A program made the translations under genes and the position numbers. The notes under the pieces were generated by a model. The model saw only the letters and a program-made list of their open reading frames with translations, had not been told where the DNA came from and did no database searches. A DNA stretch of 64,000 nt from Mycobacterium sp. NBC_00419. GTDB lineage: Bacteria > Actinomycetota > Actinomycetes > Mycobacteriales > Mycobacteriaceae. Positions within the stretch are counted from its first letter, which is position 1. Each line of letters begins with the position of its first letter. This document shows positions 1 to 64,000 of this stretch, piece after piece. The DNA lies in assembly GCF_036023875.1 (NCBI RefSeq), contig NZ_CP107931.1:4650001-4714000 (forward strand), written 5' to 3'.

Positions 1-21
1 CGCCGTTGCGGAAGGGGAAAC

Positions 22-990
22 GTGGTGGCCGAGGGCGCCGAGGGCACTGAACCGACGCTGCATGAGTTGGGTGAGTTCCCGATGATCGAGCGCCTGGTGG
101 CCGGACGCCGCCAACCCTCCGGTGTGACGGTGGGTCCCGGGGATGACGCCGCAGTGGTGAGCGCACCGGACGGGCGGGTGGTGGTGACCACCGACATGCT
201 CGTTGAAGGCCGCCATTTCCGGCTGGATTGGTCTGCGCCACATGATGTGGGGCGCAAGGCGATTGCGCAGAACGCCGCCGACGTCGAGTCGATGGGCGCT
301 CGCGCCACCGCGTTCGTCGTCGGATTCGGCGCCCCGGCCGACACCCCGGCCCGGCAACTGCAGGACGTGTCCGACGGAATGTGGCAGGAGGCCGGGCAGT
401 TCGGCGCCGGGATCGTCGGCGGCGACCTGGTGGCCAGCCCGCAGTGGGTGGTCTCGGTGACGGCGCTGGGTGACCTGGCCGGGCGTGCCCCGGTGCTGCG
501 CAGCGGAGCGCGTGCCGGTTCGGTGATCGCGGTCGCCGGCGAGCTGGGCCGCTCGGCGGCCGGATACTCGTTGTGGCGCAACGGCATCGACGACTTCGAG
601 GATCTGAAGCGGTGGCATCTGGTGCCGCGGCCGCCGTACGGGCAGGGGGTGCGCGCCGCCGAAGCGGGAGCCCTCGCGATGACCGATGTGTCCGACGGGT
701 TGCTCGCCGACCTCGGTCATCTGGCGCAGGCATCCGGGGTGGTGGTCGATCTGGCCGCGGACTCGCTGCACCCCGACGTTGCCGCGGTGACGGCCGCGGC
801 CGCGGCAACCGGCACCGATCCGTGGTCGCTGGTGCTGGCCGGTGGCGAAGATCACGCTCTGGTGGCCTGTTTCGCCGGCGGTGTTCCCGACGGCTGGCGG
901 GTGATCGGTGCGGTCTCTGACGGGACACCCGCCGTGCTGGTGGACGGGCAGCCGTGGGCCGGACCGGCGGGTTGGCAATCCTTCGACTGA
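22..990 (+). CDS. thiL: Thiamine-monophosphate kinase
   Basis: ATP-dependent phosphorylation of thiamine monophosphate to thiamine diphosphate, the last step of cofactor synthesis, in the cytosol. The 322-residue protein has the PurM/ThiL layout: GPGDDAAVV near residues 38-46 (Mg/ATP loop), a TDM segment, [14 protein letters not shown] near 220 and GGEDHAL near 273. The start is the GTG at 22, preceded by GGAAGGGGAAA; the adjacent GTG at 25 is equally possible. It lies directly upstream of ung on the same strand, as in M. tuberculosis (Rv2977c-Rv2976c). Only 21 bases precede it, so its promoter is outside the window. Confidence 0.93.
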
Positions 991-999
991 TCGCCTCGG

Positions 1000-1005
1000 T
1001 AGGTT
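1000..1005 (+). promoter_or_regulatory. Candidate -10 of ung (leaderless type)
   Basis: TAGGTT lies 7 bases before the GTG start of ung. This TANNNT-N6/7-GTG spacing is typical of mycobacterial leaderless transcripts. No convincing -35 is seen, which is common for this class. Confidence 0.4.
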
Positions 1006-1012
1006 TGCGTTC

Positions 1013-1741
1013 GTGACGACGACCGCCCGACCGCTCAATGAACTCGTCGAGGACGGCTGGGCCCGGGCGCTGGCACCGGTGGCCGACCAGGTGACGCAGA
1101 TGGGCCAGTTCCTGCGCACCGAGATCGCCGAGGGCCGCCGCTATCTGCCCGCAGGCCCGAATGTGCTGCGGGCGTTCACCTTCCCATTCGAGTCGGTGCG
1201 GGTGCTCATCGTCGGTCAGGATCCGTACCCGACACCGGGCCATGCGGTGGGCCTGAGCTTCTCGGTGGCTCCCGAGGTCCGCCCACTGCCGCGCAGCCTG
1301 TCCAACATTTTCTCGGAGTACACCGCCGACCTTGGCTATCCGGCACCGTCGAACGGTGACCTGACGCCCTGGTCGCAGCGCGGCGTCATGCTGCTCAACA
1401 GGGTGCTGACGGTGAGCCCGGGCACCCCGGCCTCGCATCGCGGCAAGGGCTGGGAGGCGGTGACCGAGTGCGCTATCCGGGCGTTGGCCGCGCGCGATCA
1501 GCCGATGGTGGCGATCCTGTGGGGACGCGATGCCTCGACCCTCAAGCCCATGCTGGACGGTTCCGGCGGGCAGGAGCGAAGCGACTCGGCGATTGGGCAC
1601 AGTAAGTGCGTGGCCATCGAGTCGGCACACCCCTCGCCGCTGTCGGCCTCGCGGGGCTTCTTCGGGTCGCGGCCGTTCAGCCGGGCCAATGAGCTACTGG
1701 CCGGGATGGGTGCCGAACCGATCGACTGGCGGCTGCCCTAG
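1013..1741 (+). CDS. ung: Family-1 uracil-DNA glycosylase, with repeat-derived insertion
   Basis: Removes uracil from DNA in base-excision repair. Visible motifs are the water-activating GQDPYP near residues 68-73, the NRVLTV segment, and the DNA-intercalation loop [12 protein letters not shown] near residue 205. The start is GTG 1013 (242 residues); an upstream frame extension to 908 overlaps thiL and is not used. The protein is longer than I recall for its mycobacterial relatives (about 227). The extra residues, [15 protein letters not shown] around 185-199, lie just before the HPSPL loop and are encoded by a copy of the dispersed repeat described separately. The downstream end is delimited by a strong hairpin shared with converging rpmB. 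Confidence 0.95.
1563..1594 (+). repeat. Dispersed GAGCGAAGCGAC repeat, copy in ung
   Basis: Copy of the dispersed element with core GCAGGAGCGAAGCGAC, preceded by CCGGCGG as in the other copies. It keeps the ung frame open and encodes the GGQERSDSA insertion. Its 3' part (TCGGCGATT) has diverged from the CCGGGGATC of other copies. Confidence 0.75.
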
Positions 1742-1779
1742 CAGCGCCGAGATCGACGAATTGGCGTGATCGTCTCGTC

Positions 1780-1813
1780 TATCTACGCCCAAACGTCGGT
1801 TTGGGCGTAGATA
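1780..1813. terminator. Bidirectional terminator hairpin between ung and rpmB
   Basis: A perfect 15-bp inverted repeat, TATCTACGCCCAAAC at 1780-1794 and its complement at 1799-1813, separated by a GTCG loop. It sits between the convergent 3' ends of ung (stop at 1741) and rpmB (stop at 1821). There is no U-tract, as is usual in mycobacteria. The symmetry allows it to serve both strands. Confidence 0.8.
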
Positions 1814-1820
1814 AGGGAGA

Positions 1821-2015
1821 TCAGCCGCGGCTGACCTTGCCGGCCTTGAGGCAGGAGGTGCAGACGTTCACGCGCTGCTTGTTGCCGCCGGGGCGGCTCA
1901 CGGCGTTCACGGTCTGGATGTTCGGGTTCCAGCGACGGCTGGTCCGGCGATGGGAATGCGACACCGACTTACCGAAGCCGGGGCCCTTTCCGCAGATCTC
2001 GCACACGGCAGCCAT
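1821..2015 (-). CDS. rpmB: 50S ribosomal protein L28 (zinc-binding form)
   Basis: Structural protein of the large ribosomal subunit, 64 residues. The sequence carries two CxxC pairs (C5/C8 and C52/C55) that make the zinc ribbon of the C+ form, and the typical L28 stretches [18 protein letters not shown] and [14 protein letters not shown]. The start ATG at 2015 follows an AGAGGAGT Shine-Dalgarno. It is a single-gene unit with its own candidate promoter and terminator. Mycobacteria usually carry additional L28 copies, some Zur-regulated and cysteine-free; I see no Zur box here, which fits the constitutive zinc-containing copy. Confidence 0.95.
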
Positions 2016-2088
2016 GTAGAACTCCTCTGTAGTAAACGTCTGGTCAAGGGGCCAACGACCGAGCTACGGGTGACCCGACAACCTGACT

Positions 2089-2118
2089 AGGATAACCGGC
2101 AGGTGAACCGAACGCCAA
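2089..2118 (-). promoter_or_regulatory. Candidate sigma-A promoter of rpmB
   Basis: On the minus strand TTGGCG (2113-2118) and TATCCT (2089-2094) are separated by 18 bases, giving a plausible -35/-10 pair about 75 bases upstream of the rpmB start. It lies in the 136-base gap between rpmB and the next minus-strand gene. Confidence 0.5.
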
Positions 2119-2151
2119 AATGGTCCCGCTGATGGCGCTGAACTGGGCCGA

Positions 2152-3381
2152 TCACAGCTGGCCATGGCGCGGCGGGTGGGTCCCCGACAGCGTGTGGCGG
2201 CCGATGTGCTGCAGCTTCCAGCGCGTCGCGTCGTGCAGCGTGTGGGTGCGGGCGTCACGCCAGTATCGGGCCAGGTTGGCCGCGTCGGTGGCGCTGCGGG
2301 TGCCGCCCAGCTCGAACAGCACGCTGGCGGCCTCCAGCGAAGCCCGCACCGCCGCCACCTTGGCGACCGCCACCGCGACCGACGCCGCCGCCGTCGTCTC
2401 CTCGGTGGTGTCGGCCCGCGCGACGTCGACCGCCCGGGCGGCCTCACCCAGCAGCGCCTGCGCCCCGCGCACGGTGACCGTGACCTCGCCGGCCACCTGG
2501 ATCAGCGTCGGGTCCTCGGTGGCGACCGGGACACCGGCTTCAAAGTGCGGGCGCGCTGTGCCGGCTTGCCGAACGCCCTCGGCGAGAGCACCGGTGGCGA
2601 TTCCCACGTCCAGAGCCGCGTGCAGAAGCTGGGCCCGCGCCCCGTAGATCGTCGGGCGCGCGAAGATCGGGGTGTAGGGCACCACATGAACCGCCGGCAC
2701 CCGGACCTGGTCGAGCGTCACCGTTCCCGAAGCGGTGGTGCGCTGTCCCATGCCGTCCCAGTCGTCGACGACGGTCAGGCCCGCCGCGTCGCGGGGGACG
2801 AACGCCACCGCCTTGGGTGTACGCGACGTCGGGGCGGCCCCGTTGCCGTCGGACAGTGACGCGCGCACCACGATCCAGTCGGCGAACAGCGCCCCCGTGG
2901 AGTAGAACTTGCGGCCGCTGAGCACAAAGTCGCCAGCCGAGGGCACCAGTGCGGTGGTGTCCACGTCGATCAGGTGCGGCCCGCGTTCGGACTGGGCGTT
3001 GGCCACCAGCGCCCCGTCGAGGATCTGGGCGTAGAAGAACGCCTTCTGCTCGTGGGTGCCCTCCAGCCGCAGTGCCTCGGAGAAGGTGAAGTGTGAGTGC
3101 GGAATCTGTGCCAGTGACGGATCGCCCTGAGCCAGCAGGCGGAACACCTCGGCGAGCACCGTGGCGGGGGCGTCGATGCCGCCGTAGGCCACCGGCACCG
3201 GCAAGGCCAGCAGCCCGGACCGCTTGAGTTCTTCGACTTGGGTGTGGGGCAGTTCGCGGCGGGCGTCCCGGGAGGGTGCCCCGACGGCGAAGGACTTCGA
3301 GAGTTCGGCGGCCACCGCCAGCGCCTGCTGCACCGAGGCGATTCGGGTGGTGCCGGCTTCGGCGCTGGGTGAGGCGGTCAT
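2152..3381 (-). CDS. Acyl-CoA dehydrogenase-fold flavoprotein, SfnB/DszC type
   Basis: A 409-residue flavin-dependent oxidoreductase of the acyl-CoA dehydrogenase superfamily. The C-terminal segment NLARYWRDARTHTLHDATRW is characteristic of the SfnB/DszC branch (sulfone/dibenzothiophene-type monooxygenases that act with reduced flavin), rather than of true acyl-CoA dehydrogenases. The N-terminal half carries LPVPVAYGG and the middle WDGMGQRTTASGTV. The start ATG 3381 follows AAAGGAT; 57 further upstream codons are open but lack a better start. It has no same-strand partner except rpmB, and a 294-base divergent gap separates it from the DAK gene. The substrate is unknown; a role in organosulfur use is inferred from family only. 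Confidence 0.75.
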   Translation of the reverse strand: MTASPSAEAGTTRIASVQQALAVAAELSKSFAVGAPSRDARRELPHTQVEELKRSGLLALPVPVAYGGIDAPATVLAEVFRLLAQGDPSLAQIPHSHFTFSEALRLEGTHEQKAFFYAQILDGALVANAQSERGPHLIDVDTTALVPSAGDFVLSGRKFYSTGALFADWIVVRASLSDGNGAAPTSRTPKAVAFVPRDAAGLTVVDDWDGMGQRTTASGTVTLDQVRVPAVHVVPYTPIFARPTIYGARAQLLHAALDVGIATGALAEGVRQAGTARPHFEAGVPVATEDPTLIQVAGEVTVTVRGAQALLGEAARAVDVARADTTEETTAAASVAVAVAKVAAVRASLEAASVLFELGGTRSATDAANLARYWRDARTHTLHDATRWKLQHIGRHTLSGTHPPRHGQL

Positions 3382-3675
3382 CAGATCCTTTGAACGTGCC
3401 TGATACATGCGCTGACATGATCGCGCGCCGAACCGGCGACCGACGCTGACATCGCCGCGACATGCCACCACCGGCCGCGAATCCGGGCCGCCGCACGGGG
3501 GCTGGGCAGGTCGAGGTGAGTCGCGCACCGCTGCAGCACGGGTAAAAATCACGCTGATCGAGATGCGGTGGTGCGCGACGTCCGAAAGGTTCGTCGGTGA
3601 CGGCGAACTGTCGGGTGGACTGGCTAGGCTGACGCGACGGAATGCGGTGTGTCAGGGATCGCGAGGGAGGTGCCG

Positions 3676-5367
3676 ATGCCGGACCGACGGCTGGACGCGT
3701 CAGCCCTGCGTGACTGGGCCCATACCGCCGTTGGCGACCTGATCACTCACACCGACGAGATCAACCGGCTCAACGTGTTCCCGGTGGCCGACTCCGATAC
3801 CGGCACCAACATGTTGTTCACCATGCGCTCGGCGCTGGCTGAAGCCAAGTCCGCGGCAGGCTCGGGCGACGTGACCGCGGTGGCAGCCGCACTGTCGGAG
3901 GGCGCACTGCACGGTGCCCGCGGCAACTCCGGGGTCATCCTGTCCCAGATCCTGCGGGGAGTGGCCGACGTGACCGCGTCGGCTGCCGCCGACACCGAGG
4001 GCGCGCTGGCCGATATCGACGCCGAGCTACTCGGGGCGGCGCTGCGCCACGGCGTCGGACTGGTCGTCTCGTCGATGGGCGGCCAGATGGTCGACGGCAC
4101 CATCGTCTCGGTGCTGCAGGCCGCCGCCGACACGATCGAGCATCGGGCCGCCGACGGCGCCGGGCTGGCCGGCGCGCTGGCCGCAGCGGGAGACGCCGCC
4201 GCCGCGGCGCTCGAGCGCACCCCCGATCAGCTCGCCGTGCTGGCCGATGCCGGCGTGGTCGATGCGGGCGGGCGCGGCCTGTTGGTCCTTCTCGACGCGC
4301 TCACCGCCACGATCGGCGGTGACGCGGCCCATCGCCGCGCGTACGAACCGGCACCGCTGCCGCTGGAGAGCGCTCCCGCCGACATCGCCCCGCCGCAGTT
4401 CGAGGTGATGTATTTGCTCGCGGACTGCGATGCGGCGGCCGTGGAGGCGCTGCGCGTGCGGTTGGGTGAACTCGGCGACTCGGTGGGTATCGCCGCTTCG
4501 GCGGGCGAGTCGGTGGACCGCTACTCGGTGCACGTCCACACCGACGACGCCGGCGCGGCCGTGGAGGCCGGGCTGGCGGCGGGTGCGGTCAGCAAGATCC
4601 AGATCTCGGTGCTGACCACCGGCGCGGCCCGGGTCTCGCCGGGCGGCTGGAGCCGCGAACGCGCGGTGCTGGCCGTCGTCGACGGAGACGGCGCCGAGGA
4701 ATTGTTCAGCCAGGAAGGCGCGTTCGTGCTGCGGCCGGAGTCGGTCCAGATCCCCCCGTCGCTTCGCTCCAGCCCGCCGGCGTCGGCCGACCCGGCCAAC
4801 GGCATCAGCGCCCGTCAACTGTTGCGGGCTCTCGTCGATACCGGCGCAGCCCAGGTCATGGTGCTGCCGAACGGCTACGTGGCCGCCGAAGAGATGGTGG
4901 CCGGTGCCACCGCAGGTATCGGGTGGGGGATCGACGTCGTCGCGCTGCCTGCGGCGTCGATGGTGCAGGGGCTGGCGGCGCTGGCCGTTCACGACCCCGG
5001 TCGCCAGGCGGTCGACGACGGATACACGATGGCCCGCGCCGCGGCAGGGGCCCGGCACGGCTCGGTGCGCATCGCCACCGAGCAGGCCCTCACCTGGGCG
5101 GGCACCTGCCATCCCGGCGACGGTCTCGGTATCGCCGGCGACGAGGTGCTCGTTGTCGGCAAGGACGTCACCGCCGCGGCCGCCGGGCTGATCGACCTGC
5201 TGCTGGTTGCCGGCGGGGAATTGGTGACCGTGCTGATCGGCCAGGGCATCGACCCGGGCATCACCGCGGCGCTGGCCGACCACGTCCACCGCCGCCACCC
5301 CGGCATCGAACTGGTGACGTACTGCACCGGCCACCGCGGGGATGCGCTGTTGATCGGGGTGGAGTAG
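3676..5367 (+). CDS. DAK/DhaL-domain kinase (FakA-like, Rv2974c homologue)
   Basis: 563 residues. The N-terminal DhaL (dihydroxyacetone-kinase-like) domain shows NVFPVADSDTGTNM, which holds the Mg/ATP-binding aspartates, and GARGNSGVILSQ. This is followed by a middle region and a C-terminal domain with VMVLPNGY. The same architecture is found in firmicute FakA, which phosphorylates fatty acids with a FakB partner. No FakB/DegV gene is seen nearby, so fatty-acid kinase activity is only a suggestion. Start ATG 3676 has GAGGGAGG five bases upstream; GTG 3649 is the alternative. The stop is two bases before the recG GTG, indicating coupling. An inverted copy of the dispersed repeat lies in the linker at about residues 358-368. 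Confidence 0.8.
   Translation: MPDRRLDASALRDWAHTAVGDLITHTDEINRLNVFPVADSDTGTNMLFTMRSALAEAKSAAGSGDVTAVAAALSEGALHGARGNSGVILSQILRGVADVTASAAADTEGALADIDAELLGAALRHGVGLVVSSMGGQMVDGTIVSVLQAAADTIEHRAADGAGLAGALAAAGDAAAAALERTPDQLAVLADAGVVDAGGRGLLVLLDALTATIGGDAAHRRAYEPAPLPLESAPADIAPPQFEVMYLLADCDAAAVEALRVRLGELGDSVGIAASAGESVDRYSVHVHTDDAGAAVEAGLAAGAVSKIQISVLTTGAARVSPGGWSRERAVLAVVDGDGAEELFSQEGAFVLRPESVQIPPSLRSSPPASADPANGISARQLLRALVDTGAAQVMVLPNGYVAAEEMVAGATAGIGWGIDVVALPAASMVQGLAALAVHDPGRQAVDDGYTMARAAAGARHGSVRIATEQALTWAGTCHPGDGLGIAGDEVLVVGKDVTAAAAGLIDLLLVAGGELVTVLIGQGIDPGITAALADHVHRRHPGIELVTYCTGHRGDALLIGVE
4749..4781 (-). repeat. Dispersed GAGCGAAGCGAC repeat, inverted copy in the DAK gene
   Basis: Read on the minus strand this is CCGGCGGGCTGGAGCGAAGC followed by GACGGGGGGATC, matching the pca copies at nearly every base. 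It is translated from the plus strand as IPPSLRSSPPA, between the middle and C-terminal domains of the kinase. Confidence 0.75.
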
Positions 5368-5369
5368 CC

Positions 5370-7589
5370 GTGGTCGGGCTCACTGACCGACTGGACGGGA
5401 TCGTCGGCGCCAAGGCGGCCGGCCTGCTCGAGGACGTATTCGGTTTCCGCACGGTCGACGACCTGCTGCGGCACTACCCACGCAAGTACAGCCACGGCAT
5501 GACGGTGTGGGGTGAGGACGAGGTGCCCCCGGAGGAAGGCGAACACGTCACGTTTGTCGGCGAGATCGACAAGGCCGAGGTGCGGTGGACCAATCGCAGC
5601 CCGAAGCGCGAATACCTGGTGATCACCCTGAATCAGGGGCGGCGCAAGGTCACCGCGACGTTCTTCAACGCCAAGTACCTCAAGAAGGGCTTGGTCGCGG
5701 GCACCCGGCTGATGCTGTCCGGCGAGGTCGGCTACTTCCGTAGCACCATGCAGCTGACCCACCCGGATTTCCTGGTGCTCAGCTCACCTAATGGCGATCG
5801 CCAGTTCGGGAGCAAGTCCCTCAAGACCATCGCCGACGTATCGAAGGCCGAGACCGGCGAGTTCTCGATGTCGGCGTTCGAACGTGACTTCTTCCCGATC
5901 TACGCAGCCAGCTCCAAACTGCAGAGCTGGGAGATCTACGCCTGCGTGCGCCAGGTGCTCGCCGTGCTCGATCCGATCCCTGACCCCCTGCCGGAAAGCG
6001 TTGTGCACCACTACGGTTTGCTCGACGAAGACTCCGCGCTGCGGGCAATCCATCTCGCCGAGAACGACGCCGAGCGCGAGGAGGCGCGCCACCGGCTGCT
6101 GTTCGACGAGGCCGTCGGGCTGCAGTGGGCGCTGGCCCAGCGCCGCAACAGCGAGCTGGCCGAGTCCGGCCCGCCCGCGCCGCGACGCGACGACGGCCTG
6201 GCCGAAGCCCTGAGGGGGCGACTGCCATTCGAACTGACGGCCGGTCAGCGTGAGGTGCTCGAGGTGATCTGTGACGAGCTGGCCGCGACCAAACCGATGC
6301 ATCGGCTGCTGCAGGGCGAGGTGGGGTCGGGCAAGACCATCGTGTCGGTGCTGGCGATGTTGCAGATGGTCGACGCCGGGTATCAGTGCGCACTGTTGGC
6401 TCCCACCGAAGTCCTTGCCGCCCAACATGCCCGGTCGATCCGAGACGTGCTGGGGCCGTTGGCGATGGCCGGTCAGCTCGGCGGGGCCGAGGGGGCGACG
6501 CGGATCGCGCTGCTGACTGGTTCGATGTCGGCGGCGCAGAAGCGTCAGGTCCGCGACGAAGTGGTATCCGGTGAGGCGGGCATCGTCGTCGGCACCCATG
6601 CCCTGCTGCAGGATGCGGTCGAGTTCCGAAACCTGGGCTTCGTCGTCGTCGATGAGCAACACCGGTTCGGTGTCGAGCAGCGAGATCGGTTGCGGGCCAA
6701 GGCTGTTACGGGTCTGACCCCGCACCTGCTGGTGATGACCGCGACCCCGATCCCGCGCACCGTGGCACTGACGGTGTACGGCGACCTGGAAACCTCGACG
6801 CTGCGCGAACTTCCGCGCGGGCGCCAGCCGATCACCACCAACACGATCTTCGTCAAGGACAAGCCGCAGTGGCTGGCCAGAGCCTGGCAGCGGATCGCCG
6901 AGGAGGTCGCCGCGGGCCGGCAGGCCTATGTCGTGGCATCGCGCATCGACGAGGACGACAAGACCGGCGGCGAACAGGTCGGCCCGCCCGCCGAGACCGT
7001 GGTCAAGCTCTACGACACCCTCCGGCGCGGGCCGTTGGCCGCACTGCGGCTCGGGCTCATGCACGGACGCCTCTCCGCCGAGGACAAGGACGCGGTGATG
7101 GCTGCGTTTCGCGCCGGCGAGATCGATGTCCTGGTGTGCACCACCGTCATCGAGGTCGGCGTCGACGTGCCCAACGCCACGGTGATGGTGGTGATGGACG
7201 CCGACCGTTTCGGGATCAGCCAGCTGCACCAGTTGCGGGGCCGCATCGGTCGTGGCGAGCATCCGAGCCTGTGTCTGCTGGCCACGAAACTACCGGAGGG
7301 CTCCAAGGCGGGCGAACGGCTCAGGGCTGTCGCGGGCACCCTGGACGGGTTCGTGCTGGCCGACCTCGACCTGCAGGAGCGCCGCGAGGGAGATGTGCTG
7401 GGGCTCAACCAGTCCGGGCGACCGATCACACTGCGCTTCCTGTCGCTGGCCGAGCATCTCGACCTGATCGTCGAGGCCCGGGAGCTGTGCCAGCAGCTGT
7501 ATGCCGCCAATCCCAAGGATGCGGGAATGGCGGTGCTGGCCGGACAGTTCACCGGCACCGATCGCGTCGACTTCCTGGACAAGGCGTGA
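5370..7589 (+). CDS. recG: ATP-dependent DNA helicase RecG
   Basis: Branch-migration helicase that remodels stalled replication forks and Holliday junctions. The 739-residue protein has an N-terminal OB/wedge domain with DDLLRHYPRKY, Walker A GEVGSGKT near residue 316, a DEQH helicase box near 427, the TATPIPRT motif III, and the motif VI region QLRGRIGRG. Length is normal for the family. The GTG at 5370 begins two bases after the DAK stop. The 3' end overlaps the next gene by 4 bases (GTGA), so DAK, recG and the exported nuclease probably form one transcript. Confidence 0.96.
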   Translation: MVGLTDRLDGIVGAKAAGLLEDVFGFRTVDDLLRHYPRKYSHGMTVWGEDEVPPEEGEHVTFVGEIDKAEVRWTNRSPKREYLVITLNQGRRKVTATFFNAKYLKKGLVAGTRLMLSGEVGYFRSTMQLTHPDFLVLSSPNGDRQFGSKSLKTIADVSKAETGEFSMSAFERDFFPIYAASSKLQSWEIYACVRQVLAVLDPIPDPLPESVVHHYGLLDEDSALRAIHLAENDAEREEARHRLLFDEAVGLQWALAQRRNSELAESGPPAPRRDDGLAEALRGRLPFELTAGQREVLEVICDELAATKPMHRLLQGEVGSGKTIVSVLAMLQMVDAGYQCALLAPTEVLAAQHARSIRDVLGPLAMAGQLGGAEGATRIALLTGSMSAAQKRQVRDEVVSGEAGIVVGTHALLQDAVEFRNLGFVVVDEQHRFGVEQRDRLRAKAVTGLTPHLLVMTATPIPRTVALTVYGDLETSTLRELPRGRQPITTNTIFVKDKPQWLARAWQRIAEEVAAGRQAYVVASRIDEDDKTGGEQVGPPAETVVKLYDTLRRGPLAALRLGLMHGRLSAEDKDAVMAAFRAGEIDVLVCTTVIEVGVDVPNATVMVVMDADRFGISQLHQLRGRIGRGEHPSLCLLATKLPEGSKAGERLRAVAGTLDGFVLADLDLQERREGDVLGLNQSGRPITLRFLSLAEHLDLIVEARELCQQLYAANPKDAGMAVLAGQFTGTDRVDFLDKA

Positions 7590-8293
7590 GACGCGCCCAC
7601 CTGATCTGGCTGGCGGCCATCACCGCGCTGGCTGTGATCGTCGCCGTCCAGGCGGTGGGCGCCGCGGGTGACGATCGGGAACTGACCGCCCGGGCCGACG
7701 TGCCGACGGTGGCCCCCGGCTCCGACGTGCTGGCCGGAATTGTCGTTGTGCCGCAACGGCAACGCGGCTACGACTACCGGCGCGCGGCCTTCGGTGATGC
7801 CTGGGCTGACGACAACGATGCCCCGTTGGGGCACAACGGTTGCGACACCCGCAACGACATCCTCGACCGCGACCTCGTCGACAAGGCCTACGTGTCGATC
7901 AAGCGCTGCCCCCACGCGGTGGCCAGCGGCGTGCTGCACGACCCGTACACGAACGAGACCATCTCGTTCGTGCGGGGCGCCCAGGTCGGCGCCGCCGTCC
8001 AGATCGACCACATCGTGCCGCTGGCCTACGCCTGGGACATGGGCGCCCGGGACTGGCCCGAGCCCGTGCGGATCCGGTTCGCCAATGACCCGGCCAATCT
8101 GATCGCGGTGGCCGGACCGGCCAACCAGGACAAGGGCGATCAGGGCCCGGCCAGCTGGATGCCGCCGAATCACGCCTTCTGGTGTCAGTACGCGATCCAG
8201 TTCATCGCGGTCCTGCGCGGCTACGCCCTGCCCGTCGACGAGGGCTCGGCCAACGAACTACGCGAGGCGGCCAGTTCCTGTCCCAGTGGTTGA
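7586..8293 (+). CDS. Exported HNH-type nuclease, DUF1524 family
   Basis: 235 residues, starting at GTG in a GTGA overlap with recG. A hydrophobic N-terminus (LIWLAAITALAVIVAVQAVG) predicts export or membrane anchoring. The C-terminal half holds the DUF1524/GmrSD-like nuclease signature: IDHIVPLAYAWDMGA followed by NDPANLIAVAGPANQDKGD, with D-H and N positioned for metal and phosphate binding, and four cysteines that could pair outside the membrane. The M. tuberculosis neighbour of recG (Rv2972c) has the same type and position. A nuclease predicted outside the cytosol but coupled to recG suggests extracellular DNA processing; this is inference. Confidence 0.75.
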   Translation: MRRAHLIWLAAITALAVIVAVQAVGAAGDDRELTARADVPTVAPGSDVLAGIVVVPQRQRGYDYRRAAFGDAWADDNDAPLGHNGCDTRNDILDRDLVDKAYVSIKRCPHAVASGVLHDPYTNETISFVRGAQVGAAVQIDHIVPLAYAWDMGARDWPEPVRIRFANDPANLIAVAGPANQDKGDQGPASWMPPNHAFWCQYAIQFIAVLRGYALPVDEGSANELREAASSCPSG

Positions 8294-8306
8294 CGGCTGA
8301 CTGCTG

Positions 8307-9722
8307 CTAGGCGCGTAGCTCCTTGGCCAGCTCACCGAACGCGCCCACCCACTTGTCCATGTCGGCATCGGTGTGGGCCAGCGACACCAGCCACTGATCG
8401 TCCATGCCGGGTGGCGTCAGTACGCCACGGTTGATCCCCCACAACCAGCCCAGCTCGGCGACCTCGAAGTCGGTGCTGAGTTTGTAGTCGCGGTAGTTGC
8501 GGATCGGGGTGGGCGACCAGGTGACCGCGCCCTTGACGCCGAAGCCGACGGTGTGGGCCGGCAGTTCGTACTCGCGGATGATGGTGTCCATGGCTTCCAT
8601 GGCGTTGTCGTTGACCTGTTCGGCCGCCGCCAACGCCTGAGGGGTGGCGATCTCGTCGACCGCAGCCGCCGCGGCCATGCAGAGCGGGTTGCCGTTGTAG
8701 GTGCCGAAGTGGGCCATGCGGTTGTCGACGACGGCCTGCATCACTTCCGCGGTGCCGCCGAAGGCGGCCAACGGCAGGCCGCCGCCGATCGACTTGGCCA
8801 ACGTGATCAGGTCCGGCTTGACGCCCAGACGGGCGGCCGCGCCATGGGCGCCGGCGGTCAGGCCGGTCTTGACCTCGTCGAAGATCAGCAGCACGTTGTG
8901 CGCGTCGCACAGTGCACGAACCCCGGCAAGGTAGCCGGCGTCGGGCAACACGATGCCGAGGTTCTCGATGACCGGCTCCATGATCACGCACGCGACGCGA
9001 GCAGCGTTGGCGGCCAGGACGCGTTCCATCTGGCCGAGGTCGTTATAGGCCACGACGAACACTTCGCCTGGCTCGACGTCGAAGGGCACCTGCGGGGTCG
9101 GGTTGTCCGCGGGACCGGTTTCGGAAAGGTCGGGCTTGACCGACACCGAAAGGCCGTCGTAGCCGCCGTGGTAGCCGCCTTCGATCTTCACGATGGCCTT
9201 GCGGCCGGTGTAGGCGCGTGCGGTGCGCACCGCATAGCCCGTCGACTCGGTGCCCGAGTTGGTGAACCGCAGCATGTCCAGCCCGAAGCGTTGCTTGAAC
9301 CTCTCGGCAACCTCGGTCGAGACCGGCGACGGGGTCACGAACAGCGTGCCGATGTCGTCGAGAGACTCTTTGACCTTGGCGACCACCGTGGGGTTGAGGT
9401 GGCCGACGAGCATCGCGCCGAAGCCCATCGACAGGTCCAGCACCTGACGGTCGTCACAGTCCGTGACGTAGGCGCCGCGGGCGGACTTCACGCCCATCGG
9501 ATACGGATCCCAGTACTGGAAGCTGCTGGTCACACCCAGCGGCAGCGTCTTGCTCGACCGGACCGCGTGATCGGCCGAGCCGGGGGTGGTCTTGGCGTAC
9601 CGCTCCCACTCCTTGGCCATCAGTGCCGAGACCCGCGCAGGGTTCAGTGGCGTGTGGGACGTCGGCAGCTGTCGCCAGCCGGCGGGATCATGGGCAGGAA
9701 ACGTGCCTGTGTCTTGGCTCAT
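8307..9722 (-). CDS. Class-III PLP aminotransferase, glutamate-1-semialdehyde aminomutase-like
   Basis: 471 residues of the fold-I class-III aminotransferase family. The Asp-containing LLIFDEVKTGL and the PLP-lysine region LITLAKSIGGGLPLAAFGG are visible, as are TNSGTEST and YHGGYDG for cofactor phosphate binding. The closest family resemblance is to HemL-like enzymes, but the usual hemL lies in the haem cluster elsewhere in mycobacteria, so this is probably a paralogue acting on another amino donor. Start ATG 9722 follows AAGAGGAT. It converges on the nuclease gene with only 13 bases between stops and is followed upstream by another minus-strand gene, the aldo-keto reductase. Confidence 0.8.
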   Translation of the reverse strand: MSQDTGTFPAHDPAGWRQLPTSHTPLNPARVSALMAKEWERYAKTTPGSADHAVRSSKTLPLGVTSSFQYWDPYPMGVKSARGAYVTDCDDRQVLDLSMGFGAMLVGHLNPTVVAKVKESLDDIGTLFVTPSPVSTEVAERFKQRFGLDMLRFTNSGTESTGYAVRTARAYTGRKAIVKIEGGYHGGYDGLSVSVKPDLSETGPADNPTPQVPFDVEPGEVFVVAYNDLGQMERVLAANAARVACVIMEPVIENLGIVLPDAGYLAGVRALCDAHNVLLIFDEVKTGLTAGAHGAAARLGVKPDLITLAKSIGGGLPLAAFGGTAEVMQAVVDNRMAHFGTYNGNPLCMAAAAAVDEIATPQALAAAEQVNDNAMEAMDTIIREYELPAHTVGFGVKGAVTWSPTPIRNYRDYKLSTDFEVAELGWLWGINRGVLTPPGMDDQWLVSLAHTDADMDKWVGAFGELAKELRA

Positions 9723-9842
9723 CGAGATCCTCTTCAACCAATCGGTGTTACTTCGCGGCAGCCTAACCGCCCGCTCCACCCGGCGGTCGAAAACAGCCGC
9801 CGACGCCGATGGGGTTGTCCGGCAGCGGGATCGGTGGCCGAA

Positions 9843-10682
9843 CTACGCGCCGGTGTAGGTGTCCGGGTTGGGCCGGAAGCGGGTGCCGTCGTCGAGGCCG
9901 CTGAGGGTCGCCACTTCGTCGGCGGTCAACTCGAAGTCGAACACGTCGATGTTCTCGGCGATCCGCTGCGGGTTCGAGGAGCGGGGGATCACCACGTTGC
10001 CCAGCTGCAGGCTCCACCGGATCAGCACCTGCGCCGGGGACTTGCCGTGGGCGCTCGCCACCGCGGCGATCGCCGAGTTCTCCAGCAGCTTGCCCACGCC
10101 CAGCGGGCTGTAGGCCTCGGTGACGATCGAGTAGTCGGCGTGCACCGCCCGCAACTCCGCCTGGTTGAGCAGCGGATGCAGCTCGACCTGGTTGACCGCG
10201 GGGGTGAAGTAGGACAGGTCGATGATGTTCGACAGGTGCTCCGGGGTGAAGTTGGAGACGCCGATCGACTTGGTGTAGCCGTCCTCCTGGATCCGCAGCA
10301 GCCCGCCCCACGCGTCGACGTATTTGCCGTTCTGTTCGGCGGGCCAGTGGATCAGGTAGAGGTCTACGTAGTCCAAGCCGAGGCGCTCGAGGCTGACCTT
10401 GACGGCATCCTGCGAAGCCTGGAAACCCTGATCGGCGGTGGCCAGCTTGGTGGTGATGAACAGTTCCTCGCGCGGCACACCGGAGGCGGCGACGGCGCGG
10501 CCGACGGCTTCCTCGTTGCCGCCGACCGAGGCGGTGTCGATCAGGCGGTAGCCGGCTGCCAGGGCATCGGTCACCGCCCGCTCGGCCTCATCCGGCGACA
10601 GCTCGGCGACGCCAATGCCAATCACGGGGATGGTCTTGTCGTCGTTGAGCGTGACGGTGGGGATCTCGGCCGCCGGTGCCAT
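9843..10682 (-). CDS. Aldo-keto reductase (Rv2971 / AKR5 type), catalytic Tyr missing
   Basis: 279-residue NADPH-dependent (beta/alpha)8 reductase. Family landmarks are [48 protein letters not shown] and the cofactor segment [11 protein letters not shown]. Of the catalytic tetrad, Asp (LIDTAS), Lys (TTKLATADQ) and His (LIHWP) are present. The Tyr of the usual DTAxxYGNE is replaced by Gly (DTASVGGNE). The start ATG 10682 follows GGCAGGTGAC; the frame is open to 10721. The conserved location beside lipN and pca matches the M. tuberculosis order. Relatives reduce aldehydes such as methylglyoxal. Confidence 0.88.
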
Positions 10683-10875
10683 GTCACCTGCCTGTGCTGT
10701 CGAAGGTCTTGCGCCGGACACCTCCCAGATCGCGGGTGACCGACGTCGACGCTGAGGATAGTACCCAGCCAGGCATGCGTCTGATCAGGGCTGTGGCACC
10801 GCGTCAGGCGTGCACTGTATAGGGGCCCGGGTAATTGTCGAATCCGTTAATCGCGTCCTGTGCGAAGCTGAGGCC

Positions 10876-11973
10876 ATGGCAGCGACAGTGAGCGGTGAAA
10901 CCACACGCGGCCCGTTGACGAAGAAGGCGCTCGCGGTGGGCAATCGGGCCGGGGTGAAGGTGATCCCGCATCTACCCGGCGTACTCAAGCGGCTGGTCTC
11001 CGGCGGCCGGGCGGTCACGATCGACGGCAACACCCTCGATCCGTCGCTGCAGATGCTGGCCACCGCGCAGCGGTTGCAGGGGCTGACCGGATTCAGCGCC
11101 GGTGACGACCCGATCGCCAGCCGCGTCCAGACGGCAGAACTCTCCGCCAGCTTCGACGAGCCGGACATCCTGGTGGCCGGTACCGCTGCGGTGTCGATAC
11201 CCGGGCCCGCGGGCGTGATCCCGGCCCGGCACTACCGCCCGCTGGGCGATGGCCGGGCTCCGCTGCTGGTCTTCTATCACGGTGGCGGCTACGTCGTCGG
11301 CGACCTGGAAAGCCACGATGCGGCCTGTCGGCTGATCTGCCGGGACGCCGGCGTCCACGTGCTGGCCGTCGACTACCGGCTGGCCCCTGAGCACAAGGCC
11401 CCGGCGGCCGTCGACGACGGGTACGCCGCCTACCTGTGGGTGCGTGAGCACGCCGCGGAACTCGGCGCGGACCCCGAGCGGGTGGCGGTCGGCGGCGACA
11501 GTGCCGGCGGGAACCTGGCGGCGCTGGTGGCCCTGCGGGTCCGGGATGCCGGCGGCCCCGCGCCTGCGCTGCAGTGGCTGATCTATCCGGTCACCGACTT
11601 CCGCGGCCAGAGCCGGTCCCGGACGTTGTTCGCCGACGGGTTCCTGCTCACCCGGCAGGACATGGACTTCTTCACCGAATCCCTGCTGGGTGGATCCGGC
11701 CTGGATGCCGCCGACGCGCGGGTGTCCCCGCTGCTGGCCGATGACCTGAGCGGTCTGCCGCCGGCGCTGGTCGTCACGGCGGGCTTCGATCCGCTGCGCG
11801 ACGAGGGCGAGCAGTACGCGGCAAAACTGCAGGAAGCGGGCGTCGTCGTCGATGCGAGGCGGATGGGATCGATGACCCACGCCTTCCTCAATCTCAACGC
11901 ACTCGGCGGGCAGGTCGCCGGCGCCAACGCGGAGATGATCTCGGCGCTGCGCGCCCACCTGGCCCGCGCCTGA
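10876..11973 (+). CDS. lipN: Alpha/beta-hydrolase esterase of the hormone-sensitive lipase family (LipN-like)
   Basis: 365-residue esterase. The oxyanion-hole motif HGGGYVVGD is near residue 134, the nucleophile GDSAGG near 210, the acid in GFDPLRDEG near 304, and the catalytic His in MTHAFLNLN near 334, giving a full triad. There is no signal peptide, so it is probably cytosolic. Position between the aldo-keto reductase and the dsbA/vkor pair matches Rv2970c (lipN). ATG 10876 is chosen because it aligns with the family N-terminus; the ribosome-binding site (AGCTGAGG) is weak and the frame is open upstream to 10810. Confidence 0.87.
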   Translation: MAATVSGETTRGPLTKKALAVGNRAGVKVIPHLPGVLKRLVSGGRAVTIDGNTLDPSLQMLATAQRLQGLTGFSAGDDPIASRVQTAELSASFDEPDILVAGTAAVSIPGPAGVIPARHYRPLGDGRAPLLVFYHGGGYVVGDLESHDAACRLICRDAGVHVLAVDYRLAPEHKAPAAVDDGYAAYLWVREHAAELGADPERVAVGGDSAGGNLAALVALRVRDAGGPAPALQWLIYPVTDFRGQSRSRTLFADGFLLTRQDMDFFTESLLGGSGLDAADARVSPLLADDLSGLPPALVVTAGFDPLRDEGEQYAAKLQEAGVVVDARRMGSMTHAFLNLNALGGQVAGANAEMISALRAHLARA

Positions 11974-12048
11974 CGGGGTGCGGACACCACGCCGGTACTC
12001 TGGAGAGGCCAACAAGCCAGTCCTGAATCAGCGAGGATCTCCCGACCC

Positions 12049-12840
12049 GTGGCCAATAACAAGAAAAGCACGCCCCGCTACGACCTGAAGGCTGCGGACC
12101 GCAAACGCAACCTGGCCATTCAGCTGGGCCTGACGGCCATCGTCGTCATCTTCGCGGTGTCCCTGGTGCTCTACATCGTGATGGGCCACGACAAGAAGAC
12201 CGGCGCCGGAGACGCTCAAGCCGTCCGGATCACGTCGGCCGCGCTGATCAAGAAGGACGGCAGTGACGAGCCCAAGGCCGTGCTGTCGCTCTACGAGGAC
12301 TTCCAGTGCCCGCACTGCCGGGACTTCGAGAAGGCCTACAGCTCGACCATCAACAAGCTGGTCGAAGCCGGCGCGGTGGCCGCCGACTATTACTCGGTCG
12401 CCATCCTCAACTCGCGGGCCAACGACAACTACTCCACTCGTGCGGCCAACGCGGCCTACTGCGTCGGCAACGAGGACAAGGAAGCCTTCAGCCGGTACCA
12501 CTCCGCGCTGTTCGCCATGCAGCCCGAGGAAGGTGCGGGCGGCGCTCCGGACAACGGCCGGTTGATCGAGACCGCCCGGCAGGCCGGGGTGCCGACCGAC
12601 AAGGTGTCGTCGTGCATCAACGGCGGCAAGTACAACGACATGGTCGACGGCCTGGCCGCGGCCGCCAAGATCACCGCTACCCCCACCATCCGGCTCAACG
12701 GCGAGGACATCAGCCCCGCCTCCCCGGACGAGCTGATCGCGAAGGTCAAGGCGATCGTCGGTAACGTCCCCGCGCTGGCTCCGGCTCCGGCTCCGGCTGC
12801 GCCTCCGGCTCCGCCCGCCCCGGCACCCGCAGCGCCGTGA
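12049..12840 (+). CDS. Membrane-anchored DsbA-like thiol oxidoreductase
   Basis: 263 residues: a short basic N-terminus, one transmembrane helix (about residues 22-44), a thioredoxin-fold domain with the CPHC active site near residues 87-90 and a cis-Pro segment ITATPTI, then an Ala/Pro-rich tail. It should introduce disulfides into exported proteins. GTG 12049 has GCGAGGAT upstream. The 3' end overlaps the VKOR gene by GTGA, so the thiol oxidase and its re-oxidising partner are made together, as in Rv2969c-Rv2968c. The repetitive Pro/Ala tail near 12776-12837 may span or interact with the cell wall; that is inference. Confidence 0.9.
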   Translation: MANNKKSTPRYDLKAADRKRNLAIQLGLTAIVVIFAVSLVLYIVMGHDKKTGAGDAQAVRITSAALIKKDGSDEPKAVLSLYEDFQCPHCRDFEKAYSSTINKLVEAGAVAADYYSVAILNSRANDNYSTRAANAAYCVGNEDKEAFSRYHSALFAMQPEEGAGGAPDNGRLIETARQAGVPTDKVSSCINGGKYNDMVDGLAAAAKITATPTIRLNGEDISPASPDELIAKVKAIVGNVPALAPAPAPAAPPAPPAPAPAAP

Positions 12841-13475
12841 GCGTGGCGACGCCGGCACCCGTCGGCCCGATCGAGCCCGCCGAGTCGGCGGGCCGTGCGG
12901 CCGGGGTCTCGGTGCGCGCAACGAGTGCCTGGTGGGTGCTGATCGCCGGTGTGATCGGCTTTGTGTCCGCGGCGACGCTGACGATCGAGAAGATCGAGAT
13001 GCTGATCAACCCGGCCTACGTGCCGAGCTGCAGCATCAACCCGGTGCTGTCCTGCGGGTCGGTGATGGTGACCCACCAGGCGTCGGTGTTCGGCTTCCCC
13101 AACCCGCTGATGGGCATCGCCGGATTCACGGTCGCCATCGTGACCGGTGTGCTCGCGGTGACCAAAGTCCGCCTGCCGCACTGGTATTGGGTAGGGCTGA
13201 TGATCGGCACCGGCCTCGGTGTGGTGTTCGTGCACTGGCTGATCTACCAGTCGCTGTACGTCATCGGAGCGCTGTGCCCGTACTGCATGGTGGTGTGGTC
13301 GGTGACCATCCCGCTGTTCGTGGTGGTGGCGTCGATCGCGCTGCGTCCGCTGGCCGGAAATGCCGTGCTGCGCGGCATCTACACCTGGCGGTGGTCGATC
13401 GTCACGCTGTGGTTCACCGCGGTGATTCTCTTGATCCTGGTTCGCTTTTGGAGTTATTGGTCGACGTTGATCTAG
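12837..13475 (+). CDS. Vitamin K epoxide reductase family protein (DsbB substitute)
   Basis: 212-residue polytopic membrane protein that passes electrons from DsbA to menaquinone. The loop cysteines of CSINPVLSCGSV and the active-site CPYC of GALCPYCMVVW are visible, with four to five hydrophobic helices around them. The GTG at 12837 overlaps the dsbA-like stop by four bases; GTG 12843 is an alternative. It forms a functional pair with the upstream oxidoreductase, the actinobacterial equivalent of DsbA/DsbB. Confidence 0.93.
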   Translation: MSVATPAPVGPIEPAESAGRAAGVSVRATSAWWVLIAGVIGFVSAATLTIEKIEMLINPAYVPSCSINPVLSCGSVMVTHQASVFGFPNPLMGIAGFTVAIVTGVLAVTKVRLPHWYWVGLMIGTGLGVVFVHWLIYQSLYVIGALCPYCMVVWSVTIPLFVVVASIALRPLAGNAVLRGIYTWRWSIVTLWFTAVILLILVRFWSYWSTLI

Positions 13476-13498
13476 CAGCGTCGAGTGTGCACTGAGGG

Positions 13499-13504
13499 TA
13501 GGGT
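13499..13504 (+). promoter_or_regulatory. Candidate leaderless -10 of pca
   Basis: TAGGGT ends six bases before the GTG start of pca at 13511, the spacing expected if transcription starts at the first base of the start codon. No Shine-Dalgarno is seen, which agrees. Confidence 0.5.
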
Positions 13505-13510
13505 CCGCCT

Positions 13511-16500
13511 GTGATCTCCAAAGTCCTGGTCGCCAACCGCGGTGAGATCGCGATCCGCGCTTTCCGCGCCGCCTACGAGATGGGTATCGGCACGGTCGCC
13601 GTCTATCCCTACGAGGATCGCAATTCTCTGCATCGGCTCAAGGCCGACGAGTCCTATCAGATCGGCGACATCGGTCACCCGGTGCGCGCCTACCTCTCGG
13701 TCGGCGAGATCGTCGAGACGGCGCTGGCGTGCGGGGCCGACGCGATCTATCCCGGGTACGGATTCCTCTCGGAGAACCCCGAACTGGCCGCGGCGTGCGC
13801 GACGGCGGGGATCACCTTCATCGGCCCCGACGCCGGCATCCTCGAGCTGACCGGCAACAAGTCGCGGGCGATCGCCGCTGCCCGGGAAGCCGGGCTGCCG
13901 GTGCTGGCGTCCTCGCCGCCGTCGGCGTTGGTGGACGAGCTGGTGACCGCGGCGGCGACCATGGAGTTTCCGCTGTTCGTCAAGGCCGTCGCCGGTGGTG
14001 GCGGACGTGGGATGCGACGGGTCAGCGACCCCGATGCCCTGCCGGAGGCCATCGAGGCGGCCAGCCGCGAGGCGGAGTCCGCCTTCGGCGACCCGACGGT
14101 GTTCCTCGAGCAGGCGGTGATCAATCCGCGCCACATCGAGGTCCAGATCCTGGCCGACACCCACGGCAACGTCATCCACCTCTATGAACGCGACTGCAGC
14201 GTGCAGCGCCGCCACCAGAAGGTGATCGAGCTGGCCCCCGCGCCCAATCTCGACGAGGTTCTGCGCGAACGGATGTGCGCCGACGCCGTCGCTTTCGCCC
14301 GGCACATCGGGTACAGCTGTGCCGGCACGGTCGAGTTCCTGCTCGACGAGCGGGGCCAGCATGTCTTCATCGAGATGAATCCCCGAATTCAGGTGGAGCA
14401 CACCGTCACCGAGGAGATCACCGACGTCGACCTGGTGTCCTCGCAGCTGAAGATCGCCGCCGGGGCCACACTCGAGGAGCTGGGCCTGTCCCAGGACGCG
14501 GTGCGCCCACACGGTGCGGCACTGCAGTGCCGCATCACCACCGAGGATCCCGCCAACGGGTTTCGTCCCGACACCGGCCGGATCAGCACCTACCGCTCGC
14601 CGGGCGGCGCCGGGATCCGCCTGGACGGCGGCACCCATCTCGGTGCCGAGATCAGCGCGCACTTCGACTCGATGTTGGTCAAGCTCACCTGCCGCGGTCG
14701 CGACTTTCCGACCGCGGTGGCCCGGGCCATGCGCGCGGTCGCCGAGTTCCGCATCCGCGGTGTGTCGACGAACATCCCGTTCCTGCAAGCAGTTCTGGAC
14801 GATCCGGACTTCCAGGCCGGGCGCGTCACGACCTCGTTCATCGACGAGCGCCCGCAGCTGCTGACCTCGCGCACGTCGGCAGACCGCGGAACCAAGATGC
14901 TCAAGTTCCTCGCCGAGGTCACGGTGAACTCGCCGTACCAGGACCCCGACCGGGTCTACCCCCAGGACAAACTGCCCGCCATCGACATCGCGGGCAGCAC
15001 ACCGGCGCCGGGCAGCAAGCAGCGCCTGACCGAACTGGGCCCCGCGGGATTCGCCACGTGGCTCAAGGATTCTGCGGCCGTCGGCGTGACCGACACGACC
15101 TTCCGCGACGCCCACCAATCGTTGCTGGCGACCCGGGTGCGATCATCCGGCCTGCTGACGGTGGCCCCCTACATCGCCCGGATGATGCCGCAGCTGTTGT
15201 CCATCGAATGCTGGGGTGGCGCGACTTACGATGTGGCGCTTCGCTTCCTGAAGGAAGACCCGTGGGAGCGGCTGATCGCCCTGCGCGAGGCGATCCCCAA
15301 CATCTGTCTGCAGATGCTGCTGCGCGGCCGCAACACCGTGGGCTACACGCCCTACCCGGAGACGGTGACGCATGCGTTCGTCGACGAGGCCGCCCGCAGC
15401 GGCGTCGATATCTTCCGGATCTTCGACGCACTCAACAACGTCGAATCGATGCGGCCCGCGATCGACGCGGTGCGCGACACCGGAACAGCGGTCGCCGAAG
15501 TGGCAATGTCCTACACCGGCGACCTGTCCAACCCCGCCGAAACGCTCTACACGCTGGACTACTGGCTTCGGCTGGCCGAGCAGATCGTCGACGCGGGCGC
15601 ACATGTGCTGGCCATCAAGGACATGGCCGGCCTGCTGCGTCCACCGGCGGCACACACGCTGGTCTCGGCCTTGTGCAGCCGCTTCGACCTACCGGTGCAC
15701 GTCCACACCCACGACACCCCGGGCGGGCAGCTGGCCACCTACACCGCGGCCTGGCACGCCGGAGCCAGCGCGGTCGACGGGGCGGCCGCCCCGCTGTCGG
15801 GCACCACCAGCCAGCCGCCGCTGTCGGCGATCGTCGCGGCCGCCGCGCACACCACGTTCGACACCGGACTGGATCTGGGCGCGGTATGCGACCTGGAGCC
15901 GTACTGGGAGTCGCTGCGGCGGGTCTACGCCCCGTTCGAGGCTGGCCTGCCCGCGCCGACCGGGCGCGTCTACCACCACGAGATTCCCGGCGGTCAGCTG
16001 AGCAACCTGCGCACGCAGGCCATCGCGTTGGGCCTGGGTGACCGATTCGAGGATGTCGAGAACGCCTACGCCGGTGCCGACCGGATCCTGGGCAGGCTGG
16101 TCAAGGTGACCCCGTCGAGCAAGGTCGTCGGGGATCTGGCGCTGGCCCTGGTCGGAGCCGGAATCACCGCCGAGGACTTCGCCGCCGACCCCGCCCGCCA
16201 CGACATCCCGGACTCGGTGATCGGATTCCTGCGCGGCGAGCTCGGTGACCCGCCCGGCGGCTGGCCGGAACCGTTGCGCACCAAGGCATTACAGGGACGC
16301 GAGCCGGCGAAGCCCGAGCAGCCACTGTCGGCCGAGGACGAGAAGGTGCTCGCCGAACCCGGCCCGGTCCGCCAGGCCGCGTTGAACCGGCTGCTGTTCC
16401 CCGGCCCCACCCGCGAATTCGAGGCCCACCGCGAGGAATACGGCGACACCTCGGGCCTGAGCGCCAACCAGTTCTTCCGGGGCTTGCGCCACGGCGACGA

Positions 16501-16975
16501 GCATCGCATCCAGCTCGAACGCGGCGTCCAGCTGATCGTCGGGCTCGAAGCGATCTCCGATCCCGACGAGCGTGGCATGCGCACCGTCATGTGCATCATC
16601 AACGGCCAGCTGCGACCGGTGGCGGTCCGCGACCACAGCATCGCCGACACGGTGCCCACCGCCGAGAAGGCCGATCGCACCAACCCCGATCACGTCGCCG
16701 CTCCGTTCGCGGGGGTGGTCACCGTCGGAGTGTCTGTCGGCGACGAGGTCAAGGCCGGGCAGACCATCGCGACCATCGAGGCGATGAAGATGGAGGCGGC
16801 GATCACCGCGCCCAAGGCCGGCACCGTCAACCGGGTCGCGGTCGCGAGTACGGCCGGGGTTGAGGGTGGCGACCTGCTGGTGGTGATCGGGGGATCAGGA
16901 CCGGCGGGCAGGAGCGAAGCGACCCGGGGATCAGGACCGGCGGGCAGGAGCGAAGCGACCGGGGGATCGACCTGA
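13511..16975 (+). CDS. pca: Pyruvate carboxylase
   Basis: Biotin-dependent, ATP-driven carboxylation of pyruvate to oxaloacetate. The 1154-residue single chain has a biotin carboxylase domain at about 1-450 ([12 protein letters not shown] glycine loop; [15 protein letters not shown]), a carboxyltransferase domain at about 520-800 ([24 protein letters not shown]), and a C-terminal biotinyl domain whose EAMKMEA carries the biotin Lys near residue 1091. After the natural end (DLLVVIG) the protein continues for about 27 residues ([21 protein letters not shown]...) encoded by two tandem copies of the dispersed repeat. GTG 13511 has a leaderless-type -10. rsmD follows immediately. Confidence 0.96.
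16891..16968 (+). repeat. Dispersed GAGCGAAGCGAC repeat, tandem 2 x 36 bp at the pca/rsmD junction
   Basis: Two direct copies with a 36-base period (ATCAGG at 16894 and 16930; core GCAGGAGCGAAGCGAC in each). They encode the C-terminal tail of pyruvate carboxylase and end about 4 bases before the presumed rsmD initiation site, supplying its purine-rich GGGGGATC. Confidence 0.9.
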
Positions 16976-17526
16976 CCCGGATCGTTGCCGGTGTGGCGGG
17001 GGGCCGGCGAATCGACGTGCCGCCCAAGGGAACTCGGCCGACCACCGACAGGGTGCGCGAAGCGCTGTTCAGCGCGCTGGCCGCGCGGCGCGACTTCGAC
17101 GGACTGCACGTTCTCGATCTGTTCGCCGGCTCGGGCGCGCTCGGGCTCGAGGCGCTGTCCCGCGGTGCGGCCTCGGCGGTATTCGTCGAAAGCGATTCGC
17201 GCGCAGCGGCGGTCATCACCCGCAACATCGCCACCCTCGGGCTGGCTGGCGCGACGGTACGCCGCGGTGCGGTGGCCGCGGTGCTGACGGGAGCTGCGCC
17301 GCGGCCGGCGGATCTGGTGCTGGCCGACCCGCCCTACGACGTGCCCGCGGCCGAGGTCGACGCCATGCTGGCGCAACTCGTACGCAACGGCTGGGTCGCC
17401 CCCGAAGCGGTGGTGGTCGTCGAGCGGTCGGTCTCCTCACCGCCGGTGAGCTGGCCGTCGGACTGGACGGCCTGGTCTGTGCGCCGCTACGGCGACACCC
17501 GGGTCGAGGCCGCTGAGGTGCCGTGA
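16972..17526 (+). CDS. rsmD: 16S rRNA (guanine-966-N2)-methyltransferase, probable CTG start
   Basis: SAM-dependent methylation of G966 in 16S rRNA. Motifs: [15 protein letters not shown], the SAM loop [19 protein letters not shown], and catalytic DPPYD near residue 121. The family N-terminus RI(V/I)xGxxxGR is encoded upstream of the first standard start (GTG 16993): [13 protein letters not shown] reads in frame from a CTG at 16972 that overlaps the pca stop as CTGA. GGGGGATC precedes it. I therefore extend the gene to CTG 16972 (184 residues). Starting at 16993 would remove the conserved first strand. The junction appears to have been rewritten by the adjacent repeat. Confidence 0.85.
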
Positions 17527-17534
17527 GTGCCTGC

Positions 17535-17540
17535 TAGCGT
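17535..17540 (+). promoter_or_regulatory. Candidate leaderless -10 of coaD
   Basis: TAGCGT ends exactly six bases before the ATG of coaD, consistent with transcription starting at the A of the start codon; no Shine-Dalgarno is present in the 20-base gap after rsmD. Confidence 0.5.
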
Positions 17541-17546
17541 CTGCGT

Positions 17547-18029
17547 ATGAGTGGCGCTGTCTGCCCGGGATCGTTCGACCCGGTGACGTTGGGGCACGTC
17601 GACATCTTCGAGCGCGCCGCGGCACAGTTCGACGAGGTGGTCGTCGCGGTGCTGATCAACCCGAACAAGTCCGGGATGTTCGACATCGACGAGCGCATCG
17701 CGATGATCGAGGAATCGACCAGCCATCTGCCGAACCTGCGGGCCGAGTCCGGCCGCGGCCTGGTCGTCGACTTCGTCAAGCAGCGCGGCCTGACCGCGAT
17801 CGTCAAAGGGCTGCGCACCGGAACGGACTTCGAGTACGAGCTGCAGATGGCGCAGATGAACAAGCACATCGCCGGGGTGGACACGTTCTTCGTCGCGACC
17901 ACACCGCAGTACTCGTTCGTGTCGTCGTCACTGGCCAAAGAGGTGGCCACCTTCGGCGGCGATGTCTCGGCTCTGCTGCCCGACGCGGTGAACCGCCGCC
18001 TGCAGGCCAAGCTGGCCGATCGGCGCTGA
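17547..18029 (+). CDS. coaD: Phosphopantetheine adenylyltransferase
   Basis: Transfers AMP from ATP to 4'-phosphopantetheine, the penultimate step of coenzyme A synthesis. The 160-residue nucleotidyltransferase has the HxGH-type site in [13 protein letters not shown], the [14 protein letters not shown] segment ([16 protein letters not shown]), and the ISSTxVR-equivalent [11 protein letters not shown]. Length is standard. It follows rsmD by 20 bases with its own leaderless-type -10. In M. tuberculosis (Rv2965c) it is followed by other genes; here a 254-base gap leads to sepIVA. Confidence 0.96.
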
Positions 18030-18283
18030 CCCCCGGGCTCTGCGCCCGCGAGTGAGCGGTTTCGTACGCGACACGCCGCGGCCTCAGGATCAGATTGCAC
18101 ACTCGCGGATAGGTGCGTCTCGGTGCCGGCAGGCCGACATAATGGTCGAAGAGCGCGGAGTGACCCGCCCTCTGACCAGTGGTCCTGCCAGATTCGGTTG
18201 CCGACACACCGATACACCACCGCAGTCACAGGCGTAACACCAGGCACACTGGTCACTACCAACTACGCCAGGAGGGCGGCGCC

Positions 18284-19021
18284 GTGTACCGAGTTTTTGA
18301 AGCGCTCGACGAACTGAGCGCAATCGTCGAGGAAGCCCGGGGCGTGCCGATGACGGCCGGCTGCGTCGTTCCGCGCGGTGATGTGCTGGAACTGGTCGAC
18401 GACATCAAGGACGCAATCCCCGGCGAACTCGACGACGCCCAGGACGTGCTCGACGCCCGCGACGCGCTGCTGCGCGAAGCCAAGGAGCACGCCGACTCCA
18501 TGGTCGGCAACGCCACCGCCGAGGCCGACTCGCTGCTCAGCCACTCCCGCGCCGAGGCCGACCGACTGCTGGCCGACGCCAAGTCGCAGGCTGACCGCAT
18601 GGTGGCCGAAGCCCGCCAGCACAGCGAGCGCATGGTGCACGAGGCCCGCGAGGAGACATCGCGGCTGGCTGCGACGTCCAAGCGCGAGTACGAAGCCGCC
18701 ACCAGCCGAGCCAAGGCCGAGGCCGACCGCCTGGTGGAGAGCGGCAACATGTCCTACGAGAAGGCCGTCCAGGAAGGCATCAAGGAGCAGCAGCGACTGG
18801 TCTCCCAGACCGAGGTCGTACAGGCTGCCAACGCTGAGGCCACCAAGCTCATCGACACCGCACACGCCGAAGCCGACCGGTTGCGCGGCGAGTGCGACAT
18901 CTACGTCGACAACAAGCTTGCCCAGTTCGAGGACTACCTCAATGGCACGTTGCGCTCGGTGAGCCGCGGCCGTCACCAGTTGCGCACCGCCGCCGGAACC
19001 CACGACTACGTGCAGCACTGA
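18284..19021 (+). CDS. sepIVA: DivIVA-domain cell-division protein SepIVA
   Basis: 245 residues. The first ~60 residues (MYRVFEALDELSAIVEEARG... GDVLELVDDIKDAIP) resemble the DivIVA/Wag31 N-terminal membrane-binding region. The rest is a long Ala/Glu/Arg-rich coiled coil with heptads such as EADRLLADAKSQADRMVAEA. Length and position match Rv2927c, an essential septation and polar-growth factor in mycobacteria. Start GTG 18284 has a strong CAGGAGGG site; the frame is open to 18179 without a better signal. The 254-base upstream gap contains a GACCAGTGGTC palindrome at 18174-18184 but no clear promoter. Confidence 0.9.
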   Translation: MYRVFEALDELSAIVEEARGVPMTAGCVVPRGDVLELVDDIKDAIPGELDDAQDVLDARDALLREAKEHADSMVGNATAEADSLLSHSRAEADRLLADAKSQADRMVAEARQHSERMVHEAREETSRLAATSKREYEAATSRAKAEADRLVESGNMSYEKAVQEGIKEQQRLVSQTEVVQAANAEATKLIDTAHAEADRLRGECDIYVDNKLAQFEDYLNGTLRSVSRGRHQLRTAAGTHDYVQH

Positions 19022-19022
19022 G

Positions 19023-19039
19023 CCGTCCTGACAGGGCGG
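19023..19039 (+). terminator. Short hairpin after sepIVA
   Basis: CCGTCCT-GAC-AGGGCGG forms a 7-bp stem with one G-U pair and a 3-base loop, starting two bases after the stop codon. It is a possible intrinsic terminator or stabilising 3' end. No U-tract follows. Confidence 0.4.
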
Positions 19040-19076
19040 TCAGCGTAGGCGACGGCCGCCCGCAATACTGACCGCC

Positions 19077-21044
19077 ATGACAATTCCGGGGCGCCTGGCT
19101 GGCGTCGCGTTCGTGGCCGCCGGAGTATTCGTCGCGCTGCAGAGCACGCCCACCCCCACCGCGGTGCGGTTGACCTCCTTTGACGTGCCGCTGTCACCCG
19201 TGGGCGGGGCCAACCACCGCACGTTGGTCGGCCCGGCGGTCTCGGCGGCGGCAGTGACGACGCCAATCCGGACCCCGGGCGACATCGCCGCGATCTTCAT
19301 CTCCAACGGCACTGCCGAGCACCCCGACGCGGGCTTGCTACTCGGCAATGGCTATAGCTACGACTCCGCCAGCTGCGCAGGCACCTCCACGTGCAGCGGC
19401 GGTCGCGGCGGGCTGATCTTCGGTAACGGTGGCAACGGGTACAACGGCGGCAACGGCGGAAACGCCGGCTTGTTCGGCGGCAGCGCCGGTGACGGCGGCG
19501 CCGGGGTGGACGCCGAGTACGGCGCGGACGGCACCGCCACCGCCGCGGGCAGAGGTGGCCGCGGCGGAAACGCGGGCCTGTTCGGCGCCGGCGGCGCGGG
19601 TGGCGCCGGCGGCACTGACTTCGGGAGTAGCGATTCGGCACTGGTGGTCGACGCCACCGGTGGCCTCGGCGGTAGCGGTGGCCGGGGCGGGCTGATCCGG
19701 GGTCGGGGCGGCAGCGGCGGCGACGGCGGCTACGGCGCAACCGGCAACGGTCGGGCCAGCGGCGGAGCCGGTGGCCGCGGGGGAGACGCCGGATTGTTCG
19801 GCAGCGGCGGCGATGCCGGCGGCGGTGGCAGCGCCGCTCACGGTGACGGCTCGGCCGACGGCGCCACCGGTGGTGCCGGAGGCGCGGGCGGCCGTGGCGG
19901 CCTGCTGATGGGCAACGCCGGCAACGGGGGCAACGGCGGCGGCTACAGCGGACCCGACGATCTGGGCGTGACGAGCATCTACGGCCCGGCTGTCGGGGGT
20001 GCGGGTGGGCCCGGCGGCCAAGCCACCCTGGGCTCTGCGGGTGTCGGCGGCGTCGGCGGTGGTGCGTCCGCGTACGCCGGCGGGGATGCCACCGGTGGCG
20101 CAGGCGGTGCCGGTGGCAGCGTTGTGTTGGTCGGCGCCGGCGGTGCCGGCGGGACGGGCGGGCTCGCTGACATGCAGGGAGATGGCATCGCACTCGGCGG
20201 CTCCGGTGGCCAGGGTGGCTCCAGCGGTGTCCTGCTCGGCGGCACCGGCGGGACGGGCGGAAAGGGCGGGTACGCGGGCGGCTACCGGCATGGTGGGGCC
20301 GTCGTGACCGCTGGCAGCGGCGGAGCAGGTGGTGCGGGGTCGATCGGGGCTGCCGGCGGTGACGGCGGATCCGGCGGTGACGCCGATGGCTATGCCGGGC
20401 TGAACGCCTACGGTGGCGCGGGCGGCCGAGGCGGCGACGCCCGCCTGGCCGGGACCGGCGGCGCCGGGGGAGTCGGCGGCTACGGCTGGGTCAACTATGA
20501 GGGCACTGGCACCGGAGTCGGCGGTGCGGGCGGCAGCGGCGGTGCCGGTGGCGCGTTCGCTCGCGGCGGCGCCGGAGGCGACGGCGGGGTGGGGGAGTCG
20601 GATTCCGGTGCGGGGGTCGGCGGTACCGGCGGGCAGGGCGGCGCCGGTGGGACGTTCGGCGACGGCGGTGGTGGCGGCGTCGGCGGCGAGGCCGTCACCG
20701 GTTCGGGAGACGGCGAGAACGGCGGCGATGCGACGGGCGGCACCGGCGGAACCGGCGGCGCCGGTGGAAGTTTCGCCTCGGGCGGCCCTGGGGGCGACGG
20801 CGGCGGCAGCTCGGTGCAGACCAATGATGTTGCTACCACCGCGATCAGCACCGGTGGGTCGGGCGGCGCAGGCGGCTCCGGCGGGTTCCGCGGCAACGGC
20901 GGTGGCGGCGGCAACGGGGGTGATGCGGCGGCCAGCGGCACCCAGGCCGGCAATGTGGTCAAGGCCGGCGGCGCCGGTGGTGCGAGCGGTCAGGCCGGTG
21001 CGCGCGGCAAGCCCGGGGCAACGGGCCATCCCGGCAGCCCGTGA
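19077..21044 (+). CDS. PGRS-like glycine-rich exported protein without a PE domain
   Basis: 655 residues. A hydrophobic N-terminus (RLAGVAFVAAGVFVALQS) is followed by about 70 unique residues (DIAAIFISNGTAEHPDAGLLLGNGYSYD) with one close cysteine pair (CAGTSTC). Then come more than 500 residues of GGAGG/GGxGG triplet repeats punctuated by GLFG, GLLMGN and similar blocks. This is the composition of the PGRS domain of PE_PGRS proteins, but the ~100-residue PE helical pair is absent and export would rest on the N-terminal signal. ATG 19077 is the only start before the hydrophobic segment. The C-terminus ends in collagen-like GQAGARGKPGATGHPGSP. Function is unknown; surface or cell-wall localisation is inferred. 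Confidence 0.7.
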   Translation: MTIPGRLAGVAFVAAGVFVALQSTPTPTAVRLTSFDVPLSPVGGANHRTLVGPAVSAAAVTTPIRTPGDIAAIFISNGTAEHPDAGLLLGNGYSYDSASCAGTSTCSGGRGGLIFGNGGNGYNGGNGGNAGLFGGSAGDGGAGVDAEYGADGTATAAGRGGRGGNAGLFGAGGAGGAGGTDFGSSDSALVVDATGGLGGSGGRGGLIRGRGGSGGDGGYGATGNGRASGGAGGRGGDAGLFGSGGDAGGGGSAAHGDGSADGATGGAGGAGGRGGLLMGNAGNGGNGGGYSGPDDLGVTSIYGPAVGGAGGPGGQATLGSAGVGGVGGGASAYAGGDATGGAGGAGGSVVLVGAGGAGGTGGLADMQGDGIALGGSGGQGGSSGVLLGGTGGTGGKGGYAGGYRHGGAVVTAGSGGAGGAGSIGAAGGDGGSGGDADGYAGLNAYGGAGGRGGDARLAGTGGAGGVGGYGWVNYEGTGTGVGGAGGSGGAGGAFARGGAGGDGGVGESDSGAGVGGTGGQGGAGGTFGDGGGGGVGGEAVTGSGDGENGGDATGGTGGTGGAGGSFASGGPGGDGGGSSVQTNDVATTAISTGGSGGAGGSGGFRGNGGGGGNGGDAAASGTQAGNVVKAGGAGGASGQAGARGKPGATGHPGSP

Positions 21045-21106
21045 CGATGTCCTGGACGCGCGGACCCGCTGACCGGTAACCGTCCTGATCGGTGCGGCCC
21101 GGGCCC

Positions 21107-21112
21107 TAAGAT
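21107..21112 (+). promoter_or_regulatory. Candidate -10 of the DUF177 gene
   Basis: TAAGAT lies 8 bases before the ATG at 21121. This places a transcript start one or two bases before the start codon, a near-leaderless arrangement that could drive the DUF177-rnc-mutM unit. Confidence 0.4.
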
Positions 21113-21120
21113 CGGGGGTT

Positions 21121-21708
21121 ATGGCGAGCTCACACCGTGCGAAAACGCACCCCGATGCGCGGTTGCCGCTCATCTTCGACGTGTCCAAGCTCGGCCGCCG
21201 GCCCGGCTCGATGATGGAAGTGCACGAGACGGTACCCAGCCCGTCGCGCATCGGACTCGACCTGATCGCTATCGATCGCGGCGCCGACCTCGACTTGGAC
21301 CTGCGGCTGGAGTCGGTGTCCGAGGGCGTTCTGGTGTCGGGCACCGTGCATGCACCGACCAGTGGTGAATGCGCCCGGTGCCTGGGGCCGGCCGCGGGCG
21401 AGGTCGAGATTGAGCTGACCGAGTTGTTCGCCTACCCCGACAGCGAGACCGAGTCCACCACCGAGGAGGACGAGGTGGGCCACGTCATCGATCAGACCGT
21501 CAACATCGAACAGGCCATCGTCGACGCCGTCGGGCTCGCCCTGCCGTTCGTGCCGTTGTGTTCCGAGGACTGCCTGGGGCTGTGCCCCGACTGCGGCGTC
21601 GCACTGGCCACCGCCGAACCCGGCCATCACCACGACAAGATCGATCCGCGCTGGGCGAAGCTGGCCGGCATGGTGGGCGACGGAGACGAGCAGGCAGACC
21701 CGTCGTGA
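21121..21708 (+). CDS. DUF177 / YceD-family protein
   Basis: 195-residue conserved protein (Rv2926c position). It carries the DUF177 features ECARCLGPA in the middle and [13 protein letters not shown] in the C-terminal half, a likely metal-binding cysteine cluster. In many bacteria the gene precedes rpmF and its product influences 23S rRNA or L32 accumulation. Here, as in other mycobacteria, rpmF does not follow and rnc does, overlapping by four bases (GTGA). A role in large-subunit rRNA metabolism is suggested by family and by coupling to RNase III, but not shown. Confidence 0.87.
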
Positions 21709-22397
21709 CGCCCCCGCGCCAACACCTGCTGGACGCGCTGGGTGTCGAGTTGCCTGAAGAGCTGCTGACTCTTGCGCTGACCCACCGCAGCTACGCCTAC
21801 GAACATGGTGGGCTGCCCACCAACGAACGCCTCGAGTTCCTCGGCGACGCGGTCCTCGGCCTGACCGTGACCGACGAACTCTTCCATCGCCACCCCGAGC
21901 GCACCGAGGGTGATCTGGCCAAGCTGCGCGCCAGTGTGGTCAACACCCATGCCCTGGCCGACGTGGCGCGAGACCTCACCGACGAAGGCCTCGGCGCACA
22001 TCTGCTGCTGGGGCGCGGTGAGGTCAACACCGGTGGCGCCGACAAATCCAGCATCCTGGCCGACGGGATGGAATCGCTGCTGGGCGCGGTGTATCTGCAC
22101 CACGGCGTCGAGGTCGCCCGCGAGGTCATTCTGCGACTGTTCGGCGATCTGCTCGACACGGCCCCGACCCTGGGTGCGGGTCTGGACTGGAAGACCAGCC
22201 TGCAGGAACTCACCGCCGCACGGAGTCTGGGCCCGCCGTCCTACGTCGTGACCTCGACCGGCCCCGACCACGACAAGGAGTTCACCGCCATCGTGATGGT
22301 GACGGACACCGAGTACGGCAGCGGTGTCGGCCGGTCGAAGAAGGAGGCCGAGCAGAAGGCCGCCGCGGCCGCCTGGAAGGCGCTGGAAAAGGCTTGA
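21705..22397 (+). CDS. rnc: Ribonuclease III
   Basis: Double-strand-specific endoribonuclease for rRNA and mRNA processing. The 230-residue protein has the RNase III signature [14 protein letters not shown] (catalytic E and D near residues 40-47), a second acidic site in [12 protein letters not shown], and a C-terminal double-stranded RNA-binding domain ([14 protein letters not shown] ... [17 protein letters not shown]). GTG 21705 overlaps the DUF177 stop. mutM follows after 24 bases. Confidence 0.96.
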
Positions 22398-22421
22398 CAC
22401 ACAGCATGATTCAACTCACCG

Positions 22422-23279
22422 ATGCCTGAGCTTCCCGAAGTCGAGGTGGTGCGCCGCGGATTGCAGGCCCACGCCGCGGGCAAGACGATCACCGCGGTGC
22501 GGGTGCACCATCCGCGGGCGGTGCGCCGCCACGAAGCCGGTGCCGGCGACCTCACTGCCCGGCTACTCGGCGCCACCATCCTCGGCACCGACCGGCGGGG
22601 AAAATACCTGTGGCTCACCCTCTCCGACGACGAGGCGCTGGTGGTGCATCTCGGGATGAGTGGTCAGATGCTGCTGGGGCCGGTCCCGAATACCGACCAT
22701 CTGCGGATCGCGACGCTGCTCGATGACGGCACCGCGCTGAGCTTCGTCGACCAGCGCACGTTCGGCGGCTGGCAGCTGGCTGATCTGGTGACCGTCGACG
22801 GTAGCCGGGTACCCGCGCCCGTGGCGCATATCGCCCGCGACCCGCTCGATCCGCTGTTCGACCGCGATGCCGTCGTTACGGTGTTGCGCCGCAAGCATTC
22901 CGAGATCAAACGGCAGCTCCTCGACCAGACCGTGGTCTCCGGGATCGGCAACATCTATGCCGACGAGGCACTGTGGCGGGCGAAGATCAACGGTGCCCGG
23001 CTGGCCGAGAAGCTGACCCGGCGCCAGCTCGGGGAGCTGCTGGATGCGGCCGCCGAGGTGATGCGCGAGGCGCTGGGGCAAGGCGGTACGTCGTTCGACT
23101 CGCTGTACGTCAACGTCAACGGCCAGTCCGGCTACTTCGACCGGTCGCTCAACGCCTACGGCCAGGAAGATCGAAGCTGCCGGCGCTGCGGGGCGGTGAT
23201 CCGCCGGGAGAAGTTCATGAACCGGTCGTCGTTCTACTGCCCGAACTGTCAGCCCGCACCGCGCAGGCCGACTCGGTGA
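22422..23279 (+). CDS. mutM: Formamidopyrimidine-DNA glycosylase
   Basis: Excises 8-oxoguanine and FaPy lesions and nicks the abasic site. The 285-residue protein begins [13 protein letters not shown], so Pro2/Glu3 are intact, with Lys in the RRGKYLWL turn and the H2TH segment [14 protein letters not shown]-terminal zinc finger ([13 protein letters not shown] ... FYCPNCQ) is complete. Start ATG 22422 is fixed because the mature N-terminal Pro is catalytic. Located after rnc as in Rv2925c-Rv2924c. Confidence 0.97.
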
Positions 23280-23311
23280 CAAGGATGCCGGCAACGGCGG
23301 GAGGGTGATAC

Positions 23312-23767
23312 ATGGAGCAACATCGCATCGAAATCCGTTCGGGCGCAGACCTGACACTGGCTCCTGGCGCCATCAACCCGGAGTGGATCATCGACGGCGA
23401 TCCGCAGATCCGCAGCACCTGGTGGTCGAGTGATACCGACGGCCTGGCGGGCAACTTCGTGTGGGATTGCACCGCGGGCAGGTTCCGCTGGTACTTCGGT
23501 TGCGACGAGACCGTGCACATCATCGAGGGCGAGGTCGAGGTGAGCGCGGACGGTGTGCCCCCGACGTGGCTGCGGGCCGGCGACTCGGCGATCTTCCGGA
23601 CCGGCACCTGGGCGACCTGGTACGTGCCGACCTACGTCCGCAAGCATGCGGTGGTGCGCACCAACCTGCCCTGGCCGTTGCGCAAGCAGGTCACCGTCGG
23701 CCGGCGCGCCAAACACCTGCTGCGGCGGATGCTCGGCCGCGGCCCGGCTCCGCAGCCACAGCTGTGA
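23312..23767 (+). CDS. Cupin-domain protein (DUF861 type)
   Basis: 151 residues with a single small beta-barrel: GRFRWYFGCDETVHIIEGEVEV and a second half DSAIFRTGTWATWYVP. This is the pattern of the Cupin_3/DUF861 family related to ureidoglycolate lyase-like and sugar-binding cupins. The usual metal triad is only partly visible (a single His in ETVHII), so catalysis is uncertain. A basic tail (RRAKHLLRRMLGRG) is unusual. A GGAGGG site precedes ATG 23312. This gene is not expected between mutM and the OsmC gene from the M. tuberculosis order, so it looks like an accessory insertion. Confidence 0.7.
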   Translation: MEQHRIEIRSGADLTLAPGAINPEWIIDGDPQIRSTWWSSDTDGLAGNFVWDCTAGRFRWYFGCDETVHIIEGEVEVSADGVPPTWLRAGDSAIFRTGTWATWYVPTYVRKHAVVRTNLPWPLRKQVTVGRRAKHLLRRMLGRGPAPQPQL

Positions 23768-23812
23768 CGGTGCGGTGGAATATCCCCGCGCCGGTGGATG
23801 TAGGAATGTGCC

Positions 23813-24229
23813 ATGACTGAACTGTGGGTGGAGCGCACCGGTATCCGGCGCTATACGGGGCGCAGCAGCCGCGGCGCGGAAGTCCTGATCGGCTCGGAGA
23901 CCGACGACGGCGTCTTCACACCCGGTGAGCTGCTCAAGATCGCGCTGGCCGGTTGCAGTGGCCTGAGCAGTGACCAGCCGTTGCGCCGCCGTCTGGGCGA
24001 CGAGTTCCAGGCGGTCATCAAGGTCTCCGGTGACGCCGACCGGGACCAGGAGCGTTACCCGCTGCTGCAGGAGAAGCTGGAGATCGACCTGTCCGGGCTG
24101 TCGGCCGAGGAGGTGGAACGGCTGATCGTGGTGGTCAACCGCGCCATCGACCAGGTCTGCACCGTCGGACGCACGCTGAAGAACGGCGCGCAGGTGAACT
24201 TCGAGGTGACCGACGTTGGCCGAGCCTGA
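23813..24229 (+). CDS. OsmC/Ohr-family thiol peroxidase-like protein
   Basis: 138 residues. OsmC-like proteins reduce organic hydroperoxides using two cysteines; here they appear as LAGCSGLSSD near residue 46 and IDQVCTVGRTL near residue 115. The position is that of Rv2923c, upstream of acyP and smc. The following gene's TTG start lies inside its last codons, implying translational coupling. Confidence 0.85.
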   Translation: MTELWVERTGIRRYTGRSSRGAEVLIGSETDDGVFTPGELLKIALAGCSGLSSDQPLRRRLGDEFQAVIKVSGDADRDQERYPLLQEKLEIDLSGLSAEEVERLIVVVNRAIDQVCTVGRTLKNGAQVNFEVTDVGRA

Positions 24230-24497
24230 CGTTCGCCTGACCGCCTGGGTGCACGGCCACGTCCAAGGCGTGGGTTTCCGCTGGTGGACGCGGTCGCGGG
24301 CGCTGGAACTGGGCCTGACCGGCTACGCAGGCAACCAGGCCGACGGCCGTGTCCTGGTGGTCGCCCAGGGTCCGCGGGCCGATTGTGAGCGGCTTCTGGA
24401 GTTGCTGCGGGGCGATTCGACCCCCGGTTCGGTGGACACAGTGGTCGCCGACTTCACCGAACCCGGCGAGCCGATTACCGGGTTCCGCGAGCGCTGA
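24216..24497 (+). CDS. acyP: Acylphosphatase
   Basis: 93-residue hydrolase of carboxyl-phosphate bonds. The active-site loop [13 protein letters not shown] contains the phosphate-binding Arg, and the catalytic Asn is in [11 protein letters not shown]. The start is TTG 24216, giving MAEPDVRL and a 14-base overlap with the OsmC gene; no ATG or GTG gives a complete N-terminal strand. smc follows after 26 bases. Confidence 0.93.
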
Positions 24498-24509
24498 GCC
24501 GCCCGCCGG

Positions 24510-24515
24510 TAATCT
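24510..24515 (+). promoter_or_regulatory. Candidate -10 of smc
   Basis: TAATCT lies 8 bases before the GTG start of smc, with no Shine-Dalgarno in between, suggesting a near-leaderless transcript. Confidence 0.4.
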
Positions 24516-24523
24516 CACTGCAC

Positions 24524-27500
24524 GTGTACCTCAAGAGTCTGACGCTGAAGGGCTTCAAGTCGTTCGCGTCCCCGACGACTCTGCGCTTCGAACCCGGCAT
24601 CACCTGCGTCGTCGGTCCCAATGGCTCGGGCAAGTCCAACGTTGTCGATGCTCTGACCTGGGTGATGGGCGAGCAGGGGGCCAAGACCCTGCGCGGCGGC
24701 AAGATGGAGGACGTCATTTTCGCCGGCACCTCGACGCGAGCCCCGCTGGGGCGCGCCGAGGTCACCTTGACCATCGACAACTCCGACAACGCACTACCCA
24801 TCGAATACTCCGAGGTCTCGATCACCCGGCGGATGTTCCGCGACGGCGCCGGCGAGTACGAGATCAACGGCAGCAGCTGCCGACTGATGGACATCCAGGA
24901 ACTGCTCAGTGACTCCGGCATCGGCCGGGAGATGCACGTCATCGTCGGGCAGGGGCGCCTGTCACAGATCCTCGAATCGCGGCCCGAAGACCGCCGGGCC
25001 TTCATCGAGGAAGCCGCCGGTGTGCTCAAGCACCGCAAGCGCAAGGAAAAGGCCGTCCGCAAGCTCGAGTCGATGTCGGCCAACCTGGCCCGCCTGACCG
25101 ACCTGACCACCGAACTGCGCCGTCAGCTCAAACCGTTGGGCCGCCAGGCCGAGATGGCGCGGCGCGCCCAGACCATCCAGGCCGACCTTCGCGACGCCCG
25201 GCTGCGGCTGGCAGCCGACGACCTGGTGGCCCGGCGTAACGAGTTCGCCGGCGCCGACACCACCGAGACGACGCTGCGCCGCGAGCATGACGAGGCCGCG
25301 CAGCGGCTGGCCGTGGCCACCGAGGCGCTGGCCACCCACGAAGCCGCTGTCGCAACCCTCTCGGAGCGCACCGACGCCGCCCAGCAGGCCTGGTTCCGGT
25401 TCTCGGCGCTCGCCGAGCGGGTCAGCGCCACCGTGCGCATCGCCAGCGAGCGGGCGCAGTACCTGGACAGCGAGCCGGAGGCCAGCAGCGGGCCCGACCC
25501 CGACGCGCTCGAGGCGCAGGCCGACGAGATCGCCGCCCGCGAGCAGCAGCTGTTGGCCGAGCTGACCGAGGCCCGCACCCGGCTGGAAGCGGCCCGTGCC
25601 GAACAGACCGAGAAGGAGCGCGCGGCCGCCGAAGCTGAACGGGCTCACATGGCCGCCGTCCGGGCCGAGGCCGATCGCCGAGAAGGCTTGGCGCGGTTGG
25701 CCGGTCAGGTCGAGACGATGCGCGCCCGGGTCGAGTCCATCGACGAGGGTGTGGCGCGGCTGACGAACGCGATCGAAGAGGCGGCCACCCGCACCCAGCA
25801 GGCCAAGGCCGAGTTCGAAACGGTGCAGAGCCGGATCGGTGAACTCGACCAGGGTGAGCTCGGCCTCGACGAACAGCATGACCGCAGTGTGGCCGCCCTA
25901 CGGGTGGCCGACGAGCGGGTCGCCGAGCTGCAGACCGCCGAACGGGCCGCCGAACGCCAGGTGGCCTCGTTACGGGCCCGGATCGAGGCGCTGTCCGTCG
26001 GCCTGGAGCGCAAGGACGGAGCGGCCTGGCTGGTGCAGAACCGCGGTAGCGCAGGACTTTTCGGAACGATCGCCACGCTGGTCAAGGTGCACGCCGGCTA
26101 CGAGGTTGCGCTGGCCGTAGTGCTGGGCGCGGCGGCCGACGCGGTGGCGGCCGACGACTTCGACGCCGCCCGCTCCGCGGTCCGAGCGCTGAAGGAGGCC
26201 GACGGTGGACGGGCCGCAATTGTGTTGGGGGACTGGCCCGTGGCCACGCACAGTGACAACGCGCCGCTGCCCGCCGGTGCACGCTGGGCGGTCGATCTGG
26301 TCGACGCCCCGCAGCGGTTGCGCGGCGCGCTGTCGGCGATGCTTGCCGACGTCGCCGTGGTCGAGGATCTGGGTGCGGCCCTTGACCTTGTCGCCGCCCG
26401 GCCGGCGCTGCGTGCGGCGACACTCGACGGTGATCTGGTCGGCCCGGGCTGGGTCAGTGGCGGATCAGACCGCAAGCCGAGCACCCTGGAGATCGCCTCC
26501 GAAATCGAAAAGGCCACAACGGAACTGGCCGCATCCGAGACGCAGGTTGAAGAGCTGTCGGCTGCGCTTGCCGGTGCGCTGAGCGAGCAGTCCAACCGGC
26601 AGGACGCCGCCGAGCAGGCGCTGGCCGCCCTCAACGAGTCCGACGCCGCGATCTCGGCGATCTACGAACAACTCGGCCGGCTGGGGCAGGACGCCCGCGT
26701 CGCCGAGGAGGACTGGCGTCGTCAGCTCGCCCAACGCGCCGAACTCGAAACCAGCCGGGTGCAGACCGTCGAGGACCTGACCGCACTGGAGGGCAGGCTC
26801 AACGCAGCTCAGGAAACCTCGACCGTCACCGACGACGCCCCGGCGGACCGCCAGCAGATGCAAGCCGCCGCCGAGGCGGCACGCGCGGTGGAGGTCGAAG
26901 CCAGGCTTGCGGTGCGCACCGCCGAGGAACGTGCGAATGCCGTTCGTGGGCGGGCTGATTCACTGCGCCGAACCGCGGCGGCCGAGCGTGAAGCGCGGAT
27001 TCGCGCCCAGCGGGCCCGGGCCGCCCGTGCCCATGCCGCGGCCGTCGCCGCCGCGGTGGCCGAGTCCGGCCGGCAGGTCGCCGAGCGCCTGGCCGGGGTC
27101 GTCGTCGCCGCCTCGCGTCGCCGTGACACCCTGGCTGCCGAGCGACAGCAACGTGCCACCGCGATGGCCGCGGCACGCGAGGAAGTCACCACTCTCAACA
27201 GCCGAATTACCGCGCTGACCGATTCGTTGCACCGCGACGAGGTGGCCAAGGCGCAGGCCGCGATGCGCATCGAACAGCTCGAGGAGATGGTGCTCGAACA
27301 GTTCGGCATGGCTGCCGACGACCTGATCGCCGAGTACGGACCCGACGTGGCGCTGCCGCCGTCGGAGCTGGAGATGGCCGAGTACGAACAGGCCAAGGAA
27401 CGCGGCGAACAGGTGACCACGCCTGCCCCGATGCCGTTCGACCGGTCGACCCAGGAGCGGCGCGCCAAGCGGGCCGAACGTGAACTGGCCGAGCTGGGCC

Positions 27501-28114
27501 GGGTCAACCCGCTGGCGCTCGAAGAGTTCGCGGCACTCGAGGAGCGCTACAACTTCCTTGCCACCCAGCTCGAGGACGTCAAGGCCGCCCGCAAAGACCT
27601 GCTCGACGTGATCGCCGACGTCGACAACCGCATCCTTCAGGTGTTCGCGGAGGCTTACGCCGACGTCGAGCGTGAGTTCGGGCAGGTGTTCGCCACCCTG
27701 TTCCCCGGTGGTGAGGGCCGGCTGCTGCTGACCGACCCCAATGACCTGCTGACCACGGGTGTGGAGGTCGAAGCCCGGCCGCCGGGCAAGAAGGTCAAGC
27801 GGCTCTCGCTGCTGTCCGGCGGGGAGAAGTCGCTGACCGCGGTGGCGATGCTGGTGGCCATCTTCCGTGCGCGTCCGTCCCCGTTCTACGTGATGGACGA
27901 GGTGGAGGCGGCGCTCGACGACGTCAACCTGCGCCGGCTGATCGGGTTGTTCGAGCAGCTGCGGACCCAGTCGCAGCTGATCGTGATCACCCATCAGAAG
28001 CCGACGATGGAGATCGCCGACGCGCTCTACGGCGTCACCATGCAGGGTGACGGCATCACCACCGTGATCTCGCAGCGGATGCGCGGCCAGGAACTGGTCG
28101 CCACCAGCGGCTAG
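24524..28114 (+). CDS. smc: Chromosome segregation SMC ATPase
   Basis: 1196-residue structural-maintenance-of-chromosomes protein. Walker [17 protein letters not shown] is near residue 32. Two long coiled coils flank a hinge around residues 500-650 ([12 protein letters not shown] ... GWVSGGSD). The C-terminal head carries the ABC signature [14 protein letters not shown] and Walker [14 protein letters not shown]. Full length, no disruption. Start GTG 24524 gives the family N-terminus [14 protein letters not shown]. In M. tuberculosis ftsY follows directly; here a carboxylesterase and an IPP isomerase are interposed. Confidence 0.97.
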
Positions 28115-28161
28115 TGCCCCGAGCCCGAGTGGACGCGGCTCGCCGGGTCCGTCGCACGGTC

Positions 28162-28167
28162 TAGGTT
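28162..28167 (+). promoter_or_regulatory. Candidate leaderless -10 of the carboxylesterase
   Basis: TAGGTT ends 7 bases before the GTG at 28175, in the 60-base gap after smc; no ribosome-binding site is visible. Confidence 0.45.
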
Positions 28168-28174
28168 CAACGTT

Positions 28175-29494
28175 GTGGAATTGGCGACCTCGGCCGGTCT
28201 GATCGCTGTCGACCTCGGTGAGGGCATGGTGCGGGCGCGTGGCGTGGCCTACGGCCGGGCCCGGCGCTTCGAAGCCGGCCGAGCGGTCGAACCATGGCCG
28301 GGCCGGCGTGCAGCCACCAGTCCCGGACCGGCCTGCCCGCAACGGGCCGGCCGGCTCGACTTCGTCACCGGCCCCGTCGTCGATCACCTTCGTGTCGACG
28401 AGGACTGCCTGGTGCTGTCGGTGACCGCACCCCAGGGCGCGGCCAGGTTGCCGGTCATGGTGTGGTTCCACGGCGGTGCCTATGTCGCGGGCGGTGGCGA
28501 GTCGGCGAAATACGATCCGACCCCACTGGTCCGTGACGGCGACGTGGTGGTGGTCACCGTCACCTACCGGCTCGGGATCTTCGGATACCTGGCTCCTGCC
28601 GACGCCGACGCCGACGACAACATCGGGCTGCGCGACCAGATCCTCGCGCTGCAATGGGTACGCGACAACGTGGCGGCCTTCGGCGGAAACCCCGACGACG
28701 TCACCGTGTTCGGTCAGTCGGCCGGCGGTGACTCGGTGATCGCCCTGATGCTCAGTGACGGCACCGACGGCCTGTTTCACCGGGTGATCGCTCAGAGCGC
28801 GCCGTTGGGTGTCGGCACCGGCACCGCCGCGGTGGCCGCGGGCCGCGCCGAGATGGCGGTGTCCATGCAGGCCGCGATGAGTGACACACTCGGCGGCACG
28901 CTGCCGCGGGAGGCGACCATCGAGCAGCTGCTGGCGGCCGAACAGGCCGCCGCGGTTGCGGCGCAACGCTTCAGCCTGCTCGGCGGGATGGCGTTCGCGC
29001 CGCGGCTGGGCCGGTATCCGCTGCCGACCGCCGAGGACCTGCCATCCCGGCTCGCCGACGCGGCCCGCCGTGTCGAACTGTTCATCGGCTACACCAAGGA
29101 CGATGGCGCCCCGTTCGTCGCGATGCGGTCCCAGGTCGCCGCGATGCGACCCGATCAACTTCGACGACAGGTGATCCGGGCGGCGACCCGGCCGGTCACC
29201 ATGCGGGTCTTCGCCCGCGGCACAAGCGAGTTCGTCACGAGTTGGCGCAAAGCCGGCGGTCGCGCCGGCACCTACCGGTTCGACTGGGCACCGCCGGGGG
29301 CGCCGTTCGGCGCCTGCCATTGCATCGAATTGCCCTACCTGTTCGGCACCGCCGGTGCGTGGTCGGATGCGCCGATGCTCGGGCCGCGCCGCATGATCGA
29401 CGACGCGCTCGGGGAGCGGCTGCGGTCGGTGTGGACCGGATTCGCACGCGGCGGCACGGACGCGCTGTCGGCGCCGGAACTGCGATTCGGCTAG
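28175..29494 (+). CDS. Type-B carboxylesterase
   Basis: 439-residue alpha/beta-hydrolase. It shows DEDCLVLSV, the oxyanion segment [14 protein letters not shown], the nucleophile elbow [10 protein letters not shown] near residue 182, and the C-terminal catalytic His in [15 protein letters not shown]. No signal peptide is apparent. The protein is shorter than typical type-B esterases (about 500-550), with a compressed N-terminus rich in Arg. It lies between smc and ftsY, where M. tuberculosis has no gene, and its stop codon shares a CTAG with the converging isomerase. Confidence 0.85.
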
Positions 29495-30516
29495 GACGCC
29501 GGGGTCACACCGAGCCGGCGCAGCCCGGCCAGGTCGTCCACACCACAGCCGTGCAGGCAGATCCGCAATTCTTCGATGAAACCCTCCAGCGCGTCCAGCG
29601 CGGCTGCGGGCGACTCGATCGCCGGAGCCAGCAGCGGGCGCGCCAGCGCCACCACGTCCGCACCCATCGCCAGTGCCTTGGCGGCATCCATCCCGGTCCG
29701 GATGCCTCCCGAGGCCACCAGCGGCATCCCGGGCAGGGTCTGGTGCACCTCCTGCAGCGCCTGCGCCGTGGGCACACCCCACTCGGCGACCGCCGGATAG
29801 CGCACCTCGCCGTAGCGCACCAGTTGCTCCACGCGTGCCCAGGACGTACCGCCCGCGCCGGCGACGTCGACGGCCGCGATCGGCAGGCCACGCAGCCGCT
29901 CGGCGGCGTCGGCGCCGATGCCGTGGCCGACTTCCTTGACCATCACCGGATACGGCAGCTCCTCGGCCAATCGGCGAAGCCGTTGCAGGGAGCCGCTGAA
30001 GTCGGTGTCACCGTTGTCCTGCATCGCCTCCTGCAGCGGATTGATATGCACGGCAAGAGCATTCGCGCCGACGCGCTCCAGTGCGGCGGCCAGCTTGGGG
30101 ATGACGGCGTCGGACAGCTGCGCCAGGCCGATGTTGCCGATCAACAGCACATCTGGTGCCAGTTCGCGGACCTCGAAACTGCGGGCCGCCGTGTCGTCGT
30201 CGAGCATGATGCGCTGCGAACCGAGCATCATGCCGACACCCAGCTTCTGTGCGGCCTCGGCCAGATTGCGGTTGATCGTGCGGGACAGCTCGGCCCCGCC
30301 GGTCATCGCCCCGACCAGGACGGGTGCGCGCAGCTGAGCGCCGAGAAACTGCGTGCTCAGGTCGATGGTGGTCAGGCTGGTCTGGGTCAGCGCGTTGTAG
30401 GCAAGCCCGTAGCGCTCGAAACCGGTGGTGACCGAGACATACTCGACCGGCCCGGTCAGACAGGCGTCTATGTGGCGCAGTTTGCGGGTCGCGATGCCGC
30501 CCTCGTCCACGGTCAT
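29491..30516 (-). CDS. fni: Type-2 isopentenyl-diphosphate delta-isomerase
   Basis: FMN/NADPH-dependent isomerisation of IPP to DMAPP for isoprenoid synthesis (menaquinone, carotenoids, polyprenyl carriers). The 341-residue TIM barrel has [10 protein letters not shown] at the N-terminus, [47 protein letters not shown] and the FMN-phosphate loop [20 protein letters not shown]. tuberculosis relies on a type-1 enzyme, so this is an accessory or alternative form. Start ATG 30516 has GGGTAGG upstream. It is divergent from ftsY (60 bases between starts) and ends in a CTAG shared with the carboxylesterase. Confidence 0.93.
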
Positions 30517-30576
30517 GGCCTACCCGGATGTGCAGGCGCGACACCGACCCGTGCCGGGCCCTGAAACAATGGCACG

Positions 30577-31920
30577 GTGTCACAGGGTCTCTGGATCGCT
30601 ATCGCGGTCATCGCCGTCCTGGTTGTCGCTGCGCTGATCGTCGGTCTGGTCCGGTATCGGCGGCGCCAGATCAGCTTGCGCCGCAGCTCAGAGGCTGCCA
30701 CACCGATCGACCGCTCGGGCGGCTATACGGCCTCGTCAGGCATATCGTTCACACAATCGTCAGCAACTGCCACGCTGGACGCCCCGGGGCAGGAGCGAGG
30801 CGACCGGGGGATTGACACCGGCGTGGGGCGGCCCGGAGTCGGCGACGACGCGGCGGTGCCCCGCGACTCGGTCAAGCGGCCGATCTCCGACGTGCGACTG
30901 CCCGAGCCGCCGGTGGTCGAGGAGCCCGTCGAGCCTGAGGCGCCGGCGGTCCCCGAAGCTGCCTCGACTGCGCCCGCCCCGCTCGACCTCGACGCCATTG
31001 CGCCTGCCGAAGGCCGACTGGAGCGTCTGCGCGGCCGGCTGGCCAAATCCCAGAACGCGCTCGGACGCAGCATGCTCGGCCTGCTGGGCGGCGGCGACCT
31101 CGACGAGGCGTCGTGGGAAGAGATCGAGGACACCCTGCTGATCGCCGACCTGGGCCCTGTCGTGACCTCATCGGTGGTCGCGCAGCTGCGCAGCCGGCTG
31201 GCCAGCAGCACGGTACGCACCGAGGACGATGTCCGCGCGATCCTGCGCGCCGTGCTGATCGCCGAACTGAATCCTGGCCTCGACCGCTCGATCAAGGCGC
31301 TGCCGCACGCCGACAAACCGTCAGTGCTGTTGGTCGTCGGTGTCAACGGCACCGGCAAGACGACGACGGTCGGCAAGCTGGCCCGCGTCCTGGTGGCCGA
31401 CGGACGCCGGGTCGTTCTGGGTGCGGCCGACACGTTTCGCGCCGCAGCCGCCGATCAGCTGCAGAGCTGGGCGTCGCGGGTCGGCGCCGAAGTGGTGCGC
31501 GGAGCCGAAGGTGCCGATCCCGCCTCGGTGGCCTTCGACGCCGTCGACAAAGGCATCGCCTCGGGTGCTGACGTCGTCGTCATCGACACCGCGGGCCGGC
31601 TGCACACCAAGACCGGCCTGATGGACGAGCTGGGCAAGGTCAAGCGCGTGGTCAGTAAGCGGGCGGCTGTCGACGAGGTGATCCTGGTGCTCGATGCCAC
31701 GATCGGCCAGAACGGTCTGGCACAGGCACGGGTGTTCGCCGACGTCGTCGACATCACCGGAGTGGCGCTGACCAAACTCGATGGCACCGCGAAGGGTGGC
31801 ATCGTCTTCCGCGTGCAGCAGGAGCTGGGTGTCCCGGTCAAGCTGGTCGGCCTGGGCGAAGGACCTGACGATCTGGCTCCGTTCGAGCCCGGCGCCTTCG
31901 TTGATGCGCTGCTCGGATAA
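30577..31920 (+). CDS. ftsY: Signal-recognition-particle receptor FtsY
   Basis: SRP-receptor GTPase that docks ribosome-SRP complexes at the membrane. The 447-residue protein has an N-terminal transmembrane helix (LWIAIAVIAVLVVAALIVGL), an acidic/proline linker to about residue 145, an N domain, and a G domain with VGVNGTGKTTT near 254, AADTFRAAAADQL, DTAGRLHTK and TKLDGTAKGG. GTG 30577 is preceded by an AACAAT box six bases upstream rather than a Shine-Dalgarno. A copy of the dispersed repeat sits in the linker near residues 69-79. Confidence 0.96.
   Translation: MSQGLWIAIAVIAVLVVAALIVGLVRYRRRQISLRRSSEAATPIDRSGGYTASSGISFTQSSATATLDAPGQERGDRGIDTGVGRPGVGDDAAVPRDSVKRPISDVRLPEPPVVEEPVEPEAPAVPEAASTAPAPLDLDAIAPAEGRLERLRGRLAKSQNALGRSMLGLLGGGDLDEASWEEIEDTLLIADLGPVVTSSVVAQLRSRLASSTVRTEDDVRAILRAVLIAELNPGLDRSIKALPHADKPSVLLVVGVNGTGKTTTVGKLARVLVADGRRVVLGAADTFRAAAADQLQSWASRVGAEVVRGAEGADPASVAFDAVDKGIASGADVVVIDTAGRLHTKTGLMDELGKVKRVVSKRAAVDEVILVLDATIGQNGLAQARVFADVVDITGVALTKLDGTAKGGIVFRVQQELGVPVKLVGLGEGPDDLAPFEPGAFVDALLG
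30782..30813 (+). repeat. Dispersed GAGCGAAGCGAC repeat, copy in the ftsY linker
   Basis: CCCCGGGGCAGGAGCGAGGC followed by GACCGGGGGATT; one base differs from the core (GAGCGAGGCGAC). It encodes GQERGDRGI in the poorly conserved linker between the membrane helix and the NG domain. Confidence 0.65.
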
Positions 31921-31955
31921 CCGCAAATCCGTTCTCAGCGGTGGGAATTGCGGGA

Positions 31956-32004
31956 TGTAACAACCGCGAAACGCAGACTGCCGATCCGTTCACATATGCG
32001 AAAC
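31956..32004 (+). promoter_or_regulatory. Two GlnR-type operator boxes upstream of amt
   Basis: The mycobacterial GlnR consensus is gnTnAC-N6-GnAAC. Box 1 is TGTAAC-aaccgc-GAAAC (31956-31972) and box 2 is GTTCAC-atatgc-GAAAC (31988-32004). They are 32 bases apart, three helical turns, on the same face, and 94-142 bases upstream of the amt start. This matches the tandem-site architecture of nitrogen-limitation activated promoters. Confidence 0.85.
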
Positions 32005-32097
32005 ACCCAGGCGTCCTCGTGGAAACAACCACTCAGCATTGTTCTGGCCTAGGTCAACGGTGCCTAACCGTGGCATGGGTGAAGGAGGAAACTGCGA

Positions 32098-33821
<1,724 letters not shown>

Positions 33822-33842
33822 CGTACACGATGTGAGTCTTCT

Positions 33843-33882
33843 TGCGGCCACACCGGATAAGAGTTCGTCGGCAACGGCCGCA
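33843..33882 (+). promoter_or_regulatory. Hairpin overlapping the glnD ribosome-binding region
   Basis: TGCGGCC (33843-33849) pairs with GGCCGCA (33876-33882), with an inner CCG/CGG pair. The last base of the stem is the first base of the AGGAGG site (33882-33887) for glnD. It could reduce glnD translation relative to glnB or stabilise the upstream message. Prediction only. Confidence 0.4.
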
Positions 33883-33893
33883 GGAGGACTGAG

Positions 33894-36377
33894 ATGACAA
33901 AGCACACAAGAGATTCCGCCGCCGGCGCGCCCCGATGGGAGGCGCCGGCGGCGGCTTCTTTCAAGCCCGCCAAAGATCTCGCCGCGGCCAACAAGCAATT
34001 GCTGGAAGGCGGCCAGCGTCAACTCGATTCGGTCGCGCTACGCGACGCTCTGCTAGATCTGCACGAGTTCTGGCTCACCACCAAGGCCGCCGAGATCGGC
34101 ATCACTGCCACCAGCGGCTTCGCACTGGTGGCTACCGGGGGCCTGGGCCGTCGGGAGCTGGTTCCGTACACGGACCTGGACCTGATGCTGCTGCACGACA
34201 ACATGCCACCCGAGATCGTCAGCCAGGTGGCCGAGATGTTGTGGTACCCGTTGTGGGACGCCAATATTCGGCTGGACCACAGCGTGCGAACGGTGCCCGA
34301 AGCGCTTCAGGTCGCCGGCGAGGACATCTCGGCCGGTCTGGCGATGCTGGAAGTCCGTCACATCGCCGGGGATTCCGAGCTGTCGTCGCTGCTGGTCGGT
34401 GGCGCACGGCGCCAGTGGCGCACCGGAATCGCCTCCCGCTTCGAGGAACTCGTCGAGCACTCCCAGGCCCGCTGGCAGCGCAGTGGGCAGATCGCGCACC
34501 GGGCCGAGCCCGACCTCAAGTGCGGCCGCGGTGGTCTGCGTGACGTTCAGCTGCTCAACGCACTGGCGATCGCCCAGCTCGCCGATGTCTACCCGAGCCA
34601 TTCGGTTGCCTCGCCCACCGGTTCGCTCGGCGAGGCGCATCTGGCCCTGCTCAACGTTCGCACCGAACTGCACCGGGTGTCCAAGCGCGGCCGCGACCAG
34701 TTGCTGGCCCAGTTCGCCGACGAGATCGGCTCCTCGCTGCATATCGGCGACCGGTTCGACCTGGCCCGGGTTCTGTCGGACGCGGCCCGGACCATCAGCT
34801 ACTACGTCGACGCGGGCCTGCGCACTGCGGCGAATGCGCTTCCGCGGCGCGGGCTTTCGGTCCTGCGCAGGCCGGTTCGTCGACCCCTCGACGAAGGTGT
34901 CATCGAATACGCCGGTGAAGTGATCCTGGCCCGTGACGCCCGGCCCGAGCGTGACCCCGGACTGATCCTGCGGGTTGCGGCCGCCTCGGCCACTACGGGG
35001 CTGCCGATCTCCGGGTCGACGCTGAGCCGGCTGGCGGACTCGGCGCCGGAGTTGCGCGCCCCGTGGCCGCGGGACGCGCTCAAGGATCTGCTGGTACTGC
35101 TGGCCGCCGGCCCCACGACCGTGGCCACGGTGGAGGCGCTGGACCGCACCGGACTGTGGGGCCGACTGTTCCCCGAGTGGGGTGCGGTGCGCGACCTTCC
35201 CCCGCGCGACGCGATCCACATCTGGACGGTCGACCGCCACCTGGTCGAAACAGTCTCCCGCGCAAGCGCGTTCACCACCCGCGTGTCGCGTCCGGACCTG
35301 CTGGTGCTCGGCGCGCTGTTGCACGACATCGGCAAGGGTCGCGGCGGAGACCACAGCGCCATCGGCGCCGAACTCGCCGTCCAGGTGGGCAACCGGCTGG
35401 GACTGTGGCCCTCTGATATCGATCTGCTCTCGGCGATCGTGCGGTATCACCTGCTGCTGCCCGACACGGCGACCCGGCGGGATCTGCAGAACCCACAGAC
35501 CATCGCCAACGTGGTCGACGCGCTTAAGGGCGATCCGGTGCTGCTGGAACTGCTCGACGCCCTGGCCGAGGCTGACTCACTGGCCACCGGGCCGGGGGTG
35601 TGGGGTGACTGGAAGGCCTCGCTGATCGGCGACCTGGTGCGGCGCTGCCGGCTGGTGATGGCAGGGGAGTCGCTGCCACAGGCCGATCCTATTGATCCCC
35701 ATCATCTTTCCCTGGCCGCCGACCACGGCGTCCATGTCGAGATGACGCCGGGGGAGAGCGCGCACACCTACAACGTGACGGTGATCGCACCGGACCGCCG
35801 TGGCCTGTTGTCCAAGGCGGCCGGTGTGCTCGCACTGAATTCGCTGCGGGTGCACTCCGCGGCCATCAACAGTGCCAGCGGGGCGGCCATCAACACCTTC
35901 GTGGTCTCGCCGCACTTCGGTTCACCGCCCGCGGCCGAGCTGCTGCGTCAGCAGTTCATCCTGGCCCTCGACGGTGAGCTCGACGTGATCGCGTCGCTGG
36001 AGAAGCGTGACCGCGAGGCAGCTCAGTACGGCACCGGCCGGGTGGGGGATCCCAAGCCGGCGGTGCCGGTCAACTCCGCTCCGGCCCCGCCGCGCGTTCT
36101 GTGGCGCGAGGGCATCGGTCCGGGCCAGCTGCTGGTCGAGATCCGCACCACCGACCGCACCGGGCTGCTGGCGATGCTCACCAACGTCTTCGAGCGCTCC
36201 GCCGTCGACATCGCCTGGGCCAAGATCACCACGCTGGGCTCCTCAGTGGTCGACGTGTTCGGTATCACCGTGCCGGCGCTGAACTCGGTCGACGACGTCC
36301 GCACGGCCCTCGAGCGTGATCTCTACGCCGTGCTGCCTGCCGTGACGCCGGCCAAACCCGTCGAAGAGGCCAGCTAG
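33894..36377 (+). CDS. glnD: PII-modifying bifunctional nucleotidyltransferase / hydrolase
   Basis: 827 residues. The N-terminal nucleotidyltransferase has [21 protein letters not shown] near residues 83-103. An HD hydrolase domain ([21 protein letters not shown]) lies near 475 and two ACT domains (about 625-700 and 735-810) bind glutamine. It attaches and removes a nucleotide on PII Tyr51; actinobacterial members use ATP (adenylylation). ATG 33894 has CAGGAGG eight bases upstream. Third gene of the nitrogen operon. The nucleotidyl-acceptor Asp pair and HD residues all appear intact. Confidence 0.95.
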
Positions 36378-36804
36378 ACCCGCGAGATCGAACGAGTTCA
36401 CGACAGATTCACCTGGGTGAACGACAGTCGTGCGTGGGTGCAACGCCAACCTCGTGTTTGCGGGAAGTATGTGAACCGTTCATTGCTCGGTTGAACGGCC
36501 CAGTGGTGCCGGGCAAACGCTGCCGGAGTGCCGCTGGTGACCTCCCGGGATCAGCCGGGTTCGCGAAAGATGCTGTCCGCGTTGCCTGAACGGCGATCTG
36601 CCGCTTCGTGGCCGCGCGCGGGCCACCGCGCTGACGGGTCGCTTGGTAACGCAGACCGCTGGGGCCGCTGCGGTCGCGGTCAGTTCTGGGATGAGCTGAT
36701 TCGTCGATTCACCGAAGGTCATCCAAGGCGTCTCCGATCAATTGAACGACGGTTCAGGCCGGTGTACTGTCCGGCTGTCCGAAGATGCGGTGACGAGAAG
36801 TTGG
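36378..36804. other. 427-base non-coding interval after glnD
   Basis: No convincing gene: the frames open here (36528-36842 plus, 36480-36722 minus) lack ribosome-binding sites and mycobacterial codon bias. It contains the palindrome TTCACC-TG-GGTGAA (36408-36421), an inverted repeat CCGTTCA (36476-36482) / TGAACGG (36492-36498) that could end the glnD transcript or bind a regulator, and the promoter/operator of the next gene at 36742-36770. Base composition is less GC-rich than its flanks. Confidence 0.6.
36742..36770 (+). promoter_or_regulatory. Promoter with overlapping inverted repeat, PHP/ABC operon
   Basis: TTGAAC (36742-36747) and TACTGT (36765-36770) are 17 bases apart, a good sigma-A-type pair placing the transcript start near 36777, 28 bases before the ATG at 36805. 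TGAAC-GACG-GTTCA (36743-36756) overlaps the -35, as an operator would, and its TGAAC/GTTCA half-sites recur in the inverted repeat at 36476-36498. Confidence 0.6.
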
Positions 36805-37779
36805 ATGCGAATAGTGGCCGGGACCAATGTATTCGAGCGTGACGGAGAGTGGCTGCGGTGCGCCTTGCATGCCCACTCGACCGTCAGTGACGGTGACCTG
36901 CCGCCCAAGGCAGTCGCCCGCCAGTACGCGACCGCGGGGTTCGACGTGCTGGCCCTCACCGATCACTGGCGACTGGCGGTCGTCGACGACGTCCCGGAGA
37001 TCATGATGGTCCCGGCAGCTGAGCTCACTGCCGACCTGGGGCGGGTGGGGTGGACCGCCGATGTTCTGGTGTACGGAATAGGCGACATCCCTGAGGATCC
37101 CGGGGGAGATCGGCGCAACTGGATGATCAACACCGAGGAACACTGGGAGCAGCGCACCTTCCCGTCGGTCGAAGCCTGTGCGGCGTGGGCACATCAGCAG
37201 GGCGGGGTGGCCTACGTCGCGCATCCCTACTGGACGGGGGCGGGCTCGGATGCCTTCGACGATGCCCCACACCTCGCCGGTGTCGAGATCTTCAACGGCA
37301 GTGCGGAATACGAGGGTGGCAGAGGTGACTCGTCGCTGCTGTGGGACGAGGCGTTGCAACGCGGACTTCGGTTGCACGCCATAGCCACCGACGACTCACA
37401 TATGCCGCTGTTCGACATCGGGCTGGCGTGGACGTGGGTCAAGGTCGCCGAACGTACCCCGGGCGCGGTGATCGCGGCCTTGCGTGCCGGTGACTCCTAC
37501 GCGTCGAGCGGACCGAGCATCCTCGAGGTCCACATCACCCACAACGGAGTCGAGGTCCGGTGCTCGCCGGCGAGTTCCATCCACGTGACCACCAGCCGGG
37601 AGAACGGCGCCAGCATCACCGCCGGCCGAGGCGGCCGGCGTACCGGCAAGATCTTCGAGACCGACGGAGCAGGCATGATTACTCACGCGAGAGTCGAATT
37701 GGATACCAGCGGAGTCGAATACGCCCGGGTGCGCGTCGTGGACGCCGCGGGTCATCAGGCTTGGACCAACGTCCTGTGA
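36805..37779 (+). CDS. PHP-domain metallohydrolase, CehA/McbA-like
   Basis: 324 residues. The polymerase-and-histidinol-phosphatase metal site is complete: HxH in LHAHSTVSDGDLP near residue 21, DH in LALTDHW, Glu in PAAELTAD, His in YVAHPYW, Asp/His in ATDDSHMP. The remaining C-terminal ~100 residues form a beta-rich domain (EVRCSPASSIHVTT ... ARVRVVDAAGHQAW), as in CehA-type enzymes. ATG 36805 is chosen because the longer frame begins inside the predicted -35. The stop overlaps the GTG of the solute-binding protein (GTGA), so the hydrolase is the first product of a five-gene importer operon. Likely a phosphoester or ester/amide hydrolase acting on the imported compound; the substrate is unknown. 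Confidence 0.8.
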   Translation: MRIVAGTNVFERDGEWLRCALHAHSTVSDGDLPPKAVARQYATAGFDVLALTDHWRLAVVDDVPEIMMVPAAELTADLGRVGWTADVLVYGIGDIPEDPGGDRRNWMINTEEHWEQRTFPSVEACAAWAHQQGGVAYVAHPYWTGAGSDAFDDAPHLAGVEIFNGSAEYEGGRGDSSLLWDEALQRGLRLHAIATDDSHMPLFDIGLAWTWVKVAERTPGAVIAALRAGDSYASSGPSILEVHITHNGVEVRCSPASSIHVTTSRENGASITAGRGGRRTGKIFETDGAGMITHARVELDTSGVEYARVRVVDAAGHQAWTNVL

Positions 37780-39461
37780 GCGCGCACATCGGCTCGACTA
37801 CGCGCTTCATCGGACGCCGCTTCGGCGCCGTGCTTGCCGCGATCGTAGTGTTGATCGCCGGCTGTTCGTCCAACGGCGCCACGAACACCGACAACGTCCT
37901 CACCATCGGCACGAGCTATTACATCTCGTCGCTCAATCCCTTCGTGGGCATTGAAACTCAAGACAGCACCGCGTATTCAATGCTCTACCCCCAGCTGGTG
38001 GAGTACGGCCCGGGACTGAAGCTGGAAGGTGACTGGGCCAAGGAATGGACCGAATCACCCGACGGCCACACCATCACCTTCAAGCTCAAGGACGGCAAGT
38101 GGTCCGACGGGCAGCCGCTGACAGCTGACGACGCGGTGTGGACCGTCGAGACGATCCTGAAGTACGCCAAGGGGGCGACCGCCTCGATGGCCAAGGTTCT
38201 AGCCGGCGTCGCGTCCGCGGAAGCACCCGATCCCCAGACGCTGGTCATCCACTACGAGCAGCCGATGGGTCCGGCGATGGCCAACCTTGAGCAGATGTAC
38301 ATTCTGCCCAAGCACATCTGGGCGCCCCACGCGACGGGCGACGACGGCTCCGGGCTCACCGACTTCAAACCCGAGCAGCAGTTGCCAGTGGTGGCCGGGG
38401 GTCCGTTCACCATCACCAAGTACGAGGACAAGGGCACGACGGTCTTCACGCCCAACCCGAACTTCTACGGCCCCAAGCCCAATGCCTCGGCGGTCGCGCT
38501 GACCTACTACACCAACCCGACCGCGCTCATCGCCGATCTGAAGGCCGGCCGGCTGGGATTCGTCGACAACATCCCGTTCAAAGATGCCGCTCAGCTGAGG
38601 TCTGTTCCCGGCATCACGGTGACCAGCCAGCCGGGCAACGAGGTCACCAACTTCGGATTCAACTCAAGCGATTCCAAGAAGCTCAACCGTGAGCTGCTAG
38701 ACCCGAAACTGCGTGAAGCATTCGAGTATGCGCTGCCGCGAGAGCAGATCGTCGGGACGGTCTTCGGCGGCGAAGCCAAGCCATGGGCCAGCATCCTGTC
38801 CGGATGGTCCGGCGACTGGGTGAACCCCGACGTGCGACCGTTGCCCAACGATGTCGACAAGGCGAACCAGATGCTGGACTCGCTGGGGTACAAGCGGGGA
38901 CCGGATGGTCTCCGAGTGGTTCCGGCCACCAGCGGTGAGAAGGCACAGCCTGAGCACCCGATGCGCTACAGCGTCATCGTGCCCAACGACACCGACTATG
39001 ACGGGCACCTGCAGTTCACTCTGCTCAAGAGTGCCTTCGGCAAGGTCGGGGTCGATCTCAGCGAGAAAGCCGGTGGTGACGGCACCCAGGCCTACGCGCT
39101 CATCACCGGTCCGGACGGCACGTACGAGGACGCCGACATGTTCACCTGGTACTGGCATCCCTACATCGACCCCGACTTCAACCTCGGGGTGGTCACCACC
39201 AGCGAGTTGAACAACAACAGCGACACCGGTTGGAGCAACCCCGCCTACGACGCCCTCTATGAACAACAGCGCACCACCGTCGATCCGGCGGCGCGGCGCG
39301 CACTGGTGTGGCGGGCACAGGCGGAGATCGCCAACGCCAGGCCCTATATCCAGATTGTGGAGACCAACCTGGTCACGGCCAGCTCGAACGGCTGGACCGG
39401 TTTTGCGCCGGAGTTGTTCACTCTCGGCAAGGCCTACTACACCAGCCCGCGACGGGCTTGA
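37776..39461 (+). CDS. ABC importer solute-binding lipoprotein, family 5
   Basis: 561 residues. A signal peptide with lipobox VLIAGC (Cys near residue 27) predicts a membrane-anchored lipoprotein. The body is a family-5 (DppA/OppA/NikA) binding protein: TFKLKDGKWSDGQPLTADDAVWTVE, LKAGRLGFVDNIP, REAFEYALPREQIV, and the terminal RALVWRAQAEIANARPYI. This class binds oligopeptides, opines, nickel chelates or glycosides. GTG 37776 overlaps the PHP gene by four bases. The next permease starts at the stop (TGATG). The ligand cannot be read from sequence; it is not the M. tuberculosis Dpp locus by position. Confidence 0.88.
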   Translation: MSAHIGSTTRFIGRRFGAVLAAIVVLIAGCSSNGATNTDNVLTIGTSYYISSLNPFVGIETQDSTAYSMLYPQLVEYGPGLKLEGDWAKEWTESPDGHTITFKLKDGKWSDGQPLTADDAVWTVETILKYAKGATASMAKVLAGVASAEAPDPQTLVIHYEQPMGPAMANLEQMYILPKHIWAPHATGDDGSGLTDFKPEQQLPVVAGGPFTITKYEDKGTTVFTPNPNFYGPKPNASAVALTYYTNPTALIADLKAGRLGFVDNIPFKDAAQLRSVPGITVTSQPGNEVTNFGFNSSDSKKLNRELLDPKLREAFEYALPREQIVGTVFGGEAKPWASILSGWSGDWVNPDVRPLPNDVDKANQMLDSLGYKRGPDGLRVVPATSGEKAQPEHPMRYSVIVPNDTDYDGHLQFTLLKSAFGKVGVDLSEKAGGDGTQAYALITGPDGTYEDADMFTWYWHPYIDPDFNLGVVTTSELNNNSDTGWSNPAYDALYEQQRTTVDPAARRALVWRAQAEIANARPYIQIVETNLVTASSNGWTGFAPELFTLGKAYYTSPRRA

Positions 39462-40441
39462 TGGCTGCGCTGAGCCGAATCTGGTTCGCGTTCGTCACCG
39501 TGCTGGTTGCCGCGACGATCAACTTCTTCCTGTTCCGGGTGATGCCGGGCAACGCGGTGTCGGCGCTGCGCTGCCGTGGCTGCACCCCGCAGCTGCGCCA
39601 GGCGCTGCTGGAACGCTACGGCCTTGACGACCCGCTGCCGGTTCAGTTCCTCCGGTACCTCGGGCAGTTGCTGCGGGGTGACCTCGGCATCAGCGTGGCG
39701 ACCGGAAAGCCGGTGTGGCAGGCCATTATCGGTCCGCTGACCAACACCTTGCCCATGTTGGTCGCGGGAACCCTCATCGCGCTCGTGCTGGGAGTCGCCA
39801 GCGGCGTGGTGTCGGCGTGGCGGCGTGGCACCGTGGTGGACGCCGCATCGCAGTGGACCGGACTGGCGTGCTACGCCATGCCCACCCAATGGATCGGCCT
39901 GCTGGTGGTGTTCTACGTCGCGGCCGCGGTGGGTCTGCCTGCGGTGGGTATCCAGAGCGCAACCCTCGATGTTCTGGGTTCGCCCTCCACCTGGGATCTC
40001 CTGGTCGATCGCACGCGGCATCTGGTATTGCCGGCGTTGACTCTAGGCATCGGCTGTTACGGCCAGTACGCGATCGTCGTGCGCTCGGCGATGCTCGAAA
40101 CTCTCGGCGAGGATTACATCTTGACTGCGCGAGCAAAGGGACTGCGAGACTGGACGATCGTGCGTCGTCATGCGTTCGGCAACGCGCTGCTGCCACTGGT
40201 GACCATCGTGGCGTTGTCGGCCGGTTCCGTCGTGGCCGGAGCGATCGTCGTCGAGGACGTGTTCAGTTACCCCGGAATCGGTTTCGCTGCCGTCGACGCG
40301 ATCAACAAGCGGGATTACCCGGTGCTGCAAGGCATATTTCTACTGCTGACATTGGCCGTGGTGGTGGCCAATCTCGTCGCCGATCTGATCTACGTTCGTC
40401 TCGACCCGAGGATCTCCCATGGTCGCGTCGCCGCCGGCTGA
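39461..40441 (+). CDS. ABC importer permease (DppB/OppB type)
   Basis: 326-residue inner-membrane permease with six predicted helices. The conserved N-terminal NFFLFRVMPGNA, the long extracytoplasmic loop typical of DppB, and the EAA loop YILTARAKGLRDWTIVRRHAFGNALLPL that docks the ATPases are all present. It begins one base before the end of the binding-protein gene. Its 3' end overlaps the second permease by 23 bases. Confidence 0.9.
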   Translation: MAALSRIWFAFVTVLVAATINFFLFRVMPGNAVSALRCRGCTPQLRQALLERYGLDDPLPVQFLRYLGQLLRGDLGISVATGKPVWQAIIGPLTNTLPMLVAGTLIALVLGVASGVVSAWRRGTVVDAASQWTGLACYAMPTQWIGLLVVFYVAAAVGLPAVGIQSATLDVLGSPSTWDLLVDRTRHLVLPALTLGIGCYGQYAIVVRSAMLETLGEDYILTARAKGLRDWTIVRRHAFGNALLPLVTIVALSAGSVVAGAIVVEDVFSYPGIGFAAVDAINKRDYPVLQGIFLLLTLAVVVANLVADLIYVRLDPRISHGRVAAG

Positions 40442-41360
40442 GCGCTCCGGTGACACTCCGAAGCGAGCCGGGACCCTGCGCCGTCTGGTTACCGGGAACC
40501 GGCAAACCCTCGTCGGGCTGTGTGCCCTGGGCGCGTTCGCGGTAGTCGCCCTGGCCGCGTCGCTGATCTCGCCGACCGGCGTGGACACCCAGTTCAGCAA
40601 TGGTTTCGCGGCGCCCAGTGGCGCCCATCCGCTCGGGCTGGACGGTGGCGGCTTCGATGTGCTGACTCGACTGGTCCACGGTGCGCGGACCTCGTTGCTG
40701 GTCGGCTCGATCGCGGCGCTGGTCGGCATGCTCATCGGTGGGGTCATCGGCGTGAGCGCGGGCTACTTCGGTGGGCGCACGGATGGGGTGCTGATGCGCA
40801 TCACCGACTATTTCCTGGTCATCCCCGACATCCCGCTGATGATCGTCGCGGCGGCCGTCTTCGGCCAGAACCTGGGCAACATCGTCATCGTGATCGGACT
40901 GGTGTACTGGGCCTCGACGGCCCGGCTGATCCGAGCCCAGGTGCTGTCGGTGCGCGAGCGCACCTTCGTACGCCGGGTGGAGGCTATGGGGGCCTCGCCG
41001 CTGTCGGTGCTGTCCCGCCATGTGGTGCCGCATGTGATGCCGCTGCTGGTGGCCAACACCGTGTTGATGGTGGCCAATGCGATTTTCGCCGAAACTTACA
41101 TCAGCTTCCTGGGTTTGGGCGACCCGTCGGTGGTGTCGTGGGGACGGATGATCCAGGACGCGCTCGACCAGGGAGCGGTGCTCGCCGGCGCCTGGTGGGT
41201 CGTGCTGCCGCCCGGCTTGGCAGTGACTGCGGTCGTGCTGGCAGCCACTGTCGCAGGGCAGGGCATGGAGGACACGCTCAACCCGCGGCTGCGGGTCGGG
41301 CACCTGGCGGTGCGCAGGTTTCGGGTGCGCCCCCATTACGGCCGGCTGGAGTCCGCATGA
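40419..41360 (+). CDS. ABC importer permease (DppC/OppC type)
   Basis: 313 residues with an N-terminal OppC-like segment, a DVLTRLVHGARTSL motif and the EAA loop RTFVRRVEAMGASPLSVLSRHVVPHV, followed by GLGDPSVVSWGRMI near the C-terminus. Partner of the upstream permease. ATG 40419 lies inside the 3' end of that gene. The downstream ATPase starts in an ATGA overlap. Confidence 0.9.
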   Translation: MVASPPAERSGDTPKRAGTLRRLVTGNRQTLVGLCALGAFAVVALAASLISPTGVDTQFSNGFAAPSGAHPLGLDGGGFDVLTRLVHGARTSLLVGSIAALVGMLIGGVIGVSAGYFGGRTDGVLMRITDYFLVIPDIPLMIVAAAVFGQNLGNIVIVIGLVYWASTARLIRAQVLSVRERTFVRRVEAMGASPLSVLSRHVVPHVMPLLVANTVLMVANAIFAETYISFLGLGDPSVVSWGRMIQDALDQGAVLAGAWWVVLPPGLAVTAVVLAATVAGQGMEDTLNPRLRVGHLAVRRFRVRPHYGRLESA

Positions 41361-42325
41361 CGCAACCGCTGTTAGAGGTGCGTGACCTACACGTGGACTT
41401 CGACTCCGGTGGAAAGCGAGTCACTGCGGTTCGCGGTGTCACCTTCGGCCTCGAGCCACGCAGTCGGCTGGGGATCGTGGGGGAGTCGGGGTGCGGCAAG
41501 TCCACGGCGGTGCTCGCGGTGATGGGACTGGTGCCGCCCAACGCCGAAGTGTCCGGACAGGTCCTGCTCGACGGCGTCGACATTCTGGCCGGTGGCGATG
41601 CCGGTATGCGCAGGCACCGCTGGCGCGACATCGCGATGGTGTTCCAGGGCGCGATGAACGCCTTCAATCCGGTACGCACTATCGGTGAGCAGATCGCCGA
41701 GCCGATCCGGTTGCACCAGAAGGCAACCCGGCGCCAAGCCGGCGACCGTGTCGGGTCACTGCTCGAACTGGTGGGCATCGACTCCCGGCGGGCATCCCAC
41801 TATCCGCACGAGTTCTCCGGGGGCATGAGGCAACGGGCCGCGCTGGCCATGGCGCTGGCGTGCGGACCGAAAGTGCTTCTGGCCGACGAGCCGACCACCG
41901 CGCTGGATGTGATCGTCCAAGCCGAGATCCTCGATCTGCTGCGCAACGTGACCGACGAGCTCGGTATCGCCCTGGTGTTCATCAGCCACGACCTGCCGGC
42001 TGTTGCGCAGGTCGCCGAACGGGTGGCGGTGATGTACGCCGGTCGCATCGTCGAGGAGGGCCCGGTGGACATGCTGCTCGCCGCCGCACGTCATCCCTAC
42101 ACAGCCGCACTGGTGTCGGCGATCCCGAACCCGCTGTCCGACAAGGGGATGCGCTCCATCGCTGGTGACCCGCCCCGGCTCGACGCGCCGGTATCGGGAT
42201 GTTCCTTTGCGCCGCGCTGCCCGTCGGTGCTCGATATCTGCCGAGACGTCGAACCCGCCAACGTCGACGATGGCATCGGTTCGGTCGCCTGCCACCTCGC
42301 TTCGCCCACGCTGGCGTCGCGATGA
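41357..42325 (+). CDS. ABC importer ATPase (DppD/OppD type)
   Basis: 322-residue ATP-binding subunit: Walker A GESGCGKST near residue 43, signature FSGGMRQRAALAMA, Walker B VLLADEPTTALD, and the H-loop FISHDL. The C-terminal oligopeptide-transporter extension contains CSFAPRCPSVLDIC ... ACH, a cysteine motif that binds a [4Fe-4S] cluster in some family members. It overlaps both neighbours by four bases. Confidence 0.92.
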   Translation: MTQPLLEVRDLHVDFDSGGKRVTAVRGVTFGLEPRSRLGIVGESGCGKSTAVLAVMGLVPPNAEVSGQVLLDGVDILAGGDAGMRRHRWRDIAMVFQGAMNAFNPVRTIGEQIAEPIRLHQKATRRQAGDRVGSLLELVGIDSRRASHYPHEFSGGMRQRAALAMALACGPKVLLADEPTTALDVIVQAEILDLLRNVTDELGIALVFISHDLPAVAQVAERVAVMYAGRIVEEGPVDMLLAAARHPYTAALVSAIPNPLSDKGMRSIAGDPPRLDAPVSGCSFAPRCPSVLDICRDVEPANVDDGIGSVACHLASPTLASR

Positions 42326-43353
42326 CTGCGCCGCTGCTGGAGGTGTCCGACCTGACCGTGCGTTACCCCGTCGGGCCGGCCGGCATTCTGCGCCGTCGGC
42401 GGTCGGTGGTGCACGCTGTCGAACAGGTATCGCTGACCGTGAATGCCGGTGAGGTTGTGGCCCTGGTTGGCGAATCAGCTTGCGGTAAAAGCACTGTCGC
42501 ACGGACGATCGCGGGGGTTCAGCGGCCCAGCGGGGGCCGGGTCGTGTTCGAGGGCGCCGATCTGACCCGGCTTCGCGGTTCTGCGCTGCAGCCCTATCGC
42601 CGGGCGATTCAACTGGTCCATCAGGACCCGTACGACTCGCTCGATCCGCGGATGACGGTGCGCTCGATCGTCGACGAAGGCCTGCGAATCCACCACATCC
42701 CCCGGCGTGAGCGGGACGCGGCGGTCTACGCCGCGCTGGAGCGGGTCGGGCTGGGGCCGGCGGCGTGGGTCCTTGACCGGTTTCCCCACGAGTTGTCCGG
42801 CGGGCAGCGTCAACGAGTGGCCATCGCGGCAGCGGTTGCGCTGAAGCCGCGGCTGTTGTTGGCCGACGAACCGGTGTCCATGCTCGACGTCTCGGTCCGG
42901 GCCAGCGTGCTCAACCTGATCGGGGGTCTGCGCGACGACGGGTTGGGAGTGCTGTTCATCACCCACGATCTCGCCAGCGCCGTCTTGCTGGCCGACCGCG
43001 TCGCGGTGATGTATTTCGGGCGGATCGTGGAGGTGGGTTCCGCCGACGAGGTACTGCGTCGGCCGGCCCACCCCTACACCAGGGCGCTGCTGTCGGCGAT
43101 GCCCTCGCCCGACCCGGCGGTACGGACCCGGCCGGAGGTCGTACGTGGTGAGCTGCCCGATGCCCAGCGGCCACCGGCCGGATGCGCGTTCGCCTCGCGA
43201 TGCCCACTGGTGCGGACCGGGTGCGAGCAGACTGTCCCGTCCCTGTCGGCGGTGGGAGTCGGTCACCGTGCGGCCTGTTTCGTGACGGCCCGCTCAGCCG
43301 ACGAGGCTCGCGACGGTGCGCGCCCAGCCGTGCAGCCGCGGATCACGCAGTGA
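42322..43353 (+). CDS. ABC importer ATPase (DppF/OppF type)
   Basis: 343-residue second ATPase. Walker A reads GESACGKST near residue 53 (Ala in place of the usual third Gly, but still GxxxxGKS), signature LSGGQRQRVAIAAA, Walker B LLLADEPVSMLD, and a C-terminal CAFASRCPLVRTGC ... AC motif. Last gene of the operon. Its final 60 bases overlap the 3' end of the convergent phosphatase gene. Confidence 0.91.
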   Translation: MTAPLLEVSDLTVRYPVGPAGILRRRRSVVHAVEQVSLTVNAGEVVALVGESACGKSTVARTIAGVQRPSGGRVVFEGADLTRLRGSALQPYRRAIQLVHQDPYDSLDPRMTVRSIVDEGLRIHHIPRRERDAAVYAALERVGLGPAAWVLDRFPHELSGGQRQRVAIAAAVALKPRLLLADEPVSMLDVSVRASVLNLIGGLRDDGLGVLFITHDLASAVLLADRVAVMYFGRIVEVGSADEVLRRPAHPYTRALLSAMPSPDPAVRTRPEVVRGELPDAQRPPAGCAFASRCPLVRTGCEQTVPSLSAVGVGHRAACFVTARSADEARDGARPAVQPRITQ

Positions 43354-43965
43354 GTCGGTGATGAAATCCCCGTCGAGGTCGGCCGCGCTGTCCGACGGCA
43401 CGGCTACCACGTAGGCACCCGCGGCACGGGCCGCCGCAACGCCGGTGGCCGAGTCCTCGAATGCGACGCCTTCGGCGGCCGCCGCACCGAGCCGGGCGAA
43501 GGCGGTCAGATACAGCTCAGGGTGCGGCTTGGGGTCGGCCACCTCGTCGGCCGCGACGGTCACCGCGAAATGGCCGGCGATTCCGCCTGAGTCGAGAATC
43601 ATGTCGAGGATCGCGCGATTGCTGTTGGAGGCGATGGCGAGAGGAAACCGCTGCGAAAGGGCACCCAGAAGTTCACCCGCCCCCGCCATCTGTGCCACAC
43701 GGTCGCCGAGCTCGGCTTCGACGAGCTCGATCAACGGGTCACGCAACCGGGTACCGTGGGCCGGCTGACCGATCAGCGCGGCGATGGCGTCACAGATGTC
43801 CTCGACGGTGCGGCCCAGCAGCAGGGTGCGCTCACGCTCACCGAAAGGCCGGCCGTAGCGGGCCAGCAGTGCCGCCTCGGCACGCGCCCAGCAGCTCTCG
43901 GTATCCAGCAGCAGGCCGTCGCAGTCGAACACGATTCCACTCACCGCTGACGGCAGCTCGCTCAC
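43294..43965 (-). CDS. HAD-superfamily phosphatase, beta-phosphoglucomutase-like
   Basis: 223-residue HAD hydrolase. Motif I VFDCDGLLLDTE (nucleophile and general acid Asp near residues 14 and 16), motif II ASNSNR, motif III Lys in DPKPHPELY, and motif IV FEDSATG are all intact, with an alpha-helical cap after motif I. GTG start at 43965; TACCCT eight bases upstream could be its -10. It converges with and overlaps the importer's last gene by 60 bases, leaving no room for a terminator. Confidence 0.85.
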   Translation of the reverse strand: MSELPSAVSGIVFDCDGLLLDTESCWARAEAALLARYGRPFGERERTLLLGRTVEDICDAIAALIGQPAHGTRLRDPLIELVEAELGDRVAQMAGAGELLGALSQRFPLAIASNSNRAILDMILDSGGIAGHFAVTVAADEVADPKPHPELYLTAFARLGAAAAEGVAFEDSATGVAAARAAGAYVVAVPSDSAADLDGDFITDSLRDPRLHGWARTVASLVG

Positions 43966-44003
43966 AGGGTGTAAGGGTATTCACCGCCCGCGTGAGCGGC
44001 CAC

Positions 44004-44030
44004 TTGCGTCCTCGTCGCACCGGTTAGGCT
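44004..44030 (+). promoter_or_regulatory. Candidate leaderless promoter of ffh
   Basis: TAGGCT (44025-44030) ends 7 bases before the GTG of ffh. TTGCGT (44004-44009) is a possible -35 at a short 15-base spacing. No Shine-Dalgarno is present. Confidence 0.5.
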
Positions 44031-44037
44031 CTATCTC

Positions 44038-45588
44038 GTGTTTGAATCCCTGTCCGACCGGTTGACCGGTGCGCTCTCAGGCCTGCGCGGCAAAGGCCGG
44101 CTGACCGACGCCGACATCGACGCCACCACCCGCGAGATCCGCCTGGCCCTGCTCGAGGCGGACGTCTCGCTGCCGGTGGTCCGCGAGTTCGTCAACCGCA
44201 TCAAGGAGCGGGCCAAGGGCGCGGAGGTCTCCGCCGCGCTCAACCCGGCCCAGCAGGTCGTCAAGATCGTCAACGACGAGCTCATCGGCATCCTCGGCGG
44301 TGAGAGCCGTCAGCTGGCGTTCGCCAAGAACCCGCCGACGGTCATCATGCTGGCCGGCCTGCAGGGCGCCGGTAAGACCACACTGGCCGGCAAGCTGGCC
44401 AAGTGGCTCAAGGGCCAGGGTCACACCCCGCTGCTGGTGGCGTGTGACCTGCAACGTCCCGGCGCGGTCAGTCAGCTCAAGATCGTCGGCGAGCGGGCCG
44501 GGGTCAGCGTGTTCGCCCCGCACCCGGGCACCGCAGAGGGGTCCCATGACGCCCCGCCGGGAGACCCGGTCGCCGTGGCGGCCGCCGGCCTCGCCGAGGC
44601 GAAAGCCAAGCACTTCGACGTCGTCGTCGTCGACACCGCAGGCCGGCTGGGTATCGACGAAGAGCTGATGGCCCAGGCCGCCGCGATCCGCGACGCGACC
44701 AACCCCGACGAGACGCTGTTCGTCCTCGACGCGATGATCGGCCAGGACGCGGTGGCCACCGCCGAGGCCTTCGGCGCCGGGGTCGGGTTCACCGGCGTGG
44801 TGCTGACCAAGCTCGACGGCGACGCCCGCGGTGGTGCGGCGCTGTCGGTCCGCGAGGTCACCGGCGTGCCGATCCTGTTCGCGTCCACCGGCGAGAAGCT
44901 CGACGACTTCGAGGTCTTCCACCCCGACCGGATGGCCGGGCGCATCCTGGGCATGGGCGATGTGCTGAGCCTCATCGAGCAGGCCGAGCAGGTTTTCGAC
45001 CAGCAGAAGGCCGAGGAGGCCGCCGCCAAGATCGGCTCCGGCGAGCTGACGCTGGAGGACTTCCTCGAGCAGATGCTGGCCATCCGGAAGATGGGTCCGA
45101 TCGGCAACCTGCTGGGCATGCTGCCCGGAGCGGGCCAGATGAAGGACGCCCTGGCCGCGGTGGACGACAGGCAGCTCGACCGGCTGCAGGCGATCATCCG
45201 CGGCATGACTCCGCAGGAGCGGGCCGACCCGAAGATCATCAACGCCTCGCGGCGGCTGCGCATCGCCAACGGCTCGGGGGTGACCGTCTCTGAGGTCAAC
45301 CAGCTCGTTGACCGGTTCTTCGAAGCCCGAAAGATGATGTCGCAGATGGCCGGCGCGATGGGCATGCCCTTCGGTCGCCGTTCGTCGAAGAAGAACGCCA
45401 AGAACAACAAGAAGGGCAAGAAGGGCGGGCGTGGCCCGACGCCGCCGAAGGCCCGTAACCCGTTGCTTGCCGGTGGACTGCCGGGCGGGTTCCCGGACCT
45501 TTCCGGCATGCCCGAGGGGCTCAACGAGTTGCCGCACGGTCTGGCCGATTTCGACCTGTCCAAGCTGAAGTTCCCCGGTAAGCCGTAA
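44038..45588 (+). CDS. ffh: Signal recognition particle protein Ffh
   Basis: 516-residue SRP GTPase that binds signal sequences and 4.5S RNA and pairs with FtsY. N domain, G domain (LAGLQGAGKTTLAGK near residue 105, DTAGRLGIDEEL, TKLDGDARGG) and a methionine-rich M domain (FLEQMLAIRKMGPIGNLLGMLPG ... RKMMSQMAGAMGMPFG). An unusually long Lys/Gly tail (SSKKNAKNNKKGKKGGRG) and a Pro/Leu end follow. GTG 44038 agrees with the family start. The amidohydrolase starts four bases after the stop. Confidence 0.97.
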   Translation: MFESLSDRLTGALSGLRGKGRLTDADIDATTREIRLALLEADVSLPVVREFVNRIKERAKGAEVSAALNPAQQVVKIVNDELIGILGGESRQLAFAKNPPTVIMLAGLQGAGKTTLAGKLAKWLKGQGHTPLLVACDLQRPGAVSQLKIVGERAGVSVFAPHPGTAEGSHDAPPGDPVAVAAAGLAEAKAKHFDVVVVDTAGRLGIDEELMAQAAAIRDATNPDETLFVLDAMIGQDAVATAEAFGAGVGFTGVVLTKLDGDARGGAALSVREVTGVPILFASTGEKLDDFEVFHPDRMAGRILGMGDVLSLIEQAEQVFDQQKAEEAAAKIGSGELTLEDFLEQMLAIRKMGPIGNLLGMLPGAGQMKDALAAVDDRQLDRLQAIIRGMTPQERADPKIINASRRLRIANGSGVTVSEVNQLVDRFFEARKMMSQMAGAMGMPFGRRSSKKNAKNNKKGKKGGRGPTPPKARNPLLAGGLPGGFPDLSGMPEGLNELPHGLADFDLSKLKFPGKP

Positions 45589-45592
45589 ACCG

Positions 45593-46663
45593 TTGGGGCC
45601 GTTACATATCCGGGGCCGTGGCCTGCCGGACGGCGAGCCCGTCGAATGGTGGATCGTCGACGGTGTCCTGCATTCGGACGCGGTTGCCGGTGCCGAGACG
45701 ATCTGGGACGGCGGCTGGATCATCCCCGGGCTGGTCGACGCGCACTGCCATGTCGGGCTGGGTCCGCATGGCGAGACGCCGTTGGACGAGGCCATCGCAC
45801 AGGCCGAGGCCGAACGGGCGGCCGGGGCTCTGCTGCTGCGGGATTGCGGATCGCCCACCGACACCCGCAGCCTCGACGACCATCACGACCTGCCGCGAAT
45901 CATCCGGGCAGGCAAGCATTTGGCCCGTCCGAAACGCTATGGGCGCGGCCATGCCGTCGAACTCGAGGACGAGTGGCAGCTACCCGAGGCGCTGGCGGAG
46001 CAGGCCCGCGCCGGCGACGGCTGGGTGAAACTCGTCGGAGACTGGATCGACCGGTCGGTGGGGGACCTGGCACCGCTGTGGTCCGACGACGTGCTGCGCG
46101 CCGCCATCTCCGCCGCCCACGACGCCGGCGCCCGGGTCACCGCGCACGTGTTCAGCGAGGATGCCCTGCCGGGCCTGATCGCCGCGGGCATCGACTGCAT
46201 CGAGCATGGCACCGGCCTCACCGACGATACGATCGCGATGATGGCCGACCATGGCACCGCGCTGGTGCCCACCCTGATCAATATCGACAATTTTCCGGAA
46301 TTCGCCGATGCCGCAAGCAAATTCCCGGTCTACGCCGCGCATATGCGCGACCTGCACGCCCACTGCCCGCAGCGGATCTCCGCCGCCCGCGACGCCGGCA
46401 TCCCCATCTATGCGGGCACGGACGCGGGCAGCAATGTCGAACACGGCCGAATCGCCGACGAGGTCGATGCGCTCAAGGGCATCGGGATGACCGCGACGGA
46501 CGCTCTCGGTGCGGCCTGCTGGGACGCCAGACGCTGGCTGGGCCGACCGGCTCTGGCCGACGGAGCCTCGGCGGATCTGCTCTGCTTCCAACAAGATCCG
46601 CGCGATGGCGCAGACGTCCTGTCCCGCCCCGACCGGGTGATCCTGCGCGGCCGCGTGTTCTAG
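45593..46663 (+). CDS. Metal-dependent amidohydrolase (Rv2915c homologue)
   Basis: 356 residues of the amidohydrolase superfamily (imidazolonepropionase/prolidase-like subgroup): VDAHCHVGLG (HxH), the Lys-bearing WVKLVGDWI, HVFSEDA, CIEHGTGL and the catalytic Asp in YAGTDAGSN. A small beta domain is built from both termini (WIVDGVLHSD; DLLCFQQDP). The TTG at 45593 is the only start that keeps the N-terminal strand; it lies 4 bases after ffh, so expression probably depends on ffh. The stop codon shares a CTAG with the converging small gene. Substrate unknown. Confidence 0.85.
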   Translation: MGPLHIRGRGLPDGEPVEWWIVDGVLHSDAVAGAETIWDGGWIIPGLVDAHCHVGLGPHGETPLDEAIAQAEAERAAGALLLRDCGSPTDTRSLDDHHDLPRIIRAGKHLARPKRYGRGHAVELEDEWQLPEALAEQARAGDGWVKLVGDWIDRSVGDLAPLWSDDVLRAAISAAHDAGARVTAHVFSEDALPGLIAAGIDCIEHGTGLTDDTIAMMADHGTALVPTLINIDNFPEFADAASKFPVYAAHMRDLHAHCPQRISAARDAGIPIYAGTDAGSNVEHGRIADEVDALKGIGMTATDALGAACWDARRWLGRPALADGASADLLCFQQDPRDGADVLSRPDRVILRGRVF

Positions 46664-46941
46664 CCAGCGTTGCCCAGCAGCTTCCAGTCAGGATCGTCTG
46701 GCTGTGCCGTTGTCGCGGCGTTGCCGGGTCCGGTCGCGCCGACCGGGGCGATGGGCAACTCCAAACCGATCGTGTGATCGGTCGCGTCGGCGGGTTGGGC
46801 GGCTTCGTTACTCCCTACGCTCGGCCGTGAGACTCCCGGGCCGGGATGACCTGCCGCGGCCGCCGGCCCGGCCAGAATCAGCGAGCATGCCGCCAATCCG
46901 CCGCCGATCACAGCCACCAGGGACGTCTTGGTGCGCTTCAT
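46660..46941 (-). CDS. Small exported protein of unknown function
   Basis: 93 residues. A basic start (MKRTKTS) and hydrophobic stretch (LVAVIGGGLAACSLILAG) ending in PAAAAGHPG form a signal peptide. The mature part is about 65 residues, Pro/Ala/Gly-rich with DHTIGLELPIAPVGATG. ATG 46941 follows GAGGGAGT. No family recognised. It lies downstream of the DUF222 gene on the same strand after 141 bases. Confidence 0.65.
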   Translation of the reverse strand: MKRTKTSLVAVIGGGLAACSLILAGPAAAAGHPGPGVSRPSVGSNEAAQPADATDHTIGLELPIAPVGATGPGNAATTAQPDDPDWKLLGNAG

Positions 46942-47082
46942 ATCGATACTCCCTCGACCTTGTGACGCCACCCTCGGCGGCGTTCTGTACTGGATACGAT
47001 CGGCCGTCGCGGGCACGACGTCTGTCCACCGTTCAGGCCCATCCGAGGAGGGTGTCGATATCCACCGATCGGGGGACGGGCG

Positions 47083-48429
47083 TCAGGCAGCGCCGTCGTC
47101 TTCGCGGTCTTTGAGCAGGCGTTCGGGGTGGTGGTAGGTGTTGATGCCGGCGCCGGGGAAGGGCAGTTGTGGTGGTGGGATCCATTCGGTGGTGCCGTCG
47201 GCGCGTTTTCGTACGCTCCAGCCTTCGTCGAGCAGTTTGTGGTCGGGTGGGCAGGCTTGGGTGAGTTTGTCGATGTTGGTCAGACCACCTTTGGCCCATT
47301 CGTCGATGTGGTGGACTTCTGTGCGGTAGCCGGGGGCGTCGCAGCCGGGCCGGGTACAGCCACGGTCCTTGTTGTGCAACATGATTCGTTGGTCGCCGGT
47401 GGCCAGACGCTTGGTGCGGCCCAACCAGAGGGCTTGGCCGGTGACCCCGTCGAACAGGGCGAGGTAGTGGTAGGCGTGGGTGGCCATGCGGATCACGTCG
47501 GACATTGGGATGAGGGTGCCGCCGGCGGTGACGGCTTGTCCGGTCTTGGCCTGAATGTCCTGCAGTGTGGTGGAGACGATGACGGTCACCGGTAGTCCGT
47601 TGTGTTGGCCGAGTTTCGGATCGCCGAGTTGTCCGCGCACCAGCGCGGTTAGCGCGTCGTGCCGGCGTTGGGGCACGCTGCGGGCATCCCGTTCGGCGAC
47701 CTCGGCGCTGGGTTCGGTGGTGACGGTGGGGGTTTGGTCGGCGGGGTTGCACATGCCGGGGCCGGCGAACTTGGCGAACCAGGCGTCGAGCATGGCGCGG
47801 AGTTCGGGGTTGGCGATGAGTTTGCCGACGCTCATGCCGTCGGGGCGTTGTCCGCCGCACCAGCTGAATCCGCGTTTGCGGGCGCGGTCGTCGTCGGAGA
47901 AGGTGCCGTCGGGGTTGAGGGTCATCGCGAGGCGGGCAGCGACTTTCTCGAGCTGGTCGGGGCGCAGGCTCGTGGCGTGTTCAGCCAACGAGGCTTCGGC
48001 TTTCTCGATTGCGGCGGGCCCGACGTGGTCGGGCAGCTCGCGGAAGAACTTCTGGATGACGCGGAGGTGTTCGGCGTCGAGCAGGCCGTCGTGCCAGACC
48101 GTCGAGGTCGTCGGGAGCAGTGGCGGCAGTGGCTCACCGGTCAGGGTGGTGCGTGCCGCGAGCTCCTCGGCGTCGCGTAGGCGGCGGCGGGCCTCGCTGC
48201 GGCTGATCCGCAGCATGTCGGCCAGGCTGATCGGTGGCGGTGGGCAGCCCGGGATGTGCTGCAGGCGGGCCAGGTGATCGTGGCTGATCGCGATCTGGCG
48301 GCGCCGGGCGGATTCGAGCCGGTCGAGCACGTGGTAACGCTGCAGGTCCTCGACCGCATCCAGATCGCCGGCGGCGAGTTCGGCGACCAGGGTGTCGAGG
48401 TCGTCGAGAACCGCCATGATCGAACGCAT
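47083..48429 (-). CDS. 13E12-family protein (DUF222 plus HNH endonuclease)
   Basis: 448 residues: an N-terminal DUF222 helical region to about residue 320, then an HNH domain, RDRGCTRPGCDAPGYRTEVHHIDEWAKGG, with the two CxxC-type cysteines and HH(x)N-like catalytic residues. This is the mycobacterial REP13E12 repeat-family architecture. The first ATG (48429) lies within a perfect SOS box, as in damage-inducible 13E12 genes of M. tuberculosis; MAVLDD from 48417 is an alternative. No inverted repeats or second copy mark it as mobile in this window. Confidence 0.88.
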   Translation of the reverse strand: MRSIMAVLDDLDTLVAELAAGDLDAVEDLQRYHVLDRLESARRRQIAISHDHLARLQHIPGCPPPPISLADMLRISRSEARRRLRDAEELAARTTLTGEPLPPLLPTTSTVWHDGLLDAEHLRVIQKFFRELPDHVGPAAIEKAEASLAEHATSLRPDQLEKVAARLAMTLNPDGTFSDDDRARKRGFSWCGGQRPDGMSVGKLIANPELRAMLDAWFAKFAGPGMCNPADQTPTVTTEPSAEVAERDARSVPQRRHDALTALVRGQLGDPKLGQHNGLPVTVIVSTTLQDIQAKTGQAVTAGGTLIPMSDVIRMATHAYHYLALFDGVTGQALWLGRTKRLATGDQRIMLHNKDRGCTRPGCDAPGYRTEVHHIDEWAKGGLTNIDKLTQACPPDHKLLDEGWSVRKRADGTTEWIPPPQLPFPGAGINTYHHPERLLKDREDDGAA

Positions 48430-48435
48430 GTTCGA
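48420..48435 (-). promoter_or_regulatory. LexA SOS box at the start of the DUF222/HNH gene
   Basis: TCGAAC-GCAT-GTTCGA is a perfect match to the mycobacterial LexA consensus TCGAAC-N4-GTTCGA. The start codon of the DUF222 gene is in the 4-base spacer, so bound LexA would block initiation of transcription and of the coding region. Confidence 0.9.
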
Positions 48436-48472
48436 AAGACTAGCGCCACGCACCGACAAAAAACGTGACCCG

Positions 48473-49324
48473 CTACTGCTGGGCGAAACCCCAGTCCAGC
48501 AGCGTTCGGCCCTGATCCCAGAGGGCGTCGTCGCTGTACATCATCACCGCGATCAGTCGCCTGCCGCCGCGCTGCGCGACCGCGACATAGGTCTCCTTGG
48601 CCAGGTTGGTGAAGCCGGTCTTACCTCCGATGAACCCCGGGTAGCTGGCCAGGAGGCGGTCATGGCTGGCGATCTGCTTGGCGCCGCCCTTCCCATCCGG
48701 GAACAGGGCGGTGCTCTGATGGATGATCTGGGCGAACAGCGGATAGTTCAGTGCTGCCCGGTAGATGACGCCCAGATCGTGCGGGCTGGTCACCGACTCC
48801 CAACCGGGCCCGTCGAGCCCGGACGGTGAGCCGGCTCGGGTGCTGCGGGCGCCGAGTTGGTAGGCCTTGATATTCATCCGCTGTATCGCGGCCTGGTAGC
48901 CGCCCACCATGTCGGCAAGCGCGTTGGCGGCATCGTTGCCCGACACCATGAGCAAGGCGTCGAGCAACTGCCGTGCGGTATAGACCGCCCCCGGCACCAA
49001 GCCGACGCAGGTGCACTCGACGTCGGTGTTGGCGGCCGTCGCGCGCATCGCCGCCGCCGGGTTGACCAGGTCCATCACGACCATCGCCAGCAGCGGCTTG
49101 ATGGTGCTGGCGGGCGCGTACGCGCCGTAGGGATCACGCCCGCCGAGGATGCGCCCGCTGTCCAGATCGGCGACCAACGACGCCCGGGCCGGTCCATCCG
49201 GGGGAGCGACGAACGCGGCGCCGGGCAGCGGTTCGGCCGCGCCGGGTGCGGCTGAGAGCAGAGCCATCGAGGCCGCCGCCACGGCCAGCACAGTGCGGCG
49301 CAACCGCCCAGCGAACACACGCAT
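48473..49324 (-). CDS. D-alanyl-D-alanine carboxypeptidase, peptidase S11 (first copy)
   Basis: 283 residues with a signal peptide (LRRTVLAVAAASMALLSAAPGAAE) and a penicillin-binding catalytic domain: SxxK in ASTIKPLL near residue 75, SGN in VSGNDAANAL near 126, KTG in GGKTGFT near 231. It trims the terminal D-Ala of peptidoglycan stems outside the membrane. The C-terminal beta domain of larger DacA enzymes is missing, as in DacB2 (Rv2911). ATG 49324 chosen; the open frame continues upstream without a better start. It is paralogous to the gene at 50142-51023, with an MPT63-like gene between. Confidence 0.88.
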   Translation of the reverse strand: MRVFAGRLRRTVLAVAAASMALLSAAPGAAEPLPGAAFVAPPDGPARASLVADLDSGRILGGRDPYGAYAPASTIKPLLAMVVMDLVNPAAAMRATAANTDVECTCVGLVPGAVYTARQLLDALLMVSGNDAANALADMVGGYQAAIQRMNIKAYQLGARSTRAGSPSGLDGPGWESVTSPHDLGVIYRAALNYPLFAQIIHQSTALFPDGKGGAKQIASHDRLLASYPGFIGGKTGFTNLAKETYVAVAQRGGRRLIAVMMYSDDALWDQGRTLLDWGFAQQ

Positions 49325-49481
49325 GTGCGCCGAGGCTAACCGGGCAAGGACGCAGCGCGGGTTCGGCGAGGTCTCCGATTGATCGCAGATCCCATTTGCC
49401 CACATACCGGGGTTCACCAGCAGTAGCCTTTTTGCAGGCAACTGCCGTGGGATGTGGAATTCGAGCAGGTCGGGAGGACTT

Positions 49482-50141
49482 GTGAAGATCACGAAACTGG
49501 CGGGAATCGTCGCCGCCACCGCTGTGACGTTCGGCTTGGGCGCCGTCAACGCCGCCACGGCGTCGGCGACCGACAGCATCAGGGTGTACGGCGAGCAGGA
49601 GACCCTGAACGGGCCCAATGGCCTTCCCTACATCGGCTACGCGGTGGGCAAGCTCAAGCCCAGTTCAGATCCGGTGCCCCACAACGGCAAGTTGTATGCG
49701 GCCAAACTGGTCGTCGACGGGTTCGGTGGCAATTTCCCGGCGTTCGTCGAGAGGTTCGGCGCCCGCGCCGAGTCGGGCGATTTCTACCCGTCGATCTGGG
49801 GTGCTTCAAACACCGGCAAGCTCTACTTCGATGTCGTCGGTGACATCCCGAACAGCGTCGTCTTCAACGACGGCACTCGCGACCTGCTCGCCTGGGTGCC
49901 GGGTAAGCCCGGCAGCACCGCAGCGCCCGTGATCGTGCCGGAGGATGCCGAGGACTCATCGCAGGTTGTGCCGGATTCCCAGCAGGCAGCGACGGGTCCT
50001 GGGTCCGCCGATGGCAACTCGGCGATCGTGGCCACCCCCAATGACCTCGCTACCCCGCCGTTCCAGCTCACCGAGGGTGACGTCGCCCAGCCCGGCTTCA
50101 ACGGTGGCGGCGAAGGGCCAGGCAGCGGCGGCCGCCGCTAG
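49482..50141 (+). CDS. Secreted MPT63-like protein
   Basis: 219 residues with a signal peptide (MKITKLAGIVAATAVTFGLGAVNAATASA). The next ~110 residues resemble the immunoglobulin-like fold of the secreted antigen MPT63: KLYAAKLVVDGFGGNFPAFV and the diagnostic TGKLYFDVVGDIPNSVVFND ... LLAWVPG. The last ~75 residues are Pro/Gly/Ser-rich and disordered, absent from MPT63 itself. GTG 49482 has GGGAGGACT upstream. TAGCCT at 49426-49431 may be its -10. Its stop abuts the stop of the second carboxypeptidase as TAG|CTA. Function unknown; extracellular. Confidence 0.75.
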   Translation: MKITKLAGIVAATAVTFGLGAVNAATASATDSIRVYGEQETLNGPNGLPYIGYAVGKLKPSSDPVPHNGKLYAAKLVVDGFGGNFPAFVERFGARAESGDFYPSIWGASNTGKLYFDVVGDIPNSVVFNDGTRDLLAWVPGKPGSTAAPVIVPEDAEDSSQVVPDSQQAATGPGSADGNSAIVATPNDLATPPFQLTEGDVAQPGFNGGGEGPGSGGRR

Positions 50142-51023
50142 CTACAGTGCCGCGACGCTCTCGGATCGGCCCTGGGCGAAGCCCCAGTCCAGCAGCATGG
50201 CCGCCTGGTCCCAATAGGTCGGTCCACCTTCGTGGATCAGGCCGTACATCATCGCGATCACCAGCCGGCGGCCGCCACGGTCGGCGGCGCCGACGAAGGT
50301 CTTGCGGGCGGCGTCGGTGAAGCCGGTTTTGCCGCCGATCGCGCCGGGGTAGCGCACCAGCAGCTCGTCCTGGTTGACCAGCGGCTTGTCGCCGGTGTCG
50401 GTGGGGAACATGGCGACCGGCTGCGCGGTGATCTCGGCGAACACCGGATTGGCCATCGCGGCGCGGAAGATCGCGGCCAGATCGTGCGGGGTGGTCCAGC
50501 CGGGTCCGCCAGGTCCGTCGAGTCCCGACGGCGACGTGGCGTGGGTGTTGCTGGCCCCGATCGCGGCCGCCTTGGCGTTCATCTTGTCCACGGCCACCTG
50601 ATAGCCGCCGATCATGTCGGCCAGGGTGTTCGCCGCGTCGTTCCCCGACACCAGCAGCACGGCGTCGAGCAGCTGGCGCGCGGTGTAGCTGCGGCCGGGT
50701 TTGACTCCGGCGCAGTTGCATTCCACCCGGGTTGCGGCCTCGTTGGCCACCACGGTGGCGTTCAGGTCGACCTCGTCGAGCGCGGTGAGCGCCAATAGCG
50801 TCTTGATGGTGCTGGCCGGGGGATGCGGGGCGTACATATCGCGGCCCGCCAGCACCTGCCCGGTGTCCATGTCGGCGACGATCCACGCCGGCGCGGGGCC
50901 GTCGGGAATCGGAAGCGAGCCGGGCGGCTGGTCGGTGTCGGCGATGGCCGGCGACCAGCCACCGATGACGGTGGTGATGATCAGGGCGAAAGATGCCGCG
51001 AGAGCGGCCAGGAGCCTCACCAT
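50142..51023 (-). CDS. D-alanyl-D-alanine carboxypeptidase, peptidase S11 (second copy)
   Basis: 293 residues: signal peptide (VRLLAALAASFALIITTVIGGWSPAIA), SxxK in ASTIKTLLA near residue 71, SGN in VSGNDAANTL near 124, KTG in GGKTGFTDAA near 230. Same short architecture as the first copy, and clearly a paralogue by shared blocks such as YTARQLLDA and DLGVIY/DLAAIF. ATG 51023 is used; GTG 51020 is equally close. A tandem pair of this kind is known at the dacB2 locus of fast-growing mycobacteria, and either could be the Rv2911 orthologue. Confidence 0.88.
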   Translation of the reverse strand: MVRLLAALAASFALIITTVIGGWSPAIADTDQPPGSLPIPDGPAPAWIVADMDTGQVLAGRDMYAPHPPASTIKTLLALTALDEVDLNATVVANEAATRVECNCAGVKPGRSYTARQLLDAVLLVSGNDAANTLADMIGGYQVAVDKMNAKAAAIGASNTHATSPSGLDGPGGPGWTTPHDLAAIFRAAMANPVFAEITAQPVAMFPTDTGDKPLVNQDELLVRYPGAIGGKTGFTDAARKTFVGAADRGGRRLVIAMMYGLIHEGGPTYWDQAAMLLDWGFAQGRSESVAAL

Positions 51024-51081
51024 GGGGTCCGAGCCTAACCCGGTCTGGGCGCAACGCCACATGCAGTGTTGAATCGGACGG

Positions 51082-51498
51082 GTGCTGAGCCTGGCGGAAA
51101 TCTCGGACCGGCTGGAGATCCAGCAGTTGCTGATCGACTACTCCACCGCGATCGACAATCAACGCTTCGACGACCTCGACCGGGTCTTCACCCCGGACGC
51201 GCACATCGACTACACGGCGATGGGCGGGATCGCCGGCCCCTTCGGCGAAGTCAAAGCCTGGCTGGCCGAGGTGATGCCGAACTTCCCGGCGTACTACCAC
51301 ATGCTGGGCAACGTCGACGTGCGCATCGACGGCGACACCGCGACCTCGCGGTCGATCTGCTTCAACCCGATGAAACTCGGCGACGACGGCCAGATCATGT
51401 TCTGCGGGCTGTGGTACGACGACGAGTTCCTTCGCACCGCCGACGGCTGGCGGATGACCCGTCGTGTCGAGACCAAGTGCATCCAGAAGTTCTTCTGA
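51082..51498 (+). CDS. SnoaL/NTF2-like small domain protein
   Basis: 138 residues with the cone-shaped NTF2-like fold signature: EIQQLLIDYSTAIDNQRFDDLDRVFTPDA at the N-terminus and DEFLRTADGWRMTRRV at the C-terminus. Members act as small-molecule isomerases, dehydratases or binding domains. GTG 51082 start. The position matches Rv2910c. Its stop overlaps the amidohydrolase start region. Confidence 0.85.
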   Translation: MLSLAEISDRLEIQQLLIDYSTAIDNQRFDDLDRVFTPDAHIDYTAMGGIAGPFGEVKAWLAEVMPNFPAYYHMLGNVDVRIDGDTATSRSICFNPMKLGDDGQIMFCGLWYDDEFLRTADGWRMTRRVETKCIQKFF

Positions 51499-52403
51499 GC
51501 GCCACCGCCGAAGCCGAAGTCGCCGCCGTCCGGGCCTTACTGGACACGCTGGGACTCGACGCGATCGTCGACGTGCACACCCACTTCATGCCCAAGCGGG
51601 TGATGGACAAAGTGTGGGCCTACTTCGACGGGATCGGGCCGCTCGTCGGTCGCCCCTGGCCCATCGAGTACCGGCTCGACGAGACCGAACGGGTCCAGCG
51701 GCTACGGCAGTTCGGTGTCAGCGCCTTCACGTCGCTGGTGTACCCGCACAAGCCGGACATGGCCGAGTGGCTCAACTCGTGGGCCACCCAGTTCGCTGCG
51801 CAGGTGCCGGAATGCCTGCACACCGCGACGTTCTACCCCGAACCCTCGGCGCCGGAATATGTGCGCCGGGTGATCGAGGCAGGGGCGCGGGTCTTCAAGG
51901 CCCACATCCAGGTCGGTGACTACGCCCCGACAGACCCGTTACTCGAACCGGTGTGGGCGCTGCTGGAGGAGACGCAGATCCCGACGGTGATCCACGCCGG
52001 CTCCGGGCCCCAGCCGGGTCGGTACACCGGCCCCGGCCCCGTCGCGGAGGTTCTGCGCCGGCATCCCGAACTCCGGTTGATCGTCGCCCACATGGGGCTG
52101 CCCGAGTACCGGGAGTTCATGGAGCTGGCCCTGAGTCATCCCGGCGTCTACCTCGACACGACGATGGCGTTCACCACGTTCATCGAGCAGACCGAACCAT
52201 TTCCGCCCGATGCGCGGCCGACGCTTGTCGCGCTGTCCGAGAAGGTGCTGTTCGGTAGCGACTTCCCCAACATCCCGTACTCGTATCAGCACGCACTCGA
52301 GTCGATCACCGGTCTGGGTCTCGGTGACCAGTGGTGCCGCAACGTGCTCCACGACAACGCGAAACGGCTGTTTTGGCCGATCAGCGCCGGTGCCGGCGAT
52401 TAA
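51477..52403 (+). CDS. Amidohydrolase-2 family metal-dependent hydrolase
   Basis: 308 residues from GTG 51477, or 302 from a CTG at 51495 that overlaps the previous stop as CTGA and would give the more natural N-terminus SATAEAEV. The TIM-barrel motifs are VDVHTHFMP (HxH), TVIHAGSG, LIVAHMGLPEY and the catalytic Asp of FGSDFPNIPY. The family includes decarboxylases (ACMSD-like) and hydrolases. Coupled to the SnoaL-like gene. Ends 156 bases before rpsP. No ATG, GTG or TTG exists between 51477 and the catalytic HxH. Confidence 0.85.
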   Translation: MHPEVLLSATAEAEVAAVRALLDTLGLDAIVDVHTHFMPKRVMDKVWAYFDGIGPLVGRPWPIEYRLDETERVQRLRQFGVSAFTSLVYPHKPDMAEWLNSWATQFAAQVPECLHTATFYPEPSAPEYVRRVIEAGARVFKAHIQVGDYAPTDPLLEPVWALLEETQIPTVIHAGSGPQPGRYTGPGPVAEVLRRHPELRLIVAHMGLPEYREFMELALSHPGVYLDTTMAFTTFIEQTEPFPPDARPTLVALSEKVLFGSDFPNIPYSYQHALESITGLGLGDQWCRNVLHDNAKRLFWPISAGAGD

Positions 52404-52418
52404 CACCTGATCACGGCG

Positions 52419-52495
52419 ATCTGGCACAATGGGCGGCTGTCCGCGCGCGGCTTCTTCGGATGCGCCGCCCCGCGGTCACACACGTGAGGCAAAAC
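52419..52495 (+). promoter_or_regulatory. rpsP promoter/leader element (shared with rplS)
   Basis: ATCTGGCACAAT (52419-52430) is identical to a 12-base block upstream of rplS, and is followed by a CCGCGCGCGG segment, CTTCTT (52451) and CACACACGTG, all in the same order as in the rplS leader. CACAAT could be a -10. The 130-base leader then runs to the AGGAG site of rpsP. Confidence 0.55.
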
Positions 52496-52559
52496 CGGAT
52501 CGGGCATCCGCCCGCATCGCTGAATTGCAGCGTGGCATATGTATCAGGAGTAGTAGTTC

Positions 52560-53069
52560 ATGGCTGTCAAGATCAAGCTCACCCGGCTTGGCAAGATCCG
52601 CAATCCCCAGTACCGCATCGCCGTGGCCGACGCGCGCACCCGTCGTGACGGGCGTTCCATCGAGGTCATCGGCCGGTACCACCCCAAGGAAGATCCGAGC
52701 CTCATCGAGATCGACTCCGAGCGCGCCCAGTACTGGCTGTCCGTGGGTGCTCAGCCCACCGAGCCCGTCCTGCAGCTGCTGAAGATCACCGGTGACTGGC
52801 AGAAGTTCAAGGGTCTGCCCGGCGCCGAGGGCACCCTGAAGGTCAAGGAGCCCAAGCCGAGCAAGTTGGATCTCTTCAACGCCGCGCTCGCCGCCGCCGA
52901 CGGTGCGCCGTCCGGCGAGGCCACCCAGCCCAAGAAGAAGAAGGCTCCGGCCAAGAAGGCCGACGAGGCCGAACCGGCCGCTGAGCCCGCCGCCGAGGTT
53001 GTCGAGGCCGCCGAGCCCGCCGCCGAGGTTGCCGAGGCCACCGAGACCGCTGAAGCCGCCGCAGAATGA
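52560..53069 (+). CDS. rpsP: 30S ribosomal protein S16
   Basis: 169 residues. The S16 core is in the first ~85 ([51 protein letters not shown]). A long tail follows: a Lys cluster ([12 protein letters not shown]) and Ala/Glu imperfect repeats ([19 protein letters not shown]). Actinobacterial S16 proteins often have such tails, but this one roughly doubles the protein. ATG 52560 has AGGAG upstream. First gene of rpsP-khpA-rimM-trmD; the ATGA at its end starts khpA. Confidence 0.96.
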
Positions 53070-53308
53070 GTTCGGCCGTCGTCGACGCCGTGGAGCATCT
53101 GGTCCGCGGGATCGTCGACAATCCTGACGACGTCCGTGTCGACATGGTCACCAGCCGTCGCGGCCGGACCGTGGAGGTTCACGTCCACCCCGAGGATCTC
53201 GGCAAGGTGATCGGCCGCGGCGGTCGCACCGCCACTGCGCTGCGCACCCTGGTCGCCGGAATCGGCGGCCGCGGTATCCGCGTGGACGTGGTCGACACCG
53301 ACCAGTAG
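53066..53308 (+). CDS. khpA: KH-domain RNA-binding protein KhpA
   Basis: 80 residues comprising one KH domain with the RNA-binding GxxG loop in [18 protein letters not shown]. KhpA-type proteins bind RNA with KhpB/Jag and influence cell envelope synthesis. ATGA overlap with rpsP (Rv2909c-Rv2908c order). Confidence 0.92.
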
Positions 53309-53312
53309 GTCG

Positions 53313-53341
53313 TGCGGGCACGAGCGAAGCGACCCGGGGAG
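53313..53341 (+). repeat. Dispersed GAGCGAAGCGAC repeat, copy upstream of rimM
   Basis: GCGGGCACGAGCGAAGCGAC followed by CCGGGGA, running into GGAG. It is the only intergenic copy and its 3' end forms the GGGGAGGAG Shine-Dalgarno (53336-53344) seven bases before the rimM ATG. Confidence 0.65.
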
Positions 53342-53351
53342 GAGAGCCGGC

Positions 53352-53885
53352 ATGGAGCTGGTCGTCGGGCGTGTGGTGAAAGCCCACGGCATCACCGGTG
53401 AACTCGTCGTCGATGTCCGCACGGACGAGCCAGAGGAGCGTTTCACCCCTGGTAATCGCTTGCGGCTGAGGCCTTCTCGCGGTGAGGGCGGACGCGACGT
53501 GGTCATCGAGACTGCCCGTCCACACGGCGGACGGCTGCTGGTCCGGTTGCCAGGGGTGTCCGACCGCAACGCGGCGGATGCGCTGCGGGGCCATCTGTTC
53601 GTGGTCGACTCCGGTGAGTTGCCGCCGATTGCTGATCCCGACGAGTTCTACGACCACCAACTCGAGGGTCTGGTGGTGCGTAGCGTCGATGGCGTGGACG
53701 TCGGGACAGTGGCCGAGGTGCTGCACACCGGCGCCGGTGAACTGCTGTCGGTGCGTGACCAGGACGGTGCCGAAATCCTGGTTCCGTTCGTCAGCGCCAT
53801 CGTCACCTCGGTGTCACTGGCCGACGGAATCGTCGAGATCGATCCTCCCGAAGGCCTGTTGAACCTGGACGACGTCGCAGGCTGA
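53352..53885 (+). CDS. rimM: 16S rRNA maturation factor RimM
   Basis: 177 residues; assists 30S head assembly by binding S19. The N-terminal RimM domain ([18 protein letters not shown]) and the C-terminal PRC-barrel ([20 protein letters not shown] ... [15 protein letters not shown]) are both present. The translation start is preceded by GGGGAGGAG contributed by the dispersed repeat. trmD begins one base after its stop codon. Confidence 0.94.
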
Positions 53886-53886
53886 G

Positions 53887-54576
53887 ATGCGCATCGACGT
53901 CGTCACCATCTTCCCGTCTTATCTCGACCCGGTCCGGGAGTCGTTGCCCGGCAAGGCTATCGAGTCCGGCATCGTCGAATTCGGTGTGCACGATCTGCGC
54001 CGGTGGACGCATGACGTGCACCGCTCCGTTGACGACTCGCCCTACGGCGGTGGTCCGGGCATGGTCATGAAGGCGCCGGTCTGGGGCGCCGCCCTTGACG
54101 AGATCTGCACCGATACAACACTTCTGGTGGTTCCCACGCCCGCGGGCCGGCCGTTCAACCAGGCAATGGCCCAACGCTGGACGGGCGAGCAGCATCTGGT
54201 GTTCGCGTGCGGCCGCTACGAAGGCATCGACCAGCGTGTGATCGACGACGCCGCCACCCGAATGCGGGTCGAAGAGGTCTCGATCGGCGACTACGTGCTG
54301 GCCGGTGGTGAGGTCGCTACCCTGGTGATGATCGAGGCTGTGGTTCGGCTGCTGCCCAACGTGATGGGGAATCCGGCTTCGCACCAAGACGATTCACATT
54401 CCCCCGAGAATGACGGCCTGCTCGAGGGGCCGAGCTACACCCGGCCGCCGGAGTGGCGGGGTCTGCCCGTCCCCGAGGTGCTGCTGTCGGGGGATCACGC
54501 CAAGATCAGGGCATGGCGCCACGAGCAGGCGCTGCAACGTACGCGGGAACGGCGTCCGGATCTGTTGGGCGAGTAA
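53887..54576 (+). CDS. trmD: tRNA (guanine-37-N1)-methyltransferase
   Basis: 229-residue SPOUT-class methyltransferase that makes m1G37 and prevents +1 frameshifting. The trefoil-knot SAM site [15 protein letters not shown] ... [26 protein letters not shown] and the D of [11 protein letters not shown] are clear. Standard length. It converges on the LppW-like gene with only three bases between the two stop codons. Confidence 0.96.
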
Positions 54577-54579
54577 GCC

Positions 54580-55512
54580 CTAGATCCGGCCGCCGGGGAA
54601 CATCGTCTGGATGGCCTGGGTCATCGTGTTGCGGGCGGTCGTGTCATCGACCGGTTGCAACGAGGCCATCGCGATGACGAAGCGTCGGTCGGGCCCGATC
54701 ACACCGGTCGACATGTGCAGCCAGTTGTTCCCGTTCCAGCCGGGCATCCAACCCTGTTTCACCGCAACGGGTTCGGCGAACAGCCCATCCGGAATGCCGA
54801 ACCGCTGCGGGTAACCGTCCAAGCCATTCGGTGTCGAGGCGGACAGGTCGGACAGAATGACGGCGGCCTGCTCGGGCGGCAGACCGCCCGCGCCGTCGAG
54901 CAGCATGTCGTAGTAACGGACGAGATCTGCGGTGGTGCTCATGGTGGTCCACCAGTGCCCGTCGTAGGGCGCTGTGGTGCCGGTGAGGCCGTAACGGGCC
55001 TTGACCCGGTTGACGACAGCGTTGCCGCCGCTCTCACTCCAGAAGATCTCGGCCGCGTTGTCGTCCGATGAGCGCAGCATCACGTCGAACTGCTGGCGTT
55101 CCTCCGGGCTGAGCTGACGCTGGCCCTTGGCGACCTGCAGCAGCAGGTCGTCGGCGATGAACAGCTTGCTCACCGAGGCGATCGGAAACGCGCCGCCGTC
55201 GCCGCCAGAGATGGTCTGGCCGGTTGTGCGATCCAGGAGGGTGAAGCTGATGTCGGCGCCCTTCTTGGCGGCGTCGGCGGCAGCCTGCCGGGCTCGGGCG
55301 TCGAGGCCCAGGATCGTCTCCGGCGGGGCCGCTGGGGCAGGTGCCGGCACGGGGGCTTCGGGAATCAGGTTCGGGTCGGCGCTGAGCAAGGTGACCCGCT
55401 GCGGTGCACCATCTTCTGCTCCGGCATTGACCTGCGCCGACGAGGCGCCGGCCAGCACGCCGATCAATGCTGCGGCTGTACCGGTGACCAGCACCGACGG
55501 ACGCCGTCGCAT
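54580..55512 (-). CDS. LppW-like serine hydrolase (beta-lactamase fold), exported
   Basis: 310 residues. The N-terminal signal ([27 protein letters not shown]) has no lipobox cysteine, unlike what the name of its positional equivalent (Rv2905, lppW, a lipoprotein) implies. The catalytic domain has the class-A-like set: SxxK in IASVSKLFI near residue 117, SDN in [11 protein letters not shown], and KxG-type VKQGWMPGW. The domain may hydrolyse peptidoglycan or beta-lactam substrates, but no Glu166-equivalent can be assigned. ATG 55512 follows AAGGAGA. It is divergent from rplS across a 323-base gap. Confidence 0.8.
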
Positions 55513-55683
55513 GGTCTTCTCCTTGTCGGGATTCGTGGTACGCAGTGGAAGGGCCTTGCCGCGTCGCCGCCCGTCAGTTCAGGTTAACCGTACCTTTTGT
55601 ACACCGCACTGTTAGCGCGGCGGTACATCCCCGTGACCTCGGCGGGTCGCCGGCGGGTCGGGCGATTTCACTGCTCGCGACCC

Positions 55684-55776
55684 ATCTGGCACAATTGAGC
55701 AGTTGCCCGCGCGGGCCGGACTTCTTTCCGCCTGCTGCGACACAGACCACGTGCCCGAATCCATCGGCTCGACGGC
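55684..55776 (+). promoter_or_regulatory. rplS promoter/leader element within the 323-base lppW-rplS gap
   Basis: The 55513-55835 gap has no gene. On the rplS side ATCTGGCACAAT (55684-55695) matches the rpsP leader, followed by the palindrome GCCCGCGCGGGC (55705-55716), CTTCTT (55721) and a CACGTG near 55748. On the lppW side GTAC-CTTTT-GTAC (about 55588-55600) is a short inverted repeat that could belong to the lppW promoter. Confidence 0.55.
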
Positions 55777-55835
55777 CGCCTGCGCCCCGTGTGCAGGTTG
55801 CCGGCCGCAGCCGCGAACGCAAGGAAGTGTCACCG

Positions 55836-56177
55836 ATGAACACGCTGGACTTCGTCGATCAAGCGTCGCTGCGCGACGACATCCCGACCTTCAGCCCCGG
55901 CGACACCGTGAATGTTCACGTGAAGGTCATCGAGGGCAACAAGTCGCGCATCCAGGTCTTCAAGGGTGTGGTGATCCGTCGTTCCGGCGGTGGCATCCGC
56001 GAGACCTTCACCGTGCGCAAGGAGAGCTACGGCGTCGGCGTCGAGCGCACCTTCCCGGTGCACTCGCCCAACATCGACCACATCGAGGTCGTCACCCGCG
56101 GTGACGTCCGGCGCGCCAAGCTCTACTACCTGCGCGAGCTGCGGGGCAAGAAGGCCAAGATCAAGGAGAAGCGCTGA
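55836..56177 (+). CDS. rplS: 50S ribosomal protein L19
   Basis: 113 residues with the L19 core: [58 protein letters not shown] and [25 protein letters not shown] 55836 is preceded by AAGGA. The last codons (KEKR-stop) form the first unit of the 30-base tandem repeat that fills the gap to lepB. Confidence 0.97.
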
Positions 56178-56243
56178 GCTTCGACATGGGCTGCGGAGAA
56201 GCGCTGAGCTTCGACATGGGCTGGAGTGAAGCGCTGAGCTTCG
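56165..56243 (+). repeat. 30-bp tandem repeat (2.7 copies) with hairpins, rplS-lepB gap
   Basis: Units start at 56165 and 56195 and are identical over 29 bases; a third, truncated and altered unit runs from about 56223 to 56243. Each unit contains GAAGC-GCTGA-GCTTC, a small hairpin, and the first includes the rplS stop codon (56175-56177). Three successive hairpins therefore follow the L19 message. The array probably arose by slippage duplication of the rplS 3' end. Confidence 0.9.
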
Positions 56244-56259
56244 TGCCGGCACCGCTGGC

Positions 56260-56265
56260 TACGCT
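56260..56265 (+). promoter_or_regulatory. Candidate leaderless -10 of lepB
   Basis: TACGCT ends six bases before the GTG of lepB, with no Shine-Dalgarno between, directly after the tandem repeat array. Confidence 0.5.
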
Positions 56266-56271
56266 GATCTC

Positions 56272-57093
56272 GTGACCGACACCGCAGACTCGGCCGACTC
56301 CACGCCGGAGCAGTCCACCAAGACGGACAACCCGGACGACACCACGAGCGATCAGCCGCAGAAGAAGCACTCTGCGCTTCGCGAGGGTGCCATCCTCGTC
56401 GGCATCGCCCTGGTCCTCTACTACGTGATGCTCACGTTCGTGGCGCGTCCGTATCTGATTCCGTCGGAGTCCATGGAGCCCACCCTGCACGGGTGCAACG
56501 GCTGCACCGGCGACCGGATCATGGTCGACAAGGTCACCTACCGGTTCAGCTCGCCGGAACCCGGTGACGTCATCGTCTTCAAGGGCCCGCCGAACTGGAA
56601 CGTGGGCTACAAGTCGATCCGCTCGGACAACGCAGCGATCCGCACGGTGCAGAACGCGCTGTCTTTCGTCGGCTTCGTTCCGCCGGACGAGAACGATCTG
56701 GTCAAGCGAGTCATCGCGGTCGGCGGCCAGACCGTGCAGTGCCGTGCCGATTCGGGCCTGACCGTCGACGGTAAGCCGCTCAAGGAGCCCTACCTCAACG
56801 CCCAGACCATGATGGCCGACCCGCTGGTCTACCCCTGCCTGGGTAACGAGTTCGGTCCGGTCAAGGTGCCGGACGGCCGGCTGTGGGTGATGGGGGACAA
56901 CCGCACCCATTCGGCGGATTCGCGCGCCCACTGCACCAGCACACCCGCCGACGCCCAGAAGGGCATCCTGTGCACCGGGGACCCGGTGACGGGCACCGTG
57001 CCGGTGAGCAATGTGATCGGCAAGGCGCGGTTCATCGCCTGGCCGCCGGCTCGGTGGGGTGGAGTGACCTCGGTCGACCCGCAGCAGGGCTGA
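56272..57093 (+). CDS. lepB: Signal peptidase I
   Basis: 273-residue membrane protease that removes Sec/Tat signal peptides. An acidic N-terminal tail of ~35 residues is followed by one transmembrane helix (ILVGIALVLYYVMLTFVA) and the catalytic domain: Ser in IPSESMEPTL near residue 66, Lys in DLVKRVIAVGG near 144, and boxes D/E GDNRTHSADSR. Four cysteines lie in the catalytic domain (CNGCTG near 75-80 plus later ones), possibly disulfide-bonded. GTG 56272 has a leaderless-type -10. rnhB follows after three bases. Confidence 0.95.
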   Translation: MTDTADSADSTPEQSTKTDNPDDTTSDQPQKKHSALREGAILVGIALVLYYVMLTFVARPYLIPSESMEPTLHGCNGCTGDRIMVDKVTYRFSSPEPGDVIVFKGPPNWNVGYKSIRSDNAAIRTVQNALSFVGFVPPDENDLVKRVIAVGGQTVQCRADSGLTVDGKPLKEPYLNAQTMMADPLVYPCLGNEFGPVKVPDGRLWVMGDNRTHSADSRAHCTSTPADAQKGILCTGDPVTGTVPVSNVIGKARFIAWPPARWGGVTSVDPQQG

Positions 57094-57096
57094 CTC

Positions 57097-57810
57097 GTGC
57101 CCGCGATGACGTGGCCGCCGCGCACAGTGATCCGCAAATCGTCGGGTCTGCGCACCCTGGAGTCCGCGCTGTACCGCAGCGGCCTGGGGCCGGTGGCCGG
57201 GGTCGACGAAGTCGGACGGGGCGCCTGTGCCGGTCCGCTGGTGGTCGCGGCCTGTGTGCTCGGGCCCAACCGGTTCGAAAGCCTCGCCGCGCTCGACGAT
57301 TCGAAAAAGCTCACCGAGAAGTCGCGCGAGGAGCTGTTTCCGCTGATCCGCCGCTATGCGCTGGCCTATCACGTGGTGTTCATCCCCGCCGCGGAGGTGG
57401 ACCGACGCGGTGTGCACGTCGCCAACATCGAGGGCATGCGCCGGGCCGTAGCCGGGCTGTCACTGCGGCCCGGATACGTCCTGTCCGACGGTTTCCGGGT
57501 GCCCGGGTTGCCGATGCCGTCGCTGCCCGTGGTGGGCGGAGACGCGGCGGCAGCGTGTATCGCGGCGGCCAGCGTTCTGGCCAAGGTGAGCAGAGATCGG
57601 TTGATGGTGGCGATGGAGGCCGAACATCCGGGCTATGGTTTCGCCGACCACAAGGGGTACAGCACTCCGGCCCACAGTGCGGCGCTCACCGCACTGGGCC
57701 CGTGCAGCCAGCATCGCTACTCCTTCATCAATGTCCGACGGCTGGCGGCTGGTGCGGGTACCCACGTGGTCGCAGAGTGCGCACCGGCGCAGCGTGCCGG
57801 ACAGGGGTGA
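57097..57810 (+). CDS. rnhB: Ribonuclease HII
   Basis: Cuts the RNA strand of RNA-DNA hybrids and single ribonucleotides in DNA. The DEDD site is visible in [16 protein letters not shown] and [14 protein letters not shown], with [15 protein letters not shown] later. 237 residues from GTG 57097; ATG 57106 is an alternative giving 234. It follows lepB by three bases, and DUF2469 follows after 47 bases, the Rv2903c-Rv2901c order. Confidence 0.94.
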
Positions 57811-57857
57811 GTCAAGATGGACTACGACCACGAGCAGACAAGAGGACCGCTGAGCCG

Positions 57858-58163
57858 ATGAGTGCCGAAGATCTCGAAAAGTACGAAACCGAGATGGAAC
57901 TCTCGTTGTACCGCGAATACAAGGACATCGTCGGTCAGTTCAGCTACGTCGTAGAAACGGAGCGCCGTTTCTATCTAGCAAACAGTGTTGAAATGGTTCC
58001 GCGGAACACTGACGGCGAGGTCTACTTCGAATTGCGGCTCACCGATGCGTGGGTGTGGGACATGTACCGACCGGCACGTTTCGTCAAGCAGGTACGTGTT
58101 ATCACTTTCAAAGACGTGAACATCGAGGAAGTCGAGAAGCCCGAACTCCGCCTCCCTGAGTGA
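57858..58163 (+). CDS. DUF2469 family protein
   Basis: 101-residue actinobacteria-specific protein, rich in aromatic and acidic residues: MSAEDLEKYETEMELSLYREY, VVETERRFYLANSVE, WVWDMYRPARFVKQV and VNIEEVEKPELRLPE. It matches the highly conserved DUF2469 family next to rnhB (Rv2901c). Function unknown. ATG 57858 by family start. Confidence 0.92.
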   Translation: MSAEDLEKYETEMELSLYREYKDIVGQFSYVVETERRFYLANSVEMVPRNTDGEVYFELRLTDAWVWDMYRPARFVKQVRVITFKDVNIEEVEKPELRLPE

Positions 58164-58280
58164 CTTTGTGCCCCTATGTAATTGCGCAAGGCACTATTCG
58201 GCAGTAAATGCTTTTCTCCTGAGTTAATCTCGGCAGGAGCTACAGCGTGAGGGGTGCGCTGGGCTTTTCTCGGGGGGATC

Positions 58281-61200
58281 ATGAAGCACGCGAACTATGT
58301 CGGCAGGGTCGGCGCACTCGCGGTCGCGTTGGGCATCGGCGGGGCCATGGCCGGTGGAATCGCGATCGCCGAGGCCAGCCCGTCCTCCGATGGCGCCACA
58401 TCGGCCACCGGGAGCGCCGCGCCGCACGGTACGGCGGCATCACGGAAGTCCACGGCCCGCCGTCAGGGCGCCGCCGGACCGCGCAGGCCGGTCGTACTCC
58501 AGGCTGCCGCCCCGGCTACCACGGTGACCACCCCGTCGGCCGCCGCCGGCCACAGCCGGGTGGTGGACATCCCCGGGACGGCGGTGTCCGCAGCGACGCC
58601 GGTGACGGCCGCGGCGTCGGCCACCGCGACATCCACCACGCCGACCACCGCCACCACGTCGGCCCAGACCGCCGCGCAAAGCGGAGGGGTGATCGGCTGG
58701 TTCCAGCGCACGTTCTTCAACTCGACGCCGGTGATCACCCCGCAGACGGTCCCGCTGACGCTGACCACGGGGCAGACCAGCCAGCCGTTCCAGCTCGACG
58801 CCACTGACCCCGACGGCGACACCCTGACCTACACGGTGGCCAACTCCGGCGTCGGCACCGGTGGCGGCACCTTGGCGACCTCCGGTGACACCGCCACCTA
58901 CACGCCCCCGTCCTCATGGGGCGGGTTGACCTCCTACGACGACACGTTCACCGTCACTGCCTCTGACGCCGACAGTGGATTCCACATCCACGGGCTCTCG
59001 GGTCTGCTGAGCATGCTGACGTTCGGCTTGCTCGGCGATCCGGGCCATACCGCCACCAGCACCGTCACCGTGCACGTCACGCCGGCCACGCCGGTGCCAC
59101 CTGACGTGGTCACCCTGCCCGGGGAACCGTTCAGCACCGCCGTGGCCGGTACGGGCGGGGTGGTCTACCAGACCACCGTGGGCGGCGACGCGGCCAACGG
59201 CTACCGCACCTATGTCACCGTCGTGCGTCCGGACGGCACGTCGACCACTGTCAGCCAGCCGGGCCAGACGTTCACGGGCGTGGTCGTGGCGGCCAATGGC
59301 ACCGCCTACCAGATCAGCTCGTCGGGCGGGCCCGGCAGCATCGACTACACCAACGACACCACCGTGCTGCGCGCCGTGCGCCCCGACGGCACCGTCGTCG
59401 ACTACAGCCAGCCCGGCGTCATCACCAACGGCAGTTCGGTGGTGATCGGGCCGGACGGCGCCATCTACGCCACCAGCACCGCCGGCAGCGCCAATCCCGG
59501 CTACACCACGGTGGTCCGCACGGTGCGTGCTGACGGCACCACGACCACCCACACCCAGCAGGGCGAGGCGTGGGGGCCGATCGTCGTGGGTGCGGACGGC
59601 ACGGCTTACCAAACCACGTTCGCGTACCAGACCGACATGGCGAAGTCGACGGTGGTCGACGTGCTCTCACCCGGCGGCTCGACGCGGGAATACACCCTGA
59701 CCGGTCTGCCGGACGGCCAGATCGTCATCGGATCGGGTGGAATCGCTTACCAGACAACATCGTTGTGGGATGAGGAGGTCGCCACCTTCACCACCACGAT
59801 CACCGCGATCCGCCCCGATGGAACCACTTCGGCGAGGACCAGCGTGCTGGGTGTACGGCCGACCACGGTCGTTGCCGCGGACGGAACGGCCTATCAGACC
59901 AGCGCCATCAATGGCACCACGGTGACGATCATCGCGCCCGCTGGCACTCGGGTCAGCAAGACGTGGTCCGGGACGCCCGTCGGCGGTGTGCTGATCGGCA
60001 GCGACGGATACGCGTATCAGGCGTCGGTCTTCAACGGCAAGACCACCATCACCACGTTACGCGCCGACGGCAACATCGCACTGCTGCGAGTCCAAAATGG
60101 CTCTCCTGCTTCCGATCTCGTGCTCGCAGCCGACGGCAGTGTGTACGAAGTCACCTATGACTCGGCGGCCGCCACCACGTGGACCAACCAGTTCAAGCCC
60201 GACGGCACCGTCGTCTCGCGCAGCCAGGCCGGCCAACCCGTCGGTGGCTTGGTGGTCCGCCCCGATGGGCGGGTCTACCAGACCACCGTCACGGGCAATG
60301 CCCAAAGTGGTTACACCGCCCTGATCCGCGCCTGGGCGGCCGACGGGTCCGTCACCGACCGCACCCAGTCCGGCCAGCCCGTGGGTGGAGTGGCCCTCGC
60401 CGCCAATGGCACGGTCTACCAGACGAGTTCGGGGGTCAATGCCGGTGGTGTCGCCACCTCGGTGGTGACGATGCTGGCACCGGACGGCACCGCTGTTCGG
60501 CACACGATGGCGGGTCTGCCGTCCGGCGCCGTCGCGATCGGGGCCGACGGAACGGCCTACCTGACGACATCGACCGGTGTCTGGCGGGTTGACTCGCAGG
60601 GCTCCAGCTCCGAAACCGTCACCGAGAAGGGCCCTCTGACGGTGCCGGCCGGAGCCGTCGACGCCACTGCCGCCCTACAGGCGATCCTCGACGCGGCGAG
60701 CCCCGGCTCCACCGTTCGGCTGCAGCGCGGCCGCACCTACAACGTCGCGGGAATTCTGTATCTGCGCAACGCCTCGGTGACGGTGGACGGCAATGGGGCG
60801 ACGATCAACTCGACCAACGACGCCACCTCCTCGGTGCAGGTCACCGCCGACGGCGTCACCCTGCAGAACATCAACCTGACGGCCGCAACCGAGGGCCTGC
60901 GCTACGGCAACCTCGAACAGCACAAGCTGTTGGTCACCGGCGACAGGGACACCCTTAAGAACGTCAGCGTCACCGGTTCTGCGGCTGCCGGGATATTCGC
61001 CTACGGCGCAAGCAATTTCATGTTCGACCACGCTACGGTCCGATACACCCGCGCCGACGGGATCCATATGACCGGCGGGAGCCACGACGGCACCGTGATC
61101 AATCCCTCGACCGCGTGGACCGAGGACGACGCAGTCGTGGTGGTGTCGTACGCCGACGAGCCGATCTCGCAGAACATCGTCGTCACCAACCCGGTAGTCA

Positions 61201-61664
61201 ACGGATCCGACGGCCGCGGTATCGCCGTGGTCGGCGGCAACAACGTGACCTTCTCCAACATTCACGTGTGGAAGACCTGGGCGGCCGCGGTGTACGTCGC
61301 CGCCGAGGGTGCGCCGTGGTACACCCAATCGGTGTCGAATGTGACCATCAAGGGTGGCTCGCTGGTGGAGACGGCGGTCGGCACCGACATCGTCCAGGGC
61401 GCGGTCCTGGTGTACTCGGGCAGCTCGGCAGCCACGATCAGCGCGGTCACCATCTCGGACCTGGCGATCTCGGGGACCCCGCAATGGGCCCAGCGCTCCA
61501 CCGGCGTCATCCTGGACCCTGGTGCCGGGCGGATCTCCGGTGTGGTGCTCAAGAACATCGCGCTGACCAACAGCGCACTACCTGCTTTCTCGACCAACGC
61601 CCCGTCCAGTAGCTACACCGCTACCGGGTTCACCCTCAACGGTCAGCCGATCACGGTGCCCTGA
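58281..61664 (+). CDS. Large exported multidomain protein: propeller-like repeats plus beta-helix
   Basis: 1127 residues. The N-terminal signal (NYVGRVGALAVALGIGGAMAGG) ends near residue 33, followed by a ~110-residue Ala/Thr/Pro-rich linker. About 150-275 is a cadherin/Ig-like domain (ATDPDGDTLTYTV, DTFTVTASDADSG). From 276 to 773 there are about eleven repeats of 40-50 residues with the core GxVVxxDGTxYQTT...PDGTxxxxxQxG, resembling blades of a beta-propeller. From about 780 to the end is a right-handed beta-helix of the pectate-lyase type, opening with DATAALQAILDAASPGSTVRLQ and closing PITVP. ATG 58281 follows GGGGGGAT. This start signature recurs in secreted mycobacterial proteins. Likely surface or secreted carbohydrate-binding or lyase function; unproven. 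Confidence 0.75.
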   Translation: MKHANYVGRVGALAVALGIGGAMAGGIAIAEASPSSDGATSATGSAAPHGTAASRKSTARRQGAAGPRRPVVLQAAAPATTVTTPSAAAGHSRVVDIPGTAVSAATPVTAAASATATSTTPTTATTSAQTAAQSGGVIGWFQRTFFNSTPVITPQTVPLTLTTGQTSQPFQLDATDPDGDTLTYTVANSGVGTGGGTLATSGDTATYTPPSSWGGLTSYDDTFTVTASDADSGFHIHGLSGLLSMLTFGLLGDPGHTATSTVTVHVTPATPVPPDVVTLPGEPFSTAVAGTGGVVYQTTVGGDAANGYRTYVTVVRPDGTSTTVSQPGQTFTGVVVAANGTAYQISSSGGPGSIDYTNDTTVLRAVRPDGTVVDYSQPGVITNGSSVVIGPDGAIYATSTAGSANPGYTTVVRTVRADGTTTTHTQQGEAWGPIVVGADGTAYQTTFAYQTDMAKSTVVDVLSPGGSTREYTLTGLPDGQIVIGSGGIAYQTTSLWDEEVATFTTTITAIRPDGTTSARTSVLGVRPTTVVAADGTAYQTSAINGTTVTIIAPAGTRVSKTWSGTPVGGVLIGSDGYAYQASVFNGKTTITTLRADGNIALLRVQNGSPASDLVLAADGSVYEVTYDSAAATTWTNQFKPDGTVVSRSQAGQPVGGLVVRPDGRVYQTTVTGNAQSGYTALIRAWAADGSVTDRTQSGQPVGGVALAANGTVYQTSSGVNAGGVATSVVTMLAPDGTAVRHTMAGLPSGAVAIGADGTAYLTTSTGVWRVDSQGSSSETVTEKGPLTVPAGAVDATAALQAILDAASPGSTVRLQRGRTYNVAGILYLRNASVTVDGNGATINSTNDATSSVQVTADGVTLQNINLTAATEGLRYGNLEQHKLLVTGDRDTLKNVSVTGSAAAGIFAYGASNFMFDHATVRYTRADGIHMTGGSHDGTVINPSTAWTEDDAVVVVSYADEPISQNIVVTNPVVNGSDGRGIAVVGGNNVTFSNIHVWKTWAAAVYVAAEGAPWYTQSVSNVTIKGGSLVETAVGTDIVQGAVLVYSGSSAATISAVTISDLAISGTPQWAQRSTGVILDPGAGRISGVVLKNIALTNSALPAFSTNAPSSSYTATGFTLNGQPITVP

Positions 61665-61774
61665 CGGCGTTGTCGCTGTGGATGAACCGGCGTCTGGGGA
61701 TAACCAGGGGTCTGCACCGCCTGCACCGTGCTTCGCGTCGATGAGTTGTCGGGGGCGGGGCAGACGCTGCGGGC

Positions 61775-62140
61775 ATGACAATGTTGACGCGTGGCCAGCT
61801 GGGCGCGCTGGGTGAACAGCGTGCGGTAGACCACCTGACCGCACTGGGGTCGCGAATCGTGGCCCGCAACTGGCGCTGCCGCTACGGCGAACTCGACGTG
61901 ATCGCGGCAGACGCCGACGGCACGGTGGTCTTCGTGGAGGTCAAGACCCGCAGCGGTGACGGCTTCGGCGGCTTGGCCTACGCCGTGACACCACAGAAGG
62001 TACGGCGCCTGCGGCGGCTCGCCGGGCTGTGGCTGGCCGAGCAGGAGCAGCGTTGGCCGGCCATCCGGATCGACGTGATCGGGGTGCGGGTCGGCAGGCA
62101 GCGCGAGCCGGAGATCTTTCACCTGAAGGGCGTCGGCTGA
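61775..62140 (+). CDS. YraN / UPF0102 nuclease-fold protein
   Basis: 121 residues of the restriction-endonuclease-like UPF0102 family: LGEQRAVDHLTALGSRIVARNWR, YGELDVIAAD (the D of the PD-ExK core) and FVEVKTRSG (the ExK). Adjacent to comM as in nearly all actinobacteria (Rv2898c-Rv2897c). ATG 61775. Overlaps comM at TGATG. Confidence 0.93.
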   Translation: MTMLTRGQLGALGEQRAVDHLTALGSRIVARNWRCRYGELDVIAADADGTVVFVEVKTRSGDGFGGLAYAVTPQKVRRLRRLAGLWLAEQEQRWPAIRIDVIGVRVGRQREPEIFHLKGVG

Positions 62141-63651
62141 TGGCGCTGGGGCGGGCCTACTCGGTCGCCGTGCGTGGTCTCGATGGCGAGATCGTCGAGA
62201 TCGAGGCCGACATCAACGCGGGACTGCCCGGGGTGTATCTGGTGGGGTTGCCCGACGCCGCGCTGCGGGAGTCCCGCGATCGGGTACGGGCGGCAATCAC
62301 CAACTGCGGCAATGAGTGGCCCAACTCGCGACTGACGCTGGCGCTGTCCCCGGCAACCCTGGCCAAGGCCGGCTCGCTGTACGACATCGCGATCGCGGCC
62401 GCGGTGCTGTCGGCGAGTCACAAGAAGCCGTGGGATCGGCTGGAGAAGACGGTGCTGCTGGGAGAGTTGGCTCTCGACGGCCGGATTCGGCCCGTGCGCG
62501 GCGTACTGCCGGCTGTCCTGGCGGCCAAACGACAAGGCTGGCCCACCGTCGTGGTGCCCGTCGCGAACCTCGCCGAGGCCAGCCTGGTCGACGGCATCGA
62601 AGTCCTCGGTGCCCACACATTGCGGCAGCTGCACGGCTGGCTGAAAGGCAAGGCCGCGCTGGCCGATCGCGTCGACACACCGGTGCCGCAGACCGATCCG
62701 GTCGCCGACCTGGCGGACGTGGTGGGCCAGACCCACGCCCGGTTCGCCGTGGAGGTCGCCGCCGCCGGAGCACACCACCTGATGCTCACCGGCCCACCCG
62801 GCGTGGGGAAAACCATGCTGGCACAACGGCTCCCCGGGCTGCTGCCGGAACTGACCGAAAGCGAGGCGCTGGAGGTGACGGCGATCCATTCGGTGGTCGG
62901 AATGCTGTCGCAGAGCACGCCGCTGATCACTCGTCCGCCCTTCATCGCGCCGCATCACTCGTCGAGTGTGGCCGCTCTGGTCGGTGGCGGCTCGGGCATG
63001 GCCCGGCCCGGTGCGGTCAGTCGCGCTCATCGGGGCGTGCTGTTTCTCGACGAGTGTGCCGAAATCCGGGTCAGCGTCCTCGAGTCCCTGCGAACGCCAC
63101 TGGAAGACGGCGAGATTCGGCTTGCCCGACGTGACGGGGTGGCGTGCTATCCCGCGCGGTTTCAGCTCGTGATGGCGGCCAACCCGTGCGCCTGCGCGCA
63201 AACCGACCCGAAAGACTGCATCTGCACGTCGGTGGAGAAGCGTCGCTATCTGGGCAAGCTCTCCGGGCCGCTGATGGATCGGGTGGACCTGCGAGTCGAG
63301 ATGCACATGGTGCGCGCCGGTGCCTTCGCGCCCGATGCGGCCGAACCCACTGCCGCCGTGCGTGATCGGGTGGCGACGGCACGCGCGGCGGCCGCCGCGC
63401 GCTGGCGCCGCTACGGCTTCACCACCAACGCCGAAGTCACCGGCTCGGTGCTGCGCCGAAAGTTCCGGCTCGACAACACCGCGATGTCGCCGCTGAAGAC
63501 CGCACTCGAGCGCGGCGTGCTGAGCATCCGGGGCGTTGACAGGTCGTTGCGGGTCGCCTGGACATTGGCGGATCTGGCCGGACGCACGATGCCGAGTATC
63601 GACGACGTGGCGGTGGCATTGAGCTTCCGCCAGGGAGGAGCAAAACCATGA
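62140..63651 (+). CDS. comM: Mg-chelatase-like AAA+ ATPase ComM/YifB
   Basis: 503 residues: an N-terminal Lon-protease-like domain (AYSVAVRGLDGEIVEIEADINAGLPG), Walker A LTGPPGVGKTMLAQRL near residue 218, Walker B VLFLDECAE, a CxCAQxDxKxCxC zinc-type segment (CACAQTDPKDCIC) and a C-terminal lid. ComM is a helicase promoting branch migration during natural transformation. The end overlaps dprA by four bases (ATGA). With yraN and dprA it forms the competence-type cluster. Confidence 0.94.
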   Translation: MALGRAYSVAVRGLDGEIVEIEADINAGLPGVYLVGLPDAALRESRDRVRAAITNCGNEWPNSRLTLALSPATLAKAGSLYDIAIAAAVLSASHKKPWDRLEKTVLLGELALDGRIRPVRGVLPAVLAAKRQGWPTVVVPVANLAEASLVDGIEVLGAHTLRQLHGWLKGKAALADRVDTPVPQTDPVADLADVVGQTHARFAVEVAAAGAHHLMLTGPPGVGKTMLAQRLPGLLPELTESEALEVTAIHSVVGMLSQSTPLITRPPFIAPHHSSSVAALVGGGSGMARPGAVSRAHRGVLFLDECAEIRVSVLESLRTPLEDGEIRLARRDGVACYPARFQLVMAANPCACAQTDPKDCICTSVEKRRYLGKLSGPLMDRVDLRVEMHMVRAGAFAPDAAEPTAAVRDRVATARAAAAARWRRYGFTTNAEVTGSVLRRKFRLDNTAMSPLKTALERGVLSIRGVDRSLRVAWTLADLAGRTMPSIDDVAVALSFRQGGAKP

Positions 63652-64000
63652 CCGACGATGCCAGAACGTTGGCATGGGCGTATCTGTCCCGGGTCGCCGA
63701 ACCGCCCTGCGACGAGATCGCCGCGTTGATCCGCGAAGTCGGGCCCGTGGAAGCCTCCCTGCGGGTCGCCGGGGGCGAGGTGAGCGAGGCATTGCGCCAA
63801 CGCACGGCCGCCCGCCGCGACATCGATGCGGCGCAAGCGGATCTGGATCTGCTGCAGCGTCGCGGAGGCCGGCTGATCACGCCCGACGATGACGAGTGGC
63901 CAACCCTGGCCCTCGCGGCCTTCGGCGGGCCCGCGGTGCGGGAGAAGCCGCAGGGCCGGCCGCCGATGGCGCTATGGGCGATCGGCCCGGCCCGGCTCGA
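63648..64000 (+). CDS. dprA: DNA-processing protein DprA (5' part, runs off the window)
   Basis: The frame opens with ATG 63648 in the ATGA overlap with comM, preceded by GGGAGGAG, and is open to the end of the window (about 117 codons seen). The visible part is the N-terminal helical domain (AWAYLSRVAEPPCDEIAALI) and the start of the Rossmann-fold region (LITPDDDEWPTLALAAF ... PPMALWAIGPARL). The catalytic/DNA-binding core is beyond position 64000. DprA loads RecA on incoming single-stranded DNA. Confidence 0.9.
   Translation, partial: MTDDARTLAWAYLSRVAEPPCDEIAALIREVGPVEASLRVAGGEVSEALRQRTAARRDIDAAQADLDLLQRRGGRLITPDDDEWPTLALAAFGGPAVREKPQGRPPMALWAIGPARL

What the first reader, a model, noticed from the sequence alone, without database searches (positions are those of the whole stretch)
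36742..43353. Operon coupling a CehA-like PHP hydrolase to a full family-5 ABC importer
Sequence: a sigma-A-like promoter, a PHP protein with a complete metal site, then binding lipoprotein, two permeases and two ATPases, each overlapping its neighbour by 1-23 bases. Family knowledge: family-5 importers take up peptides, opines, glycosides or metal chelates, and PHP/CehA enzymes hydrolyse phosphoesters or carbamate/amide bonds. Inference: the cell imports a compound and cleaves it with a dedicated hydrolase. The operon sits between glnD and ffh, where M. tuberculosis has no such transporter, so it is an accessory scavenging system whose substrate is not evident, possibly nitrogen- or phosphorus-containing.
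Basis: partly seen in the sequence, partly recalled or inferred. Interest (0 to 1): 0.75.

Follow-up and report, generated by a model that had tools for sequence, protein, structure and literature searches.

The report
Phosphate-starvation importer–hydrolase cassette in mycobacteria
A gene cassette that a few mycobacteria carry between two housekeeping genes joins a family-5 ABC importer to a PHP-family hydrolase and sometimes a HAD-family phosphatase, and its control region here holds the DNA motif that also lies before the cell's phosphate-uptake genes pstS and pitA, so it likely serves to import a phosphate ester and is predicted to free its phosphate when phosphate is scarce.

Summary
Six overlapping genes (PHP hydrolase, binding lipoprotein, two permeases, two ATPases) form one cassette between glnD and ffh. 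PHP and binding-protein orthologues occur in the same 7 genomes of the 198 of the genus searched. The start codon is 36805 or 36814, not 36742, which lies in the -35 element.

Two results point to phosphorus. (1) The control region carries GTTCAC-N5-ATTCAC at 36396-36412, an 11-bp-spaced PHO box. The pattern occurs 6 times in the 5.6-Mb genome; two other copies lie before pstS and pitA. Five of 7 carrier genomes have an exact copy in this control region; 27 of 27 cassette-free glnD loci score low. (2) A HAD-family phosphatase behind the operon was found in 3 of 196 genomes of the genus, all carriers.

I read it as a Pho-regulated uptake-and-cleavage system for a phosphate ester, working like the agrocinopine (acc) system but with a PHP enzyme. 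Regulation, substrate and catalysis are inferred. Against it: here the box lies 329 bp before the promoter, it is weak or ambiguous in 4 of 9 loci, and most carriers show no HAD gene.

The parts
36396..36412 (+). PHO box GTTCAC-N5-ATTCAC (11-bp-spaced direct repeat)
   Evidence: one of 6 matches in the genome, two others before pstS and pitA; PWM 18.3, best place of the 64-kb window
36378..36804 (.). control region between glnD stop and PHP start; not seen in cassette-free loci
36742..36770 (+). promoter TTGAAC -17- TACTGT, with inverted repeat TGAAC-gacg-GTTCA (36743-36756) over the -35, possible repressor site
   Evidence: conserved in 8 of 8 mycobacterial loci aligned; consensus scan alone finds nothing
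36805..37779 (+). PHP-domain metallohydrolase, CehA/McbA family, no signal peptide seen (start ATG 36805 or GTG 36814)
   Evidence: model pLDDT 94.3; best folds PHP proteins 3e38, 2anu
37776..39461 (+). family-5 solute-binding lipoprotein (lipobox IAGC, by eye)
   Evidence: model matches SBP5 structures
39461..40441 (+). permease 1
40419..41360 (+). permease 2
41357..42325 (+). ATPase 1 (OppD-like)
42322..43353 (+). ATPase 2 (OppF-like)
43294..43965 (-). HAD-IA hydrolase (sugar-phosphatase-like), convergent with the operon; membership in the cassette probable, not certain
   Evidence: PF13419; TIGR01509 over cut-off, nearest solved chain 1te2; at E <= 1e-30 found only in cassette carriers

Best explanation
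The cassette is likely a phosphate-starvation-controlled scavenging system in which the family-5 importer is predicted to take up an organic phosphate ester (probably a diester), the probably cytosolic PHP enzyme would cut it, and the HAD enzyme, where present, would likely free the phosphate. Steps: (1) when phosphate is low, phosphorylated RegX3 would bind the PHO box at 36396-36412 and raise transcription (inferred from the motif); (2) the lipoprotein would capture the compound outside the membrane and the two permeases and two ATPases would import it (family-level inference); (3) the PHP protein has a conserved metal site and no visible signal peptide, so it would act in the cytosol on a phosphoester (inferred); (4) the HAD protein would remove phosphate from the resulting monoester (inferred). 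The inverted repeat over the -35 could be the site of a second, substrate-sensing repressor (speculative). Shown directly: gene content, order, co-occurrence, motif positions, motif sharing with pstS and pitA.
For: PHO box: GTTCAYNNNNNRTTCAY has 6 matches in the genome against 1 for the reversed pattern. One other starts 116 bp before the pstS reading frame (TIGR00975 over cut-off), one 96 bp before a PHO4-family phosphate transporter (pitA), three at other genes. In the seven carrier genomes together there are 29 matches (reversed control 5); 5 of the 29 are in the cassette's control region, 3 before pstS, 3 before pitA. A matrix built from the 24 sites outside cassettes gives, as best score in the control region, 18.3 (window), 15.7, 13.5, 12.8 and 23.5 in five loci and 7.1-14.3 in the other four; expected chance hits per region 0.000-0.035. 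The 450 bp behind glnD in 27 cassette-free loci score at most 3.2. Papers: GTTCACnnnnnGTTCaC footprinted at pit and present at pstS of Microlunatus (PMC6754071, passages); PHO box = 11-nt direct repeats, GTTCACC in Streptomyces (PMC4415409, passages); RegX3 controls pstS and phoA in M. smegmatis (PMC12301784, passages). HAD hydrolase: 3 of 196 genus genomes at E <= 1e-30, all carriers and at this place; a 58% relative lies 2.3 kb behind the cassette in MAG L013. PHP-fold phosphodiesterase precedent: Sb-PDE (PMC5460133, passages).
Against: In the window the box ends 329 bp before the -35, far for an OmpR-type activator, and no conserved -10 follows it. In L012 (7.1), L014 (8.3) and L015 (10.0) the box is weak: best scores by chance reach 9.6 in 4- to 19-kb stretches and 16.4 in one of ten 13- to 20-kb stretches of distant relatives. 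In L013 the match (14.3) overlaps the promoter-type palindrome. The pattern was chosen after seeing the window's element, and four of the five exact copies are orthologous. The RegX3 site as worded in PMC7525159 (inverted GTGAAC repeat, 5-7 apart) is not met. No HAD match was reported for the other four carriers, and the gene is on the opposite strand. CehA/McbA enzymes are known as carbamate hydrolases. In 7 loci of distant PHP relatives (L058-L064) the best matrix match is not within 3 kb of the PHP gene (only the best place was looked at). Relatives of the binding protein (38-53%) have no PHP in 7 of 7 loci fetched, several of them short.
Confidence: 0.55

Rival explanations
1. Carbon/nitrogen scavenging: the importer takes up a peptide, amide or carbamate that the PHP enzyme hydrolyses as CehA/McbA enzymes do; the PHO box is incidental or gives only general starvation control.
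For: NF038032 is named for carbaryl hydrolases, which cleave carbamate esters (PMC8292978, passages); many solved SBP5 relatives are peptide binders; the same motif also lies at genes without an evident phosphate role (FadD-like, DUF3349-like).
Against: No peptide-importer equivalog cut-off is reached. In a hand alignment the loop that holds the Asp of DppA (GWTGDNGDPD; role recalled) reads TWYWHPYIDPD. The HAD gene and the motif shared with pstS and pitA are unexplained.
Confidence: 0.24
2. Opine-like or metal-chelate uptake: the importer takes up a plant- or microbe-made conjugate and the PHP enzyme trims it, with no phosphorus role.
For: Nearest structures by sequence or fold include AapF (HEHEAA), AgaA (agropinic acid) and Ni-binding NikA/NikZ.
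Against: Same PHO box and HAD evidence; fold similarity inside SBP5 does not tell the ligand.
Confidence: 0.1
3. The PHO box serves nitrogen/phosphate cross-talk at the amt-glnB-glnD end, or an unannotated RNA in the 427-bp region, not the operon.
For: It lies 18 bp behind the glnD stop and 392 bp before the PHP start.
Against: 27 of 27 cassette-free glnD loci lack it; in L037 it sits next to the proximal promoter, in the other orientation; no Rfam match.
Confidence: 0.11

Closest known systems
Agrocinopine catabolism (acc) system of Agrobacterium (AccA binding protein, importer, AccF phosphodiesterase, AccG phosphatase)
   Same: Family-5 importer plus phosphoester cleavage plus phosphatase (PMC4526662, passages); [quoted passage not shown]
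   Different: The hydrolase is a PHP enzyme; no repressor gene in the cassette; chromosomal, in a mycobacterium; substrate unknown.
CehA/McbA carbamate hydrolases
   Same: NF038032 domain over cut-off and PHP metal motifs.
   Different: About 320 aa without visible signal peptide, whereas carbaryl hydrolases are described as carrying export signals; neighbours are an importer, not a carbaryl pathway.
Sb-PDE, PHP-family phosphodiesterase of Sphingobium TCM1
   Same: PHP-domain enzyme; shows that such a protein can hydrolyse phosphodiesters.
   Different: Secreted, mature form 413 aa; sequence relation not tested here.
Dpp/Opp and Nik family-5 importers
   Same: Same five-protein architecture and binding-protein fold.
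   Different: No equivalog cut-off met; different pocket loop by hand alignment.

Membership tests
CehA/McbA family metallohydrolase | NF038032 domain above the curated cut-off | tested here: met
   103.1 bits, cut-off 80
CehA/McbA family metallohydrolase | PHP metal-binding motifs | tested here: met
   H21, H23, D28, H53, E72, H139, D196, H198 (numbering of A1) in 35 or 36 of 36; position 85 is D/E in 36 of 36
CehA/McbA family metallohydrolase | carbamate-ester hydrolysis | not testable with these tools
   needs enzyme assay
Family-5 (peptide/nickel type) ABC importer | SBP_bac_5 protein, two BPD_transp_1 permeases, two ABC_tran/oligo_HPY ATPases in one operon | tested here: met
Dipeptide/oligopeptide importer (Dpp, Opp) | equivalog score of binding protein or permeases | tested here: not met
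   all listed equivalog scores are below their NCBIfam cut-offs
Pho (RegX3) regulon member | 11-bp-spaced GTTCAC direct repeat as before pstS and pitA of the same genome | tested here: met
Pho (RegX3) regulon member | inverted GTGAAC repeat 5-7 bases apart, the RegX3 site as worded in PMC7525159 | tested here: not met
   ATTCAC (36407-36412) and GTGAAC (36417-36422) are 4 apart and face the other way
Pho (RegX3) regulon member | box close to the promoter | tested here: inconclusive
   329 bp upstream in the window; close in L037
Pho (RegX3) regulon member | induction at low phosphate | not testable with these tools
   needs RNA measurements
acc (agrocinopine) operon | SBP5 importer with a phosphatase and a phosphoester-cleaving enzyme | tested here: inconclusive
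   importer and HAD family protein present, PHP in place of AccF, activities unknown
acc (agrocinopine) operon | AccR-type repressor in the cluster | tested here: not met
   the seven genes of 36805-43965 are all assigned, none is a regulator
acc (agrocinopine) operon | sequence relation of the binding protein to AccA beyond SBP5 level | tested here: not met
   AccA 4ra1 only E 9.9e-8, below many other SBP5 proteins

The most novel reading that the evidence does not exclude
A mycobacterial counterpart of the agrocinopine system: a Pho-regulated cassette that imports an intact phosphodiester through a family-5 importer and strips it inside the cell with a PHP phosphodiesterase and a HAD phosphatase. 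This would give the CehA/McbA family a phosphorus-acquiring role and reveal a class of organic phosphorus that these bacteria eat whole.
Probability: 0.4. Interest if true: 0.72.

Novelty: new variant of a known kind. Interest (0 to 1): 0.55.

Why it matters
Family-5 importers are often annotated as peptide transporters, and for small CehA/McbA proteins without an export signal I know of no substrate (recalled). A PHO box in front of such a pair turns an open substrate question into a short list (phosphate esters) and a single growth test. If true, part of the 'peptide importer' annotation in actinobacteria is really organic-phosphorus uptake. Four searches of the open library for a link between CehA/PHP enzymes, importers and phosphate control listed no paper on such a system among the rows shown (listings only, capped).

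Tried and rejected

Recalled, from no call: the role of the Asp in DppA, the nine-ligand PHP metal site, the lack of a known substrate for small CehA/McbA proteins.
Full report
OBSERVATION. The window lies at 4,650,001-4,714,000 of a 5.6-Mb single-contig genome; the nearest cassettes found are mostly in Mycobacterium/Mycolicibacterium records. Between glnD (ends 36377) and ffh (starts 44038) lie six + strand genes: a PHP protein, an SBP_bac_5 lipoprotein, two permeases and two ATPases, with overlaps of 4, 1, 23, 4 and 4 bases. A HAD-IA hydrolase gene runs the other way at 43294-43965 and overlaps the end of the last ATPase gene.

CO-CONSERVATION. PHP orthologues (80-88% identity besides the own copy) occur in 7 of 198 genomes of the genus, own included; 13 more have only a 27-30% relative. 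Binding-protein orthologues (81-91%) occur in the same 7 of 198; 4 further genomes have only a 38-39% paralogue. In the order, 1 of 298 genomes matches at E <= 1e-20, the own one. In the phylum, 8 of 396 match at E <= 1e-30, own included, the others at 32-48%. Gene order is the same in the five related loci that show all six genes (L009, L010, L011, L013, L014), and the cassette lies behind glnD in every Mycobacterium locus that reaches that far. In 27 cassette-free loci among the 30 best glnD matches fetched (30 of the 53 genomes matched, of 78 searched), ffh follows glnD within about 25-140 bp in 18, about 1 kb later in 1, and is not in the fetched stretch in 8. On a glnD tree of 34 rows the cassette is confined to one group of 13 rows (7 with it) and needs 4 changes: one gain with losses is the simple reading. 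MAG SZAS-8 (L013, titled only 'Actinomycetota bacterium'; PHP 75%, SBP 77%) has the cassette without glnD or ffh in the 21 kb fetched.

CONTROL REGION. The 427 bp between glnD and the PHP gene were seen only with the cassette, and the three lake-MAG loci have a shorter version. Just behind glnD is GTTCACGACAGATTCAC (36396-36412). The pattern GTTCAYNNNNNRTTCAY is found 6 times in the genome (reversed control 1). The other five lie before pstS (TIGR00975, 295 bits, cut-off 205), a PHO4-family transporter (293 bits, cut-off 33.7; pitA), an AMP-binding enzyme, and two proteins without Pfam match. Searching the other six carriers gave 23 more (reversed control 4). Of all 29: pstS 3, pitA 3, FadD-like 5, cassette 5, a DUF3349-like gene other than the one by pitA 4, a 224-aa secreted-looking protein 3, a ribA2-like gene 2, unassigned 4 (gene names other than pstS, pitA and the AMP-binding enzyme are by eye or by similarity to the own genome's copies). 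A matrix from the 24 sites outside cassettes was run on nine cassette control regions from nine genomes: window 18.3, L009 15.7, L010 13.5, L011 12.8, L037 23.5 (strong), L013 14.3 (ambiguous, overlaps a palindrome), L015 10.0, L014 8.3, L012 7.1 (weak). The 450 bp behind glnD in the 27 cassette-free loci reach at most 3.2. Chance level: seven other SBP5 loci of the genome reach 9.6 at best anywhere in about 4 kb (the eighth, L008, is the cassette's own binding-protein locus and scores 1.2 because its stretch starts behind the box; three further SBP5 genes have no locus and were not scored), four paralogue loci of 19 kb reach 9.6, ten loci of 13-20 kb with distant relatives reach 6.7-16.4, and the second-best place of the window itself is 12.8. 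So the window and L037 stand out clearly, L009-L011 by score plus conserved position, the rest do not on score alone. Dropping one gene family at a time from the matrix still scores pstS at 19, pitA at 22-23, FadD-like at 9.9-22.5. The motif equals the site footprinted in Microlunatus (GTTCACnnnnnGTTCaC at pit, also at pstS; PMC6754071) and the Streptomyces PHO box (PMC4415409), and fits the RegX3 sequence quoted in PMC7884335 (passages). PMC7525159 words the RegX3 site as an inverted GTGAAC repeat with 5-7 bases between (passages); in the window the second repeat unit (36407-36412) and GTGAAC (36417-36422) are inverted the other way round with 4 between, so that wording is not met.

ENZYMES. 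The PHP model is confident (pLDDT 94.3); closest solved folds are PHP proteins 3e38 and 2anu, both called predicted phosphoesterases, then others including BAD_1165, EndoQ, RNase AM and 2yb1. The metal residues are conserved. The N-terminus shows no hydrophobic stretch, so the enzyme is probably cytosolic. The binding-protein model (pLDDT 83.8) matches SBP5 structures of many ligands, including AapF, AgaA, DppA, NikA and AccA with agrocinopine A or glucose-2-phosphate; this does not choose a ligand. The HAD protein is nearest to sugar phosphatases by sequence (1te2; TIGR01509 over cut-off, no equivalog reached). It was found in 3 of 196 genus genomes at E <= 1e-30 (G000, G009, G156), all carriers and all at this place; no match was reported for the other four carriers, and in L010 ffh follows the last ATPase gene directly. 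A 58% relative lies 2.3 kb behind the cassette of L013, with a FAD monooxygenase-like gene between.

MECHANISM. Taken together: phosphate-starvation control, import, PHP cleavage, HAD dephosphorylation where present. This works like the acc system of Agrobacterium, where a family-5 importer, a phosphodiesterase (AccF) and a phosphatase (AccG) serve agrocinopine use (PMC4526662, passages). It is not a member: no AccR, a different enzyme, no close AccA relation. Phosphoester cleavage by a PHP protein has precedent in Sb-PDE (PMC5460133, passages).

WEAK POINTS. Distance of the box from the promoter; weak boxes in three carriers; HAD found in 3 of 7 carriers only; pattern chosen after the fact; family name points to carbamates; no expression or biochemical data. 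Confidence in the phosphorus reading 0.55; in a coupled import-and-hydrolyse cassette, apart from substrate, about 0.9.

Noticed in passing
L117, L121, L124, L134, L143 (pattern starts 43-56 bp before the gene): A FadD-like AMP-binding enzyme has a PHO-box match 43-56 bp upstream in 5 of 7 carrier genomes: an unexpected candidate member of the mycobacterial Pho regulon.
   Followed up: partly
L118, L125, L132, L119, L128, L129, L137: DUF3349-type small proteins (named by eye) lie beside PHO-box matches twice over: divergent from pitA in 3 genomes, and a second, 33-38% similar gene in 4.
   Followed up: partly
L122, L142: A ribA2-like gene (riboflavin biosynthesis, by eye) has a PHO-box match about 190-220 bp upstream in two genomes.
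   Followed up: no
window 36743-36756 and the same place in L009, L010, L011, L012, L014, L015, L037: Inverted repeat TGAAC..GTTCA or a variant of it (perfect CTGAACGTTCAG in L012 and L015) over the -35 of the proximal promoter; looks like a repressor site, with no regulator gene in the cassette.
   Followed up: partly
L059, L060, L061, L062, L064, L065: Distant PHP relatives (32-48%) elsewhere in the phylum lie beside other SBP5 importers, and once beside what looks by eye like a sugar-type importer: small CehA/McbA proteins may generally partner importers.
   Followed up: partly
L066, L067, L068, L069: The 36-39% binding-protein paralogue of other mycobacteria is divergent from its importer genes; in the four loci, to varying extent, genes that look by eye like a class-III aminotransferase, FGGY kinase, decarboxylase-like protein and beta-lactamase-like protein lie nearby, with no PHP gene.
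   Followed up: no
window 2108 (- strand): Second-best PHO-box score of the window (12.8, GTTCACCTGCCGGTTAT).
   Followed up: no
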